This document shows positions 1-46,256 of a stretch of 46,256 nucleotides of DNA, in pieces. The notes below the pieces were generated by a model that saw only the letters and a program-made list of their open reading frames with translations, did no database searches and was not told the DNA's origin. The stretch is from Gemmatales bacterium (GTDB lineage: Bacteria > Planctomycetota > Planctomycetia > Gemmatales > HRBIN36): contig JANWVZ010000004.1 in the NCBI GenBank assembly GCA_025056555.1, positions 1 through 46,256 on the forward strand, written 5' to 3'. The translations under genes were made by a program, and so were the position numbers. Each line of letters starts with the position of its first letter. Positions within the stretch are counted from its first letter, which is position 1.

Positions 1-129
1 AGCACAGCTCATAGCATCCCAGCGCTGATCGTCGGTGATAATGACCAAAACGTTGGGGCGTGCGTGATTGGATGCCCGAGCTGGAGTGGCGCTTACCACT
101 GCGATAAGAAACAGGAGCCAGAGCCGCAT
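1..129 (-). CDS. Sulfatase family protein, N-terminal fragment (continues beyond window start)
   Basis: Minus-strand reading from ATG at 129 gives MRLWLLFLIAVVSATPARASNHARPNVLVIITDDQRWDAMSCA: signal peptide plus the sulfatase N-terminal motif RPNVLxIxxDDQRxD. Absent from the ORF track because it has no stop in the window. Confidence 0.8.
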   Translation of the reverse strand, partial: MRLWLLFLIAVVSATPARASNHARPNVLVIITDDQRWDAMSCA

Positions 130-444
130 AAGAGTTTTCTCCACGTCAAGTAAGGGGCAGTATGGTATCTGCGATTCTGACTTCGCACATTATAGGGAAG
201 AGCGGCCTGAGATTTTCAATGGGCCTGGCTGGTTCAGCGTGCCGGCAACCGCATAGAGGAGGAAACCCGGTGACTTGATTTGCTCCGCAATTTGCATAGC
301 TTAAATAAAAGGGTGTGAGGCGGGCACAAAAAGGAGCGGGCCATGGGGCGTCGATCTGGGCGGCGGGCCGGTCGGGGCGAGGCGAAAAAATCACCAAACA
401 GGCCGACACGACCACAGCGTGCAGCTCAAGCGAAGGAGGATGAG

Positions 445-783
445 ATGGGAACGGACTTCGAGGAAGAAGCTGGACCGGAGGCTGAAGAAGAGTTAGAGAG
501 CATAGTCGAAGCCGAGGAACGAGGGACAAGAAAACCGAAAAAGGCACGGAAGCCCCGTGCCGTAACGCCTAAGGCTGCACGCAAGGGCAAAGCCGCGCGG
601 ATGCGTGTTGTCTGGGGCGTATTCAGCAGTTCGGTGCAATGTGTCCAGACGTTTCCATATGCGCAGAAGCAGGAAGCGGAAGCGCTGGCAGCCAAGCTGA
701 CAGCGGAGAAAAAGTCCATCTTCTTCGTGCAGCCAGTGCGCGAACCGTTGGTAGAAGAATCTGCCCGCGAAGCACAAACATAG
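445..783 (+). CDS. Hypothetical protein with acidic N-terminus, Lys/Arg/Ala-rich linker and small C-terminal domain
   Basis: ORF 343..783; the ATG at 445 follows a strong SD (aaggagg at 433-439), so this start is preferred over 343. Confidence 0.55.
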   Translation: MGTDFEEEAGPEAEEELESIVEAEERGTRKPKKARKPRAVTPKAARKGKAARMRVVWGVFSSSVQCVQTFPYAQKQEAEALAAKLTAEKKSIFFVQPVREPLVEESAREAQT

Positions 784-804
784 TCTGAATCTGAGGTGAG
801 TCCA

Positions 805-1647
805 TCACTGCGGGCGTTCGGCAATGAGGTGCAGGATACGGTTGAGTTTCCTGCCCACAAACAGAACATTGCGGACAGTCAGGTCATCCCGACTGACATC
901 TGGGGACTTAGCGGCGGGGGTCATGACCAGATCGCCGCTGCCCAGTCCGAGAATCCAATGGCGGAAGGCATCGTCGCGGACCTTTTCAAAGTGCATGCCT
1001 GTGGTGTCATACGACTTGACGGCGCCAGTAATGGGCCAGATGTGGCGCACCTGACCGGGCACGATTTCCCAATAGTTGAGTCGGTCGTACCCGAAAAAGC
1101 AAATCAGCCACAGGATGAGGAGCACCGTAGAAAAGAACATGTAAAAGCCCATGTTCATATGGATGGAGAGTCGGCCGAACCAACTGAAAATGGCATCCCA
1201 CCAATCGAGATAGGCAAACAGCAGGCCGAGTAAGATCACGGTCAGCAAGACGATCATCCATAACAGCCCGCGCAGCGGCACATTGGTGATGAAAATGACC
1301 AGTAAGATCAGCAGGGCATAGAGGACTCCGGGATTCTTGCTTGGCGCGACACGTTCGGTTACAGTGACTTCTTTTCCTGGATTCTTTTGATTGCGCGGGT
1401 CGCCAATCTCCGCCTTGATTATGCTACGTGCCCCCTCTCCCTGCTCGCTGATAAGTTTAACAGTGATGGTACCGTGCTTCTCTAAATCTTGACGACTCAC
1501 GGTCAATAAGTAACCGTCTGTGAGCCAAGTATAAAAGCCGATAGCATAGCCAAAAACCCACAACGGCCAAAAGTAAAAGAGCATCGAATGGCCGTAAACG
1601 TATATGGCCTCCTTTCTTCTAGACACGGCAGCGGTATTGGTGCTCAT
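805..1647 (-). CDS. Multi-pass membrane protein of unknown function, possible PH-like C-terminal domain
   Basis: 280 aa ORF with several hydrophobic segments and a C-terminal soluble segment (GLGSGDLVMTPAA...VRNVLFVGRKLNRILHLIAER). Confidence 0.7.
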   Translation of the reverse strand: MSTNTAAVSRRKEAIYVYGHSMLFYFWPLWVFGYAIGFYTWLTDGYLLTVSRQDLEKHGTITVKLISEQGEGARSIIKAEIGDPRNQKNPGKEVTVTERVAPSKNPGVLYALLILLVIFITNVPLRGLLWMIVLLTVILLGLLFAYLDWWDAIFSWFGRLSIHMNMGFYMFFSTVLLILWLICFFGYDRLNYWEIVPGQVRHIWPITGAVKSYDTTGMHFEKVRDDAFRHWILGLGSGDLVMTPAAKSPDVSRDDLTVRNVLFVGRKLNRILHLIAERPQ

Positions 1648-1895
1648 CGTCAGCCCTCATGAAGATAGTGGTAATCGTCTGGTATAGACCAGGCAGGTTA
1701 TCGTAATGTTGGTGTTTTATCCAAGAATGTCAACCTGCGTTGGCAAAACCCTCGCGGCCAATGGATTAATCGCTGACAGCGAAAGAAAATTGTGTCAGAC
1801 CAGCGCCAGAAGGCAAGTTCACGTTCGGTAAACTCTTCAGCAAGGCGGGCATAAAATAAAGACAGTGTCTGATGCAAAGGCAAGAGGGAAAGCAA

Positions 1896-3098
1896 ATGTC
1901 CCTGCAACTTTCCGCTATCGCTCGGCAAATCCAACCCTCGGCAACCTTAGCGGCTGGGGCGAAGGCAAAACAGCTCCGCGCTCAGGGGATACAGGTCTTC
2001 GATTTCAGCTTAGGAGAACCCGACTTTCCGACCCCTGAGCACATTTGCCGAGCTGCGGTCGAAGCGATGAATAAAGGTCACACGCATTACACCCCCGCGA
2101 ACGGTATCCCCGAATTACGTGCCGCGATTGCCCGCAGCTATGAACGACACTACGGTCTGGGTTATCAACCCGAAGAAGTTATAGTTTCCAATGGTGCCAA
2201 GCATGCCATTTACAACGTGGTGGCGGCCTTATGCGGCCCGGGCGACGAGGTATTAATCCCTGCGCCGGGCTGGGTAAGCTATTTCGACATAGTGCAGATG
2301 ACGGGGGCGAAACCAGTCTGGGTACCGACCAGCTCCGAGCACGGTTTCAAACTGACGCCGCAACAACTCCGTTCGGCTCTGACGCCCCGTTCGCGTTTAC
2401 TGTTGCTGAATTCGCCCCATAACCCGACAGGCAGCGTCTATACTCCTGCCGAACTGAAAGCCTTGGCTGAGGTCGTGTTGGATTCCGCATTGCTGGTGCT
2501 CAGCGACGAGATATATGAGCGCTTGACCTATGACGACTATCGTGCCACTTGTTTTGCGACGTTGGGGCCAGAATTACGCCAACGCACCTTCACGGTGAGC
2601 GGTGTGAGTAAAACCTATGCCATGACAGGTTGGCGTATTGGTTGGGCTTGCGGCCCCGTAGAGGCGATTCGCGCCATGGCGAATATTCAGAGTCAGCAGA
2701 CGGGCAACCCTTGTTCGATCAGCCAATATGCCGCTCTGGCCGCGCTGGAGGGCGATCAGCATTGCGTGGAGCAGATGCGTCAGGAGTTGGCAGCACGGCG
2801 CGAATTGGTTTGCCGACGATTGCAAGCTATACCAGACATTCGGCTGATTCCGTGTCAGGGAGCGTTTTTTGCGTTCTTCGACGTCTCCGCATACTTGGGG
2901 CGGCGTTGGAATGGTCAGAGGGTGAATAACTCAGCCGAATTCTGTGTGGCAGCGTTAGAGCTAGCGCATATAAATCTGGTCCCCGGCTCGGCGTTTGGCA
3001 TAGAGGGATATGTGCGGTTGTCCTTCGCGTGTCCGAGGAGCGAACTGGAAGCAGGGTTGGATGCGCTGGCACGCTTTCTCAAGAGTGGTCGAAGCTAG
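1896..3098 (+). CDS. Pyridoxal phosphate-dependent aminotransferase (aspartate aminotransferase-like, class I/II)
   Basis: FSLGEPDFPTPEHI, LLNSPHNPTGSVY, SDEIYERLTYDD and SGVSKTYAMTGWRIGW (PLP lysine) motifs. Confidence 0.93.
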   Translation: MSLQLSAIARQIQPSATLAAGAKAKQLRAQGIQVFDFSLGEPDFPTPEHICRAAVEAMNKGHTHYTPANGIPELRAAIARSYERHYGLGYQPEEVIVSNGAKHAIYNVVAALCGPGDEVLIPAPGWVSYFDIVQMTGAKPVWVPTSSEHGFKLTPQQLRSALTPRSRLLLLNSPHNPTGSVYTPAELKALAEVVLDSALLVLSDEIYERLTYDDYRATCFATLGPELRQRTFTVSGVSKTYAMTGWRIGWACGPVEAIRAMANIQSQQTGNPCSISQYAALAALEGDQHCVEQMRQELAARRELVCRRLQAIPDIRLIPCQGAFFAFFDVSAYLGRRWNGQRVNNSAEFCVAALELAHINLVPGSAFGIEGYVRLSFACPRSELEAGLDALARFLKSGRS

Positions 3099-3125
3099 CC
3101 GCAAGTTTCCAGAGGGGAGGTTCAC

Positions 3126-4079
3126 ATGCTGTATCTGACGGAAGCAGAGGTACGCGAAATTCTGACCATGCCGCTGGCGTTGGAAGCAGTGCGCGAGGCG
3201 TTTCGCGCTTGGGGCTTGGACGAAGCCGAGTGCACGGTACGCGAGCGTTGTCAGACGGATCACGCCATGCTCCACACCATGTCGGCCGCGGTAAAACGTG
3301 GCGGCTATCTCGGTTTCAAGGCTTATGTAACGTCACGGCGCGGAGCCCATTTCCACGTGGTGCTTTACCAGGAAAACACGATGGCCCCGTTGGCCTGGAT
3401 GGAAGCGGATTATCTCGGCCAAGTGCGCACGGGTGCGGTGAGCGGCATAGCGACGGAATTAATGGCACGGCCTGATGCCAGCGAAGTAGGCTTGTTTGGC
3501 AGCGGTAAGCAAGCGCGCACACAACTCGTGGCGGTTTGCTGTGTGCGGCCAGTGCGTTGTGTACATGTTTATAGTCCGAATGAGGAACATCGGCGGCTGT
3601 TTGCGGAGGAAATGAGCCGAATGTTGCAAGTAGAGGTTCACCCCGTAAATCGGCCGGATTTAGCCGCCACGGATAAGGATATCGTTATCACCGCTACTAC
3701 TAGTCGGGAACCTGTGCTCCGCGGGGATTGGCTGGCAGAGGGCACGCACCTCAACGTCATCGGTTCCAATTTTCTGACTAAAGCCGAGATTGACGTGGTG
3801 ACGGTGCGGCGGGCGGATGTGATCGTCGTGGATAGTAAAGAACAGGCACGGCGGGAGGCCGGCGATTTTCACTTGGCGATGGAGGAAGGCGCGCTGCATT
3901 GGTCAGACGTATATGAGTTGGCCCAGGTGGTGATTGGCCGTCATGCGGGTCGGCAAAAGGCGCAAGACATTACTTTGTTCAAGTCGGTGGGCATCGCATT
4001 AGCGGACGTGGCGGTGGCCGCTCGTTTATACGAATTAGCTCGACAACACCAACTGGGACGCGAGGTGCCCCTGCCGTGA
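3126..4079 (+). CDS. Ornithine cyclodeaminase / mu-crystallin family protein
   Basis: MLYLTEAEVREIL...; GLFGSGKQARTQL dinucleotide-binding motif; DIVITATTSREPVL; HLNVIGSNFLTKAEID. Confidence 0.88.
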   Translation: MLYLTEAEVREILTMPLALEAVREAFRAWGLDEAECTVRERCQTDHAMLHTMSAAVKRGGYLGFKAYVTSRRGAHFHVVLYQENTMAPLAWMEADYLGQVRTGAVSGIATELMARPDASEVGLFGSGKQARTQLVAVCCVRPVRCVHVYSPNEEHRRLFAEEMSRMLQVEVHPVNRPDLAATDKDIVITATTSREPVLRGDWLAEGTHLNVIGSNFLTKAEIDVVTVRRADVIVVDSKEQARREAGDFHLAMEEGALHWSDVYELAQVVIGRHAGRQKAQDITLFKSVGIALADVAVAARLYELARQHQLGREVPLP

Positions 4080-4987
4080 TTGACCAACCACGCACACCGC
4101 GTCAGACCCTTTCCTACTTGCGCGGCTTGCTAGAAGCCCACGGCTTACGGCCTAAGAATAAGCTCGGCCAGTCGTTTCTGATTGACCTGAATTTCTTGGA
4201 TTTCATGATACGCCAGGCCCAACTGTCCCGCGATGACTTAGTGATTGAGATAGGAAGCGGCACGGGAAGTCTAACGGCCAAAATCGCCGCGCAGGCAGGG
4301 CACGTGCTCAGCGTCGAGATTGATGCAGGTTTCTTCGAGTTAGCCCAGGAAAACACCGAGCAGTTCGATAACGTCACCCTGCTTTTAGCCGACATTCTGG
4401 AAAAGAAAAGTCAGCTCAATCCGGAAGTGTTGGGGCAGATTCAACGGCTTTGGCAATCGGGCAAGTGGCACCATATGAAACTGATGTCCAACCTGCCGTT
4501 TGTAGTCGCCACGCCAGTGATCGTCAATTTCCTGCTGAGTGATTTACCTTTGGAACTGCTGCTGGTTACCATCCAATGGGAGCTGGCAGCGCGGTTAGAG
4601 GCCCAACCAGCCACCAAGGACTATAGTGCCGTCAGCGTCATAGTACAGGCGTTGGCCGATGTCGAAGTGCTGCGGCGCATGCCGCCGCAATTGTTCTGGC
4701 CCCGGCCTAAAGTGGACTCCGCCTTGGTCAGGATAATCCCACGGCCTGAGAAACGTGCCGCGATTCGCGACCTGGGTTGGTTTCATCGCCTGGTGCGCGA
4801 CATCTACTTGCATCGCCGCAAGAATCTTAGAGGTGCGTTGGAACCGCTTTATAAGGGGCAACTGACTCGCGAGCAATTGGACGAACTTCTGCGGCAGCAC
4901 GGCTTCGACCCTCTAGGCCGGGCCGAAGCGCTCTCTGTAGCCGACCACATTCGGCTCAGCGAGGTTCTGCCCCGCTACGATTCTTGA
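4076..4987 (+). CDS. rsmA: 16S rRNA (adenine(1518)-N6/adenine(1519)-N6)-dimethyltransferase
   Basis: KNKLGQSFLIDLNFLD, VIEIGSGTGSLT, SNLPFVVATPVI motif IV and a C-terminal RRKNLRGAL; GTG start overlaps the upstream stop. Confidence 0.93.
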   Translation: MIDQPRTPRQTLSYLRGLLEAHGLRPKNKLGQSFLIDLNFLDFMIRQAQLSRDDLVIEIGSGTGSLTAKIAAQAGHVLSVEIDAGFFELAQENTEQFDNVTLLLADILEKKSQLNPEVLGQIQRLWQSGKWHHMKLMSNLPFVVATPVIVNFLLSDLPLELLLVTIQWELAARLEAQPATKDYSAVSVIVQALADVEVLRRMPPQLFWPRPKVDSALVRIIPRPEKRAAIRDLGWFHRLVRDIYLHRRKNLRGALEPLYKGQLTREQLDELLRQHGFDPLGRAEALSVADHIRLSEVLPRYDS

Positions 4988-5234
4988 CCCATGTCAGAAT
5001 GATTGCTCGATTTGATAGCAGCTCCTGATCAGCAAGCACGCTTTTCTTCAGCCGAAAAACGCGACGCCGAATTCAGGAAGTGAAGGACTGGAAATTCCTC
5101 ACCAGCAAGCACGCCTTATCTCGGCGGAAGGGCTTCGAGCATCAAAACTGAAGCTGATAAGATAGTCCTGGAGAATAAAATGAAAGTCAACCTCCACACT
5201 GAGTAATTAACCCGATGTTATTAGAGGCGAAAAT

Positions 5235-6374
5235 ATGGGCGGAGATAACAAGCGTAAGATTCGCATCGAGTTGCGCAAGAATCGTCAAAACCCAACACGG
5301 GAACGAGACCTGACCCGTTACTATGGCGGCGAAGAAGACGCCGAACAGGACACCTATGTCCGCCAGGAGCGCGTCAGCGGCAAGGGAAACCTGACACGCC
5401 ATCGTACGGTCACGGTCGAAGCGGACAAGCCAGCAGAAGATTTGCCCGCATTACCCGCTGTTGACGTCAGCCACTGTTTGCCAGGACGAATCCTGCGTGT
5501 TCAGGGACTGTATAGCACCGTGCTGACGGAAGACGGTCGCATTTTTCGCTGTGTTGTGCGAAAATTGTTGCGCGACCTAAGCATTGACGAGCGCAACGTC
5601 GTGGTTGTAGGCGACCGTGTCTGGATTCGTCCTGCGACGGCCAACGAAGGCTCAATTGAACGGGTAGAACCACGCCACGGCTTGCTCACGCGAGGCGCTA
5701 AAGGAAAAGAGCACATTATCGCGGCCAATGTCGATCAGGTCGTCATTGTCGCATCCTTAGCCGAACCTGTGCTCAAACCTCACTTAGTGGATCGCTATCT
5801 TGTCAGTGCAGAAAAAGGTCAACTCCGCCCCATTGTGTGCTTCAACAAGGCCGACTTAGTCGATCTCGTCAACTACCAGTGGCTCATCGGCATGTATAGC
5901 CAGCTGGGCATCCCGGTCATACCGACCAGCGCTCGCACCGGCATGGGGATTGATCGACTTAAGGACCTTCTGCGCGGGCGCGAAACTGTTTTTGCTGGGC
6001 AAAGCGGTGTCGGTAAGAGTTCCTTGCTCAATGCTATCCAGCCAGGGTTACAACTCAAAGTGCGAGACGTTTCTGAAGCCACGCAAAAAGGCCGCCATAC
6101 GACTACCACTGCCGAACTCATCCACCTCGATTTCGGGGCCTGGGTGGTGGACACCCCCGGCATTCGGCAATTCGCCCTGTGGGAAATCCCGCTGGAAGAA
6201 CTCGACGGGTACTTCCCCGAATTACGTCCCTTCGTGGCGCTATGCCAGTTCCCAGGATGCTCCCACACGCATGAACACGGTTGCGCAGTCAAGGAAGCGG
6301 TACGCCTGCGACAAATCCCCATGCAACGCTACGAAACTTATCTCGGCCTGCGTCGCGGGGAAACTTTCGAGTAA
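5235..6374 (+). CDS. rsgA: Small ribosomal subunit biogenesis GTPase RsgA with charged N-terminal extension
   Basis: Circularly permuted GTPase motifs: FNKAD (G4), then GQSGVGKSSLLN (G1) and DTPGIRQF (G3); C-terminal Cys/His zinc motif CQFPGCSHTHEHGC. Confidence 0.94.
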   Translation: MGGDNKRKIRIELRKNRQNPTRERDLTRYYGGEEDAEQDTYVRQERVSGKGNLTRHRTVTVEADKPAEDLPALPAVDVSHCLPGRILRVQGLYSTVLTEDGRIFRCVVRKLLRDLSIDERNVVVVGDRVWIRPATANEGSIERVEPRHGLLTRGAKGKEHIIAANVDQVVIVASLAEPVLKPHLVDRYLVSAEKGQLRPIVCFNKADLVDLVNYQWLIGMYSQLGIPVIPTSARTGMGIDRLKDLLRGRETVFAGQSGVGKSSLLNAIQPGLQLKVRDVSEATQKGRHTTTTAELIHLDFGAWVVDTPGIRQFALWEIPLEELDGYFPELRPFVALCQFPGCSHTHEHGCAVKEAVRLRQIPMQRYETYLGLRRGETFE

Positions 6375-6376
6375 TC

Positions 6377-7225
6377 ATGTCCTGGAAACTCGCCTTCAGC
6401 GCCAACGCCTTCTTACGATACAGCTTCACGGAAGCAGCACGCCGTATTCGTGCCGCGGGCTATGAGGGGATCGAAATTCTCGCCGATGTGCCTCATGCTT
6501 GGCCCGTCTTCCTGCTCGACGAACAAAAACAAGCGATCCGCCAAGCGTTGCGCGATAATTATCTGACCATTTCCAACATGAATGCGTTCATGATGAACGC
6601 AGTGGCCGACGCCCGGCAGCCCTATTGGCATCCGTCCTGGATCGAACCAGATCGCCATTACCGGCAAGTGCGGATCGATCACACGCTCCGTGCTTTGGCG
6701 TTGGCCCACGAACTCGGCTGTCCCAGCATCAGTACCGAACCCGGCGGGCCGCTCCCTCCGGGACTGACCTGGCACTGCGCTTTGGAATTGTTCCTGGAAA
6801 GCCTCGCGCCGGTGGTTGAGCGAGCGGAGCAGTTGGGTGTCCATCTCCTCGTCGAGCCGGAACCAGGATTACTCTTAGAAAACGCAGCACAGTTTGAGGA
6901 ATTTATGGACCGTGTCCAATCCCCAGCAGTCGGTCTGAATTGTGATATTGGCCACTTCTACTGCGTCGGGGAGGAGCCAGCTCAGGTCATTCGCCGGCTA
7001 GCTCGCCATATTCGTCATGTGCACCTGGAGGACATTCCGGCAGACCGCCGACATCAGCACTTGATACCTGGCGACGGCGCCATTAACTTCGCTGCAGTAT
7101 TCGAAGCGCTACGCGACATTAACTATCAAGGCTGGCTCACCGTCGAGCTGTACCCCTATCTCGAGAATCCCGACTATGCAGCCCGCATGGCCTACCAACG
7201 TCTCCAGCCTTACTTGGTAAGCTGA
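6377..7225 (+). CDS. Sugar phosphate isomerase/epimerase (xylose isomerase-like TIM barrel)
   Basis: In-frame ATG at 6377 (MSWKLAFSANAFLRYSF...); LLVEPEPG, GLNCDIGHFYCVGE, HVHLEDI and GWLTVELYPY motifs. Confidence 0.85.
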   Translation: MSWKLAFSANAFLRYSFTEAARRIRAAGYEGIEILADVPHAWPVFLLDEQKQAIRQALRDNYLTISNMNAFMMNAVADARQPYWHPSWIEPDRHYRQVRIDHTLRALALAHELGCPSISTEPGGPLPPGLTWHCALELFLESLAPVVERAEQLGVHLLVEPEPGLLLENAAQFEEFMDRVQSPAVGLNCDIGHFYCVGEEPAQVIRRLARHIRHVHLEDIPADRRHQHLIPGDGAINFAAVFEALRDINYQGWLTVELYPYLENPDYAARMAYQRLQPYLVS

Positions 7226-7492
7226 GCTGCTTAGGAGCGTCTCGTTTCGACGCACAACCGTCTTAGCCATTCCTCAATGCATCTGATATATATCGATCTG
7301 CGTACGCTGCTGTTCTATAGCCAAGACAGCAACCGCAGATTACACAGTTAGACGCGGATGAATAGCAATTACGGTGATTTCAGGCGATGCTAACAGCTTA
7401 GTTTTCCTCGAACCTGAAACTGAAAAAGGCGGTGGTGCCAACATCAATCATGATTGGTCGGTTTAACTAAGTCAGGCTACTATGGCAAATAC

Positions 7493-8641
7493 TTAGACCG
7501 CGCTCGACAATACTGGCAGGCTGATTAGGGGATTGGTTTCTGGCCGTGGTAGCGGCGTTTCCTGCGGTTCGGGGTCTATATATTCATAAAATACATTCCG
7601 TTGACGGGGTATATATCCCGCCTCGCGAATCGCGTTACGGATCTCTTCCAGGGTCAGATAATAAACCGTCCCCGCGGCTGCCACTACGTTCTCCTCAATC
7701 ATCAGACTGCCCATATCATTGGCACCGAAAAGCAAAGCTAACTGCCCGATCTTAGGACCCTGAGTTACCCAAGATGATTGGATATTCTTGATGTTATCTA
7801 GGTAGAGCCGACTCACCGCCTGTGTCTTGAGATATTCAAAAGCCCCAGCAGGCGGGATATGCGCTAAGTCGGTATTGTCCGGCTGAAAAGTCCAGCAAAT
7901 GAACGCAGTAAATCCCCCCGTTTCATCCTGAAGTTGCCGTAATCTTGTTAGAGTTTCTATCCGGTCGGCCAACGTCTCTATATGTCCAAACATCATGGTA
8001 CAGGTAGATTTACCTCCTAATTCATGCCAGATCCGATGCACTTCGAGCCATTCCTCGGTCAGGCACTTATTGACGGTAATCTCCTTACGCACTCGGTCCA
8101 CTAGGATCTCTGCGCCCCCGCCGGGTAGACTCCCCATACCCGCTTCTTTCAAGCGTCGCAGAACTTCCTGCAAGGGTAACTTATTAAGCTTATGAAAATG
8201 CCAGATTTCCGGAGCACTGAAGGCGTGGATGTTAATTCGAGGATAGCGGCTCTTGATATCACTAAGCAGTTCCTCGTACCACTCTAACTTCAGCGACGGA
8301 TGTAAACCGCCCTGTAACAGAATTTGCTCGCCTCCGAGAGCAATAGTCTCCTCAATTTTCTTATAAAGCTCCTCTCGCGGCAAAACATAGGCGTCGGGGT
8401 CAGTGCTTTTCCGATAAAACGCACAAAAATCACAAACGGCGGCGCAAATGTTCGTATAGTTAATGTTCCGATCAATATTATAGGTACGGTATGGCTCAGG
8501 ATGCAGTCGTCGGCACACGGCGTCGGCCGCGCGACCTAGTGCTACCAAGTCGTGGGACTGCAATAACTGCAGCCCCTCTTCAGGCGTTAGGCGTTCCCCG
8601 TTGACGGATTTTTGCAATATATAGTCCAAAGAGTTTGGCAT
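7493..8641 (-). CDS. mqnC: Cyclic dehypoxanthinyl futalosine synthase (radical SAM)
   Basis: CAAVCDFCAFYR radical SAM Cys cluster, NINYTNIC, GGEQILLQGGLHP, SLPGGGAEIL; start at MPNSLDY (8641) or 8665. Confidence 0.88.
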   Translation of the reverse strand: MPNSLDYILQKSVNGERLTPEEGLQLLQSHDLVALGRAADAVCRRLHPEPYRTYNIDRNINYTNICAAVCDFCAFYRKSTDPDAYVLPREELYKKIEETIALGGEQILLQGGLHPSLKLEWYEELLSDIKSRYPRINIHAFSAPEIWHFHKLNKLPLQEVLRRLKEAGMGSLPGGGAEILVDRVRKEITVNKCLTEEWLEVHRIWHELGGKSTCTMMFGHIETLADRIETLTRLRQLQDETGGFTAFICWTFQPDNTDLAHIPPAGAFEYLKTQAVSRLYLDNIKNIQSSWVTQGPKIGQLALLFGANDMGSLMIEENVVAAAGTVYYLTLEEIRNAIREAGYIPRQRNVFYEYIDPEPQETPLPRPETNPLISLPVLSSAV

Positions 8642-8691
8642 AGCAATACCCAGGGTTATAATCATGTTAGTAAGTTGCTTTCTTGTGAAGC

Positions 8692-9510
8692 TTAATACGT
8701 GGACAAGTCCCTCACAACTTTCGGTTCGCTGAGGCGGATAGTTTTGCCCGGCGGTGCCAAGCCTGCGGCACAAGCTAGCCTGTAAAAGTGGCGCAGTCCT
8801 TCGAGTTCTCGCGGCCCCAGGCCGTAGCGGATTACGCTATCGAGATAGCGACGACAAAAGGCGGCGTCCAGACCCAAGCGGCGCGACTCGTCCCAGGCGA
8901 TCTGAGCCAGGCGGAGCATACCGCGACGTTTGGCTTCTAATAAAGCAGGCACGAGCCGTTCCTTGGATACGCCACTGCGGGCTACCCAAACCGCATAGAC
9001 GAACGGCAATCCTGTCCACTCATGCCATTCGCGGCCCAGGTCATAGCTGTAGGGAAAACCGGGCAGAGCAGCGCGCATGGCACGGTCGCCGATGAGCAGC
9101 ACCGCGTCCGCTTCACTCGATTCGGGACTGACGTCCAGCGGCAGCGGCAACCATTCGACGTTTTTATGATAACGCTGTTCCATGAGTACGCGTACCAGGG
9201 CTGCACTGGTGCGCGAGCCGTCATCGAGAGCCACGCTGGTGAGTTCCAAGCACGGTTTCCGAGCGAATAGCGTGACACTAAGCACTGGCCCATACGAGGC
9301 GATGGCGATTTCGGGAATGATCCAGTAGCCCTCGCCGCGAAAGTACTCGATGACTGGGATCAGGCCCACGTCCAAGCGACCTGCTGCTAAGTCATCGGCG
9401 AGGCGGCTCGGTACTTCCAACACCAGTTCCGCTTCGGGCAGCAATTGGCTCAAGTCACAAATCAGCGGCTTGGCGTTGAGGTATTCCACGGCACCAATGC
9501 GCAGTTTCAT
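8692..9510 (-). CDS. mqnA: Chorismate dehydratase, futalosine menaquinone pathway
   Basis: MKLRIGAVEYLNAKPLI, PSRLADDLAAGRLDVGLIPVIEY, LDDGSRTSAALVRVL; adjacent to mqnC. Confidence 0.88.
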   Translation of the reverse strand: MKLRIGAVEYLNAKPLICDLSQLLPEAELVLEVPSRLADDLAAGRLDVGLIPVIEYFRGEGYWIIPEIAIASYGPVLSVTLFARKPCLELTSVALDDGSRTSAALVRVLMEQRYHKNVEWLPLPLDVSPESSEADAVLLIGDRAMRAALPGFPYSYDLGREWHEWTGLPFVYAVWVARSGVSKERLVPALLEAKRRGMLRLAQIAWDESRRLGLDAAFCRRYLDSVIRYGLGPRELEGLRHFYRLACAAGLAPPGKTIRLSEPKVVRDLSTY

Positions 9511-9632
9511 GGGGTGGGCTCCTGCGTTGGTGCCATTATACAAAGCTGCCAGGAATTTTCAAACTTTTCTGAAAACAATAAAGTCAAGGTTGGCCGTGAC
9601 TGTTGCGGCGACTGATACCACGATGCACCACG

Positions 9633-10724
9633 TTAGCGACGGAATTGGAGCTCGAGATTCTTGTTGTCTTTCCAACGGAACACGTACTCCCGAGCGTCGC
9701 GGTCAAAGTCGGGTTGCACATTCTTACCCAGATAACTGACGTAAGTATCGAGCTGATAGATTTTCTCCTGAAAACCAGGGTCGGCCGAGGAGTCGAAGCG
9801 GATGTGGGGCTTCGGTGCATCAAGTCCTTTCCACCAGTGTACATAGCGGGACTTCGCACCGATTTCTATCCGCTCCCATTTGCCTTGGTCACCCCAGCGG
9901 ATTTCATAGAAAACCTTGCTCCAGGTTGCGTTTTCGATGCCAACGACGTGGTAGCATTCCAGCGTGCTTAACAGAGCATTAATTTCCTGCCAATGAACGG
10001 CGACGGTGCTCATTCCTCCTTCACCCCCTTGACAGGAGTTGACACCAACCACCTCGCCACGGTCATTGAGCACGGGGCCACCGCTATTGCCATTGAACAC
10101 TCCAGATTTGTATTCGACGGCTTGGAAATCTAGCTCCTGTCCTTCCAAGTTCGTGCGGAACTGCATTACCCGGGGTTCGATGCCTGGGCAATAACTCCAT
10201 AAGGGCCGACCAGCGGGATGGCCGATGACGTGTAACTTGCGCTCTTGATCAGGATTGGCGTTCGCGGTCCGCAGCACCACTGCATCTTTGGGTACACTGC
10301 TTACACGTAGCACCGCCAAGTCTTTCTCAGCATCATAAGCAACAAGGCAACCCTGAGTCGCAAAACCTAATTTTTGGAGGGCCGCCTGGTTGTTTTTGTA
10401 GAAATTCTGGTCGGTGATGAGGCGTCCCTGAGCGTCTCGGCTGGGGAAGTACACGTCCACATACCAACTGTCCTCGATCACATGATGGTTAGTAACGACA
10501 AGTTTGCGCTCTCTATCGGCCAAGAAGCCCGAGCCCTGAACTTCACGGAACCAGCCGGCTTTGCGGACGATCCAGACTACTCCGTGAACGGATTTCTTAT
10601 AAACGCCCTCAGCGTTTTGAGCCCCGCCAAATTCGGGATAGGCCAGTAGCCAAGCTAATACCATTATTACGGTCGTGGTGCTCGCCGCAACCCAACGGCC
10701 TAGTAGTGCATTCCGCCTAGTCAT
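9633..10724 (-). CDS. Secreted/anchored trypsin-like serine protease (S1-type)
   Basis: N-terminal hydrophobic segment; triad motifs TNHHVIED, DLAVLRV and FNGNSGGPVLN. Confidence 0.87.
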   Translation of the reverse strand: MTRRNALLGRWVAASTTTVIMVLAWLLAYPEFGGAQNAEGVYKKSVHGVVWIVRKAGWFREVQGSGFLADRERKLVVTNHHVIEDSWYVDVYFPSRDAQGRLITDQNFYKNNQAALQKLGFATQGCLVAYDAEKDLAVLRVSSVPKDAVVLRTANANPDQERKLHVIGHPAGRPLWSYCPGIEPRVMQFRTNLEGQELDFQAVEYKSGVFNGNSGGPVLNDRGEVVGVNSCQGGEGGMSTVAVHWQEINALLSTLECYHVVGIENATWSKVFYEIRWGDQGKWERIEIGAKSRYVHWWKGLDAPKPHIRFDSSADPGFQEKIYQLDTYVSYLGKNVQPDFDRDAREYVFRWKDNKNLELQFRR

Positions 10725-11232
10725 GGGTGCGCCTCCCTCAGTGGTTACATGCGGATGTGATCAGGTGCCCTTACTCTACCGCGGCAAAGGTGCTTGCAAA
10801 CGTCCTTGTGAAGATCCACGCTTTCCTCTACTGGTTAAACGCGACGACCTTGCAAAATATGTCAAATTTACTAGCTGCAAAGACACTGTGAACCACACGT
10901 AGGAACTGCCACGTCGTTCATTCTGAAAAATGTGTGCCCAAGATCACTCGACGACCATAACAGGTTCGACCTCAGAGACAGTCAGGTACACGGCCGATTC
11001 CGTAGGAGGAAAATGGTGTGGCCCATTTCGACGATTAGTAGACACAAAAGGATGCTTGAGTAGACGAGAGGGCTGGCTTATGGAAAGCAGGTCGGCGCCA
11101 GGCCAGCGTTTGCTTGAATGGAGTCGGCATGAGAACGCACGGCCCACAATGCATGGCCGCACTTATTGACAACCGCCTCGCTTGAGGCTTATTATTAACT
11201 CGCCAACGCGTGAGGCTATAGGCCGGTTTTCT

Positions 11233-11305
11233 GCCCCCTTAGCTCAACTGGCAGAGCAACTGACTCTTAATCAGTGGGTTGCAGGTTCGAGTCCTGCAGG
11301 GGGCA
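11233..11305 (+). tRNA. tRNA-Lys(CTT)
   Basis: GCCCCCT/AGGGGGC acceptor stem, anticodon loop CTCTTAA (anticodon CTT), T arm TGCAGGTTCGAGTCCTGCA; 73 nt without encoded CCA. Confidence 0.96.
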
Positions 11306-11402
11306 CTGATGGAGTAGTGAGCGGTCCTCCTGAGGGCCGACGGAACTTAATCTAAGATCATCACAGCGTCCTCTGCGTTAAGAGTCATGTCGTGGTGGGC
11401 GG

Positions 11403-14400
11403 TCAGTCTGAGGGGAGGATACGTAAGTAGTGTTCTGCCAGAGATGCAAGCGGTTCCGTGGGAGCTAAAGAAGGAATCTGCTCGAAGGCGTTTCGCGCGC
11501 GGGCGATTTGGCCTGCTTCGAGTTCGGCACACGCTTGAGCCAGGAGATTGAAGAGGCGTTCGCGGGAACGAGTCAGGGCTTGTTGTTGAAGATATAGGCC
11601 GTTGAAGAAGCTGCCGGCCGGTCCCAGGTCGCCGCCCAATGCCAGTTGCGTGGCTCCTTGAAGGAATGCTTGGGCAGCGGCCCGCTGCAAACGTTGTTCG
11701 ACGGCTTGGCGTAATTCCGCTTCGACCAGCGGCTCCCCTAGCGCCCCCGCAGTTAGTGCACGCCAAACTGTAATCCGTTCCGGCCCGAAGACAGCCTCCG
11801 ACCACGGTTGGTCTAAGAGCCGATGCAAACTCACGGCGTCCCCGGTCTGGAGATAAATGTCAGCCAACAGGAGCACGGTTTCGGCAAATTCCGGTTGGCG
11901 GGGCGACAGGGAACGCATCAGGGACTGCAGCAGGTGCAAAGCAGTTCCTGCCAGCCGCGCTTGCCACATTTCGCGCGCCCGAGCCAACACTTCTCCAGGA
12001 CGGCCCTGGAGGGCAGCGGGCTGTGTCAAGAGCCGCAGCGTCGGCTCAAACCGGCCGCGAGCTTCCGCAACCCGTTGCCGCAACTGCTCCAGCGACATGC
12101 CCAAGTACTCCTCCAAGCGTTGTTGTGGTGCCGGGGTATCCGCGGGGCTACCTTGCGGCAGCTGGAGAAACTGCTCGGCGTGCGCCAAAGCCAAGTCCTC
12201 ACAACCGCGCTCGACGTAACGCCGGGCTAATTCCAGCTGAGCATTGGCCATTTCCGGCTGGAGGCGTGTCAGTTCACGTAGGATGAACATACGGGCCAAG
12301 AGTCGGGTTTCGGGACGAAGTCCCTGGAGGAACTGAGCTTCGTGGGTGTCGAGAAAATTTCCGATGTCGTAGCAGACACCCCAGCTGAAAGGATGGTGCG
12401 GAGATTGCAGGATGCCTTGCCGAGCCCAACGCCAACTCAACCAGAGCACAGCATCGGTCTGATAAACAAAACGAGGGACACGCGGCAAATTCGGCCAGCC
12501 CTCTTCGACGAGAGTAGCCGCCTGCATCAAAGTACCGCTCAGGCCGTTGCAGGGCAAAGTAGCAGTTCCTGAGGCCAACCGTGTCGCCACCAGCAAACCT
12601 GTCGCCTGCAGACGGGGCGAAGCCAGACGCTGTCGCCAATCGTGCAAGGTGACAAACAACCACCGCGCTGCCAGGGTCGCCAGCGCCGGCTGCTCGGGTT
12701 GCCCCGTGAAGTAAATCCTGAGCGTTCGCCAGGGCTCCAGGTCACGACCAACTCTGCTGATACTGCCCCCGAACGCGACTGGGTCCCGCACCGCCGACAC
12801 ATCTTCTGGTTCAGTAACGCGCCACCGCCGTTCCGGAATGAAGCGGAGGTGCTGCAACTTCGGCCAATGAGGCGACCCTGTCCAGGCAAGCAGAAAGGTC
12901 GCCCCGTCCAAGTAATCCAGCAATTCCCAGGTGGGTTGGCCTTGCTCATCGCGGTCGGCCAACAGCAAAGGCAGGAGCGCAACCTGAACGCGACGTCGCC
13001 CGGCGTCGAGCCGCGACACCGTCGTGTCGCTATGCACCACGATGTGACTGACGTCATACTGTCGTAACAGCATCTGCCAGCGTCGCCTTTCTTGCTGCCC
13101 TTCTACGGTGCCTGTCTTCTCCAACGCTTGGACCACCTCGAGAAAATCCTGCACAGCCTGGCGGGTGTACAGTCCGGCGCGTACATCCAACCAGACTGAA
13201 TGCGTGTGCAAACTCGCCCAATAGGGAGCAGCTTGAACCCAGTCCAGGTGCAAGGCTTTTCCCGGCAGGCTTCCAGCCGCTTGCCAATCCCTGGCCACGC
13301 GAGCAGCCTCTGCCAGGCTCGCATCCTGCATCAGGGAAAAACCCCAACCCCGACGGGTGACCCACCCCAGTGCCGTTCCACTGCCCGGTTGCGGCCACAA
13401 AGTCGCTATCAACAGAGCCAGCAAGACAGCCACTAAAGCCAACCGGCCGGATTGGGTCCACAACAAGGCCCGCCGAGTGGTTTGCGGTATCCCCCCAAAA
13501 CGGGTGGTCAAGTAACCGTGCCAATGCTTCCACAGGCCTGGCAATGCCAAGACAGCGAACCAAGCGGTGTACTTGGCCAGGTATGCCGAAAGCAGCAGTC
13601 CCAACAAAGCTGGCAAGAACCACGGCCAGCGCCATGAAGCCCGACCAAACCACAACCCGGCCAACGTCAGCCCCAGGATGACGAAATATCCGCACTCGGC
13701 CAAACTGGGATAAGCACCGCCGGGCTCAGCAAAAAAGGCCGTGCTGAAAGGCGATAACCCCAGCCGCGCTGCCTGTGGGCTGCTTTTCTGCAACAGCGCA
13801 GCCGTCTCCGAAAAAAGCAATGGCGACGGATCAAAAACGTGCAAGTGGAACGGATTGCAGCAGACCGCCAAAGCACTGACTAGAATCACCTGTCCCAACA
13901 ATCGCCGTTCTTCGTAAGGCAGGACATCGCTGCCGTAACGCTCCGGCCCCCACATAGCCTGCATATGCTGACCAACCCAATAAAGTAGCAAAACCGCCAA
14001 CCCAATCAGCACGGAACTATCGCAGTTAGCCCACAGCAGGAAAAGACCAGGAATGAGCCACCACAATCGGCCTCTTCCCGCCTGGAGTAAGCGGTGCCAC
14101 CACCGCCGAAAACCCGTCTGAGCGGCAGTGGGAAACGTCGCCCCATGTGCTGGCTCGGTCAGTAACGCGAATAGACACGCCAGGTAAACTAGTCCGAAAG
14201 ACTCAGGACGTACGTTGAGTCGAACGCTGAGCACCAGTCCTGTTATCAGCAGTCCCACACTCAGCCAGGAAACATAAGGACGATAGGCTCGCTCCAAGCC
14301 ACTCTGATCCTCCCTGATGCCGCGCGTCCGACTCCAGACTTTTGTGCTTTCCTGAGAGAGGCGCTGCGCGGTGTGGCCCAGCAGCCCGATGATGATCATC

Positions 14401-14786
14401 AGGGTAATCACGCGCCCCAGCACCAGGCCGGCGCCGCCACCAGTTCGCCAAGCCAGATAGAAAATGATCTCCGCCAACCAACCTGTGTTAACCCAATCCA
14501 GTTGCTTGGGGCCCAACCCCAGCATTCCCAGAAACCGTTGCCAGCTGGGCCAACCTTGCGGGGAATGCGGGGCGAAGGCAAATGGATCGCTTCCGTACGG
14601 GAATTCGCCATGCACCAGCAGTCTGCCAGCACTCAGGTACAGCTGCGCCTCAGGGTTGCCTACACCCACCGGATAAGCCGCGACCACGGCTAACGTAACT
14701 ACCATCAGACCGAAAATCCATCGGTCGTGAGCCGCGTTCTCGCGGAGTAAATGGGGCAAGGTGAGGACGGAACTCTCTGGATTCAT
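11403..14786 (-). CDS. Very large membrane protein with glycosyltransferase-39/PMT-like N-terminal half and TPR-like C-terminal half
   Basis: 1138 aa ORF (start at residue 12 preferred); many TM segments, WLAEIIFYLAWRTGGGAGL-type segment, helical-repeat-rich C-terminus. Confidence 0.75.
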   Translation of the reverse strand: MNPESSVLTLPHLLRENAAHDRWIFGLMVVTLAVVAAYPVGVGNPEAQLYLSAGRLLVHGEFPYGSDPFAFAPHSPQGWPSWQRFLGMLGLGPKQLDWVNTGWLAEIIFYLAWRTGGGAGLVLGRVITLMIIIGLLGHTAQRLSQESTKVWSRTRGIREDQSGLERAYRPYVSWLSVGLLITGLVLSVRLNVRPESFGLVYLACLFALLTEPAHGATFPTAAQTGFRRWWHRLLQAGRGRLWWLIPGLFLLWANCDSSVLIGLAVLLLYWVGQHMQAMWGPERYGSDVLPYEERRLLGQVILVSALAVCCNPFHLHVFDPSPLLFSETAALLQKSSPQAARLGLSPFSTAFFAEPGGAYPSLAECGYFVILGLTLAGLWFGRASWRWPWFLPALLGLLLSAYLAKYTAWFAVLALPGLWKHWHGYLTTRFGGIPQTTRRALLWTQSGRLALVAVLLALLIATLWPQPGSGTALGWVTRRGWGFSLMQDASLAEAARVARDWQAAGSLPGKALHLDWVQAAPYWASLHTHSVWLDVRAGLYTRQAVQDFLEVVQALEKTGTVEGQQERRRWQMLLRQYDVSHIVVHSDTTVSRLDAGRRRVQVALLPLLLADRDEQGQPTWELLDYLDGATFLLAWTGSPHWPKLQHLRFIPERRWRVTEPEDVSAVRDPVAFGGSISRVGRDLEPWRTLRIYFTGQPEQPALATLAARWLFVTLHDWRQRLASPRLQATGLLVATRLASGTATLPCNGLSGTLMQAATLVEEGWPNLPRVPRFVYQTDAVLWLSWRWARQGILQSPHHPFSWGVCYDIGNFLDTHEAQFLQGLRPETRLLARMFILRELTRLQPEMANAQLELARRYVERGCEDLALAHAEQFLQLPQGSPADTPAPQQRLEEYLGMSLEQLRQRVAEARGRFEPTLRLLTQPAALQGRPGEVLARAREMWQARLAGTALHLLQSLMRSLSPRQPEFAETVLLLADIYLQTGDAVSLHRLLDQPWSEAVFGPERITVWRALTAGALGEPLVEAELRQAVEQRLQRAAAQAFLQGATQLALGGDLGPAGSFFNGLYLQQQALTRSRERLFNLLAQACAELEAGQIARARNAFEQIPSLAPTEPLASLAEHYLRILPSD

Positions 14787-14981
14787 GACTGCGCCCGTGT
14801 TGCCGCTCGCCAAGTTCACGCTCTTCGATGCTGCCCATTTTGAGACACGACGGGGCTGGCGCTAGAGATGCCTGGAGTAGATCCGTCGTGCCAGTTCCTT
14901 CTTCGGAAAAGCCAGCCCGGAGCGGAGAGAAACTGCCGCTCCTTGATACGAGCAAGGGGCTTGTCGGATTGCAAGGGTAGG

Positions 14982-15716
14982 TTACGTTGCCTCTTCGGGC
15001 AGAATGTAATTAATGTAAATCCCGCCTGCCAAGATACCCCCGATGATGGGCCCGACCCAATAGACAAAGTGATCGGCTAAGGTGTCCATGCCCTGCTTAA
15101 TGGCTGCTTCCCAGATGGCCGTACCAAAGGCGCGAGCGGGGTTCATAGCAGCGCCCGTCAGTGGCCCACCCACGAGAATGTCCACCATCACCGTCAACCC
15201 GATTCCGAACCCCCCTATCTTGGGCGCACGCGGATCCACCGCCGTACCGAAGATACTCGCCACCAGCAACGCCGTCAGCACTATTTCAATGGCTATCGCC
15301 ATCATGTATTCCCGCCAACCGAGTACCGCGAACAGCTTGTGCAAGCCGACATGAGGCGTTCCCAGCGCCGCCTGCGTAGTTGCTTCTGACCAGCCGAAGA
15401 TCAGCGCCAGTAACGCACCAGCCAGCAGCGCTCCCAGCAGTTGGAAAAGGATGTAGTACACTGCCTTCCACGTTTCCATCCGCCCATAAACCCACATGGT
15501 AATGGTAACCGCCGGATTCAGCTGCCCCCCCGACACATTCATGCTGGCGCTTACCCCAACAGACAGGGCCAAACCGTGGGCCACGGCTATCCCGATCAAG
15601 CCAAATTTCTGCTCCGGTGGCAGCAGTTCGTTGACACAGATCGCGCCCCCACCCAGAAAGGTCAGGAAAAAGACCCCTATGAGCTCGGCCAGACATGGCG
15701 CCAGCAAATTCCGCAT
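14982..15716 (-). CDS. MIP family aquaporin / glycerol channel
   Basis: Two NPA boxes: GGQLNPAVTITMW and GAAMNPARAFG; six hydrophobic segments. Start chosen at MRNLLAPCLAELIG. Confidence 0.93.
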   Translation of the reverse strand: MRNLLAPCLAELIGVFFLTFLGGGAICVNELLPPEQKFGLIGIAVAHGLALSVGVSASMNVSGGQLNPAVTITMWVYGRMETWKAVYYILFQLLGALLAGALLALIFGWSEATTQAALGTPHVGLHKLFAVLGWREYMMAIAIEIVLTALLVASIFGTAVDPRAPKIGGFGIGLTVMVDILVGGPLTGAAMNPARAFGTAIWEAAIKQGMDTLADHFVYWVGPIIGGILAGGIYINYILPEEAT

Positions 15717-16416
15717 ATTTTCGCTCTCCAAAAGATGGCTTTTGCCTTTCCGCCAATTGCCCTTGAAGATGTGCAATTTGTAAAAAACCATGCCGCTTCA
15801 GGCAAGACCTCACCGGACGCGAGTTAGCCAAGCCAAATGATTCCGGCTTGCTTTGGGCATGACTGCTAACAGGGAACTGACTTTCCTTTTGCTACCAAAG
15901 AAGTGAGCGTCCGACTTAGCTAAGACCGTCATGAGGACAGGATAAGTGCCTGCGCCAGAAATCCGCGTGCGCCTGTGTGCCCGTAAGGCCTAGCTTTTGC
16001 GCATTTGAGCTGTAATTCATTCCAGGGCTCGTTTAACCTCGCCCTGGACGACTCCGATGGGTCCGCATTACCGCGTGCTAAACACCAAGAAAGCTTTACT
16101 TCACCTCACCTCTGCCGTCTGAGCATCCTCATCAGCTTTTGAAGACAGGACATCTAAGTTTGTTCAATTTGGTCAGTTTAGTCATCCATAAAGAGTCAGC
16201 CTTGCTGGTAAACTTTAATTTCCCAGTTTTTATCCAGCTAACATAACTATCTGGCTAGTCTTCTCAAATCCAAGTAAACGATACATTTCATTTATTCAAT
16301 TTTTTCTGGTTGATTTTCCCAGATAGGTGCGTACAAACAATCATTTTCAGCGACCACGGCTATGGGGCCGTGCGTCGCAGCCTCAACGAAGAGCTACAGC
16401 AAGGAGGAAGGAGCCA

Positions 16417-16914
16417 ATGTACAAGAATTCCCTCTGGATTGCCTTGGCAACGCTCCTGGCGAGCGCTACGGGCATTGGCGCTTGGGAACTGGACTACGGA
16501 AAAGCCTTGCAGAAGTCCCGTCAGGACGGAAAACCAGTGTTGGTAGTAATCGGCCGGGGCAAAGCAGGCTGGCAAGAACTATCGGCACAGGGTTGGTCGG
16601 AAGCGAACATCGAAATAGTCCGTAACTACTTTCATGCCGTTTATGTGGATGCGGAAGATGCAGAATACGGAGAAGCATTGGCTCAACAATTCCATTTCAG
16701 GAGTCTTCCTGCCTTAGTTATCAGCGATCGCTATGCCAGAACCCAATTGGTGCGGCAGGAGGGGCAGCTTAGTGAAGATCAGCTGTCGCGGCTGTTACGC
16801 CAACACGGCCAAATGCCGAACACAGTCCGGGCTAGTGTACCAGGCGGGGCAACTCCGACGCCTTCGTCTTCGCTGGTACCCAGTCGAGCGCCCGCGGTGC
16901 TTTGCCCCACCTGA
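16417..16914 (+). CDS. Exported thioredoxin-fold-like protein lacking CXXC
   Basis: SD aaggaggaag then ATG 16417; signal peptide MYKNSLWIALATLLASATGIGA; DGKPVLVVIGRGKAGWQEL; VYVDAED; FRSLPALVISD (cis-Pro-like). Confidence 0.65.
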   Translation: MYKNSLWIALATLLASATGIGAWELDYGKALQKSRQDGKPVLVVIGRGKAGWQELSAQGWSEANIEIVRNYFHAVYVDAEDAEYGEALAQQFHFRSLPALVISDRYARTQLVRQEGQLSEDQLSRLLRQHGQMPNTVRASVPGGATPTPSSSLVPSRAPAVLCPT

Positions 16915-17134
16915 GGACGCTAGGTCCCGGTGTCCGTGCGGCACCAACTCAGCACCTTCCTCGCCTCCCGACACAAATCGCATCAGGCAATCGCCCTCGT
17001 GGTTCAATTTGCCTGGCGGTTAGACTCTGCCCGCACTGGTACTTCCACCGGTAGGCCCAACGCGCTAAGCTAAGCCGCAGACAATCCGAGACGCTCTATC
17101 GTGTTTGAAGAGCCCACGGCCGGCATTGGTGAGA

Positions 17135-17962
17135 CTACTTCTGGGCTCCAAGCCGCGCCATCATCCGCGGCTTAAGCAAGCTCAGGGCTTGGTCATAAAG
17201 ATTGGGGTTAGCTGCAAGGATACCGTGGACAGGCCGATGGGGCTCGCTATAACGAACGGGTTGACCGCAGGCATCAGTAAACACGCCTCCCGCTTCGCAT
17301 ACCAGAACTTCCCCGGCACAGACGTCCCAAACATGGAAGCCGGGATAAAGGCTGGCGTAAATGTCCACCTCTCCCCGCGCGAGCATAGCCAGTTTGCGGC
17401 CTGCGGAGTAACAGGAAACTTCTTCCGCTACAGGTAGAAGGCTTTTTGCCGAACTGCCGCGATCCCCGCGACTGCGCACCAGGCGTGCCCGACTCAGTTC
17501 GGCGGTAGTACTCACCGCACACCGCTGCGCCGAGTCAGCGCCTGCCCGCGAGGTCCAACAGCCTTGCCCTCGTAACGCCCAGGTACTTCGTTGCTCGGCA
17601 GGTTCCAGCACCAACCCCAGCACTGCTTCCCCATGTTCCACCAGACCGATCAGTATGGCGAACTCCCCATTTTTCAGTACAAATCCCCTGGTGCCGTCTA
17701 TCGGATCAACGATCCAAAGGCGTTCTCCCTGGTGGCGCAGCCGGGTCAGAACAGAAGTCTTTTCCTCGGCATAGAAAGCGTCGTGAGGAAAATGCTGGGC
17801 CAAGTACTCCAGAATGCAATCCTGGGCCAATCGGTCAGCAACGGTGGTGACTTCCGGCGGCGCCCACTCCACTGCTTCCATGCTCTGATAATGAACGAGA
17901 ATGATCTCGGCAGCTGCCTCCGCAGCCTGACGGGCCACAGCCAAGTCCTGCCATGTTGCCAT
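17135..17962 (-). CDS. Inositol monophosphatase family protein (3'(2'),5'-bisphosphate nucleotidase / histidinol-phosphatase-like)
   Basis: FYAEEKT, LWIVDPIDGTRGFV, GFHVWDVCAGEVLVCEAGG motifs; start at MATWQDL. Confidence 0.88.
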   Translation of the reverse strand: MATWQDLAVARQAAEAAAEIILVHYQSMEAVEWAPPEVTTVADRLAQDCILEYLAQHFPHDAFYAEEKTSVLTRLRHQGERLWIVDPIDGTRGFVLKNGEFAILIGLVEHGEAVLGLVLEPAEQRSTWALRGQGCWTSRAGADSAQRCAVSTTAELSRARLVRSRGDRGSSAKSLLPVAEEVSCYSAGRKLAMLARGEVDIYASLYPGFHVWDVCAGEVLVCEAGGVFTDACGQPVRYSEPHRPVHGILAANPNLYDQALSLLKPRMMARLGAQK

Positions 17963-17973
17963 GGTGCTTCTAC

Positions 17974-20034
17974 TTACTCGGTCGGACCAATACCCGGCCC
18001 TTGTTGTGGCGGATTGAAGGGGAGAATGTCCAGATCGGCCAGCAGGTGAAACTCCACGAAACAAATCTGCCGGTAAAGTTCGCTGGCATTGAGCAATTCG
18101 CGATGCTTGCCTTGACCTTCGAGATGCCCCTGATGGAAGAACAAGACCAGATCGCTATTCCTCAGCGTGTGAAACCGGTGAGGGATGAAGAAAACGGTGC
18201 GTTGCGGCAGGAAACGAGCATAAGTGTCTTCCAGCATGGTCTTTTCTTCCTCGTTGAGACCAACCGCAGGTTCTTCAATGACCACCACGCTGGGATTGCG
18301 AAGAATGGCCCGAGCCAGGGCAATCTGAAAGCGCTGGAATAGACTCAGAGAATGCCCTTGCTCGCCGATGACCGTTTCGTAACCTTGGGGTAAATCCTGG
18401 ATGAACTGGTGTGCATGAGCCATCTTGGCTGCTTCCATAATCTTTGGCAACTTGAAATTTGGATCGCCGCAACTGATGTTGTTTGCCACCGTATCGGAAA
18501 ACACGAGATCCGATTGCAGCACCAAGTTGATCTGGGAGCGCAAACTCTCCAGCGTGAAGCGACGCAGGTTGTGTCCATCCACGCGAATCACCCCCTGGTC
18601 GGGATCGTAAAAGCGAACCAGGAGATGAGCGAGCGCATACAAGGTCGTACGGTCTGCAGCGACCAGAGCGATGCGCTGTCCTGCTAGCACGGTGAACGAC
18701 ACCCGGTCCAGCAGCAGCCGACTTTCCCCCGGCGAGCGCAGGCTGACATTATCGAACTGCAATTCCCGCTGCACGGCCTCCAGGGAGCGTGCCTGGCCCG
18801 ATTCCGTTACTTCTCCAGGTTGGTCGAGAAAGTCAAACAGCTTGGCTGCGGATTCGGTGGCTCGCTTGAGTATGACTCGGTCGCCCACCATCCGCGCTAT
18901 GGGGAAATACAAACCTCCCAGCGTCAGCGTAAGTATCAGGATGCTGGCTAGGCCCATCTGATTTTCCAGGGTGTTCCAAGCCGCGACAAACGCCAGCACC
19001 GTCAGAACCATGACGCCCAGCAGGATCAAAGTTTCTTGAAAAGCCACTTGTCCCAGCCGCTGCCGCTTGGTCTGGGCCTCGTATTCATTCAGCTGCCGCT
19101 CCATACGCTGCTGATAAAACACTTCCATGAGATAACCTCTGACCAGGCGAATAATCCGTAAACCTTCCTGCAAGAGCGAAAGTTGTTCGGCCGCGCGCTG
19201 ATTCCAAGAACGTTCGCGCCATCGGTACCAGACGAACAGCTGTCCACCGACCACCCAAGTCAGGCCAGCCAGACATACAAACGCCAGAGTTAGGTATGGG
19301 AATCCTCCCGAGGTGCCGAACTCGACCAAGGGGGCAAACCCGGCTAGCAGAATCAGTCGGGTCGGTTCCCGCCAGCGCGACGTTAACCACAGATACAGTC
19401 CCTCCTGAACTGCCTCGACATGTCGCGTGAACACACTGATGGCCTGATTGGAACCCTGCCGTTTCAACAACAGACTCCCCAGACGCAAGGTCTGTAAGTA
19501 AACGCTGCGGCGAAAGCGCGTGGCGGCTTCTGAGGCGGCGCCAGCCGCTGACCAATGCACGAGCAACTGCAAACCCCAGCGCAACACTGCTGTGGTTAGC
19601 GCCCCCACTAGTAAGGCTACCATCACACTCCAGTTGTGCCGCGTCCACGGCCAAGCCCTTACCATCCCTACCAAAACGGGTTCCCAGATGGTTTGTCGCT
19701 GATGCGCCGACCAGGCCAAGGCAAGTAATCCCACCCCTTCATGATTCTTCAGTTGTTCCAGGAAGTGTTGACGTTCCTCCTCGCTCCGCAGTACTTGCTC
19801 TAACCAGCGCCGATGCTCTTCATTCTGCTCGAGAAAACTCTGACGCTGCTCAGTTTCCAATTGGCCGCGACTGACCACCAGCGCCAGGAATAACCCGGTC
19901 AGGCCCAAGAGTAACAGAATCAGTGTCGCCAGGACAATGGAACTGGTAATCGCTATCCACTGCTGGGCCCGGCGGTATTGCAAAAACCGCAATGCTCGAT
20001 CAAAAGGCGGTGGTTTCTCTCCATTCACGAGCAA
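17974..20034 (-). CDS. ABC exporter-like protein (TMD fused to degenerate nucleotide-binding domain)
   Basis: N-terminal TM segments; NBD-like C-terminus with GYETVIGEQGHSLS..IALARAIL, VVVIEEP and IPHR, but Walker A and the LSGGQ signature are absent. Confidence 0.85.
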   Translation of the reverse strand: MLVNGEKPPPFDRALRFLQYRRAQQWIAITSSIVLATLILLLLGLTGLFLALVVSRGQLETEQRQSFLEQNEEHRRWLEQVLRSEEERQHFLEQLKNHEGVGLLALAWSAHQRQTIWEPVLVGMVRAWPWTRHNWSVMVALLVGALTTAVLRWGLQLLVHWSAAGAASEAATRFRRSVYLQTLRLGSLLLKRQGSNQAISVFTRHVEAVQEGLYLWLTSRWREPTRLILLAGFAPLVEFGTSGGFPYLTLAFVCLAGLTWVVGGQLFVWYRWRERSWNQRAAEQLSLLQEGLRIIRLVRGYLMEVFYQQRMERQLNEYEAQTKRQRLGQVAFQETLILLGVMVLTVLAFVAAWNTLENQMGLASILILTLTLGGLYFPIARMVGDRVILKRATESAAKLFDFLDQPGEVTESGQARSLEAVQRELQFDNVSLRSPGESRLLLDRVSFTVLAGQRIALVAADRTTLYALAHLLVRFYDPDQGVIRVDGHNLRRFTLESLRSQINLVLQSDLVFSDTVANNISCGDPNFKLPKIMEAAKMAHAHQFIQDLPQGYETVIGEQGHSLSLFQRFQIALARAILRNPSVVVIEEPAVGLNEEEKTMLEDTYARFLPQRTVFFIPHRFHTLRNSDLVLFFHQGHLEGQGKHRELLNASELYRQICFVEFHLLADLDILPFNPPQQGPGIGPTE

Positions 20035-20166
20035 GTCTCCGGCAATTTACCAAGAGGACGAATTGATCGCTATGCCCGGCGATGTAAAGTTTCTCAGCTC
20101 TGGAGGAATCTTCGGTCGGTCTGCAGGAGACCCTGTGATGCCCCGGAAAACGAACTGCCTGCAGAA

Positions 20167-21129
20167 TTATGCCACATCGCGGTCCTCGAACAAGATTAGA
20201 CCGAACAATAAGGCAATGGCGGTATAAACCACCGCGTGAACTCCGACGTGAAACACGTAATCACCCCAGGGCACCTCCAGGCCGCCAATGGTCGCATCGG
20301 TCATGTCGAAATAGTTGAAGCCGGGCAGGATCGTGGCGAAAATCTGCGCCATGACATGAACCAGGGGATTGCCGCCGCGCTCAGGGGACGACTGATACAC
20401 CACAATATGAGCCAACCGCCCCACGATGAACACCGTCAGGCAGATTACTAAGTTCACTACGACCGGTAAGCGTGTTGCCAAAGCCACCGCCAAGCCGGTC
20501 AGAATCATGACCTGAAATAGGTTGCACACTATACTGGGCGCGATGAGCGACAAATCGTGGCTCAGATAAAGTAGATACCGCCCCGCAGCCAGGAAGGCAT
20601 TGGGCAGGAATCCCAGATACCGTTCCAGTTGCTGAATCTCCGCCAGCTGCGGCTTGGTTTCTTCGGCATCAATTTCATTGCGGTAATAAACAGCCATCGC
20701 CATTACCAAGCTGAGGAGCACGGCCAGCAGCAGGGCCGACATAAAAATTCCGAAGAACTTGCCTAGCAAAAACGCTCGTCTTGACATCGGCTTACTCAAC
20801 ACGGTGACCGCGGTACGACCCTCAATCTCTTCCGAAATGGATACCCCTGCGGAAAAGACCGTCAGGATCAGGGTAGCCAGCAAAATTGCACTCAAGCTCA
20901 ACCCTTTCATCATTTTCAATTCTTCGCCGAAGGTGAAGTAAGGAAGGTAAACACTAATCAGCATGAAAAACGACGTCAGGGCCAATAACAGCCAGAACAG
21001 CGGTTGCCGGGTGGATTCCCGATAAGCTGCTTGTGCTACTGCGAGCCATTTGCCGCGCAGATTCAGATTCGGGAAGATGAGCAATGCGGTAATGATACCG
21101 GTAACCAGCAATAAGACGCCCCAAAGCAT
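20167..21129 (-). CDS. ABC-2 type transporter permease
   Basis: ISEEIEGRTAVTVLSKPMSRRAFLLGKFFG motif typical of ABC-2 permeases; six or more TM segments. Confidence 0.8.
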   Translation of the reverse strand: MLWGVLLLVTGIITALLIFPNLNLRGKWLAVAQAAYRESTRQPLFWLLLALTSFFMLISVYLPYFTFGEELKMMKGLSLSAILLATLILTVFSAGVSISEEIEGRTAVTVLSKPMSRRAFLLGKFFGIFMSALLLAVLLSLVMAMAVYYRNEIDAEETKPQLAEIQQLERYLGFLPNAFLAAGRYLLYLSHDLSLIAPSIVCNLFQVMILTGLAVALATRLPVVVNLVICLTVFIVGRLAHIVVYQSSPERGGNPLVHVMAQIFATILPGFNYFDMTDATIGGLEVPWGDYVFHVGVHAVVYTAIALLFGLILFEDRDVA

Positions 21130-21171
21130 AGCCCTATCCCCTGGGAGAATACATTCCCGAAAGCGCACGAA

Positions 21172-21468
21172 TCAATAGGCGATACGAAAGTCGGGAAGTC
21201 CCTCCGGGTCTTCTACAGTGATTTCCTGATGGACAATGTAGCCGATCATGGCCTGCGCGACGGCCTGCAGAAAGGCCTCGACCTCCTCAGTTTGTCCTTC
21301 GGCCACCAGTTCAACACGGCCATCGCGTAAGTTTCGCACGTATCCGGCCACGTCATAATGCTGGGCCAGGCGAAGTGCTGTATATCGAAACCCCACACCT
21401 TGCACCTGCCCGGAGTACCACACGTGCTTGCGGACGCGCTGCGGAGATTGTGGCCGATGCTTACTCAT
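21172..21468 (-). CDS. acyP: Acylphosphatase
   Basis: SGQVQGVGFRYTALRLAQHYDVAGYVRNLRDGRVELVAEG. Confidence 0.93.
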   Translation of the reverse strand: MSKHRPQSPQRVRKHVWYSGQVQGVGFRYTALRLAQHYDVAGYVRNLRDGRVELVAEGQTEEVEAFLQAVAQAMIGYIVHQEITVEDPEGLPDFRIAY

Positions 21469-22084
21469 CTCGATTGATTATAAGAGCCGAACTCCTCCGT
21501 GGCGACAGGGAATAAGCTGCGCTTTCGGCAGTTCTCCCCCGGCTAGTTACCTAATGAAGAGCGTCCCCGCCGCTGGGCTTCACTGAGGTAATGGGACCCA
21601 TGGAGGAGCTAACTTGGGCCAATCCGCTCACTTTTGTCCAGTGAGGAATCGCACACGGCAGCGGACTTCTCCATTCGCGTAACATCCCGTCGTGCTCCCA
21701 GTGCGGCATCCGGTGCGTTGTTTTCTGCACGATTTCCGCAGTCCGGCGAGCCTTCCTAATCTCTATAGACCGATCTTCGCGACAGCCGGGACAAGCCGTT
21801 GAACGCTTGGGCTTGACGAACCCGAAGCCAAGCAACGGACTCGAAACCGCGACGATAAGCTTTGTAACTTTTTCCAATGATAGGAAGTCATCAGGAAAAA
21901 ATTACAAAATGTGGGAGCTGGGCCTCATCCCAACCCTCACCAAAAGGAATGAATCTAACGGGCACAGATAGCAAGGATTTAGGGAATCGCGTTTGTGGCT
22001 TGGATTTATTGGCACATTCTTTGCTGGTCAAAAACTGGACGACAGCAGGGCATCGGGCGAAGGAAGCAGTAAGTTATTACCCCC

Positions 22085-22262
22085 GCGCTCCTTGTGGTGC
22101 CCCCGTCCGCAAGGAACTGGACTGCCGAAAGGGAGGTTTCCCCGCCTCTCTTTGAAAGCAGACCAGAAGCTCCGAAGCACCGATGCTTCCCGTCTGTCTT
22201 CCCGCCAGGCCCCATTTTACCTGGCCCCGAAGCCACCTGCGACCCCGGCGGGTGGCTTGTTG
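22085..22262 (+). ncRNA. Candidate structured RNA or structured 5' leader (five successive hairpins)
   Basis: Stems read directly: 22089-22094/22110-22115; 22128-22136/22145-22153; 22158-22163/22192-22197 enclosing 22174-22179/22184-22189; 22204-22209/22220-22225; 22230-22237/22251-22258. Confidence 0.4.
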
Positions 22263-22266
22263 TTTT
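22230..22266 (+). terminator. Rho-independent terminator-like hairpin upstream of the STAS gene
   Basis: AAGCCACC...GGTGGCTT 8-bp perfect stem followed by GTTGTTTT. Confidence 0.5.
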
Positions 22267-22328
22267 GGGGGCCACGTTCGAGTACAATGAAGTTGACGGC
22301 CGGGGACAGTATTGATCGGAGTGTTGGC

Positions 22329-22751
22329 ATGAACGGAATGCCATATGAACATCTGCGTTGGGTGAAGCGGGATAAAGTGTTGATTCTAGAGATTGTTACT
22401 GCACAGCTGCACGGCGACCTGATCGAACAAAAGTTATGCGACGAGTTGCTCGCGATTTGGCAACAAGCTCAGACTACCCATGCGGTACTGGACTTGGCAG
22501 CTGTGCAATACTTGACGTCGCCGGTGTTGCGGGCCTTTATCGCGCTGCGCCGAAGCGTCAGGAATAGCGGCGGTCGCGTTATCCTGTGCAACGTTCAGAG
22601 CGAAAACGTGCTCAGAATTCTAACCACCACTCGCTTCATTACTACCAACGGTAGCCCAGTACGTCTGTTTGAATTTGCTTCTGACTTGGAGACAGCGCTG
22701 ACGCAACTCGAACACGACCCGCTGCCGCTCCTGCCCGATAGCCCAGGATAG
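22329..22751 (+). CDS. STAS domain protein (anti-sigma factor antagonist-like)
   Basis: AVLDLAAVQYLTSPVLRAFIALRRSVRNSGGRVILCNVQSENVLRILTTTRF. Alternative in-frame ATG at 22287. Confidence 0.8.
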   Translation: MNGMPYEHLRWVKRDKVLILEIVTAQLHGDLIEQKLCDELLAIWQQAQTTHAVLDLAAVQYLTSPVLRAFIALRRSVRNSGGRVILCNVQSENVLRILTTTRFITTNGSPVRLFEFASDLETALTQLEHDPLPLLPDSPG

Positions 22752-22817
22752 CAGAATGTCCCTCCGGTCTCATGGAGACGTGGCAGGAGCCGTTTCACGG
22801 GCCGGTGCGGCCGGCGT

Positions 22818-23288
22818 TTAGGGCGTAATCTGTGGACGCACAGGCTCTTGGGCGGTGGCTTGGCGTCGCTCTTTCAGACGGAGCGGCTCCTTGACCAGTT
22901 CGATGATCGCCGTGGGAGCAGCATCGCCCAGTCGGCGAGTGGCCAGCTTAATAATGCGGGTGTAGCCGCCAGGGCGATCACGATAACGAGGGGCGATTTC
23001 TTGGAACAGCTTTTTGAACAAGTCCACTTCGATTTCGTTCCCATCCTTGTCGGCCATCCAGATGCGTTTCTTGCCCCCCATGCGGGCAAGCACGAGTCGG
23101 CGGGCGTGCAATGTGCCTTTGCGGGCCAGAGTTATGATAGGTTCGACGAAGCGGCGCAGTTCTTTAGCTTTGGCCACGGTGGTGGTAATGCGTTCGTGTT
23201 CAAATAACGCCCAGGCCAAATTGCGCATCAGGGCGCGACGATGAGCAGCATTGCGTCCCAGTTTGCGGCCTGCTTTGAGATGACGCAT
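22818..23288 (-). CDS. rplQ: 50S ribosomal protein L17
   Basis: MRHLKAGRKLGRNAAHRRALMRNLAWALFEHERITTTVAKAKELRRFVE. Confidence 0.96.
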   Translation of the reverse strand: MRHLKAGRKLGRNAAHRRALMRNLAWALFEHERITTTVAKAKELRRFVEPIITLARKGTLHARRLVLARMGGKKRIWMADKDGNEIEVDLFKKLFQEIAPRYRDRPGGYTRIIKLATRRLGDAAPTAIIELVKEPLRLKERRQATAQEPVRPQITP

Positions 23289-23344
23289 AGTATTTTCCCC
23301 TGGTGCACACAATTCATTCGGAAATTCATCGGGCGCCCTGGACT

Positions 23345-24343
23345 TCAGCTGACGCGGGCGCCGGGCACTTTCATGCCCAGATGCAGACCGAATTCTTCCA
23401 GTTTATTCTTCACGTGTTTCAGCGTGGTCTCGCCGAAATTACGAACTTCGAGCAATTCTTCTTCGGTGCGGGCTACCAAGTCGCGCACCGTGCGAATTCC
23501 CTCGGATTCCAGCGTGTTGACGCAACGCACGTCCAGCCCCAATTCGGCCAAACTCATGTCGAGTTTGCGCATCAGTTCCAAGTCCACCAGCGGCCCGACC
23601 GCTTCGGCCGCTGCTTCTGCCATCGGCACCTCCGGCCCCAGTTCGGTATATTCAATAAACGGATTGAGGTGCTTCCGCAGAATCTTAGCAGCCTCTACAA
23701 TGGCCAGTTGCGGCGACACCGTACCGTTAGTCCACACTTCGAGGATCAGCCGCTCATAGTTGGTTTTCTGACCGACACGCGTTTCTTCGGTGCTGAAGCG
23801 AACTTTTACCACAGGTGAAAAGCTGGCATCGAGGGGGATGACGCCAATCTCGCGGTCCTTGCCAGCATTTTCTTCGGCAGTGCGGTAGCCGCGACCGTTC
23901 TCCACAGTCATCTCGACATCGAAACGCACGTCTTCCGTTAGTGTAGCGATAATGTGTTCGGGGTTGATTATCTGCACCGCCTCGGTGGTAGTAATATCTG
24001 CGGCGCGCACAATGCCCCGTTCCTCACGATGAATGCGAATGACCTGGGGCTGATCACTGGTGTTTTTCACCACCAAACTCTTGATATTCAGGATGATGTC
24101 AGTAACGTCCTCGACCACGCCGGGAATGGTGGTAATTTCGTGGGGCACGCCAGCAATCTTGACGCGCGTCACTGCACTGCCCTCCAGACTGGAAAGCAGG
24201 ACGCGCCGCAGGCTGTTACCGATGGTTACGGCAAAGCCAGGCTCAAATGGCTCACACAAGAACTTGCCATAGGTATCGGTGAGCGTCTTGCGATCACAGA
24301 CGAGCTTTCTGGGCAGTTCCAGATTCCGCCACTGATAGCGCAT
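23345..24343 (-). CDS. rpoA: DNA-directed RNA polymerase subunit alpha
   Basis: [30 protein letters not shown]-terminal domain [35 protein letters not shown]. Confidence 0.97.
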
Positions 24344-24510
24344 AATCACACCTCCGCGGATTGTCTCGCTCGCCGGGCCGGCTTCCTAAGCGAGCCTGGA
24401 TCCGCACATTCGGCCCCGAAAAAGCTGTCCCTGGCTGACACCAACCAGGGGACTCACACTCGAGCAAAGCTCCCGAAAACTGATGAGTTCCCGGTATGCC
24501 ACGATACCGT

Positions 24511-25155
24511 TTAGCGGGTGGTGATTTCAATGATCAGTTGTGGGTTGATTTCAATCTCGCGAGTCAGACGAGGATCGACATCATCATAAGTAGGCAACCG
24601 CGCCACCCGCGCCTGCGGATTCTCCCCGTCCGTTACTTCCAGAAAAGCCGGCGGCGGGTTGGCAGCCGTTTGATTCATCGCGTCTTTGACCAGTTGTAGC
24701 GTCTTCGGCGAGGGACGCAAGGTAATTTCGTCGCCCACCTGCACCAGATAACTGGGAACATCGAGGCGCCGACCATTGACGCGAATGTGTCCGTGGGCCA
24801 CCATTTGACGCGCCGCCCGGCGGCTGACGGCCCAACCGAGCCGGTGGACAATGTTATCCAGTCGCCTTTCCATGAGTGATAATAACATCTCACCTGTATT
24901 TTCCTTCGAGCGTGAGGCAATGTCGAAAATCCGCTCGAACTGGCGTTGCGACACGCCGTAAAATCGTTTCAATTTCTGTTTTTCGCGCAAGCGCAGACCG
25001 TACTCGCTCAACTTGGTGCGGCGCGTGTGCATGCCGGGTGGGTAATTTCGCCTCTCAATAGCACACTTGGGCGAGTAACAGCGGCTGCCCTTCAGATAGA
25101 GCTTCTTGCCTTCGCGTCGGCAGAGCCGACAAAGTGCATCCAGGTATCGGCCCAT
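24511..25155 (-). CDS. rpsD: 30S ribosomal protein S4
   Basis: MGRYLDALCRLCRREGKKLYLKGSRCYSPKC..., KLSEYGLRLREKQKLKRFYGVSQRQF, S4 domain RQMVAHGHIRVNGRRLDVPSYLVQVGD. Confidence 0.97.
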   Translation of the reverse strand: MGRYLDALCRLCRREGKKLYLKGSRCYSPKCAIERRNYPPGMHTRRTKLSEYGLRLREKQKLKRFYGVSQRQFERIFDIASRSKENTGEMLLSLMERRLDNIVHRLGWAVSRRAARQMVAHGHIRVNGRRLDVPSYLVQVGDEITLRPSPKTLQLVKDAMNQTAANPPPAFLEVTDGENPQARVARLPTYDDVDPRLTREIEINPQLIIEITTR

Positions 25156-25212
25156 GTCGGTTTCCTACATGTCCGTGGCTGGTGACTCAGCGTGGTAATA
25201 ATAAGCCGATTA

Positions 25213-25593
25213 TTATACGCGACGGCGTTTAGGCGGTCGGCATCCGTTATGGGGCACCGGAGTAACGTCGGCAATCGCCTTAATTTCCAGGCCAGCCGTC
25301 TGCAATGCGGTGATGGCCGATTCCCGGCCGGCCCCGACACCCTTAACCCGTACTTCCAGCTCGCGCATGCCCATTTTCTTGGCCTTATCTGCAGCCATCT
25401 CTGCAGCACGCTGGGCCGCGAACGGCGTGCTCTTGCGACTTCCCTTGAAGCCGGCAGTTCCGGCAGAGGCCCAGCACACAACATCCCCATTGGGGTCGGT
25501 AATGGTGACAATCGTATTGTTGAAGGTCGCCTTGATATGTGCGATGCCTCGGGAGACCGTCCGCTTGGTTCTGCGCTTTTTCGGTTTGGCCAT
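25213..25593 (-). CDS. rpsK: 30S ribosomal protein S11
   Basis: [47 protein letters not shown]-terminal [11 protein letters not shown]. Confidence 0.97.
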
Positions 25594-25647
25594 AATTACG
25601 ATCCCAGCTATTACTCACCGACCAAATGTATCGCGTTCCCCAGTGTT

Positions 25648-26034
25648 TTAGCCCCGCAGTTCCTTCACACCCTTCTTGCCCGCAACGGTCTTACGTGGTC
25701 CCTTGCGCGTACGGGCATTGGTTCGCGTGCGCTGGCCCCGCACGGGCAGGCCACGGCGATGGCGGATTCCGCGATAGCATTGAATGTCTTTGAGCCGGGC
25801 TATGTTTTGCTGAATCTGACGCCGCAGCTGGCCCTCCACAGTGTATTCGCGGTCTATGATACCGCTGATGCGACTCAATTCGTCATCATTGAGGTCTTTG
25901 GCTTTGCGTAACGGGTCAATGCCCGCTTTTTCGCAGACCTCAATGGCTGTAGTCGGACCGATTCCATACAGGTATCGCAAGGCCACGTGCAAAGCCTTTT
26001 CACCAGGAATATCCACACCCAGGACACGCGGCAT
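25648..26034 (-). CDS. rpsM: 30S ribosomal protein S13
   Basis: [57 protein letters not shown]. Confidence 0.97.
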
Positions 26035-26053
26035 AGTGTTAGAGCCCCTTAGA

Positions 26054-26167
26054 TTAGCCTTGACGTTGTTTATGGCGCGGATTAGTACAGATCACCCGCA
26101 CCACGCCCTTGCGGCGAACGATCTTGCACTTTTCACAGATGCGTTTGACGCTGGCTCGCACTTTCAT
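26054..26167 (-). CDS. rpmJ: 50S ribosomal protein L36
   Basis: Minus-strand translation [37 protein letters not shown]; below the ORF-track length cut-off. Confidence 0.97.
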
Positions 26168-26385
26168 CGGTAAGCCCTTTTATCGGCACAGGCACTTCTT
26201 TTCGCCTGGCCATAGCTAACTGATGCTTAGGCTAATAAATCTACCCACCAGGCGGTCTGCGGGCAAGGCCCAAACTTTGATAGGTTGGAAACAAACAATG
26301 AGGCGACTCAGAGCGGGGTGAGCACTACAATTCTATCACGAAGGGACACTAAACCGGCCGGGCCGTAGAGTTCGGCGGAGGGGAA

Positions 26386-27987
26386 ATGGACATCGAAGAG
26401 CGAAAAATGCGGCTCCGTTGGGGCTGTGTGGCGATAGCCGTTAATATGGCGATGCTGGTTTCGCTAGCAGGCTGCGGTCATACTCATGCCCAAACAGACA
26501 ACCAACAGCCCTCGCCTTCAGAAAAGGTTTCCCTGCCACCCTTACGTTGGGGCGCCGATGCTGAAGGTGGCGCTCCGTACATCTTCTACGATCCAGAACG
26601 GCCTGACCAGCTCATTGGTTTCGAGGTGGATTTGATACGGGCGTTGGAGCGGGAATTAGGTCGGCGTATTGAGCATCAGCAGTATGACTTCAAGAAACTG
26701 GTGGACGGTCTGGAACGTGGCGACATTGACTTGGCCATGAACGGTTTAGAAATCACGCCCGACCGCCAGAAGCGGGTACGCTTTAGTCGGCCTTACTATG
26801 TATTCAAGCTGCAACTGGTAACGCGGGAGGGCGAGACGGCAATCAACTCGTTACGTGATTGCGTGGAGCAGCGGGCTCGGGTGGGGACGTTGGAAAACAC
26901 GGCAGCCTCTCGATTGTTAGAGGAACTTGGGGTGCCGACGTTCCTGTATGACAGCCAAGTTACGCCGTTCGAAGACCTTGCCGTGGGCCGACTCGATGCC
27001 GTACTCATGGACGTGCCCATTGTTCTTTATCATGGGCGGAATAAGCCTGGCCTGAGGCTGGTCGAGCCGTTGGTCAGCGGTCGTGGCTATTACGCCATCG
27101 CTTTCCGTAAGGATGACGAAGAATTGGCCCGTCAATTCGATGCGGCCCTGGAACGTTTGCTCGCCAGCGGCGAGTTGCGGCGCATCTATGAAAAATGGGG
27201 CCTGTGGAACACCAGCCAAGAGGAGATTTATCCACCTAATCAGTTTGGGTTGGAATTAGCCCGCCAGGAAATTTCCACCCAACCGCTGGCAGGCTGGTCG
27301 TTCGGCAGTTATTTTCCCCTTTTATTGCGTGCGGCTTGGTTGACCGTGGAATTGACGGTGCTGAGCATGGCCGTGGCCGTCGTCATCGGGCTGATCCTCG
27401 CCGTGTGCCGACTTTATGGGCCGTATCCTCTGCAGCTCTTGGCCCTTTGTTATGTCGAATTTTTCCGCGGCATCCCCGTATTGCTCTTACTCTACTTCCT
27501 CTATTTCGGGCTACCTGCTATTGGCCAAGTGTTCGGCTGGGACGTGGCACTGAGGTGGTCTCCGTTTGTTACCGCGGTGATCGGTCTAGGATTGAATTAT
27601 GCTGCTTACGAAGCGGAAATTTATCGCGCCGCTATCTCATCTATTCCCCGGGCACAATGGGAAGCCGCGGCCAGTTTAGGCCTGACGCCGATGCAAACTT
27701 TTCGCCGCATCATTCTGCCCCAAGCCCTGCGCATTATCCTGCCTCCTTCGACCACCGATTTCGTCGCCCTGTTCAAAGACACGAGCCTGGCAGGTACGAT
27801 TACGGTCGTGGAACTGAGCAAGCAATACCAGATTCTTTCCACGTCGGGCGCTGATTATCGCGCCCTGGTGGAAATCGGTATCGCCACTGCATTACTGTAT
27901 CTCCTCATGGCTGTGCCTTTGGGATATTTATCGCGCCGACTGGAAGAGCGCTGGCACGCCGGCCACCTGGTTGAGGGCCGACATTGA
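26386..27987 (+). CDS. Amino acid ABC transporter, substrate-binding domain fused to permease (GlnPH-type)
   Basis: Lipobox-like LAGCG; SBP family 3 segment (WGADAEGGAPYIFYD...GFEVDLIRALERELG); permease motif EAAASLGLTPMQTFRRIILPQALRIILPP. Confidence 0.9.
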   Translation: MDIEERKMRLRWGCVAIAVNMAMLVSLAGCGHTHAQTDNQQPSPSEKVSLPPLRWGADAEGGAPYIFYDPERPDQLIGFEVDLIRALERELGRRIEHQQYDFKKLVDGLERGDIDLAMNGLEITPDRQKRVRFSRPYYVFKLQLVTREGETAINSLRDCVEQRARVGTLENTAASRLLEELGVPTFLYDSQVTPFEDLAVGRLDAVLMDVPIVLYHGRNKPGLRLVEPLVSGRGYYAIAFRKDDEELARQFDAALERLLASGELRRIYEKWGLWNTSQEEIYPPNQFGLELARQEISTQPLAGWSFGSYFPLLLRAAWLTVELTVLSMAVAVVIGLILAVCRLYGPYPLQLLALCYVEFFRGIPVLLLLYFLYFGLPAIGQVFGWDVALRWSPFVTAVIGLGLNYAAYEAEIYRAAISSIPRAQWEAAASLGLTPMQTFRRIILPQALRIILPPSTTDFVALFKDTSLAGTITVVELSKQYQILSTSGADYRALVEIGIATALLYLLMAVPLGYLSRRLEERWHAGHLVEGRH

Positions 27988-28054
27988 TTACGCCCGGGCA
28001 CATCTCGGGCCCGACCATAGCAAGGCCGACGAACCTCGGAGCGAGTGAGGAGCT

Positions 28055-28795
28055 ATGTTTGAAATAGAGATTCGTGGACTGGTGAAACGGTTGGGCGGGA
28101 GGACCATCTTAAACGGCATCGAGCTGACCATCGAACAGGGCGAAACTCTGGCTGTCCTTGGGCCCAGCGGCAGCGGTAAATCTACGTTATTGCGATGCCT
28201 GAACGCCCTGACCGCTTTCGATGCGGGGCAAATTCGTGTTGGGGACATCGTTTTACGGCCTGGCAAAGTACCGCGGGACGTGGCCATTCAAGTGCGGCGG
28301 CAGCTGGGTATGGTGTTTCAAGACTTTGCCTTGTTTCCGCATCTGCGGGCGATAGACAACGTGGCCCTGGGTCCGCGGTTAGTGCTGGGACTGACGAAAG
28401 AACAAGCGCGGCAACGCGGGGTACAACTTCTCAAGCGGGTCGGTTTGCAGCACCGTGCCGAGGCATTTCCCGCGCAGTTATCGGGAGGCGAGAAACAACG
28501 GGTCGCCATCGCGCGGGCCTTGGCCATGGAACCGAAAGGACTGCTTTGCGACGAGATTACCAGTGCCCTCGACCCCGAACTGAAATGGGAAGTGCTGAGT
28601 GTGCTGGCCGATCTGAAAAAGGACGGCCTGACTATGGTAGTGGTGACGCATGAGGTCGGCTTTGCCCGCCGCGTGGCGGATCGGGTCTGTATTCTCAGCG
28701 ATGGTCAGATTCTCGAAGTCGGGCTACCGCAACAAGTGCTGGAAAACCCCAAGACAGCGCGCGTGCAACAATTCCTGGCACGGGTAATGACCTGA
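28055..28795 (+). CDS. Amino acid ABC transporter ATP-binding protein (GlnQ-type)
   Basis: Walker A GPSGSGKST, signature LSGGEKQRVAIARALA, Walker B GLLCDEITSALDPE, H-loop VVVTHE. Confidence 0.94.
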   Translation: MFEIEIRGLVKRLGGRTILNGIELTIEQGETLAVLGPSGSGKSTLLRCLNALTAFDAGQIRVGDIVLRPGKVPRDVAIQVRRQLGMVFQDFALFPHLRAIDNVALGPRLVLGLTKEQARQRGVQLLKRVGLQHRAEAFPAQLSGGEKQRVAIARALAMEPKGLLCDEITSALDPELKWEVLSVLADLKKDGLTMVVVTHEVGFARRVADRVCILSDGQILEVGLPQQVLENPKTARVQQFLARVMT

Positions 28796-28796
28796 A

Positions 28797-31700
28797 ATGA
28801 GCGAGCAACGCCCGCAGTGGCAAAAACGCCTGGCCGCCATTGAGCCATCTGTTCTCCTCGTCGAAGCGCCGCTGCTGCGACGCATCGCCCGCGTTTCCCA
28901 ACAGATCTCTGCTCTCGCGTGGCGTGTTCCTCATCAGGACGTTTACGTTCTGGACCGGGAACGCCTGCTCGACTTGGCCACCGAAAGTGAGTTAGGCATC
29001 AACAAACCAGGCGACTTGCGCCCACAAGTGGTTCTGGTGGCCTGGCCTCCTGGGGAACACGCCGAAGACGCCTTAGCGGGGCTGTTATTACGCAGGCTCG
29101 TCCATGGTTGGGTCGAGCTGCATTGGCGGAGCGTTCCTGAGGAACAACAAAACCGCCTGGCTTGGCAACGGGTGCAACAATTAGGTGGTGCCGAATGGGA
29201 AGAAATTGTCGCTGTCGCTGATCAGGACGGCTGGCTGCCTCGCCACGGTCTCCCCGATTATGCGATTTATCGCGAGTTCGCCGCACACTGGTGGGAGCTT
29301 CGCCTCGCCTGTCCCCAACGTCTGCCGTTGTGGTTTCCCACCTTGGCGCCGCAAGCGCAGCGGATTGACGAAGTATTGCTCCAGGACGTGGACATCCCGC
29401 AGCTTCAGCGGAAATTACGGCAAGCGCACTGGCCCATGCCCCAGGAGCTGAACCCGAAGGAGCATAGTCGGGAGGCAACCGTTTCTGCGTCGGCTCAAGC
29501 CCAGTCACGCGAGGCACCATCGAACAAATCGCCCACCGGGCCAGGAGAGGTTTTCGTAAAGTCACTGGCTGCTAATCCCGCTCAGTCGGCAGAACCAGTG
29601 GTGATTCGCGATAGCAGCGCCTGGCCGCGAGTCGAGGCCGCCGCCAAGAAAGGCAACGTCGTGCGCGCGGCTTTATTATGTTGGCAAGTGTCGCTGACAT
29701 TGCCCGCATCTTTCCGACCGCTTTGGCAACGCGAAGCGCGGCATTTTCTTGGCGAATTAGCACAGCGTTTGGCCTCGATATTCCCCCCGTTGAGTCAGAC
29801 GTTGGAAGAACAACTAGCCGAGAAAGACACTTGGCACAACACTTTGTGCGCTTTATTGCCTGCCGCGGCGGAACAAGGCTACTTTTCGCAGGAAGCGCGG
29901 GTGCTTTATGATTTGCAACGCCTAGCCGAAGACGCTCAGCGCGGCGTTTACGTGGTGGACTTGGCCGGTTGGCTCCGCACCTGGGGCAGTTTAGCTTGGC
30001 GGCGGCAACAACCGTTACTGCAACAGTTCCTCGTGCTGCGCCGGTTGCGTTCAGCGCGCCACCGCTTGGCGCTGTGCTCCCTTGATGACGCGATGCGCCT
30101 TCGCCTAGCCACGCTATTGGAGTCGGCCATCCATGAATGGGAAATGCGTTTGCGCCAGCTGGTCGGGCCTATCTTACGCCGCGTGCTCCACGACGTCGGA
30201 CTGGTGCCCCACAATCTCGCCGAGCAAATTGAGCTGGAACGCTTAGTTCAAGAGCTCGCTGACCGGGTGGTCGAAACGGGCCATATCCGCTTAGGTCAAC
30301 TTCGCGATGCCATTTCCCGCAGCCAGTTGAAGTTACCCGACCTGCGCGGGCCTAGCGAATGGTGGCGCGGCGATCCGTTGCTGGCCGCAGACAAACGTCT
30401 GGCGCACGAACTAGACGGCATCTATCGCCGTGGCGAAGTTTACCTGCGCTGGTTCCAGCGGTTCAGCTCGCTGTTTTTCGGCACCTGGCTCGGCCGCCTG
30501 CTCAGTTTATTCCTGATCCTGCCGTTCCTCGGCGCCTACATTATCCTCGAAGGTATAGACCACGTCCTAGTGCATCCCCTCGCAGGCCTATGGGGGCTGG
30601 ACTTCCACATCTCAGGGCGCTTCCAAGTGTTCGCCTTAGGGGCGTTCCTTGTCGGCGTGATTAACTTGGTCCAGTTTCGTCGCGTCGTGGTTCGCTGGTG
30701 CCGATTAGGTTTCCGCGGACTCCGTTGGCTCTTGTGGGACTTACCCCGACGAGTACTGCGTTGGCCGCCGCTTTTGCGCCTTTGGCAGTCCACGCCCTTG
30801 GTCATCTTCCGCCGACATTTGATTCTGCCCTTGGCCTTAGCCACAGGAACATTGGCTGCATGTGCCTGGTGGGAGGTGGAAGGCAACTGGTTACAACTTT
30901 CCGTTGGATTGGCGGCGCTCTTCGGTCTGATGGTTACCCTGACCCGCGAGGGCCACATTGCCCTGGCTACTTGTGGCGACTACCTCGCCTGGACGTTTCG
31001 CTATCTGAGTCTGGAATGGATCACGCTTAGTTTGCAATGGATCCTGGCGTTATTTCAACGCCTGCTCAATTACGTCGAGCGGTTGCAGTATCGCATAGAC
31101 GAGTGGCTCCGCTATCGTGGTGGAGAATCCCGCTGGCGCTTGGTCTGGAAAGCGCTGGCCTCGCTGGTGTGGAGCTGGTTGGCCTATATCCTGCGCTTCA
31201 GCGTCTATCTGCTTATTGAGCCGCAAATCAACCCGATTAAGCACTTCCCCGTGGTTACCGTATCACACAAATTGCTGCTGGCGGGCCTACCGATTTTTAC
31301 CGTATGGACGTTGAATCTCCTCGGCTGGGAACCGAACGACGTCAACAAGGCTAAGGCCGCCGCTTTGGTGACGTCCATCATCTGGGCCATTCCCGGCGTG
31401 TTCGGTTTCCTCGCCTGGGAACTGAAGGAAAACTGGAAACTCTACCAAGCCAATCGGAGCGCGACCTTGCGTCCGTTGCATATTGGTCATCACGGGGAAA
31501 CTGTCGCCCAGTTTCTGCGTCCCGGCGTGCATTCGGGGACGTTGCGCAAATTCTTCCGTCAAGGCCGCAGAATCTTTGCCGACCAGGCCACAACTACTTC
31601 GCCGCACTCCTCGGCTCGTTGGCACCGTCAGCGCCATCACCATCAGGAAACCCTTCACGCCTTCGTCGAACGCAATTTTGTACGGCTCCTGCGTCACTGC

Positions 31701-32264
31701 CCTGATTGGACTGGCCCAGCTCTCGAAGTGAAAGATGTCGAATTGGGCGTCAGCACCATCACCGTCCACATCGCCTCTCATCCGCGGGAACGCACGGAAC
31801 GAGCAAGTGACCTGACCATGGGCGTACTGCGGATTAGTTGTCAAGGCGGCTGGATCGTGGCCGAGTGGTTACAACCCGGTTGGCTCGCCACACTCCCAGC
31901 ACCTGCACGCGCGGTATTGCATCGGGCCCTGGACGGTCTCTATCATTGGGCAGGTGCCGAAGTCCTGAGCGAGCGACTGCGAGAAACGATTCCACCCGAT
32001 TACCAATGGCGGCTCGAATGGGAAGGCTTACGGCTGTGCCGGCGCGAACGCCCCGAGCAAAGTGTTCTTTACCCGTGGCAGGAGAGTGGGCCAATTGAGC
32101 CGACCAATGGCGCCCCTGACCCCTGGCCTACGCTTCCAGCCGAACAAGTATGGTACCAGACACGCCCCATCGCTTGGCACGACTGGGAGAACTCCTGGCC
32201 AAGTCCCCGTGAACTCATAGCAGAATCCCCTCACGCATCACAACTGGCTCGTTCCGCCTCGTGA
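28797..32264 (+). CDS. Very large (1155 aa) membrane protein of unknown function
   Basis: Single long ORF whose ATG lies 1 nt after the upstream stop; central TM segments flanked by large soluble regions; no family motif recognised. Confidence 0.8.
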   Translation: MSEQRPQWQKRLAAIEPSVLLVEAPLLRRIARVSQQISALAWRVPHQDVYVLDRERLLDLATESELGINKPGDLRPQVVLVAWPPGEHAEDALAGLLLRRLVHGWVELHWRSVPEEQQNRLAWQRVQQLGGAEWEEIVAVADQDGWLPRHGLPDYAIYREFAAHWWELRLACPQRLPLWFPTLAPQAQRIDEVLLQDVDIPQLQRKLRQAHWPMPQELNPKEHSREATVSASAQAQSREAPSNKSPTGPGEVFVKSLAANPAQSAEPVVIRDSSAWPRVEAAAKKGNVVRAALLCWQVSLTLPASFRPLWQREARHFLGELAQRLASIFPPLSQTLEEQLAEKDTWHNTLCALLPAAAEQGYFSQEARVLYDLQRLAEDAQRGVYVVDLAGWLRTWGSLAWRRQQPLLQQFLVLRRLRSARHRLALCSLDDAMRLRLATLLESAIHEWEMRLRQLVGPILRRVLHDVGLVPHNLAEQIELERLVQELADRVVETGHIRLGQLRDAISRSQLKLPDLRGPSEWWRGDPLLAADKRLAHELDGIYRRGEVYLRWFQRFSSLFFGTWLGRLLSLFLILPFLGAYIILEGIDHVLVHPLAGLWGLDFHISGRFQVFALGAFLVGVINLVQFRRVVVRWCRLGFRGLRWLLWDLPRRVLRWPPLLRLWQSTPLVIFRRHLILPLALATGTLAACAWWEVEGNWLQLSVGLAALFGLMVTLTREGHIALATCGDYLAWTFRYLSLEWITLSLQWILALFQRLLNYVERLQYRIDEWLRYRGGESRWRLVWKALASLVWSWLAYILRFSVYLLIEPQINPIKHFPVVTVSHKLLLAGLPIFTVWTLNLLGWEPNDVNKAKAAALVTSIIWAIPGVFGFLAWELKENWKLYQANRSATLRPLHIGHHGETVAQFLRPGVHSGTLRKFFRQGRRIFADQATTTSPHSSARWHRQRHHHQETLHAFVERNFVRLLRHCPDWTGPALEVKDVELGVSTITVHIASHPRERTERASDLTMGVLRISCQGGWIVAEWLQPGWLATLPAPARAVLHRALDGLYHWAGAEVLSERLRETIPPDYQWRLEWEGLRLCRRERPEQSVLYPWQESGPIEPTNGAPDPWPTLPAEQVWYQTRPIAWHDWENSWPSPRELIAESPHASQLARSAS

Positions 32265-32326
32265 GAACCATCCTGCGTAACGTCGCTTCCGCGCAATTAC
32301 CCGTTGAATCGCGGGGGGCACGTTCC

Positions 32327-34174
32327 TCAATCGCCCTTGGGAGCCGCCGATTTCGCCTCAGGATACTTGACGCGGGCATGGTAAAGGGCAATAAGATTCT
32401 TGCCCAAGCTCTCTTCAATGAGCCGCAATTCGGTCAAGTTCAGACCGCTCTCGTCGAACTGCCCTTCCAGCAAGCGTTTCAGGAGTAACTCGTGCACCAA
32501 TTTTTGCAAACTGGCAGGCGAAGGTTCGTGCAGCGCACGGGCGGCCCCTTCGACCGCATCAGCTAGCATCACGATTCCCGCCTCGCGCGTTTGCGGTTTC
32601 GGCCCAGGATAGCGGAAGTTACTTTCGAGCACCTCGGCATAACGGTCGGCCTGGGACGGTGCTTTCGCCCGTTCGCCGGCGAGGTCGGAGCTTATCATCG
32701 GTGCGGCGTGTGGCGGCCCATTTGTAGTCCCGTTCACTTCCGAAGTTGCGCAAGACCCCTCGGCGCTGCGGCCTGATTCGCCACCACGGAGTATCGGCTC
32801 ACCATTGCCCGCCAATTCGTCCCGCAACTTCCGCAGCGCTTCGCGATAAAAGTATTCGACCAACGTCGTGCCGTGATGCTGCTCGATGATATCGAGGATC
32901 GGCTGAGGTAAGCGATATTGCTGACCGAGAGCGACGCCGTCTTTGACGTGCCCAATGATAATCAGGGCGCTCATCGCGGGCGTTAGGCCTGTGTGGCGAT
33001 TTTCACCCGTCTGATTTTCGACAAAATAATGCGGCTTCAGCATCTTACCGATGTCGTGGAAATAGGCACCGACCCGACAAAGAAGCGGATTCGCCCCGAC
33101 ATGCTCGGCGGCAGCCTCGGCTAACGTCGCTACGGTCATGCTGTGCGTATAAGTCCCGGGAGCACGCCGCAGCAGTTCCTGCAGTAACGGATGGCTCCCA
33201 TCGGCCAATTCCAGGAGGCTGATGTCAGTCACCACGCCAAACATTTTTTCGATGAACGGCAGCAGGCCCGTCAGGCAGAAACCTGCCAGGAGACTATAGA
33301 AAAAGCGACGCCCTGCATCGAAGGCAATCAGCGTCCAAGTCTGTTCTGTGAGCAGACCCACCGCCAAGCTCATCAGAGCAAACACGACGCCCGACCAAAA
33401 GCTCACGGTTACCAACTGCGAACGGCGTCTTACCCGCCGCAACATCAGAACACACGCCACCAACCCGCTCGCCAGGACCACGAAGTGGCGTTCCAGCGAG
33501 GCACCATGCGCTAATGTGACCAGCAAGGCTAAGCTCACCACGAGCAGGAACGCCAAGCCCTGCGGTGTAGCTAGACTCAAGACCATGGCCAACATCATCA
33601 GCGGTAAGACCGCCGCATACCACGGTGCCTGGCCAAATAACACGCCCAAGCCTACGCCCACCACCACACTGAAACACACCAGGCTCAGCTTGCGCGTATC
33701 GTAGGCACAGGCCGGATAGTATCTCAGGGCACAAACCGCTAACAGCGTGGTCACCGCCCCTGCCACCAGCAAAATGCCTAACCAGCGACGGAGATGATCC
33801 TGAAACGTCAATGTCTGTAAATAGGCAGCATGCTCGGCCCGAAGTAATGCCAACTGTTTCTCCGAAATGGGCTGATGAGCCGAGACTAAAACGCTTCCCT
33901 GCGGATATTCCCGCTCGTCCACGCTACGGAAATCCACTCGCGCCAGAATGGCCCGCGGATACACTTCTCCTTCGCGGAACGGAAACGGCGGCCCCCAAAA
34001 GTTGCCTCCCGCATTCACCAGGAGGCTCACCACCACAGTTGTGCCCACCAAAAGCGCCAAACGAGCCATTGCACCCGGCGAGCCAGCCACCCAACGGCTC
34101 GCCGGTGCCCCGGAGCGTCGTAAGCCTGACCAGCGATCTAATCGGCCCCAGCGCCGTCCGCTATGACCGAACAT
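32327..34174 (-). CDS. 7TM receptor-like HD phosphohydrolase (PgpH family)
   Basis: Multiple TM segments then HD domain: HSMTVATLAEAAAEHVGANPLLCRVGAYFHDIGKM...IIGHVKDGV...IIEQHHGT. Confidence 0.88.
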   Translation of the reverse strand: MFGHSGRRWGRLDRWSGLRRSGAPASRWVAGSPGAMARLALLVGTTVVVSLLVNAGGNFWGPPFPFREGEVYPRAILARVDFRSVDEREYPQGSVLVSAHQPISEKQLALLRAEHAAYLQTLTFQDHLRRWLGILLVAGAVTTLLAVCALRYYPACAYDTRKLSLVCFSVVVGVGLGVLFGQAPWYAAVLPLMMLAMVLSLATPQGLAFLLVVSLALLVTLAHGASLERHFVVLASGLVACVLMLRRVRRRSQLVTVSFWSGVVFALMSLAVGLLTEQTWTLIAFDAGRRFFYSLLAGFCLTGLLPFIEKMFGVVTDISLLELADGSHPLLQELLRRAPGTYTHSMTVATLAEAAAEHVGANPLLCRVGAYFHDIGKMLKPHYFVENQTGENRHTGLTPAMSALIIIGHVKDGVALGQQYRLPQPILDIIEQHHGTTLVEYFYREALRKLRDELAGNGEPILRGGESGRSAEGSCATSEVNGTTNGPPHAAPMISSDLAGERAKAPSQADRYAEVLESNFRYPGPKPQTREAGIVMLADAVEGAARALHEPSPASLQKLVHELLLKRLLEGQFDESGLNLTELRLIEESLGKNLIALYHARVKYPEAKSAAPKGD

Positions 34175-34246
34175 ACTCGTGCCTAGCCCACCGCTGCCGC
34201 GCCCTCAAGCCTGGGTCGTACTTCACAGGCATCGTCACTCGCACTA

Positions 34247-35197
34247 TCAGCTCGGGCGTCCTCGGCGGGGCGATTCCTGTTCGTAAGCGTGCACAATCTT
34301 CTGTACCAAGGGATGCCGTACTATGTCCTTTTGTCCCAATTCCACAATAGCAATCCCTTCAATTCCCCGCAAGCGGTGGATCGCGTCAATCAGGCCACTT
34401 TGCTCTTTCTTCGGTAAGTCCACTTGCGTAACATCGCCAGTTACGATAATCTTGGAACCAAGGCCCATTCGCGTCAAAAACATCCGCATTTGCGCCACGG
34501 TCGCATTTTGCCCCTCATCTAGAATAATCACCGCTTGGTTCAGCGTTCGGCCCCGCATGTACGCCAGGGGACAGATTTCGATAATGTCGTTTTCCATATA
34601 CCGCCGCACCCGCTCCGGATCCATCATGTCTTCCAAAGCGTCGAGCAAAGGCCGCAAGAACGGATTGACCTTAGCTGCGATGTCGCCCGGCAGGTACCCC
34701 AAGCGCTCCCCTGCTTCCACCGCGGGCCGACATAACACGATACGCTTCGCTAAACCACTCTTGAGACAATGCACCGCCATGGCCACGGCCAAATAAGTTT
34801 TCCCCGTGCCTGCCGGGCCGATACATAACACCACCTGGTTCTCCTGCATCGCCCGCACATAGTAGGCTTGGCCATCAGTGCGTGGCCGAACGTTGCGCAT
34901 GCCTAAGCTTGGCCCGGCTTCCGTCGCTAATTCGCTACCACCGCTCCGCACCAGGTCGAGCACAGTCCGCACATCGGCCAAACTCACTGGGCCCTGTTGC
35001 CCCATTTGCCGCAGCTGTTGAAACACTCGCTCCGCGGCGTGAACCTGTTCCTGCGGCCCTTCGATCTGCAACGTTCGTTCCCGCGGAATCAATCGCACTC
35101 CCAAGACTTCCCGCACTAACCTCACATTTTGATCTCGCGTTCCCAAAACCCGCATCATCTCGTCACGATTGGCAAACTCCAAGATCGCTTCCGCCAT
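34247..35197 (-). CDS. PhoH family protein (PhoH-like ATPase)
   Basis: VLCIGPAGTGKTYLAVAMAV, IILDEGQNATVAQMRMFLTRMGLGSKIIVTGDVTQVDLP. Confidence 0.94.
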   Translation of the reverse strand: MAEAILEFANRDEMMRVLGTRDQNVRLVREVLGVRLIPRERTLQIEGPQEQVHAAERVFQQLRQMGQQGPVSLADVRTVLDLVRSGGSELATEAGPSLGMRNVRPRTDGQAYYVRAMQENQVVLCIGPAGTGKTYLAVAMAVHCLKSGLAKRIVLCRPAVEAGERLGYLPGDIAAKVNPFLRPLLDALEDMMDPERVRRYMENDIIEICPLAYMRGRTLNQAVIILDEGQNATVAQMRMFLTRMGLGSKIIVTGDVTQVDLPKKEQSGLIDAIHRLRGIEGIAIVELGQKDIVRHPLVQKIVHAYEQESPRRGRPS

Positions 35198-35483
35198 GTC
35201 GCTGGCCCACGCCTCCGTTACTGGTGTCCTCCTCGGCGACTTCGCCCTCCTTGTACGAAGACCGATTCCTCTTCCACAATACGAAAGAATCCTTTGCTCT
35301 ATTTTACGAAATTCTTACAACTCCGCGGATTCAGCAACGCCGTGGCCTCCCCCAATCTCGGACCAAACCTCCTCGCCATTTGCATCGTCATATCCCTGCA
35401 ACATATAACAACACTTATACCGAAGGCAAATGGTCAATGACTATCAGGTCAACCCGTATGATCTTTTTCAGGAGGTCGGTGCG

Positions 35484-36749
35484 ATGAGGATGTATCAGCG
35501 TCATGGGGCTATTGTGAGTCTACTCGCCTTGGCTGTAGCCAGCGGAGCCACTTTGCTCACTTGGCAGCACGGAGCACACAATTCCCTGGCACAAGCTGAG
35601 GAAAAAACTGATCAGGCCAAGAGCGATGTGCAAACCGTAGCACAAGCTAACGCGGACTTTGCCTTTGACTTGTACCACAAACTCCGGGAACGTAAGGGCA
35701 ACGTCTTCTTCTCCCCGTTCAGCATCTCCACTGCGTTAGCTATGACGTCGGCTGGCGCTCGCGGGAACACGTTGGCCCAGATGGAAAAGACGCTGCATTT
35801 CCCCTTCGAGCAGAAGCGCCTGCATGAGGCTTTTGGCTGGTTGCTGCAACATACCCGTAGCGGCAAAGGCTATCAACTCCACGTGGCTAATGCTTTGTGG
35901 TGCCAAGAAGGTGTGCCTTTCCGCGAGGAGTTTCTCAGCCTCAATGACAAGTATTACGGGGCCAAGCCCTTTGCGGTGGACTACATCAACAACACCGAAC
36001 AGGCACGCCGTGCCATCAACGAATGGGTGGAAAAGCAGACGCAGAACAAGATCAAAGAGCTTATCAAACCTGGAGTTCTCGGTAGCCTGACTCGGCTGGT
36101 GTTGACCAACGCGATTTACTTCAAGGGTGACTGGGCCATCAAATTCGACCCCGCAAAAACCCGCGAGGAGCCTTTCTTCGTGTCGCTGAAAGAATCAGTG
36201 AAAGTGCCCATGATGTACCAGTCGGGCCAATTCGCCTTCTTCCGGGAGGCGGGAGTGCGCGGCATCGAGTTGCCGTATGCGGGCAAGGACGTGACGATGG
36301 TTCTGTTCGTCACCGACAAGCTCGACGGCTTGGCCGAGTTTGAAAAAAGCCTCTCAGCCGAGAAGCTGCAGCAATGGCTCAGCAAACTACGCATGGTGAA
36401 CGACGTCGAAGTGTTCCTGCCGCGGTTCCGCGTGACCAGCGAATTTCAGCTCGATGAGGAACTCAAAGCACTGGGGATGAAGGATGCTTTCGAAGCGGGA
36501 CAGGCCGATTTCAGTGGCATCAGTCCCGAGGCTCAGTCGCAGAAGTGGCACATCAGTGCCGTGGTGCACAAGGCCTTCGTGGAAGTGAACGAAGAAGGGA
36601 CGGAAGCGGCCGCGGCTACTGGTGTGGTTATCAAGGCGGTTGCGTTACCCCCGTCATTCCGTGCGGACCGCCCATTCTTTTTCCTCATCCGCGACAAACG
36701 CACCAATAGCATCCTCTTCATGGGCCGGGTGGTTGATCCCCGCTCATAA
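35484..36749 (+). CDS. Exported serpin (serine protease inhibitor)
   Basis: SD aggagg then ATG 35484; signal segment; NVFFSPFSISTALAMTSAGARGNT; NAIYFKGDWAIKFDPAKT; hinge EEGTEAAAATGVV; DRPFFFLIRDKRTNSILFMGRVVDP. Confidence 0.95.
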   Translation: MRMYQRHGAIVSLLALAVASGATLLTWQHGAHNSLAQAEEKTDQAKSDVQTVAQANADFAFDLYHKLRERKGNVFFSPFSISTALAMTSAGARGNTLAQMEKTLHFPFEQKRLHEAFGWLLQHTRSGKGYQLHVANALWCQEGVPFREEFLSLNDKYYGAKPFAVDYINNTEQARRAINEWVEKQTQNKIKELIKPGVLGSLTRLVLTNAIYFKGDWAIKFDPAKTREEPFFVSLKESVKVPMMYQSGQFAFFREAGVRGIELPYAGKDVTMVLFVTDKLDGLAEFEKSLSAEKLQQWLSKLRMVNDVEVFLPRFRVTSEFQLDEELKALGMKDAFEAGQADFSGISPEAQSQKWHISAVVHKAFVEVNEEGTEAAAATGVVIKAVALPPSFRADRPFFFLIRDKRTNSILFMGRVVDPRS

Positions 36750-36835
36750 CGTTCCATGTGCCGATTTGAAAGCGCCGTATTCTACCTGCCGACTAACGCC
36801 TCGGCATTGGACATGCTGTCCATGCTCCGGTCGGT

Positions 36836-37366
36836 TTAGCTCGGCGAATGCGGCTCCGACTGAATAGCTTTTCTGATGGCTTCGACTAACTCGTCCACAT
36901 TGGTCATGTCGTAGCGTACGAGGGTAATTTTGCGACCATCGCGGCAGCGAATGATGTAGCCCCGAACTGAGCCCAACAGTTTATCCACGATTAGGATCGT
37001 CAAGTTTCTTAAAGTTTCTTACCTTGGCCACGAGGGGCTTAATTTCGACCACGTTTTCCACTGTCTCTTCAATTAGTTACGCGTCCAGAACCGACGCCCG
37101 CGGATAAATCTGCCATCGAACTCAAACCAGTGAAAATTGTCCCGTATCTGAAGGACAGGCAGAAAAATCGAGAAGGGTACGAAAAGGGCCAGTAAAGATA
37201 TGGTGATGACATTTATTCCCACGAAAACAAGGAGTACTAGAGCAATCACCGCTGGCCCGAAAACTATAACGGGCGCGACGAATAGGTTTAGCAGTACCAC
37301 TATGAGTCGCTCCCGACTTACGAGATAGGTGGCCACGTCATTCTTCGGATATTGGCTATTCGACAC
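36836..37366 (-). pseudogene. Two-TM, PH-like domain protein disrupted by two frameshifts
   Basis: ORF 37073..37366 (MSNSQYPKNDVAT...FDGRFIRGRRFWTRN*) is followed in shifted frames by IEETVENVVEIKPLVAKVRN and LTILIVDKLLGSVRGYIIRCRDGRKITLVRYDMTNVDELVEAIRKAIQ, ending at TAA 36836-36838. Confidence 0.6.
37002..37021. repeat. Perfect 10-bp tandem duplication (aagtttctta x2) at a frameshift point
   Basis: plus strand 37002-37011 and 37012-37021 are identical: aagtttctta aagtttctta. Confidence 0.95.
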
Positions 37367-37468
37367 TGAAACTGAACCTTAGCCCATCTTAAGCCGCACG
37401 CGGTCACGCAACCATCGCAAGACGATGGGCCGAGTGCCACGCTTCCCGCGGTAATCCTGCGAGGGTGT

Positions 37469-37816
37469 TCAGGAACGTTTGTCCGATGAGCGAAGCTGGT
37501 AGTCTTCAGCCGCGTTATTGTCGGCCGCTTGCTGGTCTGCGAGATCGCCTTTGCGAGGGGCCGCCTGTTCGGCACCTGCTGGGTCAATCCCATCGGTCTG
37601 TTCAGGAAAGCTTTCTGAGGCTTGCTCGTGCTTTTTGAAGAGAAGATCCCAAAGGAAGTTGCCCGCAAACGCTCCGCCGATGATGGCCAAGACGATGATT
37701 TTAGTACGGGGATTGCCATCGCGTTTCTCGATATTCATGAAGACAAACACGGCGGCTAATCCGCCGAGGGCAAGTGCACCGAGGATGCCACCCGGATTGA
37801 GCACGATGTTCTTCAT
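37469..37816 (-). CDS. Small membrane protein of unknown function
   Basis: 115 aa ORF, two hydrophobic segments (GILGALALGGLAAVFVFMNI; IIVLAIIGGAFAGNFLWDLLF), charged C-terminus. Confidence 0.65.
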   Translation of the reverse strand: MKNIVLNPGGILGALALGGLAAVFVFMNIEKRDGNPRTKIIVLAIIGGAFAGNFLWDLLFKKHEQASESFPEQTDGIDPAGAEQAAPRKGDLADQQAADNNAAEDYQLRSSDKRS

Positions 37817-37999
37817 GGCCGCCTTCCTGTTCGTGAATCCACACTCTTATGACCGACCCTGGCTAAGCCGGACGACTTTGCGACGTGCGACTGCCGTTTG
37901 TTGAGCTATTAGTTCGTCGGTCTAACGTCCAGCGTTCCAGTTAGCCGTGATCTTCACCTGAAACTGCCCTTGCTATGCTCGGCGTCGTTCCGGGTCGGA

Positions 38000-38506
38000 T
38001 TATAGTCCCCGCGGATGGTCGACAGGAACAACACGAAAAATGCGCTTGGTATGATATTCATTACACTCGTGCTGGAACGCATCACCGGCCTCGCCTGTCG
38101 CCGGGTCCAGAATCATTTGTCGGTGCAAGATTACGATGTGCGAACCCACCAGCCAACCACGTTCATCAGGCTCGCCCAGTAATTTCTCAGGCTCAGTGGT
38201 CGTGTAATAGCTCAGGGTAAATAAGTCGTCATAGGCTACTAATTCCGCCATATAGTGCTTGAGCTTCCGTATATCCGTGGGGCAGTAGGCGAGTTTCATG
38301 CCAGCTTCGCGTAATGCCTCCGACCACGAGACGGGGTCTTGGGTGTTGATCTTCTCCATGAACTTGTCCGGCGAATCTCCCGTTAGCATGGCCAACACCG
38401 TGGCGACGCAATGAGGGCCATGTTGTCGGATAACCCTGAAGGTTTTGTCGCGGAAAAACGCTTCGTTGTCCTGTGGCCAAAGCCGACATGTGATGTCGTA
38501 GGGCAT
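38000..38506 (-). CDS. Hypothetical protein, possible papain-like/C39-like cysteine peptidase fold
   Basis: CVATVLAMLTGDSPDKFMEKIN followed by GSHIVILHRQMILDPATGE (Cys...His...Asp order). Confidence 0.6.
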   Translation of the reverse strand: MPYDITCRLWPQDNEAFFRDKTFRVIRQHGPHCVATVLAMLTGDSPDKFMEKINTQDPVSWSEALREAGMKLAYCPTDIRKLKHYMAELVAYDDLFTLSYYTTTEPEKLLGEPDERGWLVGSHIVILHRQMILDPATGEAGDAFQHECNEYHTKRIFRVVPVDHPRGL

Positions 38507-38737
38507 GCTTGTCCTCTTGGCCAAACCGGCTTGCTTTGACCCTCGATGGAGGAACCTTGCGATTCTTAGCTATGTAAACTACACGTTCGTGCGTTGCCCG
38601 TTGCGTTGGACATTGTAGTGGTCTACATCGCGAACGCCTTAGTTATACGTACCACAGTCATGGGCGACTGTGCATATCCCAATGCGCGCAGCAACAGTTT
38701 GCGCCTCGGACGTCGCACGATACGCTAGGAGACAGTT

Positions 38738-39598
38738 TCAGGCATGTGCGGGGGCATACTTGGCCCACATGGATTTGACGAAAGCCAAGCCTTGCGTGTA
38801 GACCTCTTCCGGCGAACTGAAGAGATCGCGCCAGATTTTGGTCGCCGCGGCTAACGCGGGCAAGGCTCGGCCGAACGCTTCGATGGTGAGCCAACCGTCA
38901 TAGCCGATTTGCCGTAATGTGCGGAATGTATCGTCCCAGTGGACGTGCCCCGAACCTGGGGTGCCTCGGTCGTTTTCACTGATGTGTACGTGGATCAGGA
39001 TGTCGCGGATACTGGCGATGGTCTGAGCGATATTTTTCTCCTCAATGTTAGCGTGGAAGGTGTCGTACATCATGCGGAACGCGGGGTGATTCACGCGCTC
39101 GACCAACTGCTTCGCTTCCGCCGCCGTGGTGAGAAAGTAACACTCGAAACGGTTGAGGTACTCAATAGCTAAGCGGATACCCGTGCGTTGCGCTTCCTCG
39201 GCAGCCTGACGCAACACTTCGACGGCCCGCTGTTTTTCGTCTTCGGTCGGCCCCGTGCCACTAAAGACGCCTAACGGCGAATGAAACGGCCCGCATAACA
39301 ACTCGGCGCCACAAGCCCGCGCCATGGCCATGGCCCAGCGGAGCCGCTCCAGTGCGGCTTTTCGTACCGATGGCTCGGGACTGATGGGGCTGGCTTCAGG
39401 ACCGACCACGGTCACCGCCGTGCGACCCAGACCCAGGCGATCCAGCTCACGTCCAATCCGTTGATAATGGGCTTCGTCGCCCTCAAAAATCGGTAACTCC
39501 ACGCCATCAAAACCCGCCAAACGCAGTTTCTCCAGGAGCGGAAAATGTTGCTCGGTAACATGAGTCGTCCAGAGCAAGAGATTCATGCCCGTCTTCAC
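38738..39598 (-). CDS. Sugar phosphate isomerase/epimerase (TIM barrel)
   Basis: LAIEYLNRFECYFLTT, RMMYDTFHANIEEKN, HVHISENDRGTPGSGHVHWDD, GYDGWLTIEAF motifs. Confidence 0.9.
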   Translation of the reverse strand: MKTGMNLLLWTTHVTEQHFPLLEKLRLAGFDGVELPIFEGDEAHYQRIGRELDRLGLGRTAVTVVGPEASPISPEPSVRKAALERLRWAMAMARACGAELLCGPFHSPLGVFSGTGPTEDEKQRAVEVLRQAAEEAQRTGIRLAIEYLNRFECYFLTTAAEAKQLVERVNHPAFRMMYDTFHANIEEKNIAQTIASIRDILIHVHISENDRGTPGSGHVHWDDTFRTLRQIGYDGWLTIEAFGRALPALAAATKIWRDLFSSPEEVYTQGLAFVKSMWAKYAPAHA

Positions 39599-39817
39599 GG
39601 CTGGCCCTCCTGTTGTGCTCGGCTCGGAGCGGTTCGGTTCTTCCGCATCGCGTAACCACCATCGGCAGCGTTTACGGCGTGATTGTATCAGGAACCCATG
39701 CGATTGCCACAGAGCAGCCTAACCTGAGCGGTTATGTATCAAAAGAAAGCATGGCGCGCTCATGCGGGGCATCAAGCGAATGGCTGGGCTAATCCGAGGC
39801 TCGGTTCTCGTGAACTT

Positions 39818-40777
39818 TCACGAACGCACAAGCAACCAAAGATAAACGAAGTACACCGCGAGCAAAATGCCACCTTCCATCCGACTAATCCGCAGGCCCG
39901 TCAGCATCAGAGGTAAGAGTGCCAACGTGATACCGAGCATCCACCAGCAGTCGCTGGCCGTCAATTGCGGGTGCACCTTGAGTGGGGAAGCTAGGGCACT
40001 CACACCAAGGATGACCAGAATGTTGAACAGATTAGAGCCGACGATGTTGGCCAAGGCGACGTCGCCTCGGCGTCGGAAACTGGCTACGAGCGAAGCGGCC
40101 ACCTCGGGCAGCGAAGTGCCCATCGAGACGATGGTTAGGCCGATGAATCGTTCCGACCAACCCAGGTACTGGGCCAATTGCACCGCCCCCTGAACGGTGG
40201 CCCTAGCACCGACCGCAAGCAGGATGAGCCCGAGGCCTGTCAATCCCAGGCAGATCCAGAGATTTAGCCGCCGCGGCATGAGCCCGGCGACTTCCTCTTT
40301 CAATTCCTCAAACTCGGCCGCAGTTACTTGCTGCCGCACCAGTTTGACCATGTACGCAGTAAAGGCCAAATATACGGCCAAACACAAAATCGCATCGAGC
40401 CAGTTGATGGTTTCGTCTTGAGCGATGACCAGACATAGCAACGTTATTAGCACAAGCACCGGGTATTCCAGACCGATGGTGTTGCCGCTGATGGTGATGG
40501 GTCGAACCAACGCCGACATCCCCACGATGAAGCCGATGTTAAATATGTTGGAACCGATGACGTTGGCCACGGCAATATCGGCTTGTCGTTGCACCGCAGC
40601 GATCCAGCTGACCGCCAGTTCCGGCAGCGAAGTACCCGCAGCGACCACGGTCAAACCAATGACCGCAGGAGTCAACCGCAACATCATAGCCAGCCCGACA
40701 CTGCCACGGAGCAAGATCTCCCCGCCGAGATAAAGCAATACCAGCCCTAATCCGATTAGCCCATGCGCCAGCAGCAA
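39818..40777 (-). CDS. Calcium/sodium antiporter (CaCA family)
   Basis: Two inverted repeats: AAGTSLPELAVSW...NVIGSNIFNIGFIVG and SMGTSLPEVAASL...NIVGSNLFNILVILG. Confidence 0.93.
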   Translation of the reverse strand: MLLAHGLIGLGLVLLYLGGEILLRGSVGLAMMLRLTPAVIGLTVVAAGTSLPELAVSWIAAVQRQADIAVANVIGSNIFNIGFIVGMSALVRPITISGNTIGLEYPVLVLITLLCLVIAQDETINWLDAILCLAVYLAFTAYMVKLVRQQVTAAEFEELKEEVAGLMPRRLNLWICLGLTGLGLILLAVGARATVQGAVQLAQYLGWSERFIGLTIVSMGTSLPEVAASLVASFRRRGDVALANIVGSNLFNILVILGVSALASPLKVHPQLTASDCWWMLGITLALLPLMLTGLRISRMEGGILLAVYFVYLWLLVRS

Positions 40778-41251
40778 TCAGGACTCTCCTCTCTTGACTG
40801 TGGTCAGCCAGCCGACAGCACAGACCAGTAAGGCTCAGAGCCGTTCTTTATCTTCTGTCGGCTCACGTCGCTCGTCTGGAAAAGTAAGCTGCATTCTACA
40901 TGCACGCTTTTCTGATGCCAGCCTGACACAGTTCACGGCAGCATCAACTGCCCTGCTCGTCTGGGATTTGTCTGCACCAGCGGAACGGAAAAACGCCCCT
41001 GATGTTGCCCCATCCCTCGCAATCGGTTCTGGCATGTTGGGAAAGCGTCGGCACTGACGGAAGCCCGTGCCGTATGCGGCCGGAAAAAAATACCCAAGCC
41101 GGCTTGCCACAATGGACGGTCACCTGGCATAATGAAATGGAAAGAGGGAACACAGTTTGTAACGAAAAGAAAGAAAAAACACGGCTTGTTCCGATAGCAT
41201 AACAGGCTTGTGCGGAACTCGCTGTGAATACAGCCCAGCAGGATCCTCGAG

Positions 41252-42046
41252 ATGCCAGGGAGCATGCGGCAACTGATTCTGGAAGTCCTGGAAGACCGAT
41301 TGGTTCCCTCAGTAGTGAGTGGCAGTCTGGAGCTGGCAGCGGAATCCGCGTCAGAAGACCACATACAATACGCCCACCTGGACAGGGACGCCGCTTACGA
41401 GATTTATCCCGAAGCCAGCGAGTCTTCCGCGGATGGTGAGTTTTCTGCCGAGTATCTGACGGAGGAGACGGGTTGTGATGATGGGATTCTCTGGACGCTC
41501 GCTCTCGAGGAAGGGGATAGCGGGTATCCGCTGGAGTTGGGCGAAGAAGTTTCTTACGATGCCCCAGCCGAAGATGAGTTCGTGTATTCCGAAGAGGTCT
41601 CGGCTGACGAGAACTACGAGTGGCAAGACGGTCTGATTGACTTACCCTGTCCATCGGACGATCTCTCGCCCGGATTCGAGAAAGAACAATATTACAAAGA
41701 TGGCAAGACGGAAGTTTGGTCGGTCAGGACGTTGTCCTTCTCGAGTGGGGACTCTCTACTTGACGGAGCGAACTATCGCTTTCTCGCATTTGCTTCCGCT
41801 GGAGACCCGGTCGGCGGCTTAGGTGGCGAGGACGAAGCACCGTTGTTCTCAGCTGCCGCAGACGGTGGCATTACTGCTGAAGCAGAAAACGCATCCTTGC
41901 TCGGTCTGACCGACGTACATAGCCAAGGAACATGGAACCACTATGACTTGGCCCGCTGGTTAGCTTGGTTGGCGCAAGGAAGTAACGAACGGCTCAATGG
42001 CGATTTGTTCCAGTGGCTCAAACGCCGCAATGATTTGGTCGGGTAA
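41252..42046 (+). CDS. Acidic protein with planctomycete N-terminal LEDRLVPS motif
   Basis: MPGSMRQLILEVLEDRLVPS followed by a long Asp/Glu/Ser-rich region. Confidence 0.65.
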   Translation: MPGSMRQLILEVLEDRLVPSVVSGSLELAAESASEDHIQYAHLDRDAAYEIYPEASESSADGEFSAEYLTEETGCDDGILWTLALEEGDSGYPLELGEEVSYDAPAEDEFVYSEEVSADENYEWQDGLIDLPCPSDDLSPGFEKEQYYKDGKTEVWSVRTLSFSSGDSLLDGANYRFLAFASAGDPVGGLGGEDEAPLFSAAADGGITAEAENASLLGLTDVHSQGTWNHYDLARWLAWLAQGSNERLNGDLFQWLKRRNDLVG

Positions 42047-42158
42047 GTTTCAGTGCCAGTACTAGGCTGCTGAAGAAATTCGGACGAGTGGGCTTGTCCG
42101 GTTAGCAGTGTGTCGTAGTCTATGAGTATCCAATCAAGCAAACTCCAAGCAGGGGGGC

Positions 42159-43547
42159 ATGGCGATGTTGCACCGACGCGAGGCGATGTTGCGGCTCGGA
42201 CAATTGGGACTAGGCGCGCTGACCTTACCACAATTGTTGCGGGGAACGGCGAAAGCTTCTTTCGAGCTTGGCGGCCGACGGGGCAAAGCGCGTTCGTGCA
42301 TCCTGATTTATCTGTGGGGTGGGCCGCCGCATCAGGACATGTTTGATATGAAACCCGATGCCCCCCAAGGGATCCGCAGCCTGTTTAAACCCATCGCCAC
42401 TAAAGTCCCTGGCATCCAGTTGTGTGAACATCTGCCGCTCATGGCCCAGCATACGGATAAAATGGCCATCATTCGCTCACTCACTCATCCGTTCAATGAC
42501 CACGGTCAGGGTTGCTACGTTACCCTGACCGGCAAAGGTGACCCGAACATGGTCTTCCCCCGCAATCGCCGCAGTCGGAAGGACTTTCCCAATCCTGCGG
42601 GGATTGTTTCCTACTTTTTCCCCGCGCGCGGTCTGCCCAGTGCGGTGACCATACCGCGTCCCATCGGCCACGACGGCGTGATTTATGCGGGAACGTATGC
42701 GGGTTTTTTGGGGCCACGTTTCGACCCGCTGGAAGTCCAACCGCCCGCAGAAGTCAACGAAGCCGCACCCCATTCCCTGGACCTGCCTCAAGGATTGAGT
42801 GATAATGACGTCTTGCTCCGCCGCGGTCTGCTTCATCAGCTGGAACAGTTCCAACGTCATCTGGACAAGCATAGTGCTACGGCTTCGCTGGATGCCGCTC
42901 GTCAGCAGGCCTATGATTTGCTCGTATCCCCGCGTACAAAACGTGCCCTGAGTCTCGACACGGAACCGCCCTGGCTCCGCGACCGCTATGGCCGCAATGA
43001 ATATGGGGAATGCTTCTTGTTAGCGCGTCGGCTGGTTGAGGCGGGCGTGCGTCTGGTGACCATCATCTGGTATTACGTCTGCCCTGATGGCAACGTCTCT
43101 AATGTTTGGGACAATCATGGCAGCACCCCGTCCCTGGGCAACATCAGCGGTTACGAAATGCTGCAACGCTTCTATTGTCTGCCTTCGCTCGACCGTGCTT
43201 ATTCGGCTTTGTTGGAGGACTTGGAGCAACGGGGATTGCTCAGCGAAACGCTGGTGGCGATGTTCGGCGAGTTCGGTCGCACTCCGCGAATCAACAATAC
43301 GATGGGGCGCGATCACTGGGGGCCTTGTCAGTCGGCGGTGCTGGCGGGGGGAGGGATTCGCGGCGGACAAGTGTACGGCGCCAGCGACAAACACGCCGCC
43401 TATCCTGTCGAGCATTCCGTAACGCCCGATGACCTGTTGGCAACCATCTACTATGCTCTCGGCCTAGCGCCGGACAGCGAGATTCACGACTCCCAAGGCC
43501 GACCTTGGCGCATCACCCACGGCCAACCAATTCTGGCCCTTTGGTAA
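42159..43547 (+). CDS. DUF1501 domain-containing protein
   Basis: MLHRREAMLRLGQLGLGALTLPQLL; SCILIYLWGGPPHQDMFDMKPDAP; VAMFGEFGRTPRINNTMGRDHWGPCQSAVLAGGGIRGGQVYGASDKHAAYP. Confidence 0.92.
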   Translation: MAMLHRREAMLRLGQLGLGALTLPQLLRGTAKASFELGGRRGKARSCILIYLWGGPPHQDMFDMKPDAPQGIRSLFKPIATKVPGIQLCEHLPLMAQHTDKMAIIRSLTHPFNDHGQGCYVTLTGKGDPNMVFPRNRRSRKDFPNPAGIVSYFFPARGLPSAVTIPRPIGHDGVIYAGTYAGFLGPRFDPLEVQPPAEVNEAAPHSLDLPQGLSDNDVLLRRGLLHQLEQFQRHLDKHSATASLDAARQQAYDLLVSPRTKRALSLDTEPPWLRDRYGRNEYGECFLLARRLVEAGVRLVTIIWYYVCPDGNVSNVWDNHGSTPSLGNISGYEMLQRFYCLPSLDRAYSALLEDLEQRGLLSETLVAMFGEFGRTPRINNTMGRDHWGPCQSAVLAGGGIRGGQVYGASDKHAAYPVEHSVTPDDLLATIYYALGLAPDSEIHDSQGRPWRITHGQPILALW

Positions 43548-43657
43548 GGCAGGTTTTAAGTCAAGAGAATAATGTAAGCAGGGCACCACGCAATTTTGCA
43601 GGCTATTTCCTTAGGGGAGTTGAGCGCGCTGCAGGAATATCTAAGGGTATTCCCGAT

Positions 43658-43840
43658 TTATTCCACGCTCGGCTTCGGCTTAGGTGAAGGTTGACTGGTA
43701 TCTGCCCCACCCCCCGCATTGGCCTTTAACACGGGTAATTTGGGGGCGGTTCCCTCAATCCGTGGGTCTCCACTGCTGCTACAGCCCACCATGAAAATCG
43801 CTAGCAAGCTTAGACCCATCGCGAATAGAATCCGCGCCAC
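43658..43840 (-). CDS. Small putative lipoprotein
   Basis: MARILFAMGLSLLAIFMVGCSSSGD...: signal with lipobox-like MVGC; downstream of the DUF1559 gene. Confidence 0.65.
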   Translation of the reverse strand: MARILFAMGLSLLAIFMVGCSSSGDPRIEGTAPKLPVLKANAGGGADTSQPSPKPKPSVE

Positions 43841-43866
43841 GAGTTTCCCCCCAGCTGAAAAGTTGT

Positions 43867-44877
43867 TTATGGGATATTGGTAACTACCACGCCATCTGCA
43901 ATGCCACTCAAATAAACGTAAGTGCTGAAGTCAATTGAAGGGCGAAGCATGCGCACAGAGCCATCACCAAAGCAGAACTGTACGCCGCCAGAATGCATAC
44001 TACTGAAAACGTACCAATTGGGGTAACCATTAACGCGCGGGCCAGCTTCTGGAGCACCGAAACCCGTATAATTAAAGCCGCATGCCCAGCCCCAACCGCT
44101 CAAGCCGTTCGGGATGCCGCCACTACCGCCCCAAGCGATATGTCCTCCGGTGATTTCCCCGAACAGGAGAGTGTTACTAGTACCATCTGGGCAGCGCGCT
44201 AAACTGTTCCGCAAATCCGACCTATGGTAAAAGAACCCTTCACATCCAGTACAGCCCAACCCTTGCAATTGCGAGGGCGCGTAATAGCCGGCAACCCCAG
44301 TGTAGTTGGACCGACCCAAAATCAATCCACCAGGATAGGATGAATAAACGTGAGCGTTTTGACCGGCCCATCCATTGGTATAATCCACCCCCTGCTGACC
44401 ATAGGCAACGATTAAGCAAACGGTCACGTATTGGCCGGGAGCCGGGTTGGAAGGACAACGAAATGTCTCGAAATTCCCCTCCCCCCCATACAAGTTGGGT
44501 GGGCGAGGCACCGTGGTTGAACCAGTGGAAGGGGGACGGTTCAGAGGATCAAGATACCAAGTAGCGTAAGTTTGCGGACGAAATTGGAAAAGTCGGAACT
44601 GGGTCTCCAGATCCAGGTACGGTAAGAGAAACACCAAACAGCCAGTTCCCTGTTCGTCAGTGCCTGGTGGCAATGCCTGCCGATCGTTCTCATAGTTGTG
44701 AGCGGCGATACCCAGCTGCCGGAGATTGTTGCCGCACCTCATGCGGTTCGAGGCCTCACGTACCCGCTGGATGGCCGGCAGCAATAAAGCCATCAACAGG
44801 CCAATAATGGCGATGACGACAAGCAATTCGATCAGGGTAAAGCCGCGCTTCTTGACGGAATCACAAACCATGACCAT
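43867..44877 (-). CDS. DUF1559 domain-containing, type IV pilin-like protein
   Basis: [54 protein letters not shown]-terminal [17 protein letters not shown]. Confidence 0.94.
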
Positions 44878-45177
44878 ACCCTCCGACTAAGCATAAGACT
44901 ACCCAGACCAGCGCTGGCCTCCACAAATGCCTGCGCTGCCAATTTTCTAACTTAGCCCCCTAGTAGACCGCCGTCAAGCAAGAATGAAGGATTTGTGAAG
45001 GCATGATTATTTCCTTGACGCAAGACCAGCCATACTTCGACAAGTCTAAAAGCTCGCCGAATTGGGAGGCCTTTTCATCGACTTGCCTACGCGAGCAAAG
45101 TAGTAGCCTGTTTTTCCCGCGAGAACAAAGGACCACCTTTACAGTGCCGTGGCCCAACCGTGTATCTCCAAGCCAAG

Positions 45178-46256
45178 CTACTGCGGGACGCGTGATTGGA
45201 CATACGCCTGATGGGCGGCGGGATGGGTGATTTGTGGTTGTGGTTGTTGGCTGAGGTAGCGGAAACGGCGTGGTTGCGTCGGTCGGCCCAACAAGGTCGT
45301 TTTCGCTAACTGAGCTGCCACACCAGCACCGACATAAGCACGGCGAATGTCGAAGGGATTGTCGTGGAGAAACTTTTTCCATTCCTTCAGGGAGGTCTGC
45401 GTTTGAATAATCCCTTTGACCATACCCAGGTCGTTGAGCAAACCGACGTCTTGCGCCCTACCAACAAAAATCGCCCCGGTGATGCAATCGCCCGTCCAAA
45501 GTAACCTGCGATAAATCGGTGCTTGGGGATTGTGCAAGGTCATAGCTTCAGCTTGGGGGTCATGCCAACGGCCGAAGCTGGCACATTGCAGGCCGCACAC
45601 GTCCAGGATGTTCATCAGTAAACTGCCCGGGTAGCGCACCGTGTGGCCGGCCATGTTAGCACCCGCGACGCGCCCATGATCGACGGCCGTCGGCTGAATG
45701 GCGTGAATCGCTGGCGGCCCACCGAGCAAATCAGGACCCTGAGCAACGTCTCCCGCAGCGTAAATATTCGGAAAATTCGTTTGCATGCGGTCGTTGACCA
45801 GAATCCCTTGGTCCACAGCGATGCCGCTGCCCGCTAGAAAGTCAATATTCGCGCGGATGCCTGTCGCTAGTATGACAATGTCGGCCTCGAGAGCTTGTCC
45901 ATTGGCCAAGCGTAATTGCTTTCTCGGCACACGCGAACCGTCGGGAGGAAACAAGGGTTGGATTTCGCTGACCGTGGTACCAAGATGTAAGGTCACGCCT
46001 TTCTGCTGTAGCCAATTTTCCACGAGCCGAGCGCTCTCGCGGTCGAGCATGCGAGGCAGTACCTGCGGTTCCCGTTCGACCACGTGCAAAACCCAACCAC
46101 GCTTGTACATGGCGTTGAGTACGATAAAGCCGATGAACCCTGCCCCGACTAACACTGCGGTCGGCTTCGGTCGCCCGGCGGCCGCTTGCAGCACCGCTTC
46201 CGTGTGAGCCAGAGTCCAAAGGGGATACACACCGGGTAAATCGGCACCGGGAATCT
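45178..46256 (-). CDS. NAD(P)/FAD-dependent oxidoreductase, N-terminus beyond window end
   Basis: VLVGAGFIGFIVLNAMYKRGWVLHVVERE, ADIVILATGIRANIDFL, NIYAAGDVAQGPD; the frame stays open to the window edge. Confidence 0.9.
   Translation of the reverse strand, partial: IPGADLPGVYPLWTLAHTEAVLQAAAGRPKPTAVLVGAGFIGFIVLNAMYKRGWVLHVVEREPQVLPRMLDRESARLVENWLQQKGVTLHLGTTVSEIQPLFPPDGSRVPRKQLRLANGQALEADIVILATGIRANIDFLAGSGIAVDQGILVNDRMQTNFPNIYAAGDVAQGPDLLGGPPAIHAIQPTAVDHGRVAGANMAGHTVRYPGSLLMNILDVCGLQCASFGRWHDPQAEAMTLHNPQAPIYRRLLWTGDCITGAIFVGRAQDVGLLNDLGMVKGIIQTQTSLKEWKKFLHDNPFDIRRAYVGAGVAAQLAKTTLLGRPTQPRRFRYLSQQPQPQITHPAAHQAYVQSRVPQ

Follow-up and report, generated by a model that had tools for sequence, protein, structure and literature searches.

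The gene on the minus strand at 17974..20028 of the window (the whole stretch of Gemmatales DNA that was analysed, 46,256 nucleotides long) is very probably a genuine, maintained pseudo-ABC exporter, that is, a protein built like an ABC half-transporter in which the motifs that bind and hydrolyse ATP have been replaced. The overall explanation that we favour, and regard as reasonably probable, is that it is a class-specific protein which would act as a structural or regulatory subunit together with a NosY-like ABC-2 permease; the permease-linked role, taken by itself, has about an even chance of being correct. The family is spread through the class, neither half of an ATP site can be built from its members, and yet the nucleotide-binding domain (NBD) is under almost as much constraint as in active relatives. 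In such a family the structural role of the NBD can be told apart from the catalytic one, and the question becomes testable. The locus contains the following genes:

17974..20028, minus strand: pseudo-ABC exporter half-transporter gene, with 6 predicted transmembrane (TM) segments and then a C-terminal NBD
20167..21168, minus strand: NosY-like ABC-2 permease, directly upstream of the pseudo-ABC gene on the same strand, a linkage present in several families of the class
21170..21466, minus strand: acylphosphatase-like open reading frame of 98 amino acids upstream of the permease, identified by reading its sequence against the acylphosphatases that occupy this position in other families
17135..17962, minus strand: inositol-monophosphatase-family phosphatase (CysQ/HisN-like), with a probable start about 12 nt past the pseudo-ABC stop

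The reading frame of the pseudo-ABC gene runs from 17974 to 20034 on the minus strand and gives 686 amino acids with zero internal stops. The GTG at 20028 is the probable start codon, preferred because of the family alignment and the GGAGA just upstream, while a TTG at 20034 is also possible. In relatives the position matching 20028 can likewise be assigned a GTG or ATG, but these were chosen by rule and are supportive only. By its sequence the protein is a clear ABC homologue, with chance resemblance ruled out: it scores 48.2 bits against Pfam ABC_tran (cut-off 25), and its best phmmer matches among PDB sequences are solved ABC exporters (best E 1e-87). Such genes are easily annotated as ATP-binding, since they pass the ABC_tran cut-off, though they probably are not. 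The equivalog cut-offs of NCBIfam lie far above the scores of the protein (for MsbA, 234 of 602 bits). Structure prediction of the NBD had been proposed as a check in the original prediction, and AlphaFold2 (30 aligned sequences) gives a model with pLDDT 82.6 and pTM 0.75, in which the NBD is mostly near or above 90 and a helical extracytoplasmic stretch lies between TM1 and TM2. The best PDB folds found by Foldseek for this model are MsbA (E 9e-28) and TmrAB (E 2e-27), and the model confidently indicates a type IV (MsbA/TmrAB-like) exporter fold, with a transmembrane domain (TMD) followed by the NBD.

A nucleotide site of an ABC dimer is shared between the two NBDs (PMC7756269): one supplies Walker A and B together with the A-, Q- and H-loops, and its partner contributes signature and X-loop. 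The motifs of the window protein are:

18619..18681, minus strand: former Walker A region, GQRIALVAADRTTLYALAHLL, from residue 452; the P-loop glycines are gone, Lys is replaced by Leu and Ser/Thr by Tyr
18514..18516, minus strand: Q-loop Gln (LVLQ), kept
18334..18348, minus strand: former ABC signature, residues 563-567, with LSLFQ replacing LSGGQ
18268..18288, minus strand: Walker B, VVVIEEP, residues 583-589; Asp is replaced by Glu, the catalytic-position Glu is kept, and a family-specific Pro follows
18253..18264, minus strand: D-loop VGLN (canonical type SALD)
18178..18180, minus strand: H-loop His (IPHR), kept in the window protein

The changes at Walker A, signature, Walker B and D-loop that had been claimed are thus all present as written, as is the retention of the Q-loop Gln and the H-loop His; the A-loop Tyr, absent from the earlier list, is also missing. 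A Walker A of the form GxxGxGK[ST] was not found in the window protein or in any of the 59 family members. Nor is there a displaced P-loop elsewhere in the pseudo-ABC proteins, the sole string match (in L139) lying downstream of the Walker A position. Judged by these motifs, ATP-driven transport by the protein is unlikely.

These losses are a property of the family. In a motif table of 59 pseudo and 25 canonical sequences, the P-loop, LSGGQ and the Walker B Asp are absent from every pseudo copy (59/59) and kept in every canonical paralogue (25/25). The comparison of orthologues that had been suggested therefore returned the same losses throughout, and orthologues with an intact Walker A and LSGGQ were not found at the same locus. 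The Walker A glycines G4 and G6 are lost in the pseudo sequences (one Gly at G6 remaining). At the Walker B Asp position Glu is found in 55 of the 59 and Asp in none, as against Asp in all 25 canonical sequences, and the catalytic Glu of Walker B is kept in 57 of 59. In 28 of 59 copies the Lys position of Walker A is still occupied by Lys; the window protein has Leu there, and by its residues is further degraded at Walker A than many of its relatives. The A-loop Tyr, retained in canonical sequences, is substituted in the pseudo sequences, and the H-loop His is present in about half of the pseudo relatives, the rest having Q, R, N or another residue.

A copy from a genome of the same genus (G001) is 76% identical to the window protein. 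Orthologues at ∼35-76% identity occur in most of the 41 Gemmatales genomes, and divergent copies in other Gemmatales genomes were reached only via the region downstream of the permease. Beyond Gemmatales, a profile search of 249 Planctomycetia genomes, together with a look at individual loci, added members from nine other families of the class (f3, f4, f5, f7, f14, f17, f18, f19, and f6 with one member). Score alone does not suffice to list the family across the class, because canonical paralogues also appear, at about 340-390 bits; motifs and neighbours have to be checked as well. Presence counts by score are also underestimates, because very fast-evolving pseudo-ABC copies adjoining the permease (L139:2663-4639, L140:5598-7478, L142:5240-7354 and L143:5128-7095) fell below the profile threshold. 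Outside the class, no pseudo-ABC genes were identified in a 294-genome sample of the phylum at E 1e-100, a level at which fast-evolving copies would be missed, and no match there stood clearly above the level of canonical proteins. The three best out-of-class matches (416, 398 and 394 bits) are canonical proteins with intact motifs and were rejected as pseudo-ABC candidates.

The selection check proposed for the gene gave a dN/dS of ∼0.08 between the window and G001 copies (0.09 for the TMD, 0.06 for the NBD), which is a rough ratio, as it comes from one pair with a dS of about 2, near saturation. These values indicate purifying selection on the window gene, in the NBD no less than in the TMD. 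A conservation profile of 54 pseudo sequences against canonical paralogues shows where the constraint has gone: conservation is 0.49 in the pseudo sequences versus 0.87 in the canonical ones over A-loop and Walker A, and 0.62 versus 0.98 at the LSGGQ position, but 0.70 versus 0.64 in the helical subdomain and 0.71 versus 0.66 in the X-loop. The signature helix is nearly as conserved in the pseudo family as in the active paralogues. The loss is selective, with the ATP-contact motifs relaxed and the helical subdomain and X-loop maintained. Some features are newly fixed in the pseudo family, such as EEP at Walker B, a D-D-T triplet that follows the D-loop, and Ala replacing the Thr after GK[ST]. 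In a tree of 84 sequences, which has an arbitrary root and several fast-evolving rows on long branches, a single branch with support 100 divides pseudo from canonical sequences; this is compatible with a single origin of the family, and is no proof of it. Taken together, the class-wide conserved substitutions and purifying selection strongly support the proposal that this is a pseudo-ABC protein.

The NosY-like permease directly upstream of the gene was unmentioned in the original prediction. Of 249 Planctomycetia genomes, 241 have a member of its family, nearly always in single copy. The permease lies directly upstream and on the same strand at 30 of 40 pseudo loci and then at 6 of 6 further ones (36 of 46 in total), versus 0 of 24 loci of canonical half-transporter genes. 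A search that started from the permease gave four additional permease/pseudo-ABC pairs, a biased count. In several genomes the two genes are apart, and a pseudo-ABC gene beside the permease was not found in f8, f11, f12, f13, f15 and f20, in two f6 genomes, or in one f5 genome. The permease can do without the pseudo-ABC gene, because several families have it without a recognisable pseudo-ABC gene beside it. The resemblance to NosY is seen in a Foldseek match to 7znq_Y (E 8.6e-4, TMt 0.60), made with a model of pLDDT 71, and in a profile match (E 0.0013). Neither the class loci nor four loci out of class showed a NosF-type ATPase next to the permease, and of the 32 ABC_tran matches in its own genome none was assignable to it. 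The permease reading frame is longer in several families where it has no pseudo-ABC neighbour, with 500-600 amino acids (L146-L150) versus roughly 280-330 in others. Weaker relatives of the permease occur outside the class (L155-L158).

The other neighbours are of several kinds. The order acylphosphatase-permease recurs in f3, f4, f6 and f11 as well as out of class (L156), and is probably older than the pseudo-ABC gene, because it is present in families without that gene and out of class. On the downstream side, the CysQ/HisN-like phosphatase is a conserved neighbour in many Gemmatales, and in f4 an HD_4 hydrolase, a relative of the RelA/SpoT hydrolase domain, follows the pseudo-ABC gene (L098:4066-4680, L099:6044-6670, L100:6635-7246). 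An NAD kinase is found upstream in some Gemmatales pseudo-ABC loci. A 3'-phosphonucleotide theme shared by the CysQ-like phosphatase, the HD hydrolase and the NAD kinase is possible as a weak speculation, and is left as such because phosphatase and hydrolase met no curated cut-off and the neighbours vary by family. Further along the window, at 11403-14819 on the minus strand, lies a large predicted membrane protein of 1138 amino acids with zero Pfam or NCBIfam matches.

How, then, should such a gene be explained? The source assembly is a fragmented 3.8 Mb MAG that is 87% complete, which could speak for a pseudogene, for local decay or for a frameshift introduced by sequencing. In this case such an origin is hardly credible: the frame is open over its full length, the same losses recur in all 59 members from many assemblies (single-contig genomes included), and the dN/dS is low. 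A frame that restores the P-loop was not found either: the other frames of this strand contain a single P-loop-like string, at codon 351 in the TMD, and the 58 other members are also without a P-loop. We reject frameshift and local decay on these grounds, and the earlier view that an intact frame of this length is not simple decay holds. A role as a heterodimer partner had also been suggested. The protein would then be the non-catalytic half of an exporter and pair with an unlinked canonical half (e.g. G000:C320), much as in TM287/288, TAP or CydDC; the fold is nearest to those of MsbA and TmrAB, and the same genomes do encode canonical half-transporters with intact motifs. In the degenerate exporters that have been reviewed, however, one degenerate composite site is paired with one canonical site (PMC7756269). 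Here the P-loop (the cis half) and the signature (the trans half) are both lost, and for this reason a canonical partner would still leave both composite sites compromised, a situation that the usual model of a degenerate heterodimer does not cover. Moreover, the search for a canonical half-transporter adjoining the gene found none in the examined loci, the repeated neighbour being the ABC-2 permease. A heterodimer partner is therefore disfavoured and, in our estimate, quite improbable.

It is also conceivable, though unlikely, that the protein works alone as an ATP-independent membrane protein, either a passive conduit for lipids or small molecules or a scaffold, and that its adjacency to the permease is inherited gene order. 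The six TM segments are kept, permease and pseudo-ABC genes separate in some genomes, and the turnover of other neighbours among families suggests that function is not fixed by gene order alone. On the other hand, conservation of the NBD at least equals that of the TMD and extends to its coupling surfaces, something for which a simple conduit would have no use, and the permease linkage persists in several families while the other neighbours change. Of the roles proposed at the outset, the structural or regulatory one is the best reading, at the level of inference, and the heterodimer is not.

A scaffold or regulatory role with the permease is favoured because the coupling surfaces are conserved and the permease is linked. 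A homodimer of the pseudo-ABC protein would have zero normal ATP sites, and a heterodimer with a canonical half two damaged ones, and we infer that the protein does not pump by ATP hydrolysis. It would probably form a dimer in the membrane, in which the preserved X-loop, helical subdomain and signature helix may serve as a scaffold or conformational regulator. The most likely partner would be the product of the adjoining upstream gene, the NosY-like permease, in a manner comparable to SUR1, and the ATPase of the permease, if it has any, would be encoded at another place in the genome. Relatives with the Walker A Lys may bind nucleotide weakly or in an unusual way, as this Lys is kept in 28 of 59 members and the Walker B Glu in 57 of 59. 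A bolder version, which we offer only tentatively, is that the two genes form a module in much of Planctomycetia, in which the pseudo-ABC protein, with both halves of its ATP site lost, would be obligate for the permease as its regulator or scaffold and would hydrolyse no ATP, the permease for its part having no linked ATPase; if true, it would be a bacterial parallel to ABC proteins recast as regulators. The finding also points to a conserved NosY-like permease without a known ATPase. No published description of the pseudo-ABC family was found in the open-access PMC literature, and an earlier account may exist elsewhere.

Among known systems, the half-transporters of the MsbA/type IV (ABCB) type provide the best fold and sequence matches. 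They share with the pseudo-ABC protein a single TMD-NBD chain, six TM segments, the order of the NBD subdomains, the X-loop and the signature helix, but the pseudo-ABC protein is without Walker A, LSGGQ, the Walker B Asp, the A-loop Tyr and the D-loop. In TM287/288, TmrAB, TAP and CFTR catalytic residues have likewise been lost, in a conserved manner, from an otherwise intact NBD; these proteins, however, have one degenerate and one canonical site and still transport (PMC7756269), whereas in the pseudo-ABC family the NBD has lost both of its contributions and a canonical partner was not found linked. NosY of NosDFY resembles the upstream permease in fold and profile, but the permease is without an adjacent NosF-type ATPase, and its usual neighbour in the Planctomycetia lineage is the pseudo-ABC gene. 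SUR1, finally, is an exporter fold that regulates another membrane protein and does not pump, an analogy in the way of working only and no claim of membership. Unlike the pseudo-ABC protein, SUR1 is a eukaryotic full-length ABCC protein which still binds nucleotide, and its partner is a channel.
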